From an uncultured Pelagibacteraceae bacterium (GTDB taxonomy: Bacteria > Pseudomonadota > Alphaproteobacteria > Pelagibacterales > Pelagibacteraceae): a stretch of DNA of 64,000 nt. Shown piece after piece: positions 1 to 64,000 of the stretch. Position 1 is the first letter of the stretch; each line of letters opens with the position of its first letter. The notes below the pieces were generated by a model. That model had not been told where the DNA came from. It worked only from the letters and a program-made list of their open reading frames with translations, and did no database searches. Position numbers and translations under genes: made by a program. The stretch is from the NCBI GenBank assembly GCA_902569785.1, contig CACFVO010000003.1, positions 34,750 through 98,749 on the forward strand. Reading direction: 5' to 3'.

Positions 1-29
1 AGTATAGATGCTGATTTTTTTTGTCTCAT
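1..29 (-). CDS. 5' tip of a sensor histidine kinase (probably chvG), cut by window edge
   Basis: Directly after chvI on the minus strand an ATG overlaps the chvI stop codon by one base (TAATG) and opens a frame that reads MRQKKSASI and then leaves the window. In alphaproteobacteria chvI is normally followed by the gene for its membrane histidine kinase ChvG, and tight overlap is typical. The identity is inferred from position only; nine residues carry no domain information. Confidence 0.45.
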
Positions 30-727
30 TAACTAACATTCCATCTATACCCACTTCCATATCTAGTTTCAATTGCAGAAAACTTTTCATCTACTTTTTT
101 AAACTTTTTTCTTATTCTTTTAACATGACTATCAATAGTTCTATCCTCGATCTCCGTATTTTCCTTATACGCGATATCCATTAAATGAGCTCTCTCTTTT
201 ATCACACCAGGCCTCTTTGCTAATTCTTTAACAATTAGAAATTCAGTTGTTGTGAGTTTATCAGGTAAAGATTTTCCACCCCATTCGCACTCTAATTGTG
301 AGGGATCTAATTTTAATTTTCCATGACTTATAATATTTTTAGTATCATCAACTACGTTGTTTTTCTTTCTTAATTGAACTCTTATTCTTTCAATTAAAAC
401 TTTAGTTGAAAAACCACCAGATTTTTTTACAAAATCATCAGCGCCTAATTTTAAACCCAGTAATTCATCGACTTCCTCATCTTTTGAAGTCAAAAAAATG
501 ATAGGGATTGACATTTTTTTCCTTAATTTTTTTAATAATTCTTCTCCATCCATTCTTGGCATTTTGATATCTAAAACTGCCAAATCAGGAGGATTTCTAG
601 TTAATCCTATTAATGCCGACTCTCCGTCTATATAAGTTTGAACTTTAAAGCCTTCCCTCTCAAGAGCAATGCTTATTCCCGTTAAAATATTTCTATCGTC
701 GTCTACTAATGCAATTGTTTGTGCCAT
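29..727 (-). CDS. chvI: ChvI-type OmpR-family response regulator
   Basis: DNA-binding response regulator of the ChvG/ChvI envelope-stress type. The N-terminal receiver (about residues 1-120) has the acidic triplet DDD at 9-11, the phospho-acceptor Asp53 in [11 protein letters not shown], Thr80 and a conserved Lys near 101. The C-terminal winged helix (about 130-232) has [17 protein letters not shown] and [14 protein letters not shown], which closely resemble alphaproteobacterial ChvI. The length of 232 aa is normal. The gene starts with ATG, lies 39 bp after polA on the same strand, and its stop overlaps the probable sensor gene. OmpR-type regulators in general share this fold; the ChvI call rests on the C-terminal motif. 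Confidence 0.85.
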
Positions 728-766
728 ATAATCATTCTCAAGATATTGATGTCAAAATTTAGGCGT

Positions 767-3535
767 CTAATGAGCTTCACCCCAGTTATTACCTGAATTA
801 ATACTTACCTCCAAAGGAATTGAAAACATATGATGTTCTGAGCTAGAAATTGAAGTCATGGCATCTTTTATGATTTTCTTAATTTCTTTTTCATCTTTTT
901 GCAAACATTCAAATATTAATTCGTCATGTATTTGAAGAAGCATTTTAGCTTTATTTTTTTTATCTTCTAAAATTTTATCTATTTTTATCATGGCAAGTCT
1001 TATAATATCCGCTGCAGAACCTTGGATAGGAGCATTTATTGCCGCTCTTTCTTGAAAAGATCTTACACTAAAATTTTTATCATTAATGCCTCGAAGATGA
1101 ATTCTCCTACCAAATATATTTGTAACATAGCCTTGCTTCCTACAAGTTTTAATCGTTGAGTTCATATATTCTTTGATCTCAGGAAATTTTTTAAAGTAAG
1201 AATTTATAAAATCTAGCGCCTCCTGATTGGATACAGCTATTTGTTTAGCTAAACCATATTGTGTTATTCCATAAATAATTCCAAAATTTATTGCTTTTGC
1301 TTTTCTTCTAAAATCATCAGTGACTTTGTTTGTTGATAACCCAAAAACTTGACTAGCAGTTAAAACATGAATGTCTTGATTATTTTTAAAAGCTTTTTTT
1401 AACTCCTTTACATCTGCCATGTCAGCAAGAATCCTCATTTCTATTTGATCGTAATCAGCTGAGATAAGAATATTATTTTTTTCAGCAATAAATGCTTTCC
1501 TAATTTCTTTTCCATCTAAAGTTTTGATTGGAATATTTTGTAAATTAGGATCGCTAGATGCAAGTCGGCCTGTATTAGTCGCAGCTAAAAGAAATGAAGT
1601 GTGAACTCTTTTTGTTTTATTGTTAATGTGAGCTTGCAAAGCATCGGTATAAGTGCTTTTTAATTTTGATACTTGTCTCCATTCTAAAACTAGATTAGGA
1701 AATTTATGCCCTGTTAATGCTAAATCTTCTAAAATTTTAGCACTTGTTGCTAGACTACCTTTTTTAGTTTTTTTTAATTTTGCAATTTTCAATTCATTAT
1801 AAATTATTTCTCCAAGTTGTTTTGGTGAACCAATGTTGAACTCTTTACCAGAAACTTTATAAATTTCTTTTTCTATTTTTCTTAATCTTTCCTCAAATTT
1901 TTTTGACAATTGTTTTAAATAGATATCATCAACTTTAACTCCATTTATCTCTAATTTTGCAAGCAACTTAATCATTGGCTTTTCAAAGACTTCATAAATT
2001 TTTTTTAATTTTTCATTATTAACTCTATCTATTAAAAGATTATGAAGTCTTAATGTTACATCTGCATCCTCAGCGGCATACTTGGTAGCCTCTTCTAAGT
2101 TTACGTCTGAAAAGTTTAATTGCTTTTTTCCTGTGCCAACAACATCTTTATAAGAAATGGTTTTGTGACCTAGATGAATCTCTGAAAGCACATCCATATT
2201 GTGCCTATTATTACCCGCATCCAAAACATAAGATAACAACATAGTATCCTCCATGGGATCAACTTGGATTCCATTATTTTTTAGAACTATAAAATCGTAC
2301 TTAATATTTTGGCCAACTTTTTTAATACTTGGGTCTTCAAGTAAAGGTTTAATTTTTTTTAAAACTAACTTTTTGTCTAGACTTGTAATATTTTTATGCC
2401 CTAGCGGGATATAATACGCTTCATTAGGAGCATAACTAAAAGAGACTCCAATTAGTTCTGCTTCTAAAGGGTTTAAAGATGATGTTTCTGTGTCTATAGA
2501 AATCAAAGATTTTTTATTTAAAGTATCTAATAATTTGTCTAAATCTTTTTCCTTAAGTATGCTTTTGTAAAGCTTGGAGTCTATTTTAGAGGCTTTAGTT
2601 GTTTTAATATTAGAACTAGTATCACTTATATTATCTTCACCATAAAAACTTATAGCTTGACTTAATAATCTATTAAACTCCATTTCTCTTAAAAAATTAT
2701 AAAGATTATCTTTTTTTACATCTTTAATTATAAAGCTACTTGGATCATCTTCAACGGGCACATCTTTTTTTAATGTGACTAATTTTCGGCTTAGCAACGC
2801 TTTATCTTTATTGTCAAGCAATGTTTGCCGTCTTTTATTTTGGGGAATTTCAGAAGCTTTTTTTAATAAGTTTTCTAAATTATTATATTTATTAATTAAT
2901 TCAGCAGCGGTTTTAATGCCTATACCTGGCACACCAGGAATATTATCTGATGAGTCGCCTGCTAATGATTGTACATCTATAACTTGATTAGGTTTTACTC
3001 CAAATTTTTCCAAAACTTCTTTTTCACCAATAACTTTGCTTTTCATTGGATCGTATAATCTAATTTTATTTGATACTAGTTGCATTAAGTCTTTATCAGA
3101 TGAAATCACTGTAACTTTTGCTCCAGCTTCAGTAATTTTTTTTGCATAAGTAGCTATAAGGTCATCTGCTTCGTAATTCAAAAGTTCTATTGATGGTAAA
3201 TTAAATGCTTTTACTGATTTTCTTATATATTCAAATTGGGGAATTAAATCATCTGGTGCTTCAGTTCTATTAGATTTGTATTCACTGTAAATATCATTTC
3301 TAAAATTCTTTCTAGCTGAGTCAAAAATAACTGCAAAATGAGTTGGTTTATTAATAGAGTCATCTGATCTCGAATCTTCCAATAGTTTAAAAAGCATAGA
3401 ACAAAAACCACTTACAGCTCCTGTAGGAAGTCCATCACTTTTTCGAGATAACGGAGGTAAAGCATAATAAGCTCGAAAAATATAACCAGATCCATCTATA
3501 AGATAATAATGATCTGTTTTTTTTATTGAACTCAT
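767..3535 (-). CDS. polA: DNA polymerase I
   Basis: Full three-domain DNA polymerase I of 922 aa, acting in Okazaki-fragment processing and repair. Residues 1 to about 290 form the 5'-3' nuclease (YLIDGSGYIFRAYYAL at the start, then LAGDSSDNIPGVPGIG). The middle domain keeps the proofreading exonuclease signature ISIDTETSSL. The C-terminal polymerase has ADYDQIEMRILA (motif A), RRKAKAINFGIIYG (motif B) and QIHDELIFE (motif C). All catalytic motifs appear intact, so proofreading is probably active. The ATG start is 43 bp from a divergent ABC ATPase gene, so the two must share a very short promoter region. Confidence 0.97.
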   Translation of the reverse strand: MSSIKKTDHYYLIDGSGYIFRAYYALPPLSRKSDGLPTGAVSGFCSMLFKLLEDSRSDDSINKPTHFAVIFDSARKNFRNDIYSEYKSNRTEAPDDLIPQFEYIRKSVKAFNLPSIELLNYEADDLIATYAKKITEAGAKVTVISSDKDLMQLVSNKIRLYDPMKSKVIGEKEVLEKFGVKPNQVIDVQSLAGDSSDNIPGVPGIGIKTAAELINKYNNLENLLKKASEIPQNKRRQTLLDNKDKALLSRKLVTLKKDVPVEDDPSSFIIKDVKKDNLYNFLREMEFNRLLSQAISFYGEDNISDTSSNIKTTKASKIDSKLYKSILKEKDLDKLLDTLNKKSLISIDTETSSLNPLEAELIGVSFSYAPNEAYYIPLGHKNITSLDKKLVLKKIKPLLEDPSIKKVGQNIKYDFIVLKNNGIQVDPMEDTMLLSYVLDAGNNRHNMDVLSEIHLGHKTISYKDVVGTGKKQLNFSDVNLEEATKYAAEDADVTLRLHNLLIDRVNNEKLKKIYEVFEKPMIKLLAKLEINGVKVDDIYLKQLSKKFEERLRKIEKEIYKVSGKEFNIGSPKQLGEIIYNELKIAKLKKTKKGSLATSAKILEDLALTGHKFPNLVLEWRQVSKLKSTYTDALQAHINNKTKRVHTSFLLAATNTGRLASSDPNLQNIPIKTLDGKEIRKAFIAEKNNILISADYDQIEMRILADMADVKELKKAFKNNQDIHVLTASQVFGLSTNKVTDDFRRKAKAINFGIIYGITQYGLAKQIAVSNQEALDFINSYFKKFPEIKEYMNSTIKTCRKQGYVTNIFGRRIHLRGINDKNFSVRSFQERAAINAPIQGSAADIIRLAMIKIDKILEDKKNKAKMLLQIHDELIFECLQKDEKEIKKIIKDAMTSISSSEHHMFSIPLEVSINSGNNWGEAH

Positions 3536-3578
3536 ATATATATATTACATTAATTTTTAACCTATATTTAATCAAACT

Positions 3579-4508
3579 ATGGATAAATATGCTTTAACTG
3601 TTGAAAATCTTACAAAGATTTACTCGGATTCCAAAAACAAAAAAGAAAATAAAGCTCTTAATGATTTAAATTTTCAAGTGAAACAAGGGGAAATATTTGG
3701 TTTGCTTGGGCCTAATGGAGCTGGCAAAACTACTTTTTTAAGTATTCTAGGAGGGACCGTTTCAAAAACAAATGGTAGCGTTAATGTTTGGGGTTTTGAT
3801 ATTGATAAAAATCCTAGGCAAGTAAAAGCTTCTATAGGCATTGTGCCTCAAGAAGTTAATCTAGATGCTTTCTTTAGCCCGAGAAAATTACTGGAATTGC
3901 AAGCAGGTTTATACGGTATTACTAAAAAAGATAGAATTACAGATTTAATTTTGAAAATGGTGGCGTTGGAAAATAAAGCCAACGCTTATTCTAGAAGTTT
4001 GTCTGGTGGTATGAAAAGGAGATTGCTTATTGCAAAAGCAATGGTTCATCAACCTCCTATACTAATTTTAGATGAGCCAACTGCTGGAGTTGATGTTGAG
4101 CTAAGGAAAAATCTTTGGAACAATGTAAAAGAACTTAATAAAGAAGGTGTTACAATTATTCTTACAACACATTATTTATTTGAAGCTCAAGAAATGTGTG
4201 ACCGAATAGCAATTATAGATAAAGGTAATTTAGTTGCTCTTGATACAACTCAAAGGCTTTTAGATAGAATTCAAACAAAAAGAATAAATCTTAAAGTCAA
4301 AAATATTGATAAAAATAAAGTTTTAAAAATGGATGGGATTCATTTTAAGATCGATTCAAATGAGTCAATTTCAATTACCTACGAGAAAAATTCACTTAAT
4401 TTTGAAGAAATTATTAATTATCTTAGTCAAAACAACATAAAAATACTAGATATTGTTACAGAAGACGGGAATTTAGAGGATGTATTTATACAACTAACAA
4501 ATAGGTAG
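3579..4508 (+). CDS. ABC transporter ATP-binding protein (ABC-2 export type), partner not adjacent
   Basis: Single ABC ATPase domain of 309 aa with Walker A GPNGAGKTT (44-52), signature LSGGM (141-145), Walker B ILILDEPTAG (161-170) and a switch histidine in LTTHYLFEA. A C-terminal extension of about 80 residues (roughly 230-309) resembles the regulatory tail of drug/polysaccharide ABC-2 exporters. Such ATPases normally pair with a membrane permease encoded next door, but the next gene is bioY, so the partner must lie elsewhere. The substrate cannot be told from the sequence. Confidence 0.85.
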   Translation: MDKYALTVENLTKIYSDSKNKKENKALNDLNFQVKQGEIFGLLGPNGAGKTTFLSILGGTVSKTNGSVNVWGFDIDKNPRQVKASIGIVPQEVNLDAFFSPRKLLELQAGLYGITKKDRITDLILKMVALENKANAYSRSLSGGMKRRLLIAKAMVHQPPILILDEPTAGVDVELRKNLWNNVKELNKEGVTIILTTHYLFEAQEMCDRIAIIDKGNLVALDTTQRLLDRIQTKRINLKVKNIDKNKVLKMDGIHFKIDSNESISITYEKNSLNFEEIINYLSQNNIKILDIVTEDGNLEDVFIQLTNR

Positions 4509-4540
4509 ATTTAATTTAAAAAAAAGATAAATATACATAT

Positions 4541-5092
4541 ATGGAAATTGTTAAAAATTTTTCACAGTCAAAATTAGTAAAAAATTTGTTTGTAATTTTA
4601 ATCGGATCTATTCTTCTCGCTATTTCATCAAAAATAAAAATTCCTTTTTACCCTGTGCCTATGACAATGCAAACTTTAGTTGTCCTAATTATTGGTATTG
4701 GTTTTGGATGGAAACTTGGTATAGCAACTATAATGCTATATCTATTTGAAGGAATAATAGGTTTACCAGTTTTTTCAGGAACTCCAGAAAAAGGGGTTGG
4801 TTTAATTTATTTTACTGGACCAACTATGGGTTATTTGATTGGTTTTCTAGTTGCTGTATTTTTTGCTGGAAAATTTAACTATGATAATAATTTATTTAAG
4901 AACTTCCTTAAATTGACTTTTGCAACGAGCTTTATTTATATCTTGGGAATGCTATGGCTAGGAGGATTAATAGGCTGGGACAAGCCAATATTTAAATTAG
5001 GTGCTCAACCATTTTTATTAGCAGAATTATTTAAGATTCTCTTAGCAACCTTTGCTATAAACCAAATAAAAAAGATTAAAAAAAAATTTTAA
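4541..5092 (+). CDS. bioY: BioY-type biotin transporter substrate-binding subunit
   Basis: Polytopic membrane protein of 183 aa matching BioY, the substrate-specific (S) component of energy-coupling-factor biotin transporters. The family signature is clear: KIPFYPVPMTMQTLVVLIIG near 32-51, then LYLFEGIIGLPVFSG and TGPTMGYLIGFLVAVFFAG. Five or six hydrophobic segments are visible. No BioM/BioN (ATPase and T component) genes are adjacent, and the ABC ATPase upstream is not of the ECF type. Some BioY proteins are reported to work alone. It lies 32 bp after the ABC ATPase and ends 1 bp before the convergent regA stop. Confidence 0.9.
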   Translation: MEIVKNFSQSKLVKNLFVILIGSILLAISSKIKIPFYPVPMTMQTLVVLIIGIGFGWKLGIATIMLYLFEGIIGLPVFSGTPEKGVGLIYFTGPTMGYLIGFLVAVFFAGKFNYDNNLFKNFLKLTFATSFIYILGMLWLGGLIGWDKPIFKLGAQPFLLAELFKILLATFAINQIKKIKKKF

Positions 5093-5093
5093 G

Positions 5094-5669
5094 TTATCTT
5101 GGGGATCTTTTAGATAAGATTCTTTGTAGAGTCCTTCTATGCATTTTTAGTCTTCTAGCTGTTTCAGAAACGTTTCGATTACATAATTCAAATACTCTGT
5201 GAATATGTTCCCACTTTACTCTATCAGCAGACATTGGGTTTTCTGGAGGTTTTGCTTTCGACTCAGGTGAAGCTAATAGTGCTGCCTCTACGTCGTCTGC
5301 ATCTACAGGTTTAGCCATATAATCTATGGCGCCTGCTTTAACTGCTGCTACAGCCGTAGGCAAATTCCCGTATCCCGTTAACATTACAATCCTGCAGTCT
5401 TTTTTGTTCTTAGATAGTTCTTTAACCACATCTAGCCCATTGCCATCTTCTAGTCTTAAATCCACTAAAGCAAAACTAGGAGGTGGACTGTTTTTAACTA
5501 TCTGAAGCCCCTCAGACACCGTTTTAGCTTCTTTTACAACAAAACCCTTCTTCTCCATGGCTCTTGAAAGCCTTCCTCTTAATGGATCGTCATCATCGAG
5601 AATAAGAAGTGTCTTGTCCTGAAAATCGGACAGATTTAGTTGCTTTGGGTAATTTTTAGAAGCTTTCAT
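5094..5669 (-). CDS. regA: RegA/PrrA/ActR redox response regulator
   Basis: Two-domain response regulator of 191 aa. The receiver (about 18-130) has LDDDDP at 24-29, phospho-acceptor Asp70 in ALVDLRLEDGNGLD and the switch residues MLTGYG and KP. A proline-containing linker leads to a Fis-type helix-turn-helix at the C terminus (CNRNVSETARRLKMHRRTLQ), the hallmark of RegA. RegA globally controls energy-generating genes in response to redox through RegB. The regB gene is 3.3 kb upstream on the same strand, separated by a polyamine operon on the other strand. The start codon overlaps a 15-bp palindrome listed separately. Confidence 0.95.
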   Translation of the reverse strand: MKASKNYPKQLNLSDFQDKTLLILDDDDPLRGRLSRAMEKKGFVVKEAKTVSEGLQIVKNSPPPSFALVDLRLEDGNGLDVVKELSKNKKDCRIVMLTGYGNLPTAVAAVKAGAIDYMAKPVDADDVEAALLASPESKAKPPENPMSADRVKWEHIHRVFELCNRNVSETARRLKMHRRTLQRILSKRSPR

Positions 5670-5682
5670 ATGGTAACCATAT
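5668..5682. promoter_or_regulatory. Palindrome overlapping the regA start codon
   Basis: ATATGGTAACCATAT forms 7-bp inverted arms around one central base. It begins inside the regA start codon (complement of CAT at 5667-5669) and covers the region where a ribosome would bind. It could be an operator for regA or for the divergent decarboxylase gene, or a chance palindrome in AT-rich sequence. No known consensus is matched. Confidence 0.3.
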
Positions 5683-5741
5683 AGTTACTAAGATCAATTT
5701 TACAACTAGTCAAAATAGCATTTTTTTCTTTACATAAAGTC

Positions 5742-5800
5742 AAAAAAACCTTAAATGCGACTTAATAAGGTTTTTTTTGTACAAATTTTTTAAAAACCTT
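5742..5800 (+). promoter_or_regulatory. Possible attenuator-like leader of the polyamine operon
   Basis: Three segments can pair in two exclusive ways. AAAAAAACCTTA (5742-5753) pairs with TAAGGTTTTTTT (5766-5777), giving a terminator-like hairpin followed by a T tract. Alternatively AAGGTTTTT (5767-5775) pairs with AAAAACCTT (5792-5800). The element lies 29-87 nt before the decarboxylase start. Whether transcription begins upstream of 5742 is unknown; a weak TTTACA-N17-TAAATG at 5730-5757 would start inside the element and remove the first arm. AT-rich sequence makes such pairings fairly easy by chance. Confidence 0.35.
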
Positions 5801-5828
5801 CTGTGTAAATTAACGAGGGACACATGAG

Positions 5829-7007
5829 ATGCGAAAATTTAAAGACGTTAACGAATTAGTTAACGAGTTGAAACCTGATTATCCCGTATATTGTATACGG
5901 CCAGAGTCGATAAAAAAATCTACAAAGTTTTTTAAAGATAACTTTCCAGGCAAAGTTCTTTACGCTGTTAAAACGAATCCTAATGAACAATTAATTAAAC
6001 AGATTATCTCGAATGGAATAGAAGATTTCGATGTAGCTTCTCTTAATGAAATTAAATTAATAAGTAAGATTAAACCAGAAGCTAATTTATACTTTATGCA
6101 TACTATAAAAAGTAAAGAAAGTATTGCATCAGCTTATTTTAATTATGGAGTTAGAAACTTTGCATTAGATCATAAAGACGAACTTAGAAAAATTCTTGAA
6201 GCCACAAATAAAGCTAAGGATTTAAATTTATTCGTAAGAATAGCTATTTCTAATGAGCATGCTGAAATTGATTTATCAAGAAAATTTGGGGCACTTCCCT
6301 CTGAAGCATTAGGTCTTGTAAGATTGTGTAAAGAACATTCAAAAAAACTTGGAATAAGTTTTCATGTTGGTTCTCAATGCATGCATAAGATTTCTTATTC
6401 GAAGGGTATTCGTGAAATTGGAAATATAATTAAAAAAACTAAAATTATACCTGAAGTTATTAATGTTGGTGGTGGCTTTCCATCATTGTATCCTGATCTT
6501 AATCCTGAACCACTTAATAACTATCTTAATGAAATAAAAAAATCTCTTAAAAATTTAAAATTACCAAAACTACCCCAAATTATTTGCGAACCAGGAAGAG
6601 CCATTGTAGCTGAAAGCGGATCAACGATAGTTAAAGTTATATTAAGAAAAAAACAAAATCTCTATATAAACGATGGTACTTATGGCTCATTATTTGATGC
6701 TGGAGTTCCAAATTTTGTTTTACCAACTAAAATGATTACTAGTGGAAGAATTCATTCTAAAAAATTAACTTCATTTAGACTCTTCGGACCAACTTGTGAT
6801 AGTTTAGATTACATGAAAGGACCTTTTTTATTACCGAATAATATAAAAGATGGTGACTACATCGAATTGGGCCAATTAGGTGCATACGGATTGACTTTTA
6901 GAACAAAATTTAATGGTTTTTATTCAAATGAAATTTTCGAATTGAATGATAAACCAATCATGTCTTTATATGAGGATTCAAGTAAAGTCGATTACTTGGT
7001 TGCTTAA
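5829..7007 (+). CDS. Ornithine (or lysine/ornithine) decarboxylase, fold III
   Basis: PLP-dependent decarboxylase of the alanine-racemase fold (group IV), 392 aa, converting ornithine to putrescine or lysine to cadaverine. Visible features are the PLP lysine Lys48 in VLYAVKTNP, FHVGSQC (178-184), the glycine loop GGGFP (214-218), CEPGR (253-257) and the catalytic Cys323 in LFGPTCDSLD. A GAGG ribosome-binding site at 5815-5818 supports the start. It is the first gene of a three-gene operon; its stop overlaps the next ATG by one base (TAATG). Substrate preference between ornithine and lysine cannot be decided by eye. A possible attenuator precedes it. Confidence 0.9.
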   Translation: MRKFKDVNELVNELKPDYPVYCIRPESIKKSTKFFKDNFPGKVLYAVKTNPNEQLIKQIISNGIEDFDVASLNEIKLISKIKPEANLYFMHTIKSKESIASAYFNYGVRNFALDHKDELRKILEATNKAKDLNLFVRIAISNEHAEIDLSRKFGALPSEALGLVRLCKEHSKKLGISFHVGSQCMHKISYSKGIREIGNIIKKTKIIPEVINVGGGFPSLYPDLNPEPLNNYLNEIKKSLKNLKLPKLPQIICEPGRAIVAESGSTIVKVILRKKQNLYINDGTYGSLFDAGVPNFVLPTKMITSGRIHSKKLTSFRLFGPTCDSLDYMKGPFLLPNNIKDGDYIELGQLGAYGLTFRTKFNGFYSNEIFELNDKPIMSLYEDSSKVDYLVA

Positions 7008-8056
7008 TGACAAAAAAAAATGGTCCAAACATCGGACATAATAAAAAATCATTCCTAAATAATCCTGTAGAACATATAGACATAACTTCTTTTGATGCGA
7101 GAAAAATAATTGAAGGTATGGGAAAAATGTCATTTACCTCTAGAGACACCGCAAATGCAGCTAAAATTTATAATGAGATGATATCAGACGATAACTGTTC
7201 TATTTTTCTTACAATTGCAGGCTCAACCTCTGCGGGTGGTTGTATGAATCTTTATTCAGATTTAATTAAGTATAACATGGTTGACGCAGTAGTAGCCACA
7301 GGAGCCTCTATAATTGATATGGATTTTTTTGAGGCTCTAGGGTTCAAGCATTATCAAGGGTCTCAATTCCAAGATGATACCGAACTTAGAAAAAATTATA
7401 TTGATAGAATTTACGACACATATATTGATGAAGAAGAGCTTCAAGCCTGTGATCAAGCTATTTGTGACGTCGCTAATTCATTAGAACCTAAAGCTTATAC
7501 CTCAAGAGAGTTTATTAAAGAACTAGGAAAATTTTTGAAAAATAATGGGAAAAAAAAAGGTTCTTTAATAGAAACAGCATTTGACAATAATGTTCCTATT
7601 TTTTGTCCAGCATTCACAGATAGTTCTGCTGGATTTGGTTTAGTAATGCATCAAGAACAAAATCCAAATAAGCACATCACAATTGATTCTATAAGAGAGT
7701 TAAGAGAATTAACTGAAATTAAAGTAAAATCTAAGCAATCTGGTCTATTAATGGTAGGCGGTGGAGTGCCTAAAAATTTTGTTCAAGACACAGTTGTCTG
7801 TGCAGATCTTATAGGTAAAAAAGTCGATATGCATAAATATGCTATTCAAATTACAGTTGCAGATACTAGAGATGGAGCTTGTAGTAGTTCAACTTTAAAA
7901 GAAGCTAGCTCATGGGGGAAGGTAGATGTTGCTAAAGAACAGATGGTTTTTGCTGAAGCTACAAGTGTTTTGCCCTTAATTGCTAGTGATGCATATCACC
8001 GTGAAAATTGGAAAAATAGAAAAAAAAGAAATTTTTCTCAGTTATTTAAGTCTTAA
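7007..8056 (+). CDS. Deoxyhypusine-synthase-like enzyme (probable polyamine synthase)
   Basis: A 349-aa protein of the deoxyhypusine synthase family. It keeps the NAD-site motif LTIAGSTSAGG (68-78) and the family's catalytic lysine context EASSWGK (Lys305), followed by FAEATSVLPL. In eukaryotes and archaea this enzyme transfers an aminobutyl group from spermidine to eIF5A. Bacteria lack eIF5A, and related enzymes make homospermidine or other polyamines. Its position between a decarboxylase and a ureohydrolase, with one-base overlaps on both sides, strongly suggests a role in polyamine synthesis. The exact reaction is not deducible from the sequence. Confidence 0.85.
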   Translation: MTKKNGPNIGHNKKSFLNNPVEHIDITSFDARKIIEGMGKMSFTSRDTANAAKIYNEMISDDNCSIFLTIAGSTSAGGCMNLYSDLIKYNMVDAVVATGASIIDMDFFEALGFKHYQGSQFQDDTELRKNYIDRIYDTYIDEEELQACDQAICDVANSLEPKAYTSREFIKELGKFLKNNGKKKGSLIETAFDNNVPIFCPAFTDSSAGFGLVMHQEQNPNKHITIDSIRELRELTEIKVKSKQSGLLMVGGGVPKNFVQDTVVCADLIGKKVDMHKYAIQITVADTRDGACSSSTLKEASSWGKVDVAKEQMVFAEATSVLPLIASDAYHRENWKNRKKRNFSQLFKS

Positions 8057-8937
8057 TGAATTATTTAAGTCAAAGAAAAGGTTTCCTTGGTTATGACGCG
8101 AGTCAAAAAACTAATCATAAGGTAGTTGTAGTACCATTTGGTTTAGAAAAAACTGTTAGTTACGGAGGTGGAACAAAGAATGGTCCAAAAGAAATAATCA
8201 AAGCATCTCATCAAGTTGAATTATTTGATGAAGAGTTAAACAAAGAGCCGTATAAAGAAATTGGAATTAAAACTCTTAAACCATTTTTAATAAAAAAAGA
8301 AATTAAGTCTGCGTTAAATCAGTTAACAAAAATTAATAAAAAAATTTTATCAAATAATAAATTTCCTATAGTTTTTGGAGGTGAACATTCTTTAACAGTT
8401 GGATCAATCAAACCTTTTGTAGAAAAATACGATGAAATAACTTTACTTCATTTTGATGCTCATGCAGATCTAAGAGAGAGTTATAATGGAGAAAAATACT
8501 CACATGCTTCAGCAATAAAAAGATGTTTAGATTTCAAAAATGTAAAAGTTGTTTCCTTTGGGATAAGAAATTTATCTCAATCAGAGATGAACTTTTATAA
8601 AAACAATCAACATAGAATCGAGATATTTTGGGGCAAAGACAAAAAAAATTGGAATTTAAGTCGTCTAAAAAGTATTTTTAAAAAAAAAAATGTTTATATT
8701 ACGTTTGACGTAGATGGTTTTGACGCAAGTATTATGCCAGCAACAGGAACACCTGAGCCAGGAGGTTTGTTATGGGAGGAGGTGCTTCCTATTATAAAAA
8801 ATGTTTGTCAAATTTCTAATATAGTTGGAGTAGATATTAATGAGTTAGCTCCAATAAAAAATTTTGACTCTTATAATTTTCTAGTAGCAAAATTGGCATA
8901 CAAAATTTTATCTTATATATTTGAATTTAAACGTTAG
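8056..8937 (+). CDS. Agmatinase-family ureohydrolase
   Basis: Manganese-dependent ureohydrolase of 293 aa. Metal ligands are visible as GGEHS (His111), FDAHAD (Asp134, His136, Asp138) and TFDVDGFD (Asp218, Asp220). ATGTPEPGG (229-237) is the agmatinase-type substrate loop. GGEHS replaces the commoner GGDHS. Agmatinase makes putrescine and urea from agmatine; paralogues act on aminopropylagmatine, guanidinobutyrate and related substrates. It ends the polyamine operon (TAATG overlap with the DHS-like gene) and its 3' end overlaps the convergent regB by 11 bp. The true substrate is uncertain because no arginine decarboxylase gene is seen in this window. Confidence 0.85.
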   Translation: MNYLSQRKGFLGYDASQKTNHKVVVVPFGLEKTVSYGGGTKNGPKEIIKASHQVELFDEELNKEPYKEIGIKTLKPFLIKKEIKSALNQLTKINKKILSNNKFPIVFGGEHSLTVGSIKPFVEKYDEITLLHFDAHADLRESYNGEKYSHASAIKRCLDFKNVKVVSFGIRNLSQSEMNFYKNNQHRIEIFWGKDKKNWNLSRLKSIFKKKNVYITFDVDGFDASIMPATGTPEPGGLLWEEVLPIIKNVCQISNIVGVDINELAPIKNFDSYNFLVAKLAYKILSYIFEFKR

Positions 8938-10216
8938 ACTTTAAATCTATTTGCTTCCAAACAATCTTCACAGAAGCACCGCCTAATTTATTAGATTTTA
9001 AAAAAGACAGTCGTGCTGATTTTCTCTCTAAAAGTGTTTTGCCTAGAAAGGTCCCTAATCCTGTTCCAGAGTTTGAATTTACTTCATTTGATTTAGATTT
9101 TATATAGGGTTCTCCAAGAAATTCTTTTATATCCTCTGGAAACCCAGGCCCATCATCGTTTATTGAGACTTCTAAATCTTTATCATTGCTTTTTACCTTT
9201 ATTTCTACTGTGCTTTTGGAAAATTTTACTGCATTTCCAATGAAGTTTCTCAACCCATAAGTTAATTCTGCAGATCTTAGAAATTCAAAATTTTTTTTGT
9301 TATCATCTAAATTTAATAATAATTTTTTAGAAGAAGTTTCTTTAAAAGACTCAATAACCTCATTAAGTAAGTTTTCAATTGTAGTTTTAGAAAAAAATTC
9401 ATCATCTTTTATTTTTTTTTTTGAAATTTGTTTTAGTATTTCTCCACATCTTTTAGTCTGACTGATCAATAAATCTAAGTCTTTTATATGTTCATTTTTT
9501 TCTCCTAGTTCTTTTTTAAGTTCAGAGGCAACTACATTTATAGTGGCTAATGGTGTACCTAAAGAATGAGCAGCAGCGGCAGCTTGGCCTCCGAGTGACT
9601 CTAACTCATATTCTTTGGCTATCACCTGTTGTACTTTATTGATTGCATCAGATCTTCTTTTGCTTTCACCAGAAAATCTAATTCCAAAATAACTTAAAAA
9701 TACTAAACCGACGATAATAGCTAAAAAATATCCAGTTAAATATAGTTTTGGAAATGTGATAGATTGATCATGTATACCTGGTAAAGGATAATGAAAGATT
9801 GTCAATAAAAACAAAAAAATAATAGTTAAAAATCCCAATATAATAGTTGTTCCCATGCTTAAAAATGTTGAAGAGACTATAGTTGGAATAATCATTAATA
9901 TTGAAAAAGGATTTGAAATCCCGCCTGTCAAGTATAGGAGAGCTGTTAATTGGACTAGGTCATAAAATAAAAATATACTTGCATAAAAGTCTTTTATAAT
10001 AGAGGACCTAATACCATAATGTAAATATAAGTTAGTTAAAAAGCCCAAAAATAAGATTGCATGGGCAATTACAAGTGGAAAATCCAACTTTAAATAAAAA
10101 TAGACTAGATTTATTGCTGCAAACTGCCCTGTTATTGCTATCCATCTTAAAATTACTAAGGTTTTTTTATCTAAGTTAAGATTTTCTCTCAGTCTAAAGA
10201 GAGTGGAAAAATTCAT
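8927..10216 (-). CDS. regB: RegB/PrrB redox sensor histidine kinase
   Basis: Membrane histidine kinase of 429 aa. About six transmembrane segments occupy residues 25-180, including the quinone-site heptapeptide GGISNPF (98-104) characteristic of RegB. The H-box is AAHSLGTPLATINVVASEL with His217. Cys257 in SQTKRCGEIL matches the redox-active cysteine of the family. The ATPase domain has RNFIGNAVKFS (N box), DDGPGFP (G1) and GTGLGTFLGKTL (G2). RegB senses the quinone pool and redox state and phosphorylates RegA. It lies 7 bp downstream of gyrB on the same strand, so it may be cotranscribed with the replication genes. Confidence 0.95.
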   Translation of the reverse strand: MNFSTLFRLRENLNLDKKTLVILRWIAITGQFAAINLVYFYLKLDFPLVIAHAILFLGFLTNLYLHYGIRSSIIKDFYASIFLFYDLVQLTALLYLTGGISNPFSILMIIPTIVSSTFLSMGTTIILGFLTIIFLFLLTIFHYPLPGIHDQSITFPKLYLTGYFLAIIVGLVFLSYFGIRFSGESKRRSDAINKVQQVIAKEYELESLGGQAAAAAHSLGTPLATINVVASELKKELGEKNEHIKDLDLLISQTKRCGEILKQISKKKIKDDEFFSKTTIENLLNEVIESFKETSSKKLLLNLDDNKKNFEFLRSAELTYGLRNFIGNAVKFSKSTVEIKVKSNDKDLEVSINDDGPGFPEDIKEFLGEPYIKSKSNEVNSNSGTGLGTFLGKTLLERKSARLSFLKSNKLGGASVKIVWKQIDLKSNV

Positions 10217-10223
10217 TTGAACT

Positions 10224-12293
<2,070 letters not shown>

Positions 12294-12419
12294 TTAGATA
12301 ATCTTTTATATCATTTTTTTAAGTTAATATAAAACGGCCAGAGGGCATTACTGCTTAAAATGATTGCATATCAATGCTTTTAGACCAAAATATAAAAAAA
12401 ATTGTAAATTTAAAGAAAA

Positions 12420-13535
12420 TTAGATTTTCATAGGCATTATAACATAATAACTATTTTTATCAGAGGCATCTAAGATTAATACGGGCGAAACTGAGTCTTT
12501 TAAATTCATTTTTAAATTTTTATCTTCAATCTCGGAAGCAATATCTATTAAATATTTTGAGTTAAAACTAATATTAAGATTGTCAGAATTAAAATTTGCT
12601 TTTATGATTTCATTTCCTTCCCCTGAGTTGGCGCTATTTACTGAAAATTGAACATTCTCTTTGTTAATAAGTAATTTTACACCTTCTTTTCCATCCAAAG
12701 AGACACTTGCCACCCTTTCAATTGAATCTATAAAATCCTTAGAAGGTACAACTAGAGATTTTTCATTATTTGCAGGTACAACTTTTTTATAATCTGGAAA
12801 TTTTCCATCAATAACTTTAGAAATTAGCTTCATGTTTCCTAAAGAAAATTTAACTTTATTTTCACTTGTTTGCATTGAAAATTTTTCCTTAGTCTCCGTT
12901 AAAAGAGAGCAAAGTTGAAAAACAGTTTTTCTGGGTAATATTAAAGATGAAAAATTATCTGCATTTTCAATTTCTAAACTACTAGATGATAATCTATGGC
13001 TGTCAGTCGCAACTCCGGTTAAAAAATTTCTACCATGTCCCTCGGTCAAATGTAAAAAAATACCATTTAAATAATGTCTTGTATCATCATTTGAAATTGC
13101 AATTTTAGTTTTATTTAGAAGTTTTAAAAATCTACTATTATTAAGCATCATTTCCTGACCTTCAAATTCATCAGTAAATGTAGGAAAGTTATCAGTTGGT
13201 AAACAAAGTAAATTAAAATCTGAATTATCACTTTTTAAACTTAGTTTATTTTCTGTTTTAAGATCAAAATTTAAATCTGAATCTGAGGATATTTTTCTAA
13301 GTATATCATAAAGAATAGCTGCTGAAGTAGTAGTGCTTCCTTCTTTTAATATTTTAACTTCTTCTATTTCATCATAAAAAACTATATCTAAATCAGTAGC
13401 AATTATAGATAATTTATTATCTTTCAATTGTAGTAAAACATTAGAGAGTATGGGAAGAGTATTTTTCTTTTCTACTACACCTTGCACAAAACTTAATGAC
13501 TTTAATAAGATATCTCTTTTAACAATAAACTGCAT
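12420..13535 (-). CDS. dnaN: DNA polymerase III beta subunit (sliding clamp)
   Basis: Sliding clamp of 371 aa, the usual family length, made of three similar folds. Family landmarks are NTLPILSNVLL near residue 26, the GIFLHLTEG region of the second domain, TDSHRL, GKFPDYKKVVP, and a C terminus ending VIMPMKI, which matches the canonical MP[MI][RK] ending. It starts 8 bp after dnaA. The usual next gene recF is absent; 135 bp without an evident ORF separate dnaN from gyrB. Confidence 0.97.
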   Translation of the reverse strand: MQFIVKRDILLKSLSFVQGVVEKKNTLPILSNVLLQLKDNKLSIIATDLDIVFYDEIEEVKILKEGSTTTSAAILYDILRKISSDSDLNFDLKTENKLSLKSDNSDFNLLCLPTDNFPTFTDEFEGQEMMLNNSRFLKLLNKTKIAISNDDTRHYLNGIFLHLTEGHGRNFLTGVATDSHRLSSSSLEIENADNFSSLILPRKTVFQLCSLLTETKEKFSMQTSENKVKFSLGNMKLISKVIDGKFPDYKKVVPANNEKSLVVPSKDFIDSIERVASVSLDGKEGVKLLINKENVQFSVNSANSGEGNEIIKANFNSDNLNISFNSKYLIDIASEIEDKNLKMNLKDSVSPVLILDASDKNSYYVIMPMKI

Positions 13536-13543
13536 TTTTACTA

Positions 13544-14935
13544 TTACTCTTGTAGAAGATTTTTGATCTGATTTATGTTTTTTTTCATCTCATCATCTTG
13601 TTCGGATAATCTCGTTATAGTTTTTACTGCATGAATCACTGTAGTATGATCTCTATTAGCAAATCTTCTTCCAATTTCAGGAAGAGATCTTGTTGTCATT
13701 TTTTTTGCTAAATACATTGCAAGTTGTCGAGGTCTTGCTAAAGGCCTAGAGCGTCTCTGGGAAAGCATATCATTTAATGAAATATTAAAATAGTTAGATA
13801 CAACATTTTGTATTTTGTCTACAGTGATAACTTTGATTTGGCTGAATAAATCTTTCAATATATTTTTACAGTCATTAATTGTTAAGTCCTTATTATGAAC
13901 TCTACTAAATGCTATTACTCGATTTAAAATACCTATAAGCTCTCTAATATTAGTTTTACTTTCGTTTGCTATATAGTTAATTACTTCCTCGCTCAAATTA
14001 ATATTCTCTTTAAATTGGTTTTGCATTTCTATAATTTTTTTCTTAATAATTTTAACTTTTAATTCTAAATCAGGTATGTCAATATCAACTACTAGTCCAC
14101 CAGCTAGTCTTGACTTAATTCTTTCTTGTACTCTATCTAGCTTCATGGGCGTTCTATCTGCAGATATAATTATTTGAGATCCTTTGTCTATTAAGCTGTT
14201 AAAAGTATGAAAAAATTCTTCCTGTAAGCTTTCTTTGCCTCTTATAAATTGAATATCATCGATAATAAATACTGATGATTTTCTAAAAAAATCCTTAAAG
14301 TTTACCATGTCATTTTTTTTTATAGATTTGATAAAATGATACATGAAACGTTCAGCAGAAATAAACATAACATTATTTTCTGACTGAAGTTCTAGACCAA
14401 TAGCATTTAGTAAGTGAGTTTTGCCTAAACCTACTCCTCCACAAATATACAATGGATTATATCTTGATATATGTTCACATATCTTTTTAGAATAAGATAA
14501 AGCAATATCATTACTTTTACCTTGAACAAAATTTTCAAAATTTAAATTTGGATTCAGCCTATTATAATTTAAAATAGAGTCTTTAATAGTTGTAACTTTG
14601 TTTATTTCATCTGTTTTGATTATTAAATCTGAATTATTTTTATTATCCTCTATGATCTTAAATTCAATTCTATTTAAACTGAGCTTAAAACCTTTTACTT
14701 GCTCTAAGATCTTATCTAAGTATCTAGAAACTATCCAATCTCTAAAGAATCTTGTCGGAACACTAAGAATTAGATAATCGTTGTATTCTTTTACCAAAGA
14801 AATTTTTTGTAGCCAACTTGTATAAATTTCCGTTCCAAAAGTTTTTTTAAATGCAGATTGAATTTCCATCCAATCTAACGTTCTTTCTTCTTCAGAAATA
14901 TAAACGTTTTGTTTTTTTATATTATTTTTGTCCAT
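13544..14935 (-). CDS. dnaA: Chromosomal replication initiator DnaA
   Basis: Replication initiator of 463 aa. The N-terminal domain has EIYTSWLQKISLV. The AAA+ core has Walker A GGVGLGKTHLL, Walker B VFIIDDIQFIRGKE and a sensor/arginine-finger region LDRVQERIKSRLAGGL. Domain IV has the DnaA-box-binding signature RPLARPRQLAMYLAKKMT and GRRFANRDHTTVIHA. The gene lies between rpsT and dnaN in the common alphaproteobacterial order. No cluster of TTATNCACA boxes is visible around it, so the origin is not evident here. Confidence 0.98.
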   Translation of the reverse strand: MDKNNIKKQNVYISEEERTLDWMEIQSAFKKTFGTEIYTSWLQKISLVKEYNDYLILSVPTRFFRDWIVSRYLDKILEQVKGFKLSLNRIEFKIIEDNKNNSDLIIKTDEINKVTTIKDSILNYNRLNPNLNFENFVQGKSNDIALSYSKKICEHISRYNPLYICGGVGLGKTHLLNAIGLELQSENNVMFISAERFMYHFIKSIKKNDMVNFKDFFRKSSVFIIDDIQFIRGKESLQEEFFHTFNSLIDKGSQIIISADRTPMKLDRVQERIKSRLAGGLVVDIDIPDLELKVKIIKKKIIEMQNQFKENINLSEEVINYIANESKTNIRELIGILNRVIAFSRVHNKDLTINDCKNILKDLFSQIKVITVDKIQNVVSNYFNISLNDMLSQRRSRPLARPRQLAMYLAKKMTTRSLPEIGRRFANRDHTTVIHAVKTITRLSEQDDEMKKNINQIKNLLQE

Positions 14936-14998
14936 GAGATTATTGTCTTGAAAGATTACTTTTAACTCTGTTTTTAAAAATTATGCAAGTATCTGGAG

Positions 14999-15113
14999 GT
15001 TGTAATTAAAAAAAAACTTAATTCGGTTGTAGTACTAGCGCAAAGATAGAAAAAAAAATAAAAAAAAATTACAACTCAAGAAAGAAACTATATTTAGTTT
15101 AGTGAAACTAAAT
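14999..15113. other. rpsT-dnaA intergenic structures (inverted repeats, A tracts)
   Basis: This is part of the longest gene-free stretch (14936-15159, 224 bp). It holds GTTGTAATT (14999-15007) and its complement AATTACAAC (15067-15075), an A9-T-A9 tract (15050-15068), and a perfect hairpin ATTTAGTTT-agtg-AAACTAAAT (15092-15113). Read on the minus strand, the hairpin follows rpsT and precedes dnaA, so it may be a weak terminator or processing site, although no U tract follows directly. No DnaA boxes or tRNA are seen. Confidence 0.4.
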
Positions 15114-15159
15114 GTTGAATAATAAGACAACTATCAACTTAAAATTGTTTATTATTTAA

Positions 15160-15411
15160 TTAAATCTTTTTAGAAGTTCTTGAGATTTTTCTCGCAGCTG
15201 TTCGCTTACTTATAATGCCAGATTTAGCAACCTGCATTAGAATTGATTGAAATTTTGAAAAATATTTTTTTGCTTTTTCCTTGTTTTTGGATTTGATTAA
15301 TAAATCCATTTGTTTGATAGCATTCTTATATTTGCTTTTTCTTATTCTATTAACCTGAGTTTGTTTCTTAACCCTTCTAACCCTTCTAATTGCTGATTTT
15401 GTGTTTGGCAT
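15160..15411 (-). CDS. rpsT: 30S ribosomal protein S20
   Basis: Small basic protein of 83 aa. It starts MPNTKSAIRRVRRVKKQ, close to the usual S20 opening, and ends with GIISKRTAARKISRTSKK, the conserved C-terminal helix. S20 binds 16S rRNA early in small-subunit assembly. It precedes dnaA on the same strand, an arrangement common in alphaproteobacteria. The ATG start is supported by family length. The divergent ubiE starts 86 bp away. Confidence 0.95.
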   Translation of the reverse strand: MPNTKSAIRRVRRVKKQTQVNRIRKSKYKNAIKQMDLLIKSKNKEKAKKYFSKFQSILMQVAKSGIISKRTAARKISRTSKKI

Positions 15412-15496
15412 ATTTTTTAAACTGTATATATGCCAGTATTATGTGGGTCAACTTTATTATTTTCAACTTCTGGTAATTCTGGCATATAATTTATTT

Positions 15497-16201
15497 ATGA
15501 AAAGTAGTATCCAAGATAAACCAAAGCTAGTTAATTCTGTATTTTCCAAAGTCTACAGAAAATACGATTTCATGAACGATGTTATGTCTCTTGGAATTCA
15601 TCGTATTTGGAAAAATAAACTAATCGACTGGATGAATCCTCAACCAGATGAAAATCTTATTGATGTTGCTTCTGGCACAGGTGATATCGCAAAACTTTTT
15701 TCTAAAAAAAATAATAACTTATCAAACATTGCATGCGTAGAGCCTAATGATCAAATGTTTAGTGTTGGTAAATTAAATTTAGAAAAATTTCAAAATATAA
15801 AATGGTATAAAGCTAAAGCAGAAAAGTTACCCTTTAAAAATGATACCTATAATTTCTACACAATTAGTTATGGCATAAGAAATGTTTTAGATATAAATTT
15901 ATCTTTAAAGGAGGCATTTAGAGTTTTAAAGCCTGGTGGTCGTTTTATGTGCCTAGAATTTTCTAAAATAAACAATGAAATAATTAATCTTTTTTATCAG
16001 CAATATTCAAAAGCAATACCTTTTATTGGAAAATATATTGTAGGATCATCAGAGCCCTATGAATATCTAACTAAAAGCATTAAAGAATTCTACACCCAAA
16101 AACAATTAGTCGACTTAATAAAAAAAAATGGATTCTCTAATGTAGAATATAGAAATCTTTCCAACGGTATTTCTGCTATACATTCTGGATGGAAAATCTA
16201 A
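15497..16201 (+). CDS. ubiE: Ubiquinone/menaquinone C-methyltransferase UbiE
   Basis: SAM-dependent methyltransferase of the ubiquinone pathway. The ORF track opens at a GTG (15401) inside rpsT and adds a hydrophobic leader foreign to the family. The ATG at 15497 gives a 234-residue protein starting MKSSIQDKPKLVNSVFSKVYRKYDFMNDVMSLG, of which VFSKVYRKYDFMNDVMSLG is the standard UbiE opening. The SAM motif is LIDVASGTGDIA, and YGIRNVLD and LKPGGRFMCLEFS follow as expected. It is followed directly by ubiB. Confidence 0.95.
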   Translation: MKSSIQDKPKLVNSVFSKVYRKYDFMNDVMSLGIHRIWKNKLIDWMNPQPDENLIDVASGTGDIAKLFSKKNNNLSNIACVEPNDQMFSVGKLNLEKFQNIKWYKAKAEKLPFKNDTYNFYTISYGIRNVLDINLSLKEAFRVLKPGGRFMCLEFSKINNEIINLFYQQYSKAIPFIGKYIVGSSEPYEYLTKSIKEFYTQKQLVDLIKKNGFSNVEYRNLSNGISAIHSGWKI

Positions 16202-17761
16202 ATGTTTAAAAGAATTTATCGATTATTTAAAATTGCTAGAAAATTATCAACATCTGGAGCAATAGATACAATTAATCAGATGTATAATTTGCCCTTAATA
16301 ATAAATTTTTTTTTTGAAGTTATTTCTATCGGGTCTCCAAAAAAAACAATTAATAATCAAAAAAAACCTGGAGAAAAACTTTGTATTGCCCTTCAAGGAA
16401 TGGGTACTACTTTTATCAAACTTGGTCAGTTCCTAGCTACGAGGCCTGATATCATAGGCGAAGATCTCACAAAAAATTTAGAAAAATTACAAGATAAGGT
16501 TCCTGCGTTCGACACATATGAAGCAAAAAAAATTATAAAAAAAGAAGTTGGAGATAGTCAATTTCAAAATATTTTGGAACTTAGTGAACCCATAGCGGCA
16601 GCTTCTATTGCTCAAGTTCATTTAGCAAAAATTAAAAATGAAAATAAAGAAGTTGCAATTAAGATCTTAAGACCAAATATAGAAAAATTATTTAACGAGG
16701 AGTTAGATGCTTTAATGTTATTTGCCTATATTATTGAAAATACATATTCAAAAGCCAAAAGACTTAAACTTGTAGAGGTCATACATTTATTGCGTGAAAT
16801 TACAAATATTGAAATGGATTTACGATTTGAAGCGGCAGCTGCAAATGAATTATATGAAAATACAAAAAATGATAAAAGTTTTAACGTTCCTAAAATTTAC
16901 TGGAATTATACAACTAAAAATATTCTAACTCTAGATAAAGTGGAGGGAATATCTATACGGGAACAAGTAAAACTTAAAGAACTTGGTGTCGATCTAAAAA
17001 TTCTAGCTGAAAACTTAATACAAAATTTTTTAAAACAAGCTGTAAGAGATGGTTTTTTTCATGGAGATATGCATCAAGGAAATTTGTTTGTTGATCAGCA
17101 AGGAAATATTATACCTGTGGATTTTGGTATTATGGGAAGATTAGATAAAAATAATCGAAAATTTTTAGCTGAAATTTTATACGGCTTTATTCAAAGAGAT
17201 TACGTAAAGGTTGCAGAAGTACATTTTCAGGCAGGTCTTGTTCCGCAAGATGCCTCTAAAGAAAAATTTGCTCAAGCATTAAGATCTGTTGGAGAGCCTA
17301 TCTTTGGTCAATCAATTAAAGATATATCAGGAGGAAATTTATTAGCGCAACTTTTTGAAATAACTGAAAAATTTAATATGCCAACACAAACACCGTTACT
17401 TCTTTTACAAAAAACTATGGTTGTTGTGGAAGGAGTATCAAGAAAACTGTGTCCTGAAACGAATATCTGGCAAGTTTCTAAACCCGTTTTAGAAGATTGG
17501 TTAAAAAGTGTTAAAAGTCCACAATCTACATTGGATACTGCGATTAATACTTCAACTGAAATAATAAAAAGAATCCCTGATTTTCCTGATCTGATGGATA
17601 AAGCAAATTATGCTCTTCAATTAATGGCCGAAGGAAAATTAAATTTAGGGTCGGGAAACAACAAAAATTTAGAGATAGAGCAAATGAAGTTAAAAAATTT
17701 CAAAAAAAATTTGATTATTGGTTTTTTTGGTATTGTAATTGTTGTCCTATTGGTATTTTAA
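16202..17761 (+). CDS. ubiB: UbiB/ADCK-family protein for ubiquinone synthesis
   Basis: Atypical protein-kinase-like ATPase of 519 aa needed for ubiquinone biosynthesis. It has the KxGQ motif (FIKLGQFLATRPDI), the alanine-rich nucleotide loop IAAASIAQVH, the catalytic FHGDMHQGNLFV and the metal motif VDFGIMGRLD. A hydrophobic C-terminal helix (about 502-519) probably anchors it in the membrane. The start codon directly follows the ubiE stop, so the two are cotranscribed, in keeping with their shared pathway. Confidence 0.95.
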   Translation: MFKRIYRLFKIARKLSTSGAIDTINQMYNLPLIINFFFEVISIGSPKKTINNQKKPGEKLCIALQGMGTTFIKLGQFLATRPDIIGEDLTKNLEKLQDKVPAFDTYEAKKIIKKEVGDSQFQNILELSEPIAAASIAQVHLAKIKNENKEVAIKILRPNIEKLFNEELDALMLFAYIIENTYSKAKRLKLVEVIHLLREITNIEMDLRFEAAAANELYENTKNDKSFNVPKIYWNYTTKNILTLDKVEGISIREQVKLKELGVDLKILAENLIQNFLKQAVRDGFFHGDMHQGNLFVDQQGNIIPVDFGIMGRLDKNNRKFLAEILYGFIQRDYVKVAEVHFQAGLVPQDASKEKFAQALRSVGEPIFGQSIKDISGGNLLAQLFEITEKFNMPTQTPLLLLQKTMVVVEGVSRKLCPETNIWQVSKPVLEDWLKSVKSPQSTLDTAINTSTEIIKRIPDFPDLMDKANYALQLMAEGKLNLGSGNNKNLEIEQMKLKNFKKNLIIGFFGIVIVVLLVF

Positions 17762-17768
17762 TTAAACA

Positions 17769-18998
17769 ATGTCATTAAAAAACAAAAAAATTTTATTAGT
17801 CATTGGGGGTGGAATATCTGCCTATAAATCTCTTGATCTTATAAGACTATTAAAAAAAAATAATGTTGATGTAAAAACTATCCTTACTAAAAGTGGTAAA
17901 GAATTTGTTACACCACTTTCAATTACAACTTTAACAAAAAATAAAACATATGAAGATATTTTTGACAAAAATAGTGAGGCTGAAATTGACCATATAGCTT
18001 TATCTAGATGGGCTGATTTAATTATAGTATTACCTACAACTGCAAACTTTATGACAAAGTTAAGCATAGGCAGGGCTGAAGATTTAGCTACAACAGTTTT
18101 ACTAGCTTCTAATAAAGATATTCTTTTAGTTCCAGCTATGAATGTTCGAATGTGGTTTCATAAAGCTACGCAACACAATTTAAAAATTTTACAAGATTAT
18201 GGCTATCATTTTATTGGTCCTGAAAAAGGTGAAATGGCTTGTGGAGAATATGGAGAAGGAAAAATGTCGAGCCCAAGACAAATTTATTTTTATCTAAAAA
18301 ATTATTTTGATCAAAAAAATTTAGTCAAGAACAAAAATTTTAAAGCTTTAGTTACAACTGGACCAACTAAAGAATATTTAGACCCAGTAAGATATATTTC
18401 TAATGAGTCAAGCGGTAAACAAGGATATGAAGTTGCTTTGGCATTACAAAAATTAGGTATAAAAACTAAACTAATAGCAGGGCCTTCTAATCTTATTTTT
18501 TCAAAAAATTTGAAAATTAAAAAAATAACTTCTGCAAAAGAAATGATGAATGAAGTAAAAAAATCTTTGCCAGTTGACATAGCTGTTTGTGCTGCTGCTG
18601 TTTCGGACTTTAAGCCTATAAGTAAAAGTAAAAATAAAATCAAAAAAAATGCTTCAAAATTTAATGATATAAGTTTAGAAAAAAATCCTGATATTTTAGA
18701 TTATTTAAGTAAAAATAATAAAGCTAGACCAAAAATAGTAGTTGGATTTTCTGCAGAAACAGAAAATGTTGTTCAAAACTCAAAAACAAAAATTAAAGAA
18801 AAGTATTGTGACTTAATTATTGCAAATGATGTTTCAAAAAAAGATTTGGGATTTAATTCAGACTATAATAAAGTTTCAATAATTGATAAAAATGGAAAAG
18901 TTAAATCAATTCCAAAAAATAAAAAAAGTTATATTGCTAATATAATTGCAAAAATTATATTAGATAAACTTTTAATGAATGACAAAAATATTAATTAA
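17769..18998 (+). CDS. coaBC: Bifunctional phosphopantothenoylcysteine decarboxylase/synthetase
   Basis: Two-domain coenzyme A enzyme of 409 aa. The N-terminal CoaC flavoprotein (about 1-180) has IGGGISAYKSLDLIRLLKK, the catalytic His in IDHIALSRWADL and PAMNVRMW. The CoaB half has TTGPTKEYLDPVRYISNESSG, AAAVSDFKP and the K-N-PDIL motif LEKNPDIL. It joins cysteine to phosphopantothenate and decarboxylates the product. Its 3' end overlaps dut by 20 bp. Confidence 0.95.
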   Translation: MSLKNKKILLVIGGGISAYKSLDLIRLLKKNNVDVKTILTKSGKEFVTPLSITTLTKNKTYEDIFDKNSEAEIDHIALSRWADLIIVLPTTANFMTKLSIGRAEDLATTVLLASNKDILLVPAMNVRMWFHKATQHNLKILQDYGYHFIGPEKGEMACGEYGEGKMSSPRQIYFYLKNYFDQKNLVKNKNFKALVTTGPTKEYLDPVRYISNESSGKQGYEVALALQKLGIKTKLIAGPSNLIFSKNLKIKKITSAKEMMNEVKKSLPVDIAVCAAAVSDFKPISKSKNKIKKNASKFNDISLEKNPDILDYLSKNNKARPKIVVGFSAETENVVQNSKTKIKEKYCDLIIANDVSKKDLGFNSDYNKVSIIDKNGKVKSIPKNKKSYIANIIAKIILDKLLMNDKNIN

Positions 18999-19419
18999 GA
19001 GACTGTCAAAAGAAGTTCCTTTGCCTAAATACGAAACAAGTGGATCGTCTGGTATGGATTTGGCTGCAAATATAAATGCTTACATGGAAATAAATCCTGG
19101 CAAAACCGCAATTATTCCTACAGGTTTAGCTTTATCAATACCTAAAGGATTTGAAGTGCAAATCAGACCTAGATCTGGTCTAGCTGCTAATCAAAAAATA
19201 AGTGTTTTAAATACTCCAGGTACAATCGATGCTGATTATAGGGGTGAAATCAAAGTAATATTAATCAATCTTGGTCAAGAATCTTTCAAAGTAGAAAAGG
19301 GACTTCGTATTGCTCAAATGGTTGTGTGCCCAGTAATCCAAGCTCAGCTTAAAGAGGTAGATGATTTAAATGAAACAGAGCGGGGAAAAGGCGGATTTGG
19401 ATCGACAGGAATTAAATAA
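18979..19419 (+). CDS. dut: dUTP diphosphatase
   Basis: Trimeric dUTPase of 146 aa. All five motifs are visible: SGMDLAAN (1), RPRSGLA (2), NTPGTIDADYRGEIKV (3), GLRIAQMVV (4) and the C-terminal GKGGFGSTG (5). It hydrolyses dUTP to dUMP, which limits uracil in DNA and feeds thymidylate synthesis. The start ATG lies inside the end of coaBC in another frame, giving a 20-bp overlap. Confidence 0.97.
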   Translation: MTKILIKRLSKEVPLPKYETSGSSGMDLAANINAYMEINPGKTAIIPTGLALSIPKGFEVQIRPRSGLAANQKISVLNTPGTIDADYRGEIKVILINLGQESFKVEKGLRIAQMVVCPVIQAQLKEVDDLNETERGKGGFGSTGIK

Positions 19420-19427
19420 TTCTAAAA

Positions 19428-20171
19428 ATGAAAATTAACTTGAGTCAATTTAAAAGATTCGAAAAACAAATAATCTTAAAAAAGATTGGTTTAGCAGGAC
19501 AAAAAAAAATATTTTCTGCAAACGTCTTAGTTATAGGTTTGGGAGGGTTAGGGTGTCCGTTGATAACTTATCTAGTAGCTTCAGGTGTTGGTAAAATCGG
19601 TATTGTTGACTTCGATAAAGTTGAGATTTCAAATTTAAATAGACAAACTCTATTTAATCCCAACGACATAGGTAAACTTAAAGTAAAACAAGTAAAAAAA
19701 ATAATAAATAAGATAAACAAGAAAATAAAAATTATTTCATTTAAAAGAAGACTTACATCAAAGAATATTAAAAAAATTTTTAATAGTTTTGATATTATAT
19801 GTGATGGTACTGATAATTATAATACAAGATATTTAATTAATGATTATTGTTTAAAAAGTAAAAAAATATTAATTTCGTCTGCTATAAGTAAGTTTGATGG
19901 CCAGCTTATGAAGTTTAATTTTCAAAAAAAAGGACCTTGTTATAGATGTTTTATGCCAAGTCCTCCTGATTTTGAAAATAATTGTCAGACGGAAGGAATA
20001 TTTTCCCCAGTAGCAGGTATTATGGGATCGTTGCAAGCAAATGAAGTTTTAAAATGTATTTTAAATCATAAAAACAACTTGAGTAACCAAGTACTTATAT
20101 TTGACTCTCTAAAAACTGAATTTAGAAAATCTAAAATTTCTATTAACCCAAAATGTATTAATAAATGTTAA
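19428..20171 (+). CDS. ThiF/MoeB/HesA-family E1-like adenylyltransferase
   Basis: E1-like enzyme of 247 aa that adenylates the C terminus of a ubiquitin-fold sulfur carrier such as MoaD or ThiS. It has the nucleotide-binding VLVIGLGGLGCPLITYLVASG, the arginine-containing ISNLNRQTLFN and a zinc site CYRC paired with C-terminal cysteines (KCINKC). It lacks the C-terminal rhodanese domain of some MoeB proteins. No carrier gene is next to it, so MoeB and ThiF functions cannot be separated. It lies 8 bp after dut, and its stop overlaps the next gene. Confidence 0.85.
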   Translation: MKINLSQFKRFEKQIILKKIGLAGQKKIFSANVLVIGLGGLGCPLITYLVASGVGKIGIVDFDKVEISNLNRQTLFNPNDIGKLKVKQVKKIINKINKKIKIISFKRRLTSKNIKKIFNSFDIICDGTDNYNTRYLINDYCLKSKKILISSAISKFDGQLMKFNFQKKGPCYRCFMPSPPDFENNCQTEGIFSPVAGIMGSLQANEVLKCILNHKNNLSNQVLIFDSLKTEFRKSKISINPKCINKC

Positions 20172-20611
20172 GAATTATTATTATTATCTCTAGTATTTTT
20201 TTTTTTGAAAGTGTTTCTTTTTCTCAAGATGAATATTTTTTAACTTTACGTTATAACAAAGTTAATCTTAGACAAGGTCCATCTCGTGATTATCCAATTA
20301 AAATTTTCTATAAAAAAAAATTTTTACCTGTTTTAATACAGGATAAATCTGATAATTTTAGAAAAATTAGAGATCATGAAAATAATACCGGTTGGATTCA
20401 TGTATCTCAACTTTCAAAAAAGAAAGCTGCAATAGTAATTGATGAAGAATTGATAATGTTCAAAAATCCAACAATTTATTCACAACCAATAGCCATACTT
20501 AAGAAAGGACGTCTTACGCAAATTATAAAATGTAAAGAAATTTGGTGTAAGGGTAAGTCTGACAAATACACAGGATGGTTAAAAAAAGATAGTTTATGGG
20601 GCCGACTTTAA
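20165..20611 (+). CDS. Periplasmic bacterial SH3-domain protein
   Basis: A 148-aa protein with a hydrophobic N-terminal signal (about 1-20). A bacterial SH3-like domain follows, marked by LRYNKVNLRQGPSRDYPI, the typical start of SH3b repeats, and GWIHVSQLS. A second, weaker copy ends at GWLKKDSLWG. SH3b proteins often bind cell-wall material. The start overlaps the previous gene by 7 bp and the end overlaps the convergent DUF2061 gene by 4 bp. Confidence 0.75.
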   Translation: MLRIIIIISSIFFFESVSFSQDEYFLTLRYNKVNLRQGPSRDYPIKIFYKKKFLPVLIQDKSDNFRKIRDHENNTGWIHVSQLSKKKAAIVIDEELIMFKNPTIYSQPIAILKKGRLTQIIKCKEIWCKGKSDKYTGWLKKDSLWGRL

Positions 20612-20850
20612 TTTTTTACTTTTGAAGCCCAAAATTTATCTAAAAGAAAGTACCAAATCGCATTAGCTAATGGTTCAACTATAGCATCTGTAAGTGCAAT
20701 CATGAATGAGACATCTGCTATGGCCATTAAAACAACAATTGCTATTGCAAAATGACCAATCGTATAGATTATTGTTCTAAGTATTGATCCTTTATTATTT
20801 TTATAAATATTTTTAGCTGTTGAAAAAATACCCTGTGTTAATTCTGTCAT
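20608..20850 (-). CDS. Small DUF2061-like membrane protein
   Basis: An 80-aa protein with two hydrophobic helices. The stretch SILRTIIYTIGHFAIAIVVL and the ending ANAIWYFLLDKFWASK resemble DUF2061, a family of small uncharacterised inner-membrane proteins. It is coupled to the upstream small membrane gene by an ATGA overlap. No function is known. Confidence 0.65.
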   Translation of the reverse strand: MTELTQGIFSTAKNIYKNNKGSILRTIIYTIGHFAIAIVVLMAIADVSFMIALTDAIVEPLANAIWYFLLDKFWASKVKN

Positions 20851-21089
20851 TTAGTTAAATCTCTCCGTGGATCTTTAATTTTTTTTACTTTATCTAAAAC
20901 TCCAGATATTTTTGCCGTAATATATATAGTATAAACTATTGCAAAGCCTAAGGCCATTGTTGATAGAACAGTATATATTGCTGATAAAATTCTTTCTTCA
21001 AACCAATTTTCTACTCCAGAATTTGAATGGTATAAAATATTCCAGAATAAAACAAAAGAGACTTCATAAATTAGTATTAATTTAAACAT
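20847..21089 (-). CDS. Small hypothetical membrane protein
   Basis: An 80-aa protein with two predicted transmembrane helices (about 3-18 and 35-60) and a basic C-terminal tail KKIKDPRRDLTK. I do not recognise the family. Translational coupling to the next gene (ATGA) suggests that the two membrane proteins work together. The gene starts 26 bp after the katG stop, so it could be carried on the katG transcript. Confidence 0.6.
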   Translation of the reverse strand: MFKLILIYEVSFVLFWNILYHSNSGVENWFEERILSAIYTVLSTMALGFAIVYTIYITAKISGVLDKVKKIKDPRRDLTK

Positions 21090-21114
21090 TAAATAATTTA
21101 AGATTAGTTAGGTT

Positions 21115-23277
<2,163 letters not shown>

Positions 23278-23296
23278 TTATGTAAGATAATAGTAA

Positions 23297-23323
23297 TCCA
23301 GTTTATAATTATTCTAAACTGGA
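23297..23323 (-). promoter_or_regulatory. Operator: 27-bp palindrome with Irr/PerR-like box at katG promoter
   Basis: TCCAGTTTA (23297-23305) and TAAACTGGA (23315-23323) form perfect 9-bp arms around a 9-nt spacer. On the minus strand the core reads TTTAGAATAATTATAAA, one mismatch from the rhizobial iron-control element TTTAGAANNNTTCTAAA. On the plus strand TTATAATTATTCTAA is one mismatch from the PerR box TTATAATNATTATAA. It lies between irr and katG and covers the spacer and -10 of the katG promoter. No U tract follows, so it is not a good terminator. Confidence 0.75.
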
Positions 23324-23329
23324 AGTCAA
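23302..23329 (-). promoter_or_regulatory. Sigma-70-type promoter of katG
   Basis: On the minus strand TTGACT (23329-23324) and TATAAA (23307-23302) are separated by 16 bp, close to the housekeeping consensus TTGACA-N17-TATAAT. Transcription would begin near 23295, about 24 nt before the katG ATG. The palindromic box overlaps the spacer and -10, a classic repressor arrangement. Confidence 0.65.
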
Positions 23330-23337
23330 TATGAAAG

Positions 23338-23751
23338 TTATTTCTTTTGTAAACTGATTACAATCTCTAGATCTTTAATCTTTTTTCCTTTAGGTGGATT
23401 AGGAATTTTCTTTAAAATAACTTCTTGATAATCAATATCAGTAAGTTTTTTTGTTTGAGGATCATAGAAATGATGGTGCGACTTAATGTTCGTATCATAA
23501 TAGCTTTTACTATTATTGGTTAAAATTTCTCTTATGTGTCCAGCTTTCTTAAAAGCTTCAACAGTATTGTAAATAGTGGCTAAAGAAATTCTTGTCTGCC
23601 CTTTTCTATTAACAACTTTATTTAATGTTTCAGCTGTAAAATGAAAAGTTTCTTTTCTATCAAACAATTTTTTAGCTATTAAAATTCTTTGCTTGGTTGG
23701 TCTTAAGTTAGATGATCTTAGTTTATTTATAATTTCTTTTTTTTGGTGCAT
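23338..23751 (-). CDS. irr: Irr-type Fur-family transcriptional regulator
   Basis: Fur-superfamily regulator of about 137 aa. The ORF track opens at a TTG (23757); the ATG at 23751 (MHQKKEIINKLRSSNLRPTKQR) is preferred. The winged-helix part has LRPTKQRILIAKKLF and ISLATIYNTVEAFKKAGHIRE. The triple histidine in SHHHFYD is typical of Irr, the haem/iron and peroxide-linked regulator of alphaproteobacteria. Its location beside fabA is a common alphaproteobacterial arrangement. A PerR-like role is an alternative. The matching operator before katG, the next gene, supports the call. Confidence 0.85.
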   Translation of the reverse strand: MHQKKEIINKLRSSNLRPTKQRILIAKKLFDRKETFHFTAETLNKVVNRKGQTRISLATIYNTVEAFKKAGHIREILTNNSKSYYDTNIKSHHHFYDPQTKKLTDIDYQEVILKKIPNPPKGKKIKDLEIVISLQKK

Positions 23752-23786
23752 AAACAATAGCTTTTTACTAAGTATTTAAAGTTTTC

Positions 23787-23810
23787 TACAATTATTTATA
23801 TAAAATTGTA
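23787..23810. promoter_or_regulatory. Inverted repeat between divergent irr and fabA
   Basis: TACAATT (23787-23793) and AATTGTA (23804-23810) face each other across 10 bp in the 91-bp irr/fabA intergenic region. It could be an operator for irr autoregulation or for fabA. It does not match the iron-control element seen at katG. In sequence this AT-rich, chance is possible. Confidence 0.25.
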
Positions 23811-23842
23811 TATAAATCAAGTAAAAACTATTAACTAAATCT

Positions 23843-24346
23843 ATGCAAAAAAATAGTTTTAATTATGAGGAATTGATTGCTTGTGGCAATGGAGAATTAT
23901 TTGGAGAAGGTAATGCCAAGCTTCCTTTGCCTCCAATGTTAATGTTTGACAGAATTACTGAAATTAAAAAAGATATAGGTGAGTTTAAAAAAGGTTTTAT
24001 AAAAGCAGAACTAGATATAAAAGATAATTTATGGTTTTTTGATTGTCATTTTAAAAATGATCCGGTTATGCCAGGTTGTCTAGGATTAGATGCGATGTGG
24101 CAATTGGTTGGCTTTTATTTGGGATGGATTGGAGAACCAGGAAAAGGAAGAGCACTAGGTGTCAATACTGTAAAATTTACTGGGGAAGTTCTAAAAAAAG
24201 CCAAAATGGCAACTTATGAAATAAATATGAAAAGAATTTTAAAAAAAGAAGGTGCTGTAGTTGGTCTTGCTAATGGTATATTGAGTGCCGATGGAAAGAT
24301 AATTTACAAAGCTGAAAATTTAAAAGTAGGGTTATTTAAATCATGA
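23843..24346 (+). CDS. fabA: 3-hydroxydecanoyl-ACP dehydratase/isomerase FabA
   Basis: Hot-dog-fold enzyme of 167 aa for anaerobic-type unsaturated fatty acid synthesis. It dehydrates 3-hydroxydecanoyl-ACP and isomerises trans-2 to cis-3-decenoyl-ACP. The active-site stretch [20 protein letters not shown] holds the catalytic His and Asp. [10 protein letters not shown] near the start is also typical. It overlaps fabB by 4 bp (ATGA), and the two enzymes work in sequence. Confidence 0.97.
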
Positions 24347-25554
24347 AAAGAGTAGTAGTAACAGGTATTGGAATAGTGTCTTGTCTTGGAAATAATCAAC
24401 AAGAAGTTTATCAATCTCTTCTGAACTCGAAATCAGGAATATCTTTTTCAGAAGAATACAAAGAACATAATTTAAAGAGCCACATTCACGGAAAACCTAA
24501 TATTAAACTTCAAGATCATGTTGATAGAAAAACAATGAGATTCATGGGATCAGGTTCAGCTTATAATTACATTGCTATGAAAGAAGCGGTTAAAGATTCA
24601 GGATTAGAAGAAAAAGATATAAGTAATATCTCAACTGGAATTGTTATGGGTTCAGGTGGTCCTTCAATAGAAAATGTTATCTTAGCAGCAGATAAAACTA
24701 GAGCAAAAACTCCAAAATTAATGGGTCCTTTTATTGTGCCTAGAACAATGGCAAGTACAGCTTCTGCAACTTTGGCTGTTCCTTTCAAAATTAAAGGAGT
24801 AAATTACACTATGAGTTCTGCTTGTGCTACAAGTGGACACTGTATAGGAAATTCAGTTGAACTTATACAATCTGGTAAACAAAAAATTATGTTTGCGGGT
24901 GGAAGTGAAGAACTACATTGGGCTATGACTGCAATGTTTGATGCTATGACAGCTTTATCTTCAAAATATAATGATACTCCTGAAAAAGCTTCAAGAGCAT
25001 ATGATAAAACTAGAGATGGATTTGTTATTGCTGGAGGCGGAGGAGTTTTAGTTCTTGAAGAATATGAGCACGCAAAAGCGAGAGGTGCTAAAATTTATGC
25101 TGAGATAACTGGATATGGAGCAACATCAGATGGGTATGATATGGTAGCGCCCTCTGGAGAAGGAGCCGTTAGGTGCATGAAGATTGCATTAAAAACAACT
25201 AGAAATAAAATAGATTATATTAACACTCATGGTACATCTACTCCTGTAGGAGATATTACAGAATTAAAAGCCATAGGTGAAACGTTTAAAGATAAAATTC
25301 CAAAAATAAGTTCTACTAAATCTTTATCGGGTCATCCTTTGGGTGCTGCATCAGTACATGAAGCTATCTATAGTTTAATAATGATGAAAAATAATTTTAT
25401 AACTGGATCCGCTAATATCAATGAAATGGATGAAGAAGCAAAAAAATTTCCAATAGTTAGTAAAACTGAAAAAGAAGTAACTTTAAATGCAGTTATGTCT
25501 AATAGTTTTGGGTTTGGTGGAACAAATGCAACATTAATTTTTGAAAAGGTATAA
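24343..25554 (+). CDS. fabB: 3-oxoacyl-ACP synthase I FabB
   Basis: Condensing enzyme of 403 aa that elongates the cis-3-decenoyl product of FabA. The catalytic triad is visible as Cys in [11 protein letters not shown], His in [11 protein letters not shown] and His in [14 protein letters not shown] thiolase-fold glycine loop [11 protein letters not shown] lies at the C terminus. Its position between fabA and fabI marks it as FabB rather than FabF. Confidence 0.96.
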
Positions 25555-26340
25555 ATGAGTTTAGCTAAAGGTAAAAAAGGACTGATTATGGGTGTAGCCA
25601 ACGATCGATCAATTGCTTGGGGCATATCACAAAAACTTGCAGGAGCTGGTGCTGAATTGGCTTTTACATATCTTGGAGATGCATTAAAAAAAAGAGTTGT
25701 TCCATTAGCTAAATCTCTAAATTCTGAATTTACATTAAGTTGCAACGTAGAAAATAAGCAAGAGGTAGTAAAACTTTTTGAAGATATCAAAGCAAAATGG
25801 GGGCAAATTGATTTTGTTGTTCATGCAGTGGCTTTTTCAGATAAAGCAGAATTATCAGGTGAATATTTAAATACTACAAGAGAAAATTTTTTAAAAAGCA
25901 TGTTGGTTTCATGTTTTTCTTTTACTGAAGTTGCAAAAGAAGCCTCTAAGATAATGAAAAAAGGTGGAAGCATGCTAACTTTAACTTACGAGTCTACTAA
26001 AGCAATTCCTAACTATAACGTAATGGGTGTTTGTAAATCTGCTCTAGAAGCAAGTGTAAAATATTTAGCTAGAGATCTAGGTTCAAAGGGTATTAGGGTT
26101 AACGCTATTAGCGCAGGTCCAATTAAAACCCTTGCAGCATCTGCTATAGGAGATGCAAAGTTTCTTTACAAATGGAATGAAGATCACTCTTTTTTGAAAA
26201 GAAACGTAGACATAAATGATGTAGGAAATTCAGCTTTATATTTACTAAGTGATTTAGCTTCTGGTGTTACCGGAGAGATTCATTATGTTGATGCTGGATA
26301 TAATAAAGTAGGTATGCCTAATCCTAAAAATATCTCTTAA
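25555..26340 (+). CDS. fabI: Enoyl-ACP reductase FabI
   Basis: NADH-dependent enoyl-ACP reductase of the short-chain dehydrogenase superfamily, 261 aa. The cofactor loop is MGVANDRSIAWGI, typical of FabI. The active-site region has a Tyr in YNVMGVCKSALEASVKYLARDLG with Lys in the FabI-type spacing. GIRVNAISAGPIKTLAASAI follows. It carries out the last step of each fatty acid elongation cycle. It starts directly after the fabB stop, completing a fabA-fabB-fabI operon. Confidence 0.95.
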   Translation: MSLAKGKKGLIMGVANDRSIAWGISQKLAGAGAELAFTYLGDALKKRVVPLAKSLNSEFTLSCNVENKQEVVKLFEDIKAKWGQIDFVVHAVAFSDKAELSGEYLNTTRENFLKSMLVSCFSFTEVAKEASKIMKKGGSMLTLTYESTKAIPNYNVMGVCKSALEASVKYLARDLGSKGIRVNAISAGPIKTLAASAIGDAKFLYKWNEDHSFLKRNVDINDVGNSALYLLSDLASGVTGEIHYVDAGYNKVGMPNPKNIS

Positions 26341-26415
26341 CCTGCAAAAATTGCATATCTGAAATAAAATCATAACAATTATAAGACAAAAATAAAAACC
26401 GTAACTAAACACTAA

Positions 26416-26934
26416 ATGATTAAAAAATTTAACACAAAAGTAAAAGAAAAGTTAAGTAACTTTTTTGATTGGATTAAAGGTGCTGAGTTGGTCGAACTTA
26501 ACAGTTGTGATGTTAAAGAAGACCCAGTTAGACCAGAACTAGACAATAATTTCAGAACCGAATATGGACGTAAAATCTACGGAGTTAAATATAGAGATGA
26601 AATTTGTGCAATTATGTGCTTCGGCTTTACAAATGATATTCCAAAAACAGTTGAAGAACTGGACTTAATGACTAAAGACGCCCATTTACAAAGTGCTTTG
26701 AGAGATCAAAAGGTAGGAAGAATAGCTATTGCTTACACAGTTTGGTCTAAAAAAAAGGGTGGAGGAAAACTAATTGTTAAGGAAGTTTTTAAAAAAATAA
26801 AAAAATCAAATCATTTAAATAGATTGATTACTTTATCTCCGTTAACAGAAATGGCTAGAAATTTTCATTTACGAAACGGAGCCTTCGAACTTCAAGTAAA
26901 TGAAAAAACTCAAAACTTTGAATATAAAATTTAA
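26416..26934 (+). CDS. GNAT-like hypothetical protein
   Basis: Cytoplasmic protein of 172 aa. The C-terminal half (GRIAIAYTVWSKKKGGGKLI, then LITLSPLTEMARNFHLRNGA) resembles a GNAT acetyltransferase fold, with a beta strand before the acetyl-CoA site and the typical ending about residues with the same rank in a fold. The usual Q/RxxGxG/A loop is altered to KKKGGGKLI, so catalysis is uncertain. It lies 75 bp after fabI and ends 4 bp before the convergent pnp stop. Substrate unknown. Confidence 0.5.
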   Translation: MIKKFNTKVKEKLSNFFDWIKGAELVELNSCDVKEDPVRPELDNNFRTEYGRKIYGVKYRDEICAIMCFGFTNDIPKTVEELDLMTKDAHLQSALRDQKVGRIAIAYTVWSKKKGGGKLIVKEVFKKIKKSNHLNRLITLSPLTEMARNFHLRNGAFELQVNEKTQNFEYKI

Positions 26935-26938
26935 GACT

Positions 26939-29011
26939 CTAAGCTACGGCTTGCTTAATAGATAATTTTACTTTACCTCTATCAAATCCTACAACTTTTA
27001 CTGAAACCTCATCACCTTCTTTTACGACATCACCTACTTTTGCAACCCTTTTGGTAGCAAGTTCTGAAATATGCACTAAACCATCTTGTTTTCCTAAAAA
27101 GTTTACAAATGCTCCAAACTCCATAATCTTCACCACTTTTCCTTTGTAAATTTTTCCCATTTCAGGTTTAGCTATAAGACTTTTAATAAATTCTATTGCT
27201 TTATTTCTTGAATCTTCATCAGGAGCCGCAACGGTGACTTCCCCTGTATCTTTCACATCTACTTTCGCACCTGACATTTCAACTATTTCTCTAATCGTTG
27301 CACCACCTTTTCCTATAACTGTAGCAATATCTTTTTTATCTACTTTTATTGTTTCCATTTTAGGTGTATGTTTTGAGAATTCTTTTCTTGATGATTTTAT
27401 AGTTTTGTTCATCTCCAATAAAATATGTTCTCTTCCAGATTTAGCTTGTTCTAAAGCCTTTTCCATAATTTCAAATGTAATGCCTGTAATTTTAATATCC
27501 ATTTGAAGAGATGTTATACCATCTTTAGTTCCAGCTACTTTGAAATCCATATCACCTAAATGGTCTTCATCTCCTAAAATATCTGATAGTACAGAAAATT
27601 TATCACCTTCCTTAATTAAACCCATGGCTATACCGGCTACTGGTTCCTTTATAGGGACTGCAGCATCCATTAAAGATAAAGAAGTGCCACAAACTGTTGC
27701 CATCGAAGAAGAGCCATTTGACTCAGTAATTTCTGAAACAACTCTTAAAGTATAAGGAAAATCCTCTTTTTTTGGCAAAGATGATCTTATAGCTCGCCAA
27801 GCTAATTTACCATGTCCGATTTCTCTTCTACCAGTTCCTATTCTTCCACACTCACCTACTGAAAATGGAGGAAAATTATAGTGAAGCATAAAATTGGATC
27901 TTTGCATTCCGTCTAGGCTTTCTAATCTTTGCTCATCATCAGACATCCCTAAAGTGGTAACTACTAAAGCTTGGGTCTCACCTCTTGTGAATAGAGCTGA
28001 ACCATGTGCTCTTGGTAATACACCCACCTCACATTTAATTTGTCTTACATCTGCAAGACCTCTGCCATCAATTCTTTTTTCATCTTTTAAAATTGCTGTT
28101 CTAACAATATCTTTTTCTAGCAACTTAAGTTGAGCCATTGCTTGATTTTCTGTTACATTTTCATCTTCTACGAACATCTCTTTACATTTAGCATCTATCT
28201 CTGAAATAGCAGTTGATCTTTTCTTTTTATCAACTTCTTTAAATGCTTTTCTTAAATCTTTTTCAAAAGCACTAACGATTTTCTTTTTAACATCAGAGTG
28301 ATCTATCTCTTCGACTTTCCATTTAGGTTTCCCTGCTTTTTTAGCTAAAGTTTCAATTGCTTTTATAATTGGAATAAAATTTTCATGTCCAAACTTTACA
28401 GCATCCAGCATTACTTTTTCTGTTAGACCGGATGTTTCTGACTCTACCATTAAAACTGCCTCTTTTGTTCCAGCAACAACTAAATCTAATTTAGAATCTA
28501 GCAATTCTGCTGGTGAGGGATTTAATAAAAATTTTCCATCTTTATATCCAACTCTACTTGCTGCAATTGGGCCTTGAAAAGGAAGTCCTGATATAGCTAA
28601 AGCTGCAGAAGAAGCAATTATAGATAAAATATCCGGCTGATTTTCTCCATCATAAGACAGTACAGTAGGTAGTAATTGTACTTCATTCATAAAGCTTGAC
28701 GGAAATAATGGTCTAATTGGTCTGTCAATTAATCTAGAAATTAAAGTTTCAGCTTCAGTAGGTCTTGCTTCTCTTTTAAAGTATCCTCCAGGTATTTTAC
28801 CAGCAGCATAATATTTTTCTTGATAATTTACAGATAATGGAAAATAATCTTGCCCGTCCTTTAGATTTTTAGCACCCACTGCAGTTGCTATTATCATTGT
28901 TTCACCGCAAGTTGCTATGATCGCACCATCTGCTTGTCTTGCAATTTTTCCTGTTTCTAAAGTTATTTTTTTTCCATTTATTTCGACTTCTTCTTTGTGA
29001 GACTTAAACAT
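26939..29011 (-). CDS. pnp: Polyribonucleotide nucleotidyltransferase (PNPase)
   Basis: Phosphorolytic 3'-5' exoribonuclease of 690 aa. Two RNase PH domains flank an all-helical linker; the second has [17 protein letters not shown] and [15 protein letters not shown] domain ([12 protein letters not shown]) and an S1 domain ([20 protein letters not shown]) follow. It degrades mRNA, acting alone or in a degradosome. It is the last gene of the long nusA operon, and its ATG overlaps the rpsO stop by one base. Confidence 0.97.
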
Positions 29012-29271
29012 TATTTCCTTAAATTTAGTTGTTTTATTACTTTTTTATATGAATCTGCATTTTTCTTTTTAAGATAAACTAAAAGTTTTTTTCTTTTATT
29101 TACAGACTTTGCTAAACCCATTGAAGAGTGCTTGTCTTTTTTGGCATTCTTAAAGTGTTCTGAAAGTTTAGAGATTTTATCAGTTAATAAACCGATTTGT
29201 ATTTCTGTAGATCCAACATCTTTACTATGAATAGCTAATGATTTAATTGTATCTTTTTTTTCCTGTGTCAT
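29011..29271 (-). CDS. rpsO: 30S ribosomal protein S15
   Basis: Ribosomal protein of 86 aa that binds the central domain of 16S rRNA. The family motif region is [24 protein letters not shown], followed by [25 protein letters not shown]. The rpsO-pnp order is conserved across proteobacteria. The start overlaps the end of rbfA by 29 bp. The usual truB gene between rbfA and rpsO is absent. Confidence 0.96.
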
Positions 29272-29641
29272 TTATTTTTATTTTTCTTATAATTTTTTCA
29301 ATCTTTTCAGCATATTCAAATGAGTTATCTTCTACAAATGTAAGTTTAGGAAGAAACTTAATATCTAGCCTTTTAGATAGCGCTTTTCTAACAAGATGAG
29401 AGTATTCCGTCAAGGCTCTAACTGTTTCTTTCATGTCTACACCGCCTAAAGGTATTACATACACTCTAGCTGTTTTTAAGTCAGGAGTCATTCTAACCTC
29501 AGTTACAGTAATTAGTTTGGAATTAATTGATGGAATTTTAGCTTCATTCCTAATAAATAACTCACCTAAGTTTTGTTTAACCAATTCCCCTACTCTTAAT
29601 TGTCTTTGACTATAAGTCTTTTGTGATGTTTGGTTTCTCAT
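29243..29641 (-). CDS. rbfA: Ribosome-binding factor A
   Basis: KH-like 30S maturation factor of 132 aa. Family features are RQLRVGELVKQNLGELF at the start, VRMTPDLKTARVYVIPLG and VRKALSKRLDIKFLPKLTFVED. It binds immature 30S subunits near helix 1 of 16S rRNA. It is coupled to infB by a one-base TAATG overlap and to rpsO by a 29-bp overlap. Confidence 0.95.
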   Translation of the reverse strand: MRNQTSQKTYSQRQLRVGELVKQNLGELFIRNEAKIPSINSKLITVTEVRMTPDLKTARVYVIPLGGVDMKETVRALTEYSHLVRKALSKRLDIKFLPKLTFVEDNSFEYAEKIEKIIRKIKINDTGKKRYN

Positions 29642-31836
29642 TATATTGACCTTTGAATTTTGTCAGCCTGATATGACTCGATTACATCCTTTTCTTTAAA
29701 ATCAATAAAATCCTTAATGCTAATTCCACACTCAAGTCCTGTACCAACCTCCTTCACTTGATTTTTTTCTCTATAAATACTTTGAATCTCGCCACTATAT
29801 ACAACAACTCCATCTCTTATTATTCTTGCCTTAGATCTACTTTTAATTTCTCCATTAATGACTTTTGATCCTGCAATCTTACCTGCATTGGATACTTTAA
29901 ATATTTTTTGAATCTCGGCAGAACCTAAAACTGTTTCTTTTATATCTGGTTCTAATAAACCTGATAAAGATTTTTCAACATGTTCGAGAGCTTCATAAAT
30001 TATATTAAAATATTTAATATCAATTTTTTGTTCTTCTGCTAATTTTTTAGCTTCTCTGTTTGGTTTTACATTAAAGCCAATCAATATTGCATTTGATGCC
30101 TTAGCTAAAGAAACATCAGTTTCATTTATCATTCCAATATCAGATAAAATAATTTTAGCTTCAACTTCTTCATGTTTTATTTTATTAATTGCCATTTTTA
30201 ATGCTTCACTTGACCCTTGAACATCAGATTTAATAATAATATTTAATTCGTCTTTTTCTTTCGTTGTATCAAAAAGTGTAGCCTTTTCTTTAGCTAGAAC
30301 TTTATTTTTAACAAAATGATTTTTTTTATATTCTGCCATTTCTTTGGCTTCATCTTCGTCTTTAGTTACTAAAAATTCTGCTCCAGCGAAGGCTGAACTA
30401 TTCATTCCTAGTATTTCAACTGGCATAGAAGGTGAGGCTTCATCAATATTTTTTCCTTCGTAATTTATCATCGCTCTAATTTTTCCCCATGTATCTCCAC
30501 AAATAAAGTAGTCTCCTCTTTTTAATTTTCCATTTCTAATTAAAACTGTAGATACTGGTCCTTTTCCTTTATCTATTTTAGACTCAATAACAATACCCTT
30601 AGCTTGCCCAGAGAATGAAGCCTTTAAATCTAAAATCTCAGATTGTAATAAAATGCTTTCTTTAAGTTTATCTAAATTAATTTTTTTTAACGCTGATACT
30701 TCTACAAATAGAGTCTCTCCACTCAAATCTTCAGCAATCAACTCATATTGCATCATTTCATTTTTAATTTTACTTATATTTTTTTCAGGTAAATCACATT
30801 TATTAATTGCAACTATTATAGGAACCTTTGCTGCTTTGGCATGTTGAATAGCTTCAACTGTTTGTGGTTTAATACCATCATCAGCTGCTACTACTAAGAC
30901 TACAATATCCGTAATTTTTGATCCACGAGCACGCATCTCAGTAAATGCTGCATGACCAGGCGTATCAATAAAAGTAATAGCTTTATTATTTTCTGTTATA
31001 ACTTGATAGGCTCCAATATGCTGAGTGATGCCACCATGTTCTCCTGAAACAACGTTTGTATCTCTTAAAGAGTCTAATAAAGATGTTTTCCCATGATCAA
31101 CGTGTCCCATAATTGTAACTACTGGTGCTCTAGTTTGTATGTCTCCTTCTAATTTTTCTTTAACTTTATTTTTCTCTAATGTCGGTTGATCTTCTAATAT
31201 AGGTTTGTGTCCAAATTCTTTAACAATATATTCTGCTGTATCTTTATCAATGTTATGATTGATAGTTGCTATTACCTTCATATTAAATAAAAACTTAATG
31301 ATATCACTAGATTTCTCTGCCATTCGATTTGAAAGCTCTTGTATAGTTATTTGTTCAGGTATTTTTACATCTCTAATTACTTTTTTGAATTCTTTCTTTT
31401 CTTCATTCTCTGGTTTATTTTTTTTCTCTTTTAATCTTGCTCTTTTAACTGAAGCTAAACTTCTTTGTTTAATCTCAATTTCTTCAACATTTAAAGCTCT
31501 AGAAACTGTTAATTTAAAATCTCTTTTATCTATTGGATTCTTTAATTTTAATTTGCTTTTTCCAGTTGGTTTATCAGTTTTTTTTATAAAAGCTTTGGTA
31601 GCTTGTTGCTCAATAAATTTTCTAGCATAATTTTTCTTTTTGATATCTTTTGTATCCGCCTTATTAATCTTTCCAAAAGATTGTTCGCTCCTATTTATAT
31701 TTTTGTTAACTTTAAAAGGCTTTTTCTTTTCTACCGAGAAAGATTTCTTTCCATCTGAGCCGATGGAGCTTGTATCAATTTTTTTTTTTAAATTTGATGA
31801 AATAGTAAGTGTCTTTTTTTTATCTTTTTTTTCCAT
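29641..31836 (-). CDS. infB: Translation initiation factor IF-2
   Basis: Initiation GTPase that delivers formyl-Met-tRNA to the 30S subunit. The ORF track opens at a TTG (31854) inside nusA; the ATG at 31836 ([15 protein letters not shown]) fits the family opening and gives 731 aa. A lysine-rich N terminus is followed by an IF2_N domain ([22 protein letters not shown]), then the GTPase: G1 [10 protein letters not shown], switch [19 protein letters not shown] and NKCD. Domains II-IV follow. The N-terminal region is short for a proteobacterium. Confidence 0.97.
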
Positions 31837-31840
31837 AGCA

Positions 31841-33391
31841 TTACTTGTAAACAATTTCTCTAGCAGACATAATTAATTGATCGGCTTCTTTTCTAGATAA
31901 AGAAAACTCTTCTAAGTATCCTTCAATTCTAATCTTTTTTCCTTTAACTTCATCAAAACCACCTATTAGTTCATCAGAAGACAAATCTGCAAAATCGTTT
32001 AATTTTTTTATATTTTTTTGACCTAAAATTACAAGCATTCCTTGTGTCATACCTTTTAGATCTATTAATGAATCTTCCACACCTAGTTCTTTTAATTTTT
32101 GAGCAACTTCTTCTTTCTCTTTAATTAATGTTTCTTTTGATCTATTTATTAATTCTTTTGCAGTTTCTTCATCAATTGCTTCTATTTTAGAAATATCCTC
32201 TGGAGTTGATTGAGCAATATCTTCAATACTTGTAAATCCTTCTGACACCAAAAGCTGTCCTAGTGTTTCATCAACTTCTAAATTTTTAATTAATGTCTCC
32301 GTTTTATCTTTAAATTCTGCTTGTCTTCTTTCTGAATCTTCTTGATCTGTCAGAATATCAATTTCATAATTTGTTAATTTAGATGCAAGTCTAACGTTCT
32401 GCCCTCTACGACCAATTGCTTTACTTAAATTTTCTTCGGTTAAAATGATATCTATTCTCTTATTATCTTGATCAATTAAAACTTTTTGTATTTCTGCTGG
32501 TGAAAGAGATTCTGAAATTAAAGTTGGTAGATCTTCTGTCCACTTAATAATATCAATTTTTTCACCATGTAATTCATTAACTATTGTTTGAACTCTACTT
32601 CCTCTCATTCCTACACATGCTCCCACTGGATCAATAGAAGCATCTTGTGAGTATACGCAAATTTTTGCTCTACTCCCAGGATCTCTTGCAACAGCTTTAA
32701 TTTCTATTGTTCCTTCATAAATTTCCGGAACTTCTTGAAAAAATAATCTTGCTAAAAATTGTGGGTGTGCTCTTGATAAAAATATTTGATGACCCTTTAA
32801 TTCTTTTTTAACTTCATAACAATAAGCTTTTACTCTATCTCCATTTTTTAAGATTTCTCTTGGAATGAGCTCATCTTTTTTAATAACACCCTCTGCTTTT
32901 CCTAAGTCAATAATAACATTTCCATATTCTAATCGCTTAATAATTCCACTTAATATTTGACCTTGTTTATCTATAAAGTCCTCATATTGCCTGTTTTTTT
33001 CAGCTTCTCGTACTCTAGCACTAATAACTTGTTTGGCGCTTTGAGCGGCAATTCTTCCAAAGTCAACTTGTGGCAATTCCTCATAAATTTTATCTCCAAT
33101 TTTTAAATCATTGTTTTTAGTATCAATCTTTTTTGCATCATTTAAATTAATTTCTTTATAAGGATCTTCGACATTTTCTACTATATCTAACACTTTCTGA
33201 ATTTTTATATCTCCACTTTCTCTATCAATTGACACCTCAATATTATTATCATTTCCAAATTTAGTTAAAGCAGCTTTCTGAATTGCATTTTCCATTGAGT
33301 CAATAACAAGCTCTTTGTCGATTGATTTCTCATTAGCGACAGCGTCTACTATTCTTAAAAGTTCTAGTTTATCTAATCCTCTATTTAACAT
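31841..33391 (-). CDS. nusA: Transcription factor NusA
   Basis: Elongation, pausing and termination factor, 516 aa from the ATG at 33391. The track start (33430, MGFSPFFF) lies inside a terminator hairpin. The 33391 start has AGGAGT at 33401-33406 and opens MLNRGLDKLELLRIVDAVA, like other alphaproteobacterial NusA. Domains in order are the N-terminal RNA polymerase-binding region, S1 (KQGQILSGIIKRLEYGNVIIDL), two KH domains (GACVGMRGSRVQ and AIGRRGQNVRLA) and acidic helix-hairpin repeats. The usual upstream rimP is missing. A promoter and an intrinsic terminator lie just upstream. Confidence 0.96.
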   Translation of the reverse strand: MLNRGLDKLELLRIVDAVANEKSIDKELVIDSMENAIQKAALTKFGNDNNIEVSIDRESGDIKIQKVLDIVENVEDPYKEINLNDAKKIDTKNNDLKIGDKIYEELPQVDFGRIAAQSAKQVISARVREAEKNRQYEDFIDKQGQILSGIIKRLEYGNVIIDLGKAEGVIKKDELIPREILKNGDRVKAYCYEVKKELKGHQIFLSRAHPQFLARLFFQEVPEIYEGTIEIKAVARDPGSRAKICVYSQDASIDPVGACVGMRGSRVQTIVNELHGEKIDIIKWTEDLPTLISESLSPAEIQKVLIDQDNKRIDIILTEENLSKAIGRRGQNVRLASKLTNYEIDILTDQEDSERRQAEFKDKTETLIKNLEVDETLGQLLVSEGFTSIEDIAQSTPEDISKIEAIDEETAKELINRSKETLIKEKEEVAQKLKELGVEDSLIDLKGMTQGMLVILGQKNIKKLNDFADLSSDELIGGFDEVKGKKIRIEGYLEEFSLSRKEADQLIMSAREIVYK

Positions 33392-33406
33392 TTTTTTAAC
33401 ACTCCT

Positions 33407-33433
33407 AAAAAAAAATGGGCTAAAGCCCATTTT
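33407..33433 (-). terminator. Intrinsic terminator between metK and nusA (possible attenuator)
   Basis: On the minus strand AAAATGGGC (33433-33425), loop TTTA and GCCCATTTT (33420-33412) form a perfect 9-bp hairpin, with a run of nine T residues (33415-33407) along and after its 3' arm. The nusA AGGAGT ribosome-binding site begins on the next base. Only 16 nt separate the T run from the nusA ATG, leaving no room for a promoter, so nusA expression must read through the hairpin. Confidence 0.8.
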
Positions 33434-33453
33434 GAATTTATCCGATAATAAAC

Positions 33454-33484
33454 ATTATATTAATGAAAATTGTGGTTTTTTCAA
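33454..33484 (-). promoter_or_regulatory. Probable promoter of the nusA operon
   Basis: On the minus strand TTGAAA (33484-33479) and a perfect TATAAT (33459-33454) are separated by 19 bp, slightly long for sigma-70. Transcription would start near 33447, giving a leader of about 55 nt that contains the terminator hairpin at 33433-33407. It lies in the 95-bp gap between the metK stop and the nusA start. Confidence 0.5.
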
Positions 33485-33486
33485 GA

Positions 33487-34650
33487 TTACAATTTAAATA
33501 AATCTGACTTATCTGTTTTTTCCCAAGTAAATTCACCCGTATTTGATGGTTTTCTACCAAAATGTCCGTAGGCAGAAGTGACCTCATATATTGGATTATT
33601 CAATTTTAACATCTCTCTAATTCCTCTTGGAGATAAATCAAAATTTTTGTCGATAATTTTTTTTACTGTACTTACTTTATCTTCGTCACCATTAGAAAGT
33701 TTTATAAAAATAGATAAAGGTTTTGAAACTCCTATAGCATAAGCAAGCTGTATCAAACATTTCTCAGAAATACCTGCTGATACAATATTTTTAGATAAGT
33801 ACCTTGCGGCATAAGCCGCTGATCTATCTACTTTAGTAGGATCTTTTCCAGAAAAGGCTCCTCCTCCGTGCGGGGCCGCACCTCCATAAGTGTCAACAAT
33901 TATTTTTCTTCCGGTTAAACCTGTATCTCCGTCGGGTCCACCAATTATGAATTGGCCAGTTGGGTTAATATAAATTTCTTTCGAGTCTAAATCTTTAACA
34001 TATCTTTCTGGTATAGAATTCTTAATGTATGGCAGAACTAAATCTTTAACCTGTTTTTGATTTAAATCTTTTGAATGTTGAGTTGATATTACTACTGAGG
34101 TCACTTTAGTTGGTTTATTATTTTGATATAACATCGTAACTTGGCTTTTAGAATCTGGTTCTATTCCTTTTAAAATACCTTTTTTTCTATCTTCGGCCAT
34201 TAACCTTAAAATTTTATGAGAAAAATGAATTGGAGCTGGCATTAAATCTTCGGTTTCTGTACAAGCGTATCCAAACATAATGCCTTGATCGCCCGCTCCT
34301 TCATCTTTATTACCTTTGGAATCAACGCCCAATGCTATATCAGCTGATTGTTCATGTAAAAAAGTTTCAATATTAGCAGTTTTCCAACTAAATCCTTCTT
34401 GATCATAACCAATATCTTTAATGCAATCTCTAACATTTTTTATAATCTCTTCCTTGTCAATTTTTGGACCTCTAATTTCTCCAGCTAATACAACTTTATT
34501 AGTTGTTGTGAGAGTTTCGCAAGCGACACGAGAGAAAGGATCACGCGACAGATAAGAGTCTACGACCATATCTGAAATTCTATCACAGACTTTATCTGGG
34601 TGACCTTCAGAAACAGACTCACTAGTAAATAAATATTTATTATTTTGCAT
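33487..34650 (-). CDS. metK: S-adenosylmethionine synthetase
   Basis: Makes SAM from methionine and ATP. The 387-aa length is normal. Motifs visible are [20 protein letters not shown] at the N terminus, [12 protein letters not shown], the loop [21 protein letters not shown] and [22 protein letters not shown]. The start overlaps the lnt stop (TGATG), so there is no room for a riboswitch directly before it. Alphaproteobacteria usually carry trmB and rimP after metK; both are absent and nusA follows. Confidence 0.97.
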
Positions 34651-36200
34651 CAGTTTTTATTTCTAAAAATTAAAAAGATAAATAGATATGTAAATAAAAG
34701 AACAAAAAATATCAAATCATTTTTATTTTTAAAATTATTGTTAATTAATGGTACATCTAATTCTATATTTCCGGTCTCATCTGGTTCTAATCTTTTTATA
34801 ATTTTGCCATTATTGTTAATAAAAGCACTTATGCCTTTATTTGCAGATCTAGCCAAATAAGTATTGCTTTCAATAGATCTAAAAATCGCTTTAGTAAAAT
34901 GCTGATATGGACCAATGGAATTACCAAACCAAGCATCCTCAGAAATATTTACAATCATATTAGTTTTTTTGTCAGAAAATTGGGTGAGCTTTGGAAAAAT
35001 TATTTCATAACAAATTAAAGGAAGAATATTTAGATGGTTTAAAATGAAGTTTTTTTGTTTATTTCCTTTAGAAAAAGAACCATAGCCCTGAGTAATCTTT
35101 TTTAATCCAAATTTTTCAGATAAATCATTAAAAGGGATAAATTCACCAAAAGGAACAAGCTTCTTTTTATTGTATTTATAAATTATCTCAAGATTATTGT
35201 TGGTTACTATAAGGCTATTATAAAATTCATTTGAAAAAACATCTTGAGTGTTAATTCCAAAAATTAGCAGGTGCTTTTTAGAAAAACTTTTATTAAAGAC
35301 ATTTGAGAATTTTTTTAAATCCTCAAAATAAATACCAGCAAATATTCCCTCCGGCCATATAAAGAAAGTTTCTTTTTTTGGATTAGGATCACTATATTTT
35401 ACAATTTTTTCAATTGTTTCCTTTATTTCCTGTTCACTTTGAATGTATCTCATATCAAAATTAGGGGATATTACCTTTACATATGCAGTTTTTTTTATAC
35501 TTCTGTTCATCTCTTTATCTTTATTTATTTTGTAAGACCCAAAAATATAAAATGAAAAAAATATTAATATAAAAACTGAAAAAACTAAGTATTTATATTT
35601 ATCATTAAAAAATAATATTGCAGGAGAACAAAAAAAAGCTATTGAAAGTGAATTAAAAGCATAAAGCCCAATAGGATTTAAAACTTGAATTATTTCAATT
35701 AGCCATGACCAAGAATAAGACCATAAATTCCAAGGAAAACCAGATAAAATATTTCCTCTTAAATAATCTGTAAAAGAAAAAATCAAACAAAATAAAAAAA
35801 AGGAAGAATAATTATTCTTTATAAAAGGTCCTGAAAATAAAGATGCAAAACCAAAAAAAAGGCCCAAAAATAAAGGGATCAATATTATCGAAAAAGGTAT
35901 TAATATTTTCAAATTTTCATCAAATGTAAGTGAATAAGAAATCCAATATGTTCCCGAAAGAAAAAAACCTATACCAAAAAAGTATCCTACAAAAAAAAGA
36001 TTTTTTAAATAAGGTTTTTTTCGATATTTATTTTTTGAACGCTTGTTAATGTTACTTAATATAAAAAAAAAAATCGGAATTATTAAAAAGTTGATTAATG
36101 TTATATTAAAAGGTTGAAATGATAGAACAGAAAATAACCCAAGAAAAAAAGGCAATACAAAAACTAATATCATTTTACTGTTTAAAATTTGATTAAGCAT
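34650..36200 (-). CDS. lnt: Apolipoprotein N-acyltransferase
   Basis: Inner-membrane enzyme of 516 aa that adds the third acyl chain to lipoproteins. About six transmembrane helices fill residues 10-230, and a C-terminal helix lies at 495-513. Between them is a periplasmic nitrilase-fold domain with the catalytic triad: Glu in [10 protein letters not shown], Lys in [14 protein letters not shown] and Cys in [11 protein letters not shown]. It serves the lipoproteins of this genome, such as the BON and DUF3576 proteins in this window. It lies 1 bp after ybeY. Confidence 0.93.
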
Positions 36201-36201
36201 T

Positions 36202-36666
36202 TTATTTTATTAAATAAGAAAATTTATTTTCCAACTTTTGCATTTTTAAATATTTTACATTTGATTTGTGATCGTATCCTAATAAATGTAATAAACCGTG
36301 TATCCAAAGTTTATTTAATTCTTTTTTAAATTTAGCTTTATTATTCTTGTTTTTTACCTGACCTAAATTGATTATGATATCCCCTAAATAAACCTCTTTT
36401 TCTCTCTTAATTTTATTACTCAACTGCTTTTTTTCATAAAAAGGAAAAGAAAGTACATCTGTAGATTTGTCTTTATTTCTAAATTTTTTATTTAAATTCT
36501 TTATTTCTTTTGTTCCTGATAAAAGTAAGGAACATATCAAAGTATTTTTTTTATAAAGCTGTTTTTTTTTATTAAGTAATGCTATTTTTTTATCAATATA
36601 ACTATTAGGATTTCTAAGGTATTTTTTCCAGCTAATGTTATTTAAAATTACATTAATTTTTATCAT
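36202..36666 (-). CDS. ybeY: Endoribonuclease YbeY
   Basis: Zinc-dependent single-strand endoribonuclease of 154 aa involved in 16S rRNA 3'-end maturation and ribosome quality control. The zinc motif HGLLHLLGYDH is intact, preceded by NKKFRNKDKSTDVLSFPF and GDIIINLGQV, both standard. It overlaps phoH by 14 bp; phoH-ybeY-lnt is a widespread gene order. Confidence 0.95.
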   Translation of the reverse strand: MIKINVILNNISWKKYLRNPNSYIDKKIALLNKKKQLYKKNTLICSLLLSGTKEIKNLNKKFRNKDKSTDVLSFPFYEKKQLSNKIKREKEVYLGDIIINLGQVKNKNNKAKFKKELNKLWIHGLLHLLGYDHKSNVKYLKMQKLENKFSYLIK

Positions 36667-37657
36667 CAGTGCTTTTCTTTTGATAAGCCCGAATAATTTT
36701 TGAAACTAAAGGATGTCTTACAACATCAGTGTGATCAAATTCTATAATTTTAATCTCTTGCAAATCTTTTAAAATATCTTTTGATTTTAAAAGACCAGAT
36801 TGTGATTTGTTAATTAAATCTATTTGAGATGGATCTCCATTAACAACTAGTTTAGAATTTTCGCCAATTCTAGTTAAAAACATTTTAATTTGAGTTTCAG
36901 TTGCATTTTGAGCTTCATCTAATATTGCAAAACAGTTTTTTAAAGTCCTTCCTCTCATAAATGCAAGAGGAGCTATTTCAATTTCTCCAGTTTCAATCCT
37001 CTTATCAATTTTATTTGCGCCAAATAATTCATACAAAGCATCGTAAAGTGGTCTAAGGTATGGATCGACTTTCTCTTTCATGTCTCCTGGTAAAAACCCT
37101 AATTTTTCTCCCGCTTCAACAGCAGGTCTCGATAAAATTACTCTTTCTATTTTTTTTTCCATTAATAAAGTGACTGCAACAGAAACTGCTAAAAAACTTT
37201 TTCCTGTTCCAGCTGGTCCAAGTGACATCACGATATCATTTTCTTTTAGTGCTTTTATATAATCAGACTGCTTTTCTGATCTTGCAATAACTGATTTTCT
37301 TGGTGTTTTAATTAATTGTTTAAATGACTTTATGTTTGATTCTTCTGGTTTCATATCTTTTTTAACTGATAACACTATATCGTCTTTTTCAATAAAATTA
37401 GTCAAAAGATATTTGCTGATTAAAAATTTAATTGCCTCAGAAAAATCTTTTAAATTAGCCTTTTTTCCTTTGCAAGTAATAGAGTTTCCTCTAAAAAAGA
37501 TAACTGTATTGGTTAACTTTTCTAATTCCTTTAAATTCTGATCAAACTGACCAACGATTGACATTAGCATTGTATTATCGGTGATTTGAATATTGATTGT
37601 TTCTGAATCTATTTTTCTTATAATTAAATTTCGATCTAGTTTACTTATCTCTGACAT
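36653..37657 (-). CDS. phoH: PhoH-like ATPase (YbeZ)
   Basis: Cytoplasmic P-loop ATPase of 334 aa, a probable RNA-related partner of YbeY. It has Walker A GPAGTGKSFLAV, RVILSRPAVEAGEKLGFLPGD, the Walker B-like FAILDEAQNATETQIKMFLTR and the GDPSQIDL motif of superfamily-1-like helicase cores. A KH-like N-terminal region precedes them (about 1-110). It sits between miaB and ybeY. Confidence 0.93.
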   Translation of the reverse strand: MSEISKLDRNLIIRKIDSETINIQITDNTMLMSIVGQFDQNLKELEKLTNTVIFFRGNSITCKGKKANLKDFSEAIKFLISKYLLTNFIEKDDIVLSVKKDMKPEESNIKSFKQLIKTPRKSVIARSEKQSDYIKALKENDIVMSLGPAGTGKSFLAVSVAVTLLMEKKIERVILSRPAVEAGEKLGFLPGDMKEKVDPYLRPLYDALYELFGANKIDKRIETGEIEIAPLAFMRGRTLKNCFAILDEAQNATETQIKMFLTRIGENSKLVVNGDPSQIDLINKSQSGLLKSKDILKDLQEIKIIEFDHTDVVRHPLVSKIIRAYQKKSTDDKN

Positions 37658-37662
37658 AGGTT

Positions 37663-38997
37663 TTATGCTGCGTATTCCTTTGGTTTATTTTCTGAAATAA
37701 TTTCACCAAATAAAGTGTTTTGATTGCAACTTTTAATTTTTACATTTCTAACTTTACCTGATAAATTTTCTTTGCTGTTAACAATAACCGAGTTGAAATA
37801 TTCATCTCGCCCGAAATATTTATCTGCATCTTTAGCTTTATTTTCAAATAATACACTAGTAGTCGAATCAACAAGTTTTCTTCTATATTTTGTTTTAATT
37901 TCTCCAGCAACTCTTTGAAAAATAGTCAATCTTTCTTTGGCTATTTTTTCATTTATTTTTTTTAAATTAGCAGCTGGCGTTCCTGGTCTTGCACTAAAAT
38001 TAAATGAATATGAATTGATAAATTCTACTTGTTTCATTAATGATACTGTTTTTTCAAAATCATCTTTTGTCTCACCAGGGTAAGCGATAATAAAATCGCT
38101 AGAAAATTTTATAGACGGGTTCTTTTTTTTAAGTTTCTCAATTATTGCAAAATATTCTTCTACTGTATGATTTCTGTTCATGCTTTTTAAAATCTTAGTT
38201 GAACCACTCTGAACAGGTAAATGCAAAAGTGGCATCAATTTTTTACATTCTCCATGTGCGTCTATTAAATCATTAGTAAAATCTTTTGGATGAGAAGTAG
38301 TGTATCTTATTCGCTTTAAATCTTTAATTTCATTAAGTGAATTTAATAAATCTGAAAGCTTTTTATCTTTAAAGTTATAAGCATTCACATTTTGACCTAA
38401 CAAAATAATTTCCTGAGATCCATTCTCAATAAGTTGATTTGCTTCGGATATAATCTCTGAAAATGATCTAGAATATTCTGGTCCTCTAGTGTAAGGAACA
38501 ACACAAAATTTACAAAATTTATCACATCCTTCTTGAATTGTTAAAAAAGATGAAATTTTACTATTAGAATTTTTAATTAAATGAAGCTGATCAAATTTTT
38601 CTATAACTTCGAATTCAGTTGAGTTAATTTCTTTATTATTATTTTCTATATTTGAAATTATTTTATTTATTTTATGATAAGATTGAGGCCCGACTACTGC
38701 ATCTATGAATTTTTCTTTTTTCAGCAATACTTCACCTTCGGCTTGAGCTACACAACCAACAATTAACACAATTGGCTTTTTCTTATTTTTAAACTCTTTC
38801 TTAACTCTGCCTACTTCATGATAAACTTTATCTGTGGCTTTTGCTCTTATATGACAAGTATTAAGAATGTAACAATCTGCTTCTTCAATGTTTTTAGTAG
38901 AAATATAATTAATATTTTTTGTAAAATCTAAAATACGATTACTATCGTATTCATTCATTTGACATCCTAATGTTTTGATAAATATTTTTTTTGACAA
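37663..38997 (-). CDS. miaB: tRNA-2-methylthio-N6-dimethylallyladenosine synthase MiaB
   Basis: Radical-SAM methylthiotransferase of 444 aa acting on i6A37 of tRNA. The N-terminal cluster domain has KTLGCQMNEYDS and LNTCHIR. The radical-SAM motif is GCDKFCKFCVVPYTRG, and a TRAM domain follows near the C terminus. The start codon is TTG: the next ATG lies after the essential GCQ motif, so a normal start would remove a cluster cysteine. The gene begins 1 bp after the fur stop. Confidence 0.93.
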   Translation of the reverse strand: MSKKIFIKTLGCQMNEYDSNRILDFTKNINYISTKNIEEADCYILNTCHIRAKATDKVYHEVGRVKKEFKNKKKPIVLIVGCVAQAEGEVLLKKEKFIDAVVGPQSYHKINKIISNIENNNKEINSTEFEVIEKFDQLHLIKNSNSKISSFLTIQEGCDKFCKFCVVPYTRGPEYSRSFSEIISEANQLIENGSQEIILLGQNVNAYNFKDKKLSDLLNSLNEIKDLKRIRYTTSHPKDFTNDLIDAHGECKKLMPLLHLPVQSGSTKILKSMNRNHTVEEYFAIIEKLKKKNPSIKFSSDFIIAYPGETKDDFEKTVSLMKQVEFINSYSFNFSARPGTPAANLKKINEKIAKERLTIFQRVAGEIKTKYRRKLVDSTTSVLFENKAKDADKYFGRDEYFNSVIVNSKENLSGKVRNVKIKSCNQNTLFGEIISENKPKEYAA

Positions 38998-38998
38998 T

Positions 38999-39424
38999 TT
39001 ATTTTTTAATTTTTGAACAGTACAGTTCTAATTTATGATCAACAAGTTTGTAGCCTAATTTTTTTGCTACTTCATGTTGTAATTTTTCTATTTCTTTGTC
39101 TACAAATTCTACTATCTCGCCACTATTAATATCTATTAAGTGATCATGATGTTCGTCTGGTGACTGCTCATATCTTGCTTTACCACCTTTAAAATCATGT
39201 TTTTCAACAATTCCCGACTCTTCAAATAATTTTACAGTTCTATAAACTGTAGCAATACTAATCTTATTATCAATTGCACTAACTCTTTTATGTAATTCAT
39301 CAACATCGGGATGATCTTTTGCACCGTACTTTTCTTTTGAGTCAGCCATAACTTGAGCTATAATCTTCCTTTGGTCTGTAAGCCTCACTCCTTTAGCCTT
39401 GCATTTTTTTTCTATGGTGTTCAT
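38999..39424 (-). CDS. fur: Fur/Mur-type metal-responsive regulator
   Basis: Fur-family repressor of 141 aa, distinct from the Irr-type protein at 23.3 kb. It has GVRLTDQRKIIAQVM, ISIATVYRTVKLFEESGIVEKHDF and the metal-binding stretch DEHHDHLIDINSGEIVEF. In alphaproteobacteria the Fur protein encoded beside miaB often responds to manganese (Mur) or iron; the sequence alone does not settle which. There is no C-terminal CxxC zinc site; a lone Cys is in ELYCSKIKK. Confidence 0.9.
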   Translation of the reverse strand: MNTIEKKCKAKGVRLTDQRKIIAQVMADSKEKYGAKDHPDVDELHKRVSAIDNKISIATVYRTVKLFEESGIVEKHDFKGGKARYEQSPDEHHDHLIDINSGEIVEFVDKEIEKLQHEVAKKLGYKLVDHKLELYCSKIKK

Positions 39425-39436
39425 AATTATTTCAAT

Positions 39437-39820
39437 TTATCTTAAATATAATGGTTTTATCAATTTTTTTTCTATTAAATTTTTATTAATTAAAACTTCA
39501 ATATTTTCAAGGTTAAATTGAGATAAATCTTTATCCTTAAATCCAAATATTTTAACATTATTTGATATTTTAATTCCTTTAGCGATAGATAAAGCTATTC
39601 TTATCCTTGAAAAACTGCCTGGTCCATTATTAACAAGAATTGAAAAATTTTTATCAAGATTTACTTTGTGCTTATTGGTTAAATTTAATATGGTTGAAAC
39701 TAATGTTTCATTATTTTCAATTTTAGTTTGAAAGTCATGAATAAAAAAATTATTGTTAATTTTTAAACCAATTTTGTCATTTTTGCCTGTGCAATTTATT
39801 ATTAAAAAATCTTTTATCAT
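39437..39820 (-). CDS. tsaB: TsaB (t6A tRNA-modification partner), strongly shortened
   Basis: A 127-aa relative of TsaB, which with TsaD and TsaE makes t6A37 in tRNA. The N-terminal ASKHA half is recognisable by LVNNGPGSFSRIRIALSIAKGI, equivalent to GPGSFTGLRIG in TsaB. The ending IKPLYLR matches the usual C terminus (P-YLR), yet about 90-100 residues of the normal second half are gone. So the protein appears shrunk internally rather than cut off. The start overlaps the divergent deacetylase gene. rimI, normally next, is absent. Confidence 0.75.
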   Translation of the reverse strand: MIKDFLIINCTGKNDKIGLKINNNFFIHDFQTKIENNETLVSTILNLTNKHKVNLDKNFSILVNNGPGSFSRIRIALSIAKGIKISNNVKIFGFKDKDLSQFNLENIEVLINKNLIEKKLIKPLYLR

Positions 39821-40844
39821 CTTTTTATTTATAATTTTTTTGTTTCCTCAAAACAATTCATATTCCACATTATTTGCAAAAACTTTTAACGATTATGGTT
39901 TAATATCGATAATGTATCATAGATTTAATGAAAATAAATATCCTTCAACAAATATACAATTAGATATATTTAAAGAACAATTGAAAATAATTGAGAATGA
40001 AGGCATAAGATTTATTCACCCTAAAAAATTTAAAGAAAATATTTCAAAAAATAAAGAGGAAAGAAAAATTTTATTAACAATAGATGATGGTCTATTGTCG
40101 TTTTATCAAAATGCCTGGCCAATATTGAGAGAAAAGAAAATACCTTTTATTCTTTTTGTAAATACCAGAGAAGTTGGTTCTTTTAATTACATGAATTGGG
40201 ATCAAATTCTTGAGCTTCACGAAACTGATCAAGTTGAAATTGGAAATCATAGTCACTCACATGAGTATCTTGTTGACGAAGATCCAGAAATAATTAAAAA
40301 TGATATTTTAAAATCAATCAAAATTTTTAATGAGAAACTTGGAAGAAATTCGAATTTCTTTTCTTATCCATTTGGAGAATATAGTTTAGAATTCAAAAAA
40401 ATAATTAAAGACCTTGGTTTTGAATATGCATTTGGCCAGCACTCAGGTGTGATAGATGAAACAAAAGATTTGTGGGAGCTACCAAGATTTCCAATTAATG
40501 AAAAATATGGGGAACTAAATAGATTTAAAATTTTAATGAAAACATTGCCATTTAAATATGAAAAGATCACTCCTGAAGATAAATACTTGTTACAATCTAA
40601 AAATCCACCAAATGTTAAAATTTTTTTTAAAGAAAATATAAATAAACTGGAACAAATCACGTGTTTTTCAAATGAAGGAAACAAATGGAGAAATTCTAAA
40701 ATCTCTTTTATTGAAAAAAATACATTAGAAATAAAGATTAGTGAAAAATTTGTTGGCGAAAGAGGTCGGATAAATTGTTCTTTAAGAGAAAGTGATGGTT
40801 ATTGGCGTTGGCTTGGGATTCAATTTGTTATTTCTGAAAAGTAA
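39789..40844 (+). CDS. Polysaccharide deacetylase-family protein
   Basis: Exported carbohydrate-esterase-4 (NodB-fold) protein, about 351 aa from a GTG at 39789; the track start at 39753 is also possible. A hydrophobic signal (KKSFIIFLFIIFLFPQ) comes first. NodB motif 1 is LLTIDDGLLSFY with the catalytic DD, motif 2 is IGNHSHSHEYL and motif 3 is SYPFGEYS. A C-terminal region of about 90 residues after the NodB fold (from about KIFFKENINKL) is of unknown role. It probably modifies a cell-envelope or extracellular polysaccharide. Its 5' end overlaps the divergent tsaB. Confidence 0.8.
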   Translation: MQFIIKKSFIIFLFIIFLFPQNNSYSTLFAKTFNDYGLISIMYHRFNENKYPSTNIQLDIFKEQLKIIENEGIRFIHPKKFKENISKNKEERKILLTIDDGLLSFYQNAWPILREKKIPFILFVNTREVGSFNYMNWDQILELHETDQVEIGNHSHSHEYLVDEDPEIIKNDILKSIKIFNEKLGRNSNFFSYPFGEYSLEFKKIIKDLGFEYAFGQHSGVIDETKDLWELPRFPINEKYGELNRFKILMKTLPFKYEKITPEDKYLLQSKNPPNVKIFFKENINKLEQITCFSNEGNKWRNSKISFIEKNTLEIKISEKFVGERGRINCSLRESDGYWRWLGIQFVISEK

Positions 40845-40847
40845 TCT

Positions 40848-42323
40848 CTATAGATTTAGTTCTTTTTTTTCAATTGAATGTTCTAATCTTACTGGCTCAA
40901 AATCCATTAATCTATTTTGAACAATAATTTGAGCTAATGTCTTGGTATAATCACTTCCTGCCTCAGCATAATTTCCTAGTGTTTTTGTTAATTCTAATCC
41001 TTTAATCTTTTTATTTTTATCTCTCAAATTTCTTCTTAGTTCTCTAAATTTTACATAACCTTTATGAGTATTTAAATTATTTTTATATGCTTTAACTGAA
41101 GCTCTCAAAATTGGAAATCTTAAAATTTTATGGTTTTTAGATTTATCTTTTAATAATGGTTCAATTCCTTTTCCATTCCAAGTCCATTGGCCAAATATTG
41201 CATTACCTTCCAAAGCAAAACGAGATGTTCCCCATCCACTTTCTTTAGCGGCTTGTGCTAATGCGATAGAAGTTGGAATTATATCCATTCTATTTTTTAG
41301 TTCTTCAATACTCCCTTTTTTAACCTTATATTCTAAAAACTTTTGCCTTAACCATTGTTTCTCTTCCTCAGTTGTATTTTTCTTAGAAGTAATTTTATTT
41401 AATTTAAGTCTATCATCAAGTATTTTTTCATTCTCGGCAACAATCAATGGAAGAACAATTTTAATAAAAGTCTCTTTTTTTAATTTAACACTTTGAATTT
41501 CATCTAAATCTTTAGGAAATTGAGTAAAGTAAATTGGTTTTACTATTTTTTGATATCTTACAGTATTTAAGTCATACTCTACATCCTCAAATAAACTTAA
41601 AACTGTCTGCGTTTTTAAATTTAAATCAGGTAAAATAAGTTCTGTAACTTTTTCTTTTTTCTTAGTTTTGATTTTTGGTTTTTTAACTTCTTTCTCAACT
41701 TTTTTTTCTACTTTAGCTTCTGGCTTTTTTATTTTTTCTACTGTTTTAACTATTTGTTTTTTTTCTGTTTTTTCAAAATTATTAAATGTAGTAATACCAG
41801 AGGCAATTACGGTGATAACTCCAACGATAATAAAAAAAGCTACTACAATTTTACCAGTCTTACCTTTGTTAATTTGTTGATCATAAATTCCATGAAACAA
41901 ATTAGTTAAAAAATCTCCAACAAAATTATAAATTACTGTTCCAACCTTTGGAAAAGTATTTAAAACACCGAGACCAATACTTCCTGTTGATCTCCATAGG
42001 TTTGATAAAAATCTTGAAAAAGATCTAGAGCTATCTTCTTTAAAGTAAACTATTTGTCTTGAAAATTTAGAGGCTTTTTTCGAGCTGTCCTCTTTAAGAT
42101 CATCTATTTGTCTTGAGACTTTAGATAATGGTTTGGTAAAATTTTCTTTGAAAAAATTTGTTTTAAAATCTTTAGGAATAATAATTTTATTCTTTTTTAA
42201 AATTAATTCTAATTGACCTGTTGTCAAATTTTTTCTTCTTTTTACATAATCTTTAATTTCTTTTACATCATAGATATTAGCGAGCTCTATTAATTTATCT
42301 CTATAACTTAATTTTTTTTTCAT
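40848..42323 (-). CDS. Bax-like membrane protein with glucosaminidase domain
   Basis: A 491-aa protein with a single central transmembrane helix (about 150-170, KIVVAFFIIVGVITVIASGI). Before it lies a cytoplasmic part containing two copies of a short repeat (VSRQIDDLKEDSSKKASK then FSRQIVYFKEDSSRSF). After it comes a lysine-rich linker and a C-terminal Bax/FlgJ-type glucosaminidase domain with IPTSIALAQAAKESGWGTSRFA and GNAIFGQWTW. It probably cleaves peptidoglycan in the periplasm. It interrupts the conserved nfuA-tsaB order, so it is likely an insertion in the lineage. Confidence 0.8.
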   Translation of the reverse strand: MKKKLSYRDKLIELANIYDVKEIKDYVKRRKNLTTGQLELILKKNKIIIPKDFKTNFFKENFTKPLSKVSRQIDDLKEDSSKKASKFSRQIVYFKEDSSRSFSRFLSNLWRSTGSIGLGVLNTFPKVGTVIYNFVGDFLTNLFHGIYDQQINKGKTGKIVVAFFIIVGVITVIASGITTFNNFEKTEKKQIVKTVEKIKKPEAKVEKKVEKEVKKPKIKTKKKEKVTELILPDLNLKTQTVLSLFEDVEYDLNTVRYQKIVKPIYFTQFPKDLDEIQSVKLKKETFIKIVLPLIVAENEKILDDRLKLNKITSKKNTTEEEKQWLRQKFLEYKVKKGSIEELKNRMDIIPTSIALAQAAKESGWGTSRFALEGNAIFGQWTWNGKGIEPLLKDKSKNHKILRFPILRASVKAYKNNLNTHKGYVKFRELRRNLRDKNKKIKGLELTKTLGNYAEAGSDYTKTLAQIIVQNRLMDFEPVRLEHSIEKKELNL

Positions 42324-42324
42324 T

Positions 42325-42873
42325 TTAGTTTGCTTCTACCGAATTTACTTCTTTAACATAATGTTTCAAGAGATTTTGTACACCTTGTTTTAGAGTCATT
42401 AGAGAGCTAGGACAACCAGAGCAACTCCCCTGGAGTTCAACTTTTACTACTCCTTTTTCAAAAGATTTAAACTTAATATCACCTCCATCTCTTGCTACTG
42501 CGGGGCGAATTTTATTGTCTAACACGTCCATTATTTTTTTTACTGTTTCATCTTTTGCTTGTTCATTATTTTTTTCCCCTAAATCACTTTTTAAAATAGG
42601 ATCAGTATTATTTTCAAAATAATGGTTCATATGTGAAATAACCATTGGTTTTAGTTCATTCCAAGAAACATCTTGTGTTTTTTTAACTGACAAAAAATTC
42701 TTGGAAAGTAAAATCAATTCCACTCCTTTGAAATTTAATAACTCTCTTATAAAAGAATTTTCTATTTTTTTAATATCTTTTTTTTGAAATTCTTCTGTTC
42801 CGATTGTAGAAATAATATTTTCTGACAAAAATTTTAAAGAATCTGGGTTTGGTGTTACTTCTGTTTGGATCAT
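42325..42873 (-). CDS. NfuA-type iron-sulfur carrier
   Basis: A 182-aa protein with an Nfu N-terminal domain (QTEVTPNPDSLKFL) and a C-terminal NifU-like domain (VLDNKIRPAVARDGGDIKF, then GSCSGCPSSLMTLKQGV). The CxxC of the second domain binds a bridging [4Fe-4S] cluster that is delivered to client proteins. Clients in this window could include MiaB and Nth. It lies 1 bp from the bax-like gene and 12 bp after trpS, in the usual alphaproteobacterial neighbourhood. Confidence 0.9.
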   Translation of the reverse strand: MIQTEVTPNPDSLKFLSENIISTIGTEEFQKKDIKKIENSFIRELLNFKGVELILLSKNFLSVKKTQDVSWNELKPMVISHMNHYFENNTDPILKSDLGEKNNEQAKDETVKKIMDVLDNKIRPAVARDGGDIKFKSFEKGVVKVELQGSCSGCPSSLMTLKQGVQNLLKHYVKEVNSVEAN

Positions 42874-42885
42874 GAAGATTTTATA

Positions 42886-43890
42886 TTATATCAGGCCCAC
42901 TTTTTCACGTATATTCTTTAAGTTTTCCTCAGCTCTAATTCTAGCTTTTTGAGCACCTTTCTCTAATATTTCTAACAAATATCTCTTATCGTCCATTAAT
43001 TTATTAATTTTCTTTCCAATAGGGCATATTTCGCTGACTAAAAGATCTGCGAGCTTAGCTTTAATAAAAGAATATTCTTTTCCAGACATTTCTTTTAAAA
43101 CTTTTTCTAAATTAATTTTAGACACTTCGGAATATATATTTAAAAGATTAAGTGCCTCTGGTTTCTTTTCTAAAGATTTTAGATTGTCTGGAATTACTTC
43201 AGAGTCTGACTTAGCTTTTTTAATTTTTTTAATTATTTCATCTGCACTATCTTTAAGATTAATTCTTGAGTAATCTGACTCTTCTGACTTGCTCATTTTT
43301 TTTGTACCATCTCTTAAGCTCATTACTCTTGAAATATTTTTAAGTATAAGAGGTTCAGGTAAAGGAAAAAAGCCTTCACAATTAAAATCCTTATTAAATT
43401 TATTAGCTATATCTCTTGATAATTCTAAATGCTGTTTTTGATCTGCGCCGACTGGAACATGAGTAGCTTTATATAGCAAAATATCCGCGGCCATTAAATT
43501 TGGATAAATGTAAAGACCTACGCTTGCTTTTTCTTTATCTGATCCAGCTTTATCTTTAAATTGAGTCATTCTATTTAACCACCCTATTCTAGATACGCAA
43601 TTAAAAATCCAAGCTAATTCAGAATGACAAGATACCGAAGACTGGTTAAAAATTATGCTTTTATTTGGGTCTAGTCCCGTTGCTATAAAACTTGCAGTAG
43701 TTTCTAATATATTATTTTTTAATTCTTTGGGGTTTTGAAAAATAGTTATTGCGTGTAAATCAACAACACAATAAATGCATTCCATGTCTTTTTGCAATGA
43801 CACAAAATTTTTTAGAGCACCCAAATAATTCCCTAAATGTAAGTTTCCACTAGGCTGAACACCAGAAAATACTAGTTTTTTATTACTCAT
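42886..43890 (-). CDS. trpS: Tryptophanyl-tRNA synthetase
   Basis: Class I aminoacyl-tRNA synthetase of 334 aa, normal for the bacterial enzyme. It has the HIGH-like motif SGVQPSGNLHLGNYLGAL and the KMSKS motif LRDGTKKMSKSEES. VPVGADQKQHLELSRDIA is a family stretch. It lies 1 bp after murJ; murJ-trpS is a conserved pair in alphaproteobacteria. Confidence 0.97.
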   Translation of the reverse strand: MSNKKLVFSGVQPSGNLHLGNYLGALKNFVSLQKDMECIYCVVDLHAITIFQNPKELKNNILETTASFIATGLDPNKSIIFNQSSVSCHSELAWIFNCVSRIGWLNRMTQFKDKAGSDKEKASVGLYIYPNLMAADILLYKATHVPVGADQKQHLELSRDIANKFNKDFNCEGFFPLPEPLILKNISRVMSLRDGTKKMSKSEESDYSRINLKDSADEIIKKIKKAKSDSEVIPDNLKSLEKKPEALNLLNIYSEVSKINLEKVLKEMSGKEYSFIKAKLADLLVSEICPIGKKINKLMDDKRYLLEILEKGAQKARIRAEENLKNIREKVGLI

Positions 43891-43891
43891 T

Positions 43892-45418
43892 TTAATTTGT
43901 TCTAAAATTTCTTATTTTTAATACTCCTGTTAAATAACACGATATCAAATAAACACTAGCAACAAAACAAACAATAATCAGTAAATAAACTGATTTATAT
44001 TTATAAGTATAGTCTAAATAATCTGAATAATAATCTAAAGCGAACGTCAAAAGAAAAGACATCAAAATTGTACTTAAAATTATTTTGAAAATATTTTTTG
44101 GTAGATAGCTTTTTAGCAATAAATAATTTTTCTCATTTAGAAAATATATATAAATCATCACGCCAATCCATGTGGAGATAGATGTGGCAATTGGAATTAT
44201 AATAAAACCAATTTTTTTGAAGAAAGTTATGCTTATTAAAATGTTTAATAGAACTATAAAAGCAGAAATATAAAATGGTGTCTTTGTATTATTTCTTGCA
44301 AAAAAGAAGTTTGATAAAATCTTAATAAGAGCAAACGCAGGTATTCCGTAACCAAAATATTTCAAGGCAGAAGATGTCATATTAATATTTTCAATATTAA
44401 AAGAACCATATCCAAATAATGCATTCACAATTTGTTCCGAAGCTAAAATTAAACCTAAGCTAGCTGGTATCGATAATAAAAGAGAGAGTTCTATAGATCT
44501 GCTCTGAATATTGGAAATTTTTAAAATATTTTTCTGTTTAAAGGCTTTTGATAAAACTGGTAAAGAAACAGTTCCTACAGCTATACCTGCAATAGCTAAA
44601 TTGATCTGATAAATTCGATCAGCATAATATAGATAAGATACTGCACTCGCTTCAAAAGAAGCTATAATTGTGCCAACTAAAATATTTATCTGTGTAACTC
44701 CTGAAGATAAAATACTAGGTAAAAGTTTTTTAAAAAAAAATTTTACTTTACTACTTAATTTAATTTTAAATTCAACAGATGGTTTGTAATATTTTCTTGT
44801 AAAGAATGTTAAAAATAATAGTTGAATTATTCCTGATAAAGTAACTCCATAAGATAATTGCTTAGCAAAATCTAAATTAAAAAAATAAGAAATTAATAGA
44901 GTTAATATCAAAACAATATTTAGTATTATTGGGGCAGCGGCAGCGGCGGCAAATTTATTATTAGAATTTAAAATTCCCGAAAAAAAAGATGAGATACTTA
45001 CAAATAATAAAAAAGGAAATGTTATTCTTGTAAATTCTACAGCAAGATTAAATTTTTCACTATTTTCAAAAAATCCTGGTGCAATTAAATAAACTAGATA
45101 GGGTGTAAATATCTCAACAAGTAAAATTATTAGAAAAAGTACTAAAATTAAAATATTTAAAACTTCGTCAGCAAATTTTTTTCCATTCATCTGATCTTGA
45201 GTTTTTGCAGAAACATAGCTTGGTATAAATGCAGCATTAAATGTTCCCTCTGCAAATAAACGCCTAAATGTGTTTGGTAGTCTAAAGGCGACAAAAAATG
45301 CGTCTGCATAAACTGATGCACCTAAAAATATTGCAATTAATATATCTCTAAGATAACCTAAAACCCTACTTAGCAAGGTAAAAAAACTAAAAACATATGT
45401 TGATGATAACAAGTTCAT
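43892..45418 (-). CDS. murJ: Lipid II flippase MurJ
   Basis: MOP-superfamily membrane protein of 508 aa with about 14 hydrophobic segments, moving lipid II across the inner membrane for peptidoglycan synthesis. The typical N-terminal block is TLLSRVLGYLRDILIAIFLGAS, then DAFFVAFRLPNTFRRLFAEGTFNAAFIP, which is diagnostic of MurJ. It is the first gene of the long minus-strand block and is divergent from maeB across 76 bp. Confidence 0.95.
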   Translation of the reverse strand: MNLLSSTYVFSFFTLLSRVLGYLRDILIAIFLGASVYADAFFVAFRLPNTFRRLFAEGTFNAAFIPSYVSAKTQDQMNGKKFADEVLNILILVLFLIILLVEIFTPYLVYLIAPGFFENSEKFNLAVEFTRITFPFLLFVSISSFFSGILNSNNKFAAAAAAPIILNIVLILTLLISYFFNLDFAKQLSYGVTLSGIIQLLFLTFFTRKYYKPSVEFKIKLSSKVKFFFKKLLPSILSSGVTQINILVGTIIASFEASAVSYLYYADRIYQINLAIAGIAVGTVSLPVLSKAFKQKNILKISNIQSRSIELSLLLSIPASLGLILASEQIVNALFGYGSFNIENINMTSSALKYFGYGIPAFALIKILSNFFFARNNTKTPFYISAFIVLLNILISITFFKKIGFIIIPIATSISTWIGVMIYIYFLNEKNYLLLKSYLPKNIFKIILSTILMSFLLTFALDYYSDYLDYTYKYKSVYLLIIVCFVASVYLISCYLTGVLKIRNFRTN

Positions 45419-45494
45419 ATTAATTCTAAATTAAGCCACAAATAATAAATAAATAATTCTATGCTATTAATTATATTACATGCTCATAATTTAA

Positions 45495-47777
45495 ATGACA
45501 AAAAAATCCAAGATTGATCATTATTCAGATAAAGAGGCACTTGATTTTCATATAAAAGGAAAGTCAGGCAAAATTGAGATAAGCTCTTCAAAACCATTAA
45601 CAACTAAAAGAGATTTGTCTTTAGCATATTCTCCAGGTGTTGCGGCTCCAGTTAAAGAAATAGCAAGAAACCCTGAACTTGTTTACGACTATACTAGTAA
45701 AGGTAACTTGGTTGCTGTTATCAGTAATGGTTCCGCAATATTAGGTCTTGGTAACCTTGGCTCTCTTGCATCAAAACCTGTCATGGAGGGAAAATCTGTA
45801 CTATTTAAAAGATTTGCTGATATTGACTCTATTGATATTGAAATTAATAATAACAAAACAGACTCTATAATTGAAACAATTAAAAATATAAGTGGAACTT
45901 TTGGTGGTATAAATCTAGAGGATATTGCTGCACCTGATTGTTTTATTATCGAACAAAAACTAAAAGAAGTTTTAGATATACCTATTTTTCACGATGACCA
46001 ACATGGAACTGCAATTATTACTACTGCAGCTTTGATCAATGCCTTAGATGTTTCTGGAAAAAAAATTAACAATGTAAAAATTGTTGTTAACGGAGCAGGA
46101 GCATCTGCCCAAGCATGTACAAATTTATTTAAAAGTTCTGGTGTTAAAAGTGAGAACATTATTATGTGTGACAGTAAAGGAGTGATTTATAAAGGTAGAG
46201 AAAATATTGATCAATTTAAATCTGCTTTTGCAATAGACACCAATCTAAGAACCTTGGGCGAAGCAATTAAAAATGCTGACGTTTTTTTAGGTTTATCTGC
46301 TAAAGATGTTGTCTCTAAAGAAATGGTAAAGTCTATGGCAAAAAGTCCAATAATATTTGCATGTGCTAATCCTGATCCTGAAATTAAACCAGAAATTATA
46401 GAGGAAGTAAGATCTGATGCAATAATAGCAACTGGTAGATCTGATTATCCAAATCAAGTGAATAACTTAATTGGTTTTCCATATATATTTAGAGGAGCTC
46501 TAGATGTTAGAGCAAAAGAAATTAATGAAGAAATGAAAGTTGCTGCCGCAAAAGCAATTGCCTTATTAGCAAGAGAAGATGTTCCTGACGAAGTCGTATC
46601 TGCTTACGGTGGAGATAGACCTAAATATGGAAAAAATTATATTATACCTTCTACTTTTGATCCAAGATTAATAAGTGTAATTCCCTCTGCTGTAGCTAAG
46701 GCTGCTATGGAAAGTGGAGTAGCTAGAAAAAAAATTAAAGACTTTGATGTTTATAAAGATGAATTAATTAATCGGTTAGACCCATCTATGTCCATTATGC
46801 AAGGTATCAATGCAAAAGTGAGAAAAAATCCGAAAAAAGTTATATTTGCTGAAGGAGAAGATGAAAATATGCTAAAGGCTGCTATTGAATTTGGAAAAAA
46901 TAAACTTGGAACGCCTATATTAATTGGAGCTGAAAAAAGGATTAAAGAACAATTAAAAAAAATCGGATTAGATGAAAACTACAAAATTGAAATAGTCAAT
47001 TCAACTGACAAAGAAAAAAGACAAAAATATGTAAATCATTTATACAAAAGATTACAACGAGAAGGTCAATTGGAGAGAGATGTTGATCGTCTAGTGAGAA
47101 ATGATCGAATTGCTTGGGGAGCTTCGATGATTGCATGTAATGATGCAGATGCCATGGTCACAGGAAATATTAGGCATTATACGGCTTCAATAGAAAAATT
47201 AAAAAAAGTTGTTGATCCAAGACCTGGAGAAGAAATTTTTGGTATGACAATGATAAACTCTAAAGGGAAAACTATTCTAGTAGCAGATACAAATGTGCAA
47301 GATTTTCCTTCGGCTCAAAGGCTGGCCAATGTTTCAAAATCTTGTGTGCGAGTAGCTAGATTATTTGGTTTCGATCCTAAAGTTGCATTTCTTTCTCATT
47401 CTACTTTTGGTAAACCTGTATCGAAGAATACTAAGCATGTAAGAGATGCTATTGAATTATTGAAAAAAGAAAAAGTAGACTTTGATTTTGACGGAGAAAT
47501 GCAACCCGATGTTGCTTTAAATCCAGTTTATCAAGAGATTTACCCTTTCTCTAAAATAGTTGGTAAGGCTAATATTTTGATTATGCCAGCATTACATAGT
47601 GCAGCTATCTCCACTAAACTAATGAGAGAGTATGGGGGAGCAAAATTAATTGGACCTCTCTTAATTGGGTTAGGTCTTCCAATAGAAGTCGCTCCACTTA
47701 GATCAAGTACTTCAGATATTTTAAATTTGGCTTCTGTAGCTGCTTACTCTTCAGACATAATTGACTATTCAAATTAA
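45495..47777 (+). CDS. maeB: NADP-dependent malic enzyme with phosphotransacetylase-like tail
   Basis: MaeB-type malic enzyme of 760 aa that decarboxylates malate to pyruvate. The N-terminal catalytic part (about 1-430) has LAYSPGVAAPVKEIA, LEDIAAPDCFIIEQKL, FHDDQHGTAIITTAAL and the dinucleotide loop VVNGAGASAQAC. The C-terminal half (about 430-760) is a phosphate-acetyltransferase-like domain (IFAEGEDENMLKAA to PLRSSTSDILNLASVAA) known to regulate the enzyme by acetyl-CoA. Both parts look intact. It overlaps the convergent BON gene by 4 bp. Confidence 0.96.
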   Translation: MTKKSKIDHYSDKEALDFHIKGKSGKIEISSSKPLTTKRDLSLAYSPGVAAPVKEIARNPELVYDYTSKGNLVAVISNGSAILGLGNLGSLASKPVMEGKSVLFKRFADIDSIDIEINNNKTDSIIETIKNISGTFGGINLEDIAAPDCFIIEQKLKEVLDIPIFHDDQHGTAIITTAALINALDVSGKKINNVKIVVNGAGASAQACTNLFKSSGVKSENIIMCDSKGVIYKGRENIDQFKSAFAIDTNLRTLGEAIKNADVFLGLSAKDVVSKEMVKSMAKSPIIFACANPDPEIKPEIIEEVRSDAIIATGRSDYPNQVNNLIGFPYIFRGALDVRAKEINEEMKVAAAKAIALLAREDVPDEVVSAYGGDRPKYGKNYIIPSTFDPRLISVIPSAVAKAAMESGVARKKIKDFDVYKDELINRLDPSMSIMQGINAKVRKNPKKVIFAEGEDENMLKAAIEFGKNKLGTPILIGAEKRIKEQLKKIGLDENYKIEIVNSTDKEKRQKYVNHLYKRLQREGQLERDVDRLVRNDRIAWGASMIACNDADAMVTGNIRHYTASIEKLKKVVDPRPGEEIFGMTMINSKGKTILVADTNVQDFPSAQRLANVSKSCVRVARLFGFDPKVAFLSHSTFGKPVSKNTKHVRDAIELLKKEKVDFDFDGEMQPDVALNPVYQEIYPFSKIVGKANILIMPALHSAAISTKLMREYGGAKLIGPLLIGLGLPIEVAPLRSSTSDILNLASVAAYSSDIIDYSN

Positions 47778-48352
47778 AGTTTATTCCGACTTAATTCATT
47801 AGCTAAGTATATGGATGGAATGATATCCTTAACATCATATATCTTATTAGCTTCATTAATTACTTCTTTTTTTTCTTCCTCATCCATTGCTATACCAAAA
47901 ATGTAAATATTTTTATTGATAGTTTCTAAAGTATAATTTCTTGCCTTAGTCTTTTTATTAAATATTAAGGCAGATCTTAATTGACTAGTAATTAATATGT
48001 CTTTCGCAGTGCTTTTAAAATTACTTTGCCCTTTAATACTAATTGCATTTTTTACTGACCTAACTCCCTTTGTTTCCCAGGCCATTTTTGTTATTTTAAT
48101 TTTTTCTTCTGGTTCATCTACTTTTCCAGATAAAAATATCCTACCATCAATTACTTCTGATTGAACAGTTAAAAAATATTTTTTGTCAGTCAAAGCAAGC
48201 CTTGCATTTAAATTTTTTTGCATGATGGTGTCATCAATTTGCATTCCAATAGTCCTAGGATCAAATGTTATGTCTACACCTGTGCCGAATCTACCAACAG
48301 AAGTACAAGAAACTAATAAAAATATTAATAATAAACTAGTTATTTTTTTCAT
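47774..48352 (-). CDS. BON-domain lipoprotein
   Basis: Exported lipoprotein of 192 aa. The signal ends with a lipobox-like LLVSC (Cys about 16). Two BON domains follow: the first covers NARLALTDKKYFLTVQSEVIDGRIFLSGKVDEPEEK and the second covers ILITSQLRSALIFNKKTKARNYTLETINKNIYIFGIAMDEEEK. It resembles the DolP/YraP class, which supports outer-membrane integrity. In many proteobacteria such a gene sits near rsmI and an LpoA-like gene, as here. Confidence 0.85.
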   Translation of the reverse strand: MKKITSLLLIFLLVSCTSVGRFGTGVDITFDPRTIGMQIDDTIMQKNLNARLALTDKKYFLTVQSEVIDGRIFLSGKVDEPEEKIKITKMAWETKGVRSVKNAISIKGQSNFKSTAKDILITSQLRSALIFNKKTKARNYTLETINKNIYIFGIAMDEEEKKEVINEANKIYDVKDIIPSIYLANELSRNKL

Positions 48353-48420
48353 TTTTTTTTATGTTTAAACATATTTGATAAATCTTCTTTTTATTAACTT
48401 TTTCTCTCTCAAATAATAAT

Positions 48421-49152
48421 TCAACAATACAATTTAGCTTTCGTAATAATTTTTTTTTCATCAAAAAATTTATCTTTAATATTTTTTTCTGATATTACAA
48501 TAGTTAACTCACCTTTAATTTGACTTTTAAACATATTAATTTTATCTACATCTTCTCTATAAAATGTCTCATGTAGCTTTGTAATTTCTTTAGCAATAAA
48601 TAATTTTCGACCTGAAAAAAAATTTTTAAATTTTTTTAAATAAAAATTAATCTTAATAGCAGGTATAAAGAACACTTGAGAAAAACTTAATTGACTAAGA
48701 GATGACAAAATTTTTTCCAATTCTTTTTCTGTTTTTGGTAAAAAGCCATAAAAAAGAAATTGATCTTTAAAACCAGAAACACTCATCGAAGCAGTGATAG
48801 AAGATACCCCTGGAATTGGAACAATCTGTATATTATTTTTAATACAAGTTTTGATTAGTAATTGTCCTGGGTCTGAAAGCAATGGAGTTCCAGCATCGGA
48901 AATCAAAGACAAAATTTTGCCTTCATTTAAATATTTCATGATTTTTTCAAGTTCTTTTTTTTCATTGAATTTGTGATAAGAAATTAATTTTTTTTTAATT
49001 TGTAAATGATTTAATAACTTTAGAGAGTGTCTAGTGTCTTCACAAAGAATTATATCTGACTTTTTTAATACATCTATTGCTCTTAAAGTAATATCATCAA
49101 GATTTCCAATGGGAGTTGAAACAATATATAATCTTTGTGTAGATAGTTTCAT
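48421..49152 (-). CDS. rsmI: 16S rRNA (cytidine1402-2'-O)-methyltransferase RsmI, short form
   Basis: SAM-dependent tetrapyrrole-methylase-fold enzyme of 243 aa that methylates C1402 of 16S rRNA. Motifs are LYIVSTPIGNLDDITLRAIDVLK, CEDTRHSLKLL, LISDAGTPLLSDPG and VPIPGVSSITASMSVSGF. It is about 40 residues shorter than E. coli RsmI, lacking much of the C-terminal extension. Its ATG lies 3 bp from the divergent LpoA-like start. Confidence 0.93.
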   Translation of the reverse strand: MKLSTQRLYIVSTPIGNLDDITLRAIDVLKKSDIILCEDTRHSLKLLNHLQIKKKLISYHKFNEKKELEKIMKYLNEGKILSLISDAGTPLLSDPGQLLIKTCIKNNIQIVPIPGVSSITASMSVSGFKDQFLFYGFLPKTEKELEKILSSLSQLSFSQVFFIPAIKINFYLKKFKNFFSGRKLFIAKEITKLHETFYREDVDKINMFKSQIKGELTIVISEKNIKDKFFDEKKIITKAKLYC

Positions 49153-49155
49153 TTT

Positions 49156-50310
49156 ATGAAAAATAAATTTTTAGTAATAGTATCTTATTTATTAATCTTT
49201 TTTAATTCTAATTTATTAAGTGAAGAAAATAATAATGCTCTTAAAATAGGTCTTCTTGCACCTTTAAGTGGAGAATATAAAGAGCTAGGAAATTCTTTGT
49301 TATACTCTTTGCAGTTAGCGTTAAATGAAATTAACGACAAAAATGTTTATATAATACCTCAAGACTCGGGCTCTAATAATAAAAAAAAATTAAATGAGGC
49401 GGTTAAAGAAATTAGATCAAAAGATGTTAATATTGTAATTGGTCCAATTAATAATGAAGACTTTGAAGAAGTCAAAAAGTTTAATGACGTCGTTTTTATT
49501 TCACCATCAAACATAGATCCTGAATTTCAACAAAATGTAATTAGCATTGGTATTAGTTTTGAGTCTCAAATGATGACTTTGGTAAAATTTATTAAAAAAC
49601 AAAAAAAAAGTAAAACTGTAATTCTTATACCAAGAAACAATTATACAAATTTAATTGAAAAAAAATTAGGTAAATTAAACTTAAATGAATATAAAATATT
49701 TAAATATAATCCTGATCCGAAAATTCTAACTGGTGAAATTGAAATACTTACAAATTATTCACAAAGAAAAAAAAATCTAGAATTAAGAAAAAAACTTTTT
49801 GAAGATAAAGAAGATGAGCAGTCAAAACGTCAATTAAAAAGACTAGAACAAAAATATACTTTAGGGGATGTAAGTTTTGACTCTGTAATTATAATTGATT
49901 TTGGAAATAGTTTAAAAAGTGTTTTAACTTCATTAATATTTACAGATGTTGATCAAGAAAAAGTTTTATTTACGACTCTCAATCAATGGTTTGATGAAAG
50001 TATTTTTTATGAAAATACTGTAAAGAATTTATATTACCCATCAGTAAATTATAAAGAATTTAAAAAATACAAAGAAAACTATTTTAAAACATTTAATAAT
50101 TTTCCAAGCGAAATAACAATTTTAGCCTATGATGCTTTAGGTTTGATTTATTATGTTTGGAAAAAGAACGGAAAAATAAACTCAGTAAATGACTTCTCAT
50201 TTAAAGGAAAAATCAAAGGTAAAATTGGAACTTTCAGTTTTAATAATAAAAAGATAATACAGGATTTAAATATCTATAAGGTTGAAAACAATCAATTTAA
50301 AAAATTTTAA
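49156..50310 (+). CDS. LpoA/LppC-like periplasmic binding-fold protein
   Basis: Exported protein of 384 aa with a signal peptide (about 1-22) that lacks a clear lipobox cysteine. The rest is a type I periplasmic-binding fold (LKIGLLAPLSGEYKELGNSLLYSLQLALNEI, VIGPINNEDFEEVKKFNDVVFISPS). Proteins of this class beside rsmI are annotated as penicillin-binding-protein activators (LpoA/LppC). An amino-acid ABC transporter binding protein is the alternative, but no transporter genes are near. It overlaps the convergent rdgB by 14 bp. Confidence 0.75.
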   Translation: MKNKFLVIVSYLLIFFNSNLLSEENNNALKIGLLAPLSGEYKELGNSLLYSLQLALNEINDKNVYIIPQDSGSNNKKKLNEAVKEIRSKDVNIVIGPINNEDFEEVKKFNDVVFISPSNIDPEFQQNVISIGISFESQMMTLVKFIKKQKKSKTVILIPRNNYTNLIEKKLGKLNLNEYKIFKYNPDPKILTGEIEILTNYSQRKKNLELRKKLFEDKEDEQSKRQLKRLEQKYTLGDVSFDSVIIIDFGNSLKSVLTSLIFTDVDQEKVLFTTLNQWFDESIFYENTVKNLYYPSVNYKEFKKYKENYFKTFNNFPSEITILAYDALGLIYYVWKKNGKINSVNDFSFKGKIKGKIGTFSFNNKKIIQDLNIYKVENNQFKKF

Positions 50311-50875
50311 CCCTTTTTTTTATTTTTTTAAAAGCAATATACCTATGGTCAATTTTAATTTTTTGTGATTTGGGCATTTGACCAAAAGTAATAGATTCTG
50401 AATGAGGAATAAATATTGGATCATAACCAAAGCCTTTGTTTCCAAGAATTTTATGGGAAATTGATCCTTTGATTTGACCTGTAACCGTAATTATTTTTCC
50501 CTTAGGATATTTTAAGGACAAGCAACATACGAAAGTTGCAGATCTATTTGTTTTCTTTTTCATCTTTTTTAATATAAATCTCATTGCATTGGAAAAACTT
50601 CCATATTTTTTTGCCCATCTAGCTGAATAAATTCCTGGCTTTCCCTTTAAAGCATTAATACATAGTCCTGAGTCATCAGAAATAACAGGCAAACTAGTAA
50701 ATCTGGAAAAATAATTTACCTTTAATTGAGCATTGGCTGAAAAGGTTTTTCCAGTTTCTTTGGGGCTTTTAATCTTAAGTTTTTGAGGTGAGATCTTCTT
50801 TATTTTATTAGATATTAAATAACTTATTTCTTTAAATTTACCTTTGTTATGAGTGCCAATTAAAATTTTTTTCAT
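50297..50875 (-). CDS. rdgB: XTP/dITP diphosphatase (RdgB/HAM1)
   Basis: House-cleaning nucleotide pyrophosphatase of 192 aa that removes ITP, XTP and their deoxy forms. It has the opening ILIGTHNKGKFKEI, the catalytic SDDSGLCINAL and GKPGIYSARWAKKYG, and ends with GFGYDPIFIPHSESITFGQM. Alphaproteobacteria often have rph and hrcA between rdgB and grpE; here grpE is directly divergent, 41 bp away. Confidence 0.95.
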   Translation of the reverse strand: MKKILIGTHNKGKFKEISYLISNKIKKISPQKLKIKSPKETGKTFSANAQLKVNYFSRFTSLPVISDDSGLCINALKGKPGIYSARWAKKYGSFSNAMRFILKKMKKKTNRSATFVCCLSLKYPKGKIITVTGQIKGSISHKILGNKGFGYDPIFIPHSESITFGQMPKSQKIKIDHRYIAFKKIKKRVKIF

Positions 50876-50916
50876 CTATATCTAGTAATTTAAAATTAAC
50901 TCACTATATAGCAATT

Positions 50917-51498
50917 ATGATGAGTGAAAATAATAAAAAAGACCAAACCGATCTTAAAGAGAATGTTGAAAAAAGCCAAATTCCAAAAGAAGAAAAATCA
51001 GTTGAAGAAAAACTTAAGGAATCTGATGATAAATTATTAAGATCATTGGCGGAGATAGAAAATCAAAGACGTAGATTTGAAAAAGAAATTAAAGATGCAT
51101 TTGAATTTGGATCATTTAACTTTGCAAAAGAAAGTTTGGCAATTTTAGATAATCTACAAAGAGCAAAATTAGCAATCAAAAATGATGAAAATTTAAAAAA
51201 AAATAAAGATTTAGATAAATTTTTAGAAAATATAACAATTATAGAAAAAGATTTGATTAATATATTTGAGAAAAATAGAATTAAAAAAATTGATACAAAA
51301 AATAAAAAATTTGACCCAAATTTACATCAGGCTATGTCAGAAATTGAAGATGAAAGCAAAGATACAGGAAGTATTCTTCAAGAAATACAATCTGGCTATA
51401 TGCTAGGTGATAGGCTTCTAAGACCTGCGTTAGTAAATGTTGCAAAGAAAAAAACAACGAAAAAAGAGGAAAAAAATCAAAAAAATGCAGATAAATAG
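50917..51498 (+). CDS. grpE: Nucleotide exchange factor GrpE
   Basis: DnaK co-chaperone of 193 aa that triggers ADP release. A charged, disordered N terminus precedes a long helix (LRSLAEIENQRRRFEKEI) and the C-terminal beta domain (FDPNLHQAMSEIEDESKDTGSILQEIQSGYMLGDRLLRPALVNVAKK), all typical. Two adjacent ATG codons (50917 and 50920) could serve as the start. No CIRCE element (HrcA site) is visible upstream. Confidence 0.95.
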   Translation: MMSENNKKDQTDLKENVEKSQIPKEEKSVEEKLKESDDKLLRSLAEIENQRRRFEKEIKDAFEFGSFNFAKESLAILDNLQRAKLAIKNDENLKKNKDLDKFLENITIIEKDLINIFEKNRIKKIDTKNKKFDPNLHQAMSEIEDESKDTGSILQEIQSGYMLGDRLLRPALVNVAKKKTTKKEEKNQKNADK

Positions 51499-51499
51499 C

Positions 51500-51528
51500 C
51501 TTGTAGAAGTAAAAAAAACACCCATATA
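51500..51528 (+). promoter_or_regulatory. Sigma-32 (RpoH)-type heat-shock promoter of dnaK
   Basis: CTTGTAG (51500-51506) and CCCATATA (51521-51528) are separated by 14 bp, close to the heat-shock consensus CTTGAAA-N11-15-CCCCATNT. The element begins 1 nt after the grpE stop, and predicted transcription would start near 51535, about 25 nt before the dnaK ATG (51560). It would give dnaK-dnaJ a heat-inducible start separate from grpE. Confidence 0.6.
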
Positions 51529-51559
51529 AAAAAGTACTAATCAAAGGAATTAAAAAAAT

Positions 51560-53476
51560 ATGAGCAAAGTAATTGGAATAGACCTAGGAACAACAAATTC
51601 ATGTGTAGCCATTATGGATGGGTCACAAGCTAAAGTTCTAGAAAATGCTGAAGGAACAAGAACTACTCCTTCAGTTGTAGCCTTTATAGAAAATGATGAA
51701 AAACTTATTGGTCAACCTGCTAAAAGACAAGCTGTGACGAATGCACAAGATACAATATTTGCTACAAAAAGATTAATTGGAAGACCTTTTGAAGATGAAA
51801 CAGTTAAAAAGGATATTGGAAGAGTTCCTTTTAAAATAATTAAATCAAACAATGGGGAAGCTTGGGTCGAAGGTAAAGGAAAGAAATATTCTCCTTCTCA
51901 AATATCAGCTTTCATTCTTCAAAAAATGAAAGAAACTGCAGAAAAATATTTAGGTCAAGCAGTAACTAAAGCTGTGATTACTGTTCCTGCATATTTTAAT
52001 GATGCTCAAAGACAAGCAACAAAAGATGCTGGAAAAATTGCAGGCTTAGAAGTCTTAAGGATTATTAATGAACCAACAGCTGCTGCTTTAGCTTATGGAT
52101 TGGATAAAAAAAACGGACAAAAAATAGCGGTGTACGATTTGGGTGGTGGAACATTTGATGTTTCAATACTAGAAATTGGAGATGGTGTCTTCGAGGTCAA
52201 ATCAACTAATGGTGATACTTTTTTAGGAGGAGAAGATTTTGATGATGCAATAGTTAAATACTTAATAGATGAATTTAAAAAAGATAATGGAATTGATTTA
52301 AGAAATGATAAGTTAGCTTTACAAAGACTAAAAGAAGCTGCGGAAAAAGCAAAAATAGAATTATCTTCTGCGGCACAAACAGAAATAAATTTACCATTTA
52401 TTACAGCTGACAAATCTGGCCCAAAACATGTTAATTTAAAACTTACTAGAGCAAAACTCGAGGCATTGGTGTCTGATCTTGTGGAAAGAACTTTGGAACC
52501 ATGTAAAGTAGCTCTTAAAGATTCTGGATTCTCAGCAGCTGAAATTAATGAAGTGGTGTTGGTAGGTGGAATGACTAGAATGCCCAAAATTGTTGAGACA
52601 GTAAAGAATTTCTTTGGAAAAGAACCAAATAAAAGTGTAAATCCAGATGAAGTAGTTGCTATGGGAGCTGCTATTCAAGCAGGTGTCTTACAAGGTGATG
52701 TCAAAGATGTTTTGTTGTTGGACGTAACTCCATTATCTCTAGGAATAGAAACTTTAGGTGGCGTATCAACTAAGTTAATTGAAAAGAACACAACTATACC
52801 AACTAAAAAAAGCCAAGTATTTTCTACAGCTGAAGACAATCAGCCTGCTGTTTCAATAAGAGTTTTACAGGGTGAAAGAGAAATGGCTTCAGACAACAAA
52901 ATTTTAGGAAATTTTGAGTTAGTAGGAATACCGCCAGCTACAAGAGGAACGCCTCAAATTGAAGTTACATTTGATATCGATGCAAATGGAATTGTAAACG
53001 TTTCTGCAAAAGATAAAGGAACTGGAAAAGAGCAGAAAATTCAAATTCAAGCTTCAGGTGGTTTATCTGAGGAAGAGATCCAAAAAATGGTTAAAGATGC
53101 TGAAGCTAACAAAGAAGCTGATAAAAAGAAAAGAGAGTCGGTCGATGCAAGAAACCAGGCTGATAGTTTAGTTTTTTCAACAGAAAAAAGTCTAAAAGAA
53201 CATGGTGATAAAATTTCAGCCGAAGAGAAAAAAACCATAGAGAATGGAATTGCAGATCTTAAAAAATCTTTGGAAGGAACTGATTCTGAAGATATTAAAA
53301 AGAAAACACAAAGCTTAATCCAAGTTTCAATGAAACTAGGTGAAGCAGTTTACAAAAGTCAGCAAAAACCTGAAACTAAAACAAAAGAAACAAAAGAATC
53401 GAAACAAGAAAATAAAGATAATGTTGTAGATGCAGATTTTGAAGACGTAAAAGAAGACAAAGAAAAAAGCGCCTAA
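51560..53476 (+). CDS. dnaK: Chaperone DnaK (Hsp70)
   Basis: Hsp70 chaperone of 638 aa. The ATPase domain opens [17 protein letters not shown] and has [36 protein letters not shown] (phosphate and hinge regions), [14 protein letters not shown] and [13 protein letters not shown]. The substrate domain has [14 protein letters not shown] and the C-terminal lid ends [20 protein letters not shown] at 51543-51550 is a fair ribosome-binding site. A sigma-32-like promoter precedes it. Confidence 0.98.
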
Positions 53477-53499
53477 GATAATTAATAAGGAGACGTCCT

Positions 53500-54627
53500 G
53501 TGGCTAAAAGAGATTATTATGATGTCTTGGGTGTAACTAAATCAGCTTCTAAAGAAGAAATTAAAAAAGCCTACCGTAAACTAGCCCTAAAATATCATCC
53601 AGATAAAACAAAGGGCGATAAAAGTTCTGAAGAAAAATTCAAAGAAGCAAGTGAAGCTTATCACGTGCTTTCTGATGAAAAAAGAAAAACAAATTACGAT
53701 CAATTCGGTCATGCTGCTTTTGAAGGAGGCGGAGGAGGTGGTCAAGGTTTTGGAGGATTCGATTTCAATTCCTCTTCATTCTCTGACATCTTTGAAGATT
53801 TTTTTGGAGACTTTGGTAGTAGTGGAACCTCAAGAAGATCTAGTAACAGAGGAAATGATTTAAGATACGATACCAATATAAGTTTAGAAGAAGCTTATAA
53901 AGGATTAGAAAAAAATGTTAAATACACCACGTACAAAAAATGTTCTCCATGCTCGGGTAGTGGAGCAGCAAAAGGATCTAAACCTATAAAATGTAGTTAT
54001 TGCTCTGGAAGAGGTAAAGTAAGAACTAATCAAGGATTTTTTACTATCCAACAAACTTGCCCACAATGTAGTGGTTATGGAGAAACAATAGGAAATCCCT
54101 GTAAAACTTGTAGTGGTAATGGAAAGGTACAAGGAAGTGAAAATGTGACAGTAAAAATTCCTAAAGGTGTTGATGATGGAACTAGAATAAGACTATCTGG
54201 TAAGGGTGAAGCTGGTTCTAAAGGTGGTTCTAGCGGAGATCTTTATCTTTTTATTTCTATCGATAACCATAATATTTTTAAAAGATCTGAGGAGAATTTA
54301 TACTATGAACTTCCAATTTCTTTTTCTGATGCAACTTTAGGAACAACTGTAGAAGTGCCTTCAATCGACGGAGGAAAATCTAAAATTAAAATTCCTGCAG
54401 GAACTCAACATGGCAAACAATTTAGATTAAAAGGGAAAGGTATGCCTGTACTAAGAAGAACTGTTTTTGGAGATTTATACATAAGAGTTATTACTCAAGT
54501 CCCAACATCTCTCTCAAAAAGACAAAAAGAAATATTAGAAGAATTTAATGAAATAGAGTCTAATAAACCTGACCCAGTAATTAAAAGTTTTTTTGAAAAA
54601 GCTAAAAAATTCTGGAAAAGCTCATAA
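53500..54627 (+). CDS. dnaJ: Chaperone DnaJ (Hsp40)
   Basis: Type I Hsp40 of 375 aa that stimulates DnaK ATPase. The J domain has the HPD motif ([10 protein letters not shown]), followed by a Gly/Phe-rich region ([14 protein letters not shown]) and four zinc repeats: [24 protein letters not shown] and CKTCSGNG. The start codon is GTG at 53500, with AAGGAG at 53488-53493. It lies 23 bp after dnaK. Confidence 0.97.
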
Positions 54628-54632
54628 ATAAA

Positions 54633-54797
54633 ATGGAAACCGAGCAAATAATGTCTGCAATATTTTTAATTGCAGTGTTAATTTTAATCTTACCTTCATT
54701 TTTATCTACAAATAATAAGATAAAACAATTTTTAAAAAATTTATCTATTTGGGCTATAATTGTTCTTGTTATTATTGTAATTATAAATCTTGTATAA
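54633..54797 (+). CDS. Small two-helix membrane protein (not in ORF track)
   Basis: A 54-codon frame opens with ATG at 54633, 5 bp after dnaJ, and its stop overlaps the dapB start by one base (TAATG). The product, METEQIMSAIFLIAVLILIL and onward, has two hydrophobic helices (about 7-22 and 39-54) joined by a polar loop SFLSTNNKIKQFLKN. Tight packing on both sides suggests a real gene. I do not recognise the family. Confidence 0.6.
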   Translation: METEQIMSAIFLIAVLILILPSFLSTNNKIKQFLKNLSIWAIIVLVIIVIINLV

Positions 54798-55576
54798 TGA
54801 TGAAAAAAATTAATTTAGCAATAACTGGTTGTATGGGAAGAATGGGTCAACAACTCGTGAAAACCTCGAAAGCCAATAAAAACTTTAAGTTAGTATCTCT
54901 AACTGAAAATAGAATAATAAATAAATCAATAATGGGGATTAGACCAAGTCTAAACACTGAAAACGCATTCAAAAAAGCAAATGTAATAATAGACTTTACT
55001 ATACCCAAATGTACCTTAGAAGTTTTAAAAATTGCCTCAAAACTAAAAAAAAAAGTAGTTATAGGAACTACAGGGTTCACTAAAAAGGAAGAAAATATAA
55101 TAAAAAGATATTCAAGAAAAATTCCTATTCTTAAAGCTGGAAACATGAGTCTGGGGGTAAATTTGCTAATGTATTTGACTGAAATAGCTTCAAAATCACT
55201 TGATAGTAATTTCTTAACTAAAGTTTTTGAAGTTCATCATAAAAATAAAAAAGATTACCCTTCAGGAACAGCTTTAATGCTTGGCAAAGGCATTGCCGTA
55301 GGAAAAAATAAAGATTTGTATAGAGTAATGGGAAAAAGGTATCTAAATAAAAAATCTTTTCCTTACAGTAAAAAAATTAATTTTAACTCACAGAGAAAAG
55401 GATCAGTTATAGGTAAACACGAAGTTTCTTTTTCGAGTGGAAAAGAAATAGTTTCTTTAAATCATGAGGCTTTTGATAGAGCACTTTTTTCAGAAGGCGC
55501 TTTAACTGCCGCAAGATGGATTATAGGCAAAAAACCAGGCTTATACTCTATGAGAAACGTTTTGAATTTTAAATAA
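54797..55576 (+). CDS. dapB: 4-hydroxy-tetrahydrodipicolinate reductase DapB
   Basis: Lysine/diaminopimelate pathway enzyme using NAD(P)H. The track start (54749) lies inside the small membrane gene; ATG at 54797 gives 259 aa opening MMKKINLAITGCMGRMGQQLV, the normal family start with the Rossmann loop. VIDFTIPKCTLE, VIGTTGFTKKE and the substrate site FEVHHKNKKDYPSGTALML follow. It probably shares an operon with dnaJ, the small membrane gene and nth. Confidence 0.95.
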   Translation: MMKKINLAITGCMGRMGQQLVKTSKANKNFKLVSLTENRIINKSIMGIRPSLNTENAFKKANVIIDFTIPKCTLEVLKIASKLKKKVVIGTTGFTKKEENIIKRYSRKIPILKAGNMSLGVNLLMYLTEIASKSLDSNFLTKVFEVHHKNKKDYPSGTALMLGKGIAVGKNKDLYRVMGKRYLNKKSFPYSKKINFNSQRKGSVIGKHEVSFSSGKEIVSLNHEAFDRALFSEGALTAARWIIGKKPGLYSMRNVLNFK

Positions 55577-55586
55577 ATTTAAAACA

Positions 55587-56240
55587 ATGAGTGAAAATAG
55601 AAGAGCGGCTATAGTATTAAGACTCTTAAACAAATTTTATCCTAGAGTTTCGGTTCCTTTAAAACACAGAAACTTATTTACTTTACTGGTGTCTGTAGCG
55701 TTGTCAGCACAAACTACAGATGTAAATGTAAATAAAGCAACAAGTAAAATATATCCAAAATACAACAAACCAGAACATTTTGTAAAACTTGGAAGAAAAA
55801 AAATTGAAAAATTAATAAAAAGTACAGGTTTTTTTAAAAGAAAAGCTAAAAGTGTGTATTTGCTCTCAAAACAATTATTAGAGAAACACGGAGGAAAGGT
55901 GCCTGGAAATTTTGAAGATTTAGAAAAGTTGCATGGGGTAGGACATAAAACAGCTAGTGTAGTAATGTCTCAAGGTTTTGGATACCCTGCTTTTCCAGTA
56001 GATACTCATATACATCGATTGGCCCAAAGATGGGGTTTAACCAGTGGTAAAAATGTTGTTCAGACGGAAAAAGATTTAAAAAGATTATTTCCAAAAAAGT
56101 CATGGAATAAACTTCATTTACAGATCATTTGGTATGGAAGAGAATATTGCCAGGCTAGAGAATGTTACGGTATAGCTTGTAAAATTTGTAAAAGCTGTTA
56201 TCCAAAAAGAAAAAAGTCAATTAAAACTAAAAAAGCTTAA
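55587..56240 (+). CDS. nth: Endonuclease III, with unusual Fe-S cysteine spacing
   Basis: Base-excision-repair glycosylase/AP lyase of 217 aa for oxidised pyrimidines. The helix-hairpin-helix LEKLHGVGHKTASVVM has the catalytic Lys, and FPVDTHIHRLAQRWGL the catalytic Asp. The usual C-X6-C-X2-C-X5-C cluster motif is replaced by five cysteines in CQARECYGIACKICKSC, with spacing X4, X4, X2, X2. A [4Fe-4S] cluster can still be imagined, but it is atypical. Confidence 0.92.
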   Translation: MSENRRAAIVLRLLNKFYPRVSVPLKHRNLFTLLVSVALSAQTTDVNVNKATSKIYPKYNKPEHFVKLGRKKIEKLIKSTGFFKRKAKSVYLLSKQLLEKHGGKVPGNFEDLEKLHGVGHKTASVVMSQGFGYPAFPVDTHIHRLAQRWGLTSGKNVVQTEKDLKRLFPKKSWNKLHLQIIWYGREYCQARECYGIACKICKSCYPKRKKSIKTKKA

Positions 56241-56245
56241 TAAAA

Positions 56246-57175
56246 ATGAAGATTATAGGAATTGGAAACGCGATAGTGGATGTTATTTGTAAAGTAGACG
56301 AAAACTTTCTTAAAAATAACTCATTAACAAAAAGCACTATGAAACTTGTAGACGAGATTGAATTTAAAAAATTACTCTCAAACCTTAAAATTGAAGAAAC
56401 AGTTTCTGGAGGTTCAGTTGCTAATTCAATCGTAGGTCTTTCACAGCTTGGAAATAATGTAGGGTTCATTGGTAAAGTGAGTGATGATGAGCTTGGTGCT
56501 AAGTATGAAGAAGGACTAAAAAAAGAAAAAGTTAAATATTTTTACTCTAAAAAAAAAGAAGTAATTCCTACTGGTACTTGTTTGATTTTAATTACTCCTG
56601 ACTCAGAGAGAACTATGTGTACATTCCTTGGAACAGCAGGAAAAATTAATGAGAAAGATATAGATGTTAATTCAGTAAAAAATAGCAATCTTCTATTGCT
56701 AGAGGGATATCTTTGGGATGAGGGAGAGCCTAAAAAAGCTTTTGAAAAAGCAATTCAAAACTCAAATAAAGTAGCAATGTCTTTATCAGATTTATTCTGT
56801 GTAGAAAGACATAAGTCTCATTTCTTAGACTTAGTCAAAAATAAATTAGACATTACTTTTGCTAATGAGCAAGAAATAATGTCTTTAATAGATACAAAAG
56901 ATTTTAATAAAGTTATTGAATTTTCAAAAAAAATTAAAAAATTGTTAGTTATTACTAGAGGAGAAAAAGGTGCAATTGCAATTAAAGGAGATGAAATTGT
57001 AGAATGCGAAGCTCAAAGAAATCTTAAGATTGTAGACTTAACTGGTGCAGGTGATCTTTTTGCAGCAGGGTTTTTAAATGGTTATATAAATAATCTATCT
57101 ATCAAAGAAAGCTTAGATAAAGGTACTGAAATGTCCTCAAAAATAATTCAAAAGATTGGTGCTCGGATAAACTAA
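56246..57175 (+). CDS. PfkB-family sugar/adenosine kinase
   Basis: Ribokinase-fold kinase of 309 aa. It has the opening GIGNAIVDVICKVDENFL, the substrate-side GGSVANSIVGLSQLG and the C-terminal signature DLTGAGDLFAAGFLNG with the catalytic Asp. Alphaproteobacterial members with this opening are often called adenosine kinase, although the substrate is not settled by sequence. It lies 5 bp after nth and ends 1 bp before the convergent arfA-like stop. Confidence 0.85.
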   Translation: MKIIGIGNAIVDVICKVDENFLKNNSLTKSTMKLVDEIEFKKLLSNLKIEETVSGGSVANSIVGLSQLGNNVGFIGKVSDDELGAKYEEGLKKEKVKYFYSKKKEVIPTGTCLILITPDSERTMCTFLGTAGKINEKDIDVNSVKNSNLLLLEGYLWDEGEPKKAFEKAIQNSNKVAMSLSDLFCVERHKSHFLDLVKNKLDITFANEQEIMSLIDTKDFNKVIEFSKKIKKLLVITRGEKGAIAIKGDEIVECEAQRNLKIVDLTGAGDLFAAGFLNGYINNLSIKESLDKGTEMSSKIIQKIGARIN

Positions 57176-57176
57176 A

Positions 57177-57284
57177 TTATCTTTTTCTTCTTTTAAAACT
57201 ACCTTTTCCTTTTTTAGGTTTAACAACGCGTTTACGATATTTTGTAGTAAATAAATCTAAAGCTATTTTATTTCTTTTTTTCAT
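57177..57284 (-). CDS. arfA: ArfA-like alternative ribosome-rescue factor (not in ORF track)
   Basis: A 35-codon frame, MKKRNKIALDLFTTKYRKRV then VKPKKGKGSFKRRKR. Residues 5-35 align without gaps to the core of E. coli ArfA ([20 protein letters not shown] then KGKGSYMRKGR) with 15 identities in 31, including the KKGKGS core and RxRV. ArfA recruits RF2 to ribosomes stalled on non-stop mRNA. This version lacks the C-terminal extension of E. coli ArfA. The start overlaps the upstream regulator stop (ATGA), so the genes are coupled. Confidence 0.7.
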   Translation of the reverse strand: MKKRNKIALDLFTTKYRKRVVKPKKGKGSFKRRKR

Positions 57285-57907
57285 AATAAATAACCTTTTT
57301 TATCATTCAAAATAAAATCATTATCCAAAAATTTTGTTTTAATCTTTTTTCTTAATCTATAAATATGAGTTTCAACTGTATGGGTATCAGTATCTTCTGA
57401 GTATTTCCAAACTTCGTCTAGTATTTTATTTTTACTTATAGGTTTGTTGTAGCTTAAAAGAAGCTCTAAAAGTTGAATTTCTTTTTCTGTTAATAATACA
57501 TAACTTTTATCTTTCAATAATTTTTTTTCGTTCTTATCTAAAATATATTTTTTAATTTTGATAGAAGAGTTTTTAGAAAAATTTTTTTTAGCTATTGAAT
57601 TCTCAATTATATTGTTAATTTCCTCAAATTTTACTGGCAAAAATATTTTATCAGCAAAAAGGTCAAATTTTATTTTGTCTGAACTGTAAGCTAGAATTTT
57701 TATACTATTAGATTTTTTAAGTATATCTATTGATGAATTTTTGTTAAAGAAATCTTGATGACAAAATAAGACATCATAGCTATTAAAAGTTTTTGAATCT
57801 ATGGTTGTGTCAATTGTTGTTAATTTAAAGTTTAAATGATCTTTAAGTTCCTCTAACGAAATGTTAAAATTTTTAGACCCGAAAGATAAAACATTTATTT
57901 TATGCAT
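57281..57907 (-). CDS. Winged-helix regulator with degenerate receiver domain
   Basis: OmpR/PhoB-like protein of 208 aa. The C-terminal winged helix is convincing (LTEKEIQLLELLLSYNKPIS, then HTVETHIYRLRKKI). The N-terminal half (about 1-105) has the layout of a receiver but lacks its acidic pocket: VLSFGSKN replaces the usual DD pair, and YDVLFCHQDFF has Cys where the phospho-acceptor Asp would be. It is probably a phosphorylation-independent regulator. It overlaps the divergent YkuD gene start and is coupled to the arfA-like gene downstream. Confidence 0.75.
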   Translation of the reverse strand: MHKINVLSFGSKNFNISLEELKDHLNFKLTTIDTTIDSKTFNSYDVLFCHQDFFNKNSSIDILKKSNSIKILAYSSDKIKFDLFADKIFLPVKFEEINNIIENSIAKKNFSKNSSIKIKKYILDKNEKKLLKDKSYVLLTEKEIQLLELLLSYNKPISKNKILDEVWKYSEDTDTHTVETHIYRLRKKIKTKFLDNDFILNDKKGYLL

Positions 57908-58393
57908 ATATTTATAAAAAATAAAAAACTCATCTTAGATAAGTATAGAATAAAATGTGCAATTGGTAAAAGAGGAATTAGAAATAAAAAAAGGGAAGGT
58001 GATAAAATAACGCCAAAAGGTAAATTTAAGATCAAAACGATATTGTATCGAAAGGATCGTGTAGCACTCTTTAAGCCCAAAATTAAGAAGCTTCCTATTA
58101 TAAAAAACATGGGATGGTGTGACGATCCTAAATCTAAGAAATATAATAAGTTGATTAGATTTCCGTTTAAGTATGGTGCTGAAAAACTTTATAGAAAAGA
58201 CAATACTTACGATATAATTTTAGTTTTAGATTACAATTTAAATCCAATACGTAAAGGTAAAGGAAGTGCCATCTTTATACATGTTGCAAAAAAAAATTAT
58301 AAGAATACTTTGGGATGCATTGCAGTTAGCAAAAGAAATTTAAAGAAAATAATAAAAAAAATTAATAAATCAACGCTGGTAAATATCAATTAG
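57902..58393 (+). CDS. YkuD-family L,D-transpeptidase-fold protein
   Basis: A 163-aa protein whose C-terminal part has the YkuD catalytic signature FIHVAKKNYKNTLGCIAVS (His, then Gly-Cys). KREGDKITPKGKFKI near residue 30 is typical of the compact alphaproteobacterial group. No signal peptide is evident, which is unusual for a peptidoglycan enzyme. L,D-transpeptidases cross-link or attach proteins to peptidoglycan. The start codon shares the hexamer ATGCAT with the divergent regulator gene. Confidence 0.8.
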   Translation: MHIFIKNKKLILDKYRIKCAIGKRGIRNKKREGDKITPKGKFKIKTILYRKDRVALFKPKIKKLPIIKNMGWCDDPKSKKYNKLIRFPFKYGAEKLYRKDNTYDIILVLDYNLNPIRKGKGSAIFIHVAKKNYKNTLGCIAVSKRNLKKIIKKINKSTLVNIN

Positions 58394-59040
58394 GATCTCT
58401 CTCCAAATATTAAGCTACCAATTCTTAGGTGAGTAGATTTATACTTAATAGCCTTCATATAATCTGATGACATTCCAATGCTTAGATTTTTTAAACCAAG
58501 TGAAGCATTAAGTTCTGATATGTTTTTAAAATATTCTTCTGTTTTATCATCGTTTGGGGGTATAGCCATTAAACCTAAAACGTTTAAATTTTTTTCTTTA
58601 ACACAATAGTTATAAAAAGCATCTACTTCATTATAAGAAATACCGGATTTTTGAGTTTCATTTCCCATATTAACTTGAATAAAATATTTAATAGACTTAT
58701 TTATGTTTTTTTGACTTTTAGCTAAAACGTCTGCAAGTTTTTGATTATCCAAAGAATGTATATAATCAAATATTTGAACTGCCTTTTTTGCTTTGTTGCT
58801 CTGTAACTTGCCAATCATATGAAGTTTTAAATCTTTTTTTTCTTTTTTTATTTGTAACCACTTAGACTCTGCTTCTTGAACTTTGTTTTCACCATAGTGC
58901 ATGTGACCATAATTAATTAAAGGCATAATATGATCTAAAGAAAATGTTTTGCTTACAGCAACTATTGTTCTTGAATCAGCAATTGAAAATTTTTCAATAT
59001 TAGATTTTATTTTATCAAATCTTTCAATTATGATGCTCAT
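58390..59040 (-). CDS. YggS-family PLP-homeostasis protein
   Basis: PLP-binding protein of 216 aa with an alanine-racemase-like N-terminal fold (PLPBP/YggS) involved in vitamin B6 and amino-acid balance. The PLP lysine is in TIVAVSKTF, then HYGENKVQEAESKW, HMIGKLQSNKAKKAV, NMGNETQKSGIS and LSIGMSSDYMKAI follow as in the family. It overlaps the YkuD gene end by 4 bp, and its ATG touches the divergent TenI-like ATG. Confidence 0.93.
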   Translation of the reverse strand: MSIIIERFDKIKSNIEKFSIADSRTIVAVSKTFSLDHIMPLINYGHMHYGENKVQEAESKWLQIKKEKKDLKLHMIGKLQSNKAKKAVQIFDYIHSLDNQKLADVLAKSQKNINKSIKYFIQVNMGNETQKSGISYNEVDAFYNYCVKEKNLNVLGLMAIPPNDDKTEEYFKNISELNASLGLKNLSIGMSSDYMKAIKYKSTHLRIGSLIFGERS

Positions 59041-59616
59041 ATGTTTGTCTTTAAAAATAAATATTTTTTTATAATAGAAAGTATCAGAGATATAGATTTA
59101 AAAAATATAAAAAATTCAAATAAATTCAGCATAATTTATAGATCAAAAAATATAGCTGAAAATATGGAAAAATTAATACGATTTAGAAAAAACTGTAAAA
59201 TCAGAAATATAGATTTTTATGTTTCTAACAACGTAAAGTTGACAAATGTTTTAAAAGCAGATGGTATATATATTTCGGCTTATAATAAAAATCTAAAAAT
59301 TGCTCATTTGAGAAATCTTAATTTTAGAATAATTGGATCAGCACATAATATTAAAGAAATTAACATAAAGAAATTGCAAGGTTGTTCTAGTATTATTTTT
59401 TCACGTTTATTTAAAACATCCTATAATTATAAAAAGGGATTTTTAGGAGTAATAAAGTTTAATCTATTTAGTTTGTCTAGAAAAGAAAATCTCATTCCTT
59501 TAGGAGGGATAAAATTATCGAATTTAAATAAGCTCGGTACGGTAAAATGTAAGTCTATTGCTTTGTCTTCAGAAATAATAAAAAAACCAATTACTTTCTC
59601 AAAACGATGTTTTTGA
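59041..59616 (+). CDS. TenI/ThiE-like (thiamine-phosphate-synthase-fold) protein
   Basis: A 191-aa protein with a TIM-barrel pattern like thiamine phosphate synthase and TenI: VSNNVKLTNVLKADGIYIS resembles the ThiE VNDR..LA...GADGVHL segment, RIIGSAHNIKEI the GxS segment, and LIPLGGIKLSNLNKL the PxxALGGI segment. Several ThiE substrate residues, such as the DR of VNDR, are changed, so catalysis is doubtful. It could be a TenI-like aminohydrolase, an isomerase-type protein or a degenerate paralogue. Confidence 0.6.
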   Translation: MFVFKNKYFFIIESIRDIDLKNIKNSNKFSIIYRSKNIAENMEKLIRFRKNCKIRNIDFYVSNNVKLTNVLKADGIYISAYNKNLKIAHLRNLNFRIIGSAHNIKEINIKKLQGCSSIIFSRLFKTSYNYKKGFLGVIKFNLFSLSRKENLIPLGGIKLSNLNKLGTVKCKSIALSSEIIKKPITFSKRCF

Positions 59617-59626
59617 TTAAAGGGAC

Positions 59627-59657
59627 AAAAAAAAAGGGGCGAAAAATCGCCCCTTTT
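59627..59657. terminator. Bidirectional terminator between TenI-like gene and porin
   Basis: AAAAGGGGCGA (59632-59642), loop AAAA, and TCGCCCCTTTT (59647-59657) form an 11-bp stem, the strongest hairpin seen in the window. On the minus strand it is followed by a T run (59635-59627) and terminates the porin gene (stop at 59682). On the plus strand it ends the TenI-like gene with a weaker T tract. Confidence 0.9.
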
Positions 59658-59681
59658 AATTTTATACTCTAAGTGACCTAA

Positions 59682-60740
59682 TTAGAATGCAAAGTTAATT
59701 GCTATAATTGTGTCGCTAGCGTCTAAACCATTTGTGTAACTAATGTTATCGTAATCAGCTCTTGCTAATGATAACGTTGCACCACCTAATGAGTAAGCAG
59801 CTTGAATAGAGTTCATGTCTATTTCATAAGCTGTTTGAGCACTGTGTGCATAGTTCACTTCTGATTCTTCTGTTGTGTAAGATACTGATAGTTCATCATT
59901 TACTGCGAAACCTAGAGAAATACCTGTGTTTTCATACCATTCCGCATCAGTAGTACCTGCACCAACTGCTGTTGAAAGTTCTGGAGCTCTGTAAGATTTA
60001 CCATAACCAAGAGTAAAGTTACCAGCTGCATAAACTATACCGTAAGCACCACCTTCGTCCATCTGCTGCTCTGTAGTTGTACCATCATCATAGTCATGAG
60101 TTTCAAAATAAGATGCAGAAAGAGTTAATCCATCAACCGGCTTAGTCACTAAAGAATAAGCTGTAAGGTTTGTACCGTTTGAACCAGCTTGAGCGTTACC
60201 ACTTTGACCATCTTTTTTAGTTTGGCCGTAAGCGATTGAAGCTGTTGTTCCAAAAGGTAATTCTGGAGTGTGATACTGTAGTGAAGCGTAAGAAGATGCT
60301 GAGATTGGGTATACAATACCTTCACTTAAACCAGTGTCAGTCATAGATGTATAAGCTGACTGGTCAAAAGCATATTCTTTACTATTACCACATGTTGATA
60401 CACAAATTTTAGCAGTACCCATGTCATTCATAGTTATTACTATTGATGTATCATCATTGATCGCAGAACCTGATGGAGGTACCGTCGTTGACGATGCTGT
60501 TCCAGCAGTGCTAGGATCTAAAGCCATGTTGTATGCCCAACCGAAACCGTTGTCCATTTCACCACTAGCTTTAAAGTTTAATTCGTTTGTAATACCGATT
60601 GTATTATCTGATTGTGATCCATGCGTTACGTGGTATGTAGCTTTCGCTGTACCAGAAACTGTTAACTCACCTGCGTTAACGGAAAACATTAAAGATAATG
60701 AAGCGATAGAAACGAATAAAGTTTTCATTATTGTTTTCAT
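59682..60740 (-). CDS. Outer-membrane porin
   Basis: Exported beta-barrel protein of 352 aa. A signal peptide (about 1-23, ending SVNAG) precedes alternating beta strands and a C-terminal strand ending in Phe (DTIIAINFAF), the outer-membrane assembly signal. ELTVSGTAKATYHV after the signal is typical of SAR11-type porins. AGGAAA lies 7-12 nt before the 60740 start. Internal GC and codon choice look richer than neighbours, as expected for a highly expressed gene. It has its own terminator. Confidence 0.85.
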   Translation of the reverse strand: MKTIMKTLFVSIASLSLMFSVNAGELTVSGTAKATYHVTHGSQSDNTIGITNELNFKASGEMDNGFGWAYNMALDPSTAGTASSTTVPPSGSAINDDTSIVITMNDMGTAKICVSTCGNSKEYAFDQSAYTSMTDTGLSEGIVYPISASSYASLQYHTPELPFGTTASIAYGQTKKDGQSGNAQAGSNGTNLTAYSLVTKPVDGLTLSASYFETHDYDDGTTTEQQMDEGGAYGIVYAAGNFTLGYGKSYRAPELSTAVGAGTTDAEWYENTGISLGFAVNDELSVSYTTEESEVNYAHSAQTAYEIDMNSIQAAYSLGGATLSLARADYDNISYTNGLDASDTIIAINFAF

Positions 60741-60760
60741 TGTTTATTTCCTTTGTTTTA

Positions 60761-60777
60761 GTTTTAATAATTAAAAC
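60761..60777. promoter_or_regulatory. Palindrome in porin 5' leader
   Basis: GTTTTAATAATTAAAAC is an 8-bp inverted repeat around one base, 21 nt upstream of the porin ATG. It could be an operator or an mRNA-stability hairpin for the porin transcript. Because it is made almost only of A and T, chance is possible. Confidence 0.3.
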
Positions 60778-60842
60778 GTGGGAAAAATTAGCATTTTAGA
60801 CCCTTTTTTAAATTGAAAATTGTTGAAATTCCTATTAAATTC

Positions 60843-60874
60843 AGGATATGTTGTATATTTACAACACATATCCT
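60843..60874. promoter_or_regulatory. Strong inverted repeat between porin and DUF3576 gene
   Basis: AGGATATG-TTGT (60843-60854) pairs with ACAA-(CA)-CATATCCT (60861-60874), leaving a 6-nt loop and a 2-nt bulge. It lies about 100 bp upstream of the porin start and 80 bp before the DUF3576 start, so it cannot terminate either gene. It is a candidate operator or a structured leader or small RNA. The gap spans 60741-60954 (214 bp). Confidence 0.45.
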
Positions 60875-60954
60875 CTTGATTTTCTATTATTGCTAGAATC
60901 TTTAGATTTAAACAATTTTTTTGTTTTTACTTATCCTTTGGCTTAAACATAATT

Positions 60955-61482
60955 ATGAATATGACAAAATACTTGAGATTTTTTTTAATAGTTCCTCTCA
61001 CACTTATAATGCTTTCATCTTGCCAAGCTATAAAACCAAAAAAAGTTAATACCAGAGAGGTTCCAATTAAAGGAACTGATAGAGCTGCAAAAAATATTAA
61101 AGAAGGTGGAGGCGTTTCATTAAAAGGGGTCCTTAACCGTAGGGGAGGTAACTTTGAGTTTAGTTCTTCTAATCCAATGTGGAGAGCTTCTTTGGAGATT
61201 CTAGATTTTCTACCTTTAAATACAGTCGACTATTCTGGAGGAATGATAGTTTCTGATTGGTATACTGGTGATAGTGCAAATGAATCAATTAAAATTTCAA
61301 TTAGATTTCTTTCTAATGAAGTTCGAAGTGATAGTTTAAAGATAATTGTCCATAAAAAAAAATGTTCTGAAAATCAAGTGTGTCGAACTAAATTATTAAA
61401 TAATTCAAAAATTAGTCAGGAATTGAGAAGTACGATTTTAACAAAAGCTGCTGAATTAGAAAAAGAAAAAAAGAAAAACTAA
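60955..61482 (+). CDS. DUF3576-family lipoprotein
   Basis: Exported lipoprotein of 175 aa with a signal ending in the lipobox LSSC (Cys23). The body [36 protein letters not shown] is characteristic of DUF3576, an alphaproteobacterial family typically encoded just before leuS. Function unknown; it is likely envelope-associated. A lysine-rich C terminus (ELEKEKKKN) closes it. It ends 7 bp before leuS. Confidence 0.88.
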
Positions 61483-61489
61483 ATCTTTA

Positions 61490-64000
61490 ATGGAAAGAGT
61501 AAATTTTCAAGTAATTGAAAAAAAATGGCAAGAAAAATTTGTTTCTTCCAAACTGTACAATAAAAATGGCAAAAAATTTTATTGTTTAGAAATGTTCCCT
61601 TATCCATCAGGTAAAATACATATGGGTCATGTAAGAAACTATACTATTGGAGATGTTATAGCTCGTTATAAATACATGAAAGGTTTTAATGTTTTACATC
61701 CTATGGGTTGGGATGCTTTTGGTCTTCCAGCAGAAAATGCTGCAAAAATGAACAATTTAAAACCCAAAGATTGGACTCAGGAAAATATCAAAATAATGAA
61801 ATCTCAGTTAAAAATGTTAGGATTATCTATCGACTGGGATTTGGAAATATCAACTTGTGATGAAGATTATTATAAACACCAACAAGAATTGTTTATTGAT
61901 TTCTATAATCAAGGATTAGTATCTCGTAAAGAAACATATGTTAATTGGGACCCTGTCGAAAAAACTGTCTTGGCAAATGAACAAGTTATAAATGGAAAAG
62001 GTTGGAGATCTAATGCAACTGTAGAAAGAAAGAAATTATCACAATGGTTTTTTAATATTACTAAGTTCTCAAATGAACTTTTAAAAGATTTGGAAAAATT
62101 ATCGGGTTGGCCAGACAAAGTAAAATTAATGCAAAAAAATTGGATAGGAAAATCTATTGGTTGCGAATTAAATTTTAATGTCATTGGCCAAGAAAAGAGC
62201 TTATCTATTTTTACTACAAGACCTGATACTATATTTGGGGCAAGTTTTATTGCCATTTCAGTTGATCATGAGATTTGTAAAAAGTTTCATAAAAATAAAG
62301 ATTTTGAAAAATTTAAAGATGAATGCTCTAAGATTGGAACAACAGAAGAAGCTTTGGCTAATGCAGAAAAATTAGGATTTAATACAGAACTTTTTGCAGA
62401 ACACCCTTTTTTAAAGAATAAAAAAATACCTATATATGTAGCAAACTTTGTCTTAATGGATTATGGAAACGGAGCTATTTTTGGTTGTCCAGCTCACGAT
62501 CAAAGAGATTTTGATTTTGCAAAAAAATATGAACTCCCGATTATAAGAGTTGTTTCCGATAAAAATAATTCAAATGATGGAGAAAAGATGCAAGAGGCAT
62601 ACGTAGGTAGTGGAACAATGGTTAATTCAGAATTTTTAAATGATCTAACAGTAGATGTAGCTAAACAAAAAATTATTAGTAAAATTGAGGAAAAAAAAAT
62701 TGGAAAGAAACAGACATTATTTAGATTAAAAGATTGGGGTATTTCTAGACAGAGATATTGGGGATGCCCGATACCTATGATTTATTTAGAAGATGGTTCA
62801 GTTGTTCCAGCAGATAAAAGTGAGCTTCCTATAAAACTTCCCTATGACGCTGATCTTACATCCTCAGGCAATCCATTAGACAATCATCCAAATTGGAAAA
62901 AAACTATCCATAAAAAAACTGGTAAACCAGCGATAAGAGAAACAGACACTCTTGATACTTTTGTTGACTCATCCTGGTATTTTTTAAGATTTTGTTCGCC
63001 TAAAAATAAAGAAGCGCCCTTTGATAATGAAAAGGTAAATTATTGGATGCCAGTTGACCAATATATTGGAGGGATAGAGCATGCAATTTTACATTTGTTA
63101 TATTCTCGTTTTTTTATGAAAGGAATAAAAAAATGTAATGATAAATTTAAATACACAGAACCTTTTAATAATTTATTTACTCAAGGTATGGTTTGCCATG
63201 AAACTTATAAAGATCTAAATGGGAACTGGCTTTACCCTGATGAAATAAAAAAAACTTCTAATAAAAAAGCTATTAAAATGTCAGACAAATCTGAAGTAAA
63301 AATTGGTCCTTCAGAGTCAATGTCTAAATCTAAAAAGAATACTATAGATCCAGAAACTATGATTAAACAATATGGAGCTGATGCTGTAAGATGGTTTATA
63401 TTATCTGATAGTCCCCCAGAAAAAGATATACAATGGTCCGATACCGGAGTTTTTTCTTCAAATAAATTTTTACAAAAAATATGGAATTTGAATCAAACAA
63501 TTTTAAATAGAGTTGATGGAAAAAAAAATGATGATGAAAAGAAAATTTTTGAAGAAAAAATTAATTTATATGTTTACAAAATTGATAATGCTATAAATAA
63601 TTTTCAATTTAATGTGGCTATTGCTCAATTTTACGAAGTTTATAGATATTTTAATGAGTCCATTAAATTAAAAATAAGCACGAAAATCTTGACTGAAAAT
63701 TTAATTAAAATTATGAAACTAATGATACCTTTTACACCACATCTTGCTTATGAATGCTTATCGAATCTTAACTCTAAAGAAATAGATAAATGGCCAAAAA
63801 TTGATACAAAAATATTAGAAAACATCAAAATTAACATGGTTGTTCAAGTTAATGGAAAAACTAGAGATGTTTTAAATATAAAGAAAGATGTAAACCAAAA
63901 AGAGATAGGAGAATTAATAATTAAATCTTCTAAGGCAAATAAACATTTGATGAATAAGAAAATTATAAAAACTATCTTTATTAAAAATAAAATTATAAAT
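61490..64000 (+). CDS. leuS: Leucyl-tRNA synthetase (3' end beyond window; not in ORF track)
   Basis: Open from ATG at 61490 to the window edge, 837 codons with no stop, so the track missed it. Class I synthetase: the HIGH region is [18 protein letters not shown], the CP1 editing domain includes [14 protein letters not shown] and the KMSKS region is [23 protein letters not shown] and [17 protein letters not shown] are also typical. The final residues ([10 protein letters not shown]) resemble the normal LeuS ending, so only a few codons are missing. Confidence 0.97.

Follow-up and report, generated by a model that had tools for sequence, protein, structure and literature searches.

The katG promoter in the analysed window, i.e., the whole 64-kb stretch of DNA from an uncultured Pelagibacteraceae bacterium, is overlaid by a palindrome that likely represents an operator of the Fur-family regulator Irr; judged from its sequence and position, Irr would repress katG by covering the promoter, with peroxide and/or haem relieving this repression. 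The operator-like site is conserved in SAR11 relatives and linked to irr and an adjacent peroxidase gene, and the enzyme encoded behind it has been exchanged.

Locus, regulator and promoter palindrome

The katG gene (21115..23271, minus strand) encodes a catalase-peroxidase HPI of 718 aa with a CPVMHG N-terminus, representing a full-length equivalog match (TIGR00198, 1112.9 bits; cut-off 770.25). Upstream on the same strand follows irr (23338..23751), predicted from its ORF and profile matches to encode a regulator of 137 aa, with ATG 23751 being the probable start; 66 bp separate the irr stop at 23338 from the katG ATG at 23271. Divergently oriented from irr, fabA-fabB-fabI (23843..26340, plus strand) form a conserved context identifying the locus in relatives; judged by the Irr protein, the closest named relatives are single cells of uncultured Pelagibacteraceae. 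Downstream of katG (20608-21089, minus strand) are two overlapping ORFs of 80 aa each, the first matching DUF2061 (membrane protein) and the second being without match. A second Fur-family gene (Fur/Mur-like, ...DEHHDHLIDINSGEIVEF...) is located at 39092-39415 (minus strand), ~15 kb from irr, an arrangement common to many relatives.

The preliminary description had recognised an Irr-type regulator with HHH motif adjoining katG, which is borne out by NCBIfam matches, the motif itself (SHHHF) and the fabA/fabB/fabI neighbourhood. The best NCBIfam matches are IrrA (141.6 bits) and Irr (127.8 bits), compared to 72.7 bits for PerRB, 55.4 bits for PerRA and <30 bits for Fur; the scores of the window's Irr fall below the NCBI naming cut-offs (150 and 170), as do those of the tested relatives including the sister family (145–146 bits). 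Identity as PerR was rejected, since the PerR models did not exceed their cut-offs and scored far lower than IrrA. All 122 Irr sequences compared contain the DTN..HHHF motif, and D86, H92, H94 and D105 are invariant in Irr and align with the sensing ligands of PerR, an Asp shared by Irr and PerR having been described (PMC8638967). The window's Irr is devoid of cysteines, and thus of a CxxC structural zinc motif and of the PerR-type Cys4 structural zinc site; the latter is also missing in some atypical PerRs (PMC8638967). None of the 122 Irr proteins compared has the CP haem regulatory motif, which some other Irr proteins lack as well (PMC3413700).

Repeat search recovered the previously described 27-bp inverted repeat of 9-bp arms and 9-nt spacer (TCCAGTTTATAATTATTCTAAACTGGA, plus strand) at 23297..23323, proposed to be the Irr operator, its outer arms being specific to the strain. 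This geometry, the 9-bp arms being perfect, is equivalent to two 13-nt arms (23297-23309 and 23311-23323) that are complementary at 12 of 13 positions around a 1-nt centre. The operator core TTTAGAATAATTATAAA (23302..23318, minus strand), delimited by comparison and conserved columns, differs by one base from the iron control element (ICE, TTTAGAANNNTTCTAAA) and likewise by one base from the PerR box (TTATAATNATTATAA), as had been claimed. On the minus strand, in katG sense, the promoter reads TTGACT (−35 hexamer, 23329-23324), TCCAGTTTAGAATAAT (16 nt) and TATAAA (−10 hexamer, 23307-23302). The −10 hexamer is at the same time the downstream half of the operator, and the repeat covers the whole spacer as well as the −10. 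This confirms the TTGACT-N16-TATAAA promoter beneath the palindrome; the end at 23329 given in the preliminary description includes the −35 hexamer. TATAAA is missing from the promoter-scanner list, because the scanner requires T at position 6.

Dinucleotide shuffling of the 66-bp gap (5000 runs) produced a 12/13 palindrome with a probability of 0.0008, an ICE with ≤1 mismatch with 0.001 and a PerR box with ≤1 mismatch with 0.0006, the perfect 9-bp arms alone being less exceptional (0.014). Only one palindrome of equal quality exists elsewhere in the 64 kb, at 44719, consisting mostly of A/T runs. Across the whole window, ICEs with ≤2 mismatches are not in excess (5 found vs 5.3 expected), so that the significance of the site rests on its position and on its conservation in relatives.

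Conservation of the box and its association with irr

Among 169 genomes of the same genus (SAR11), irr is present in 125, katG in 133 and both in 118. According to gaps taken from gene coordinates, 117 of these 118 have irr immediately before katG, the remaining case being a contig break. Conservation of the palindrome at irr-katG junctions, on which the preliminary description had staked its proposal, was observed: the box is kept, with an ICE of ≤2 mismatches at 117 and of ≤1 mismatch at 87 of 122 junctions between irr and the next gene, nearly all of them from SAR11 and a sister family; these relatives represent non-independent samples. Dinucleotide shuffles of the 122 junctions yielded an ICE with ≤1 mismatch in 0.1 cases on average and 2 at maximum. 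The comparison is not circular, since the ICE pattern was derived from the literature and not from these sequences.

Box-centred comparison revealed a nearly invariant core, TTTAGAAT-N-ATTATAAA, in both katG types, with the flanking columns falling towards background; the outermost bases of the own strain (CCA/TGG) are not conserved in relatives. Each position of TTTAGAA is kept in all 26 katG_V and in at least 25 of 28 katG_F junctions, and many katG promoters of SAR11 have TTGAC[A/T] at a distance of 16–18 nt from TATAAA. Since TTTAGAA resides in a spacer that requires no such sequence, promoter function alone does not explain its conservation. In two genomes katG is apparently split, by a frameshift (G033:C15:11265-13413) or an in-frame TGA (G058:C5:4479-6627), reflecting either assembly error or decay. 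Two others of the same genus (G021 and G193, 94 and 90 % complete) seem to be missing the whole peroxide module, irr, katG and rbr (rubrerythrin) all not being found.

Direct control of katG by Irr, as originally proposed, is strongly supported by comparison, in that the box is not only conserved, but also follows a moved katG and is absent beside oxyR. In two genomes of a different family (G074, G100), katG is located after a tRNA, apart from irr, and has retained the box. Conversely, four genomes of the same genus carry katG beside a divergent oxyR, with both irr and box absent (L276-L279, L054, L055, L286, L287); their OxyR contains the GHCLRSQTLSFC motif. In these genomes, katG is thus relocated and accompanied by another peroxide regulator, an arrangement that probably reflects a single event, as the four are close relatives. 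The main loose end is formed by three genomes without irr at the locus (G005, G060, G104), where katG is nevertheless preceded by a degraded but recognisable box (12.6–17.5 vs 21.2 bits), implying either that decay is slow or that another protein reads the box. The irr gene itself has a box of its own in 85 of 110 promoters, suggesting autoregulation of irr; none occurs in the window's clade, and a scan of the window's own irr promoter yielded no box.

The putative Irr regulon looks narrow, comprising irr and one adjacent peroxidase gene. When 855.7 kb of the own genome (assembly of 857 kb, ~76 % complete) were scanned with a weight matrix, the katG site ranked top with 21.1 bits, followed by the next intergenic site with 10.6 bits. 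In the nearly complete genomes G187 and G189, zero-mismatch sites occur only as a pair at the irr-katG locus, to which those examined in G192 and G208 also belong. An extension of the box to iron and haem genes across SAR11, as envisaged in the preliminary description, did not materialise: none of these genes was among the high-scoring sites of the genomes scanned, the strong ones being confined to irr and the adjacent peroxidase gene. A wider iron/haem regulon was therefore rejected, the 855.7 kb containing no other strong intergenic site and the lower-scoring ones preceding unrelated genes; because these very boxes were used to build the matrix, Irr sites that are weaker or differ in sequence may have escaped it. 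A near-match recurring in relatives (TTTACAATCATTATAAA) was likewise discarded, since in the loci that were read it falls inside a gene for a DNA polymerase-like protein. G062 of the sister family has a perfect ICE in front of fabA and a further strong site at the start of an opposite-strand gene (L254:1501-1517, L248:1501-1517), the product of which presumably resembles cyclopropane-fatty-acid synthase.

Peroxidase genes behind irr

The gene following irr encodes either of two KatG types (type 1, N-terminus KCPVMHG; type 2, KCPFTGAG), a rubrerythrin or, in one case, a peroxiredoxin-like protein. Within the genus, rbr was found in exactly seven genomes, all of them with irr and without katG, so that the 125 irr-containing genomes carry either katG (118) or rbr (7), never both or neither. 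Apart from the contig-break case, the peroxidase gene adjoins irr in every irr-containing genome of the genus, and boxes are also present at rbr located after irr. The gene after irr-rbr (L281:1277-1600) encodes a Fe-S protein resembling the oxidoreductase found beside aerobic-type rubrerythrins (PMC5114695); the own assembly, which bears katG, contains neither this gene nor rbr.

When Alphaproteobacteria were sampled more widely, irr proved to be followed mostly by the gene for rubrerythrin, often with an ICE of 0–2 mismatches; the sister family displays perfect ICEs at irr-rbr, and the zero-mismatch ICE (TTTAGAANNNTTCTAAA) recurs at several irr-rbr junctions of other lineages. Considering this wide occurrence, irr-ICE-rbr is probably the older arrangement. 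Different from the perfect ICEs of the sister family, the downstream half of the box in SAR11 katG promoters is TTATAAA and thereby provides the −10. Mapped on the Irr tree, at least 13 enzyme changes are needed, a count that is only indicative, because the tree is based on few columns and irr may travel together with its neighbour. On this comparative evidence, katG of two types and once a peroxiredoxin gene displaced rubrerythrin behind the conserved putative Irr operator of SAR11.

Proposed control of katG and its alternatives

In case of simple repression, Irr formed from the gene just upstream would bind the palindrome as a variant ICE, and the Fur-family dimer on 23302-23318 would cover spacer and −10, shutting out RNA polymerase. 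Oxidation of Irr by peroxide and/or binding of haem at the HHH motif would then free the operator and allow expression of katG. Symmetry would demand TTCTAAA in the downstream operator half; the TTATAAA present instead would double as −10. In SAR11, Irr and its operator would accordingly constitute a local switch of peroxide defence, in which the enzyme was exchanged and regulator and operator were kept.

Precedents are known from other Alphaproteobacteria. In Rhodobacter sphaeroides, the rubrerythrin-like gene mbfA and ccpA, encoding a cytochrome c peroxidase, each have an ICE to which Irr binds; the 5′ end of the mbfA transcript maps inside the Irr box, and mbfA is increased ~8-fold in an irr mutant when iron is limiting and ~9-fold with H2O2 (PMC3413700). 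In Bradyrhizobium, haem-dependent loss of Irr is promoted by reactive oxygen species (PMC3413700). Based on these precedents, it is taken as most likely that Irr represses katG and that peroxide and/or haem lift this repression, against which counts the lack of binding of R. sphaeroides Irr to the katE promoter (PMC3413700). Iron limitation of Ca. P. ubique increases rbr 1.57-fold (PMC2864753), a response similar to that of R. sphaeroides mbfA; this small rise argues against iron limitation as the repressing signal.

The same rise would fit Irr as an activator of katG, e.g., under iron limitation, and Irr is indeed able to act as such (PMC3413700, PMC7762939). Activation is nonetheless improbable, since a dimer bound over spacer and −10 should block the polymerase, activators usually being bound upstream of the −35, and since mbfA of R. 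sphaeroides, with its start inside the Irr box, is increased in the irr mutant. There is a similarly small chance that the operator serves another Fur-family protein, namely the Fur/Mur-like one encoded ~15 kb away: most relatives possess this second gene, and irr-less G005 and G060 combine a Fur-like gene with a degraded box at katG. However, the box tracks irr, accompanying almost every peroxidase gene that adjoins irr as well as the majority of irr promoters; its sequence fits the Irr box, with the classical perfect ICE at irr-rbr of the sister family; and G003, also irr-less, retains the Fur-like gene, yet its katG lacks a box.

Two further readings dispense with a protein operator. The strand carrying the repeat is foldable (−10.7 kcal/mol, z −2.26) and located just past the irr stop, as would befit an RNA hairpin, i.e., a terminator of irr or a leader feature of katG. 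This explanation was rejected as highly improbable: no terminator-like site was found at the repeat and no T run follows it, the outer arm pair is often broken in relatives (C opposite C in about half of katG_V) despite a nearly invariant core, and the identical core recurs in irr and rbr promoters. Finally, selection acts on both −10 TATAAA and −35 TTGAC[A/T], such that the box could reflect mere promoter conservation with an incidental palindrome. The probability of this is close to negligible, considering that sigma-70 promoters do not impose the conserved TTTAGAA on the spacer and that oxyR-linked katG promoters are devoid of it. Repression by Irr thus remains the preferred reading.

The putative SAR11 system shares with the rhizobial/Rhodobacter Irr-ICE system a HHH-type Fur-family regulator without CxxC, a palindromic site of the TTTAGAANNNTTCTAAA type and peroxide-related targets (PMC3413700), but differs in having katG as target and TTATAAA doubling as −10, in a regulon apparently reduced to irr and one peroxidase gene, and in the lack of a CP motif. 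The Bacillus-type PerR-katA/katG system likewise comprises a Fur-family repressor beside a catalase gene, with a promoter box to which the present one has a single mismatch; however, profile scores and the missing Cys4 site set the SAR11 protein apart from PerR. OxyR-katG of the four SAR11 genomes also places a regulator for peroxide defence beside katG, but this regulator is of the LysR family and of activator type, and its locus has no Irr box and occurs in genomes without irr. In the alphaproteobacterial irr-rubrerythrin locus, irr is likewise followed immediately by the gene for a peroxide scavenger, with an ICE in the gap; the scavenger in SAR11 is now KatG of two kinds or a peroxiredoxin.

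Among the heterotrophs of the surface ocean, SAR11 is the most abundant. For Ca. P. ubique, a lack of catalase had been described, leaving the removal of H2O2 to others (PMC3033426); katG was later found to be common to most offshore SAR11 genera (PMC12636525). Irr, the ICE, control of peroxide-related genes by Irr and katG in offshore SAR11 are already known. In the open-access literature, no report was found on direct control of katG by Irr, nor on enzyme exchange behind the operator and the mutual exclusion of rbr and katG. One may tentatively speculate, at somewhat less than even chance, that Irr in SAR11 narrowed from an iron/haem regulator to a peroxide switch substituting for PerR, with the operator acting as an enzyme slot that is perhaps matched to habitat (katG offshore, rubrerythrin coastal) and that exchanges with oxyR-katG.

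For katG of SAR11, the present analysis points to a likely regulator, describes how the promoter is built and traces a history in which rubrerythrin was displaced behind an old, putative Irr operator. This allows a direct test of whether peroxide defence in minimal genomes is switched by peroxide, haem or iron, and would provide a clean example of an enzyme replaced under a conserved regulatory site.
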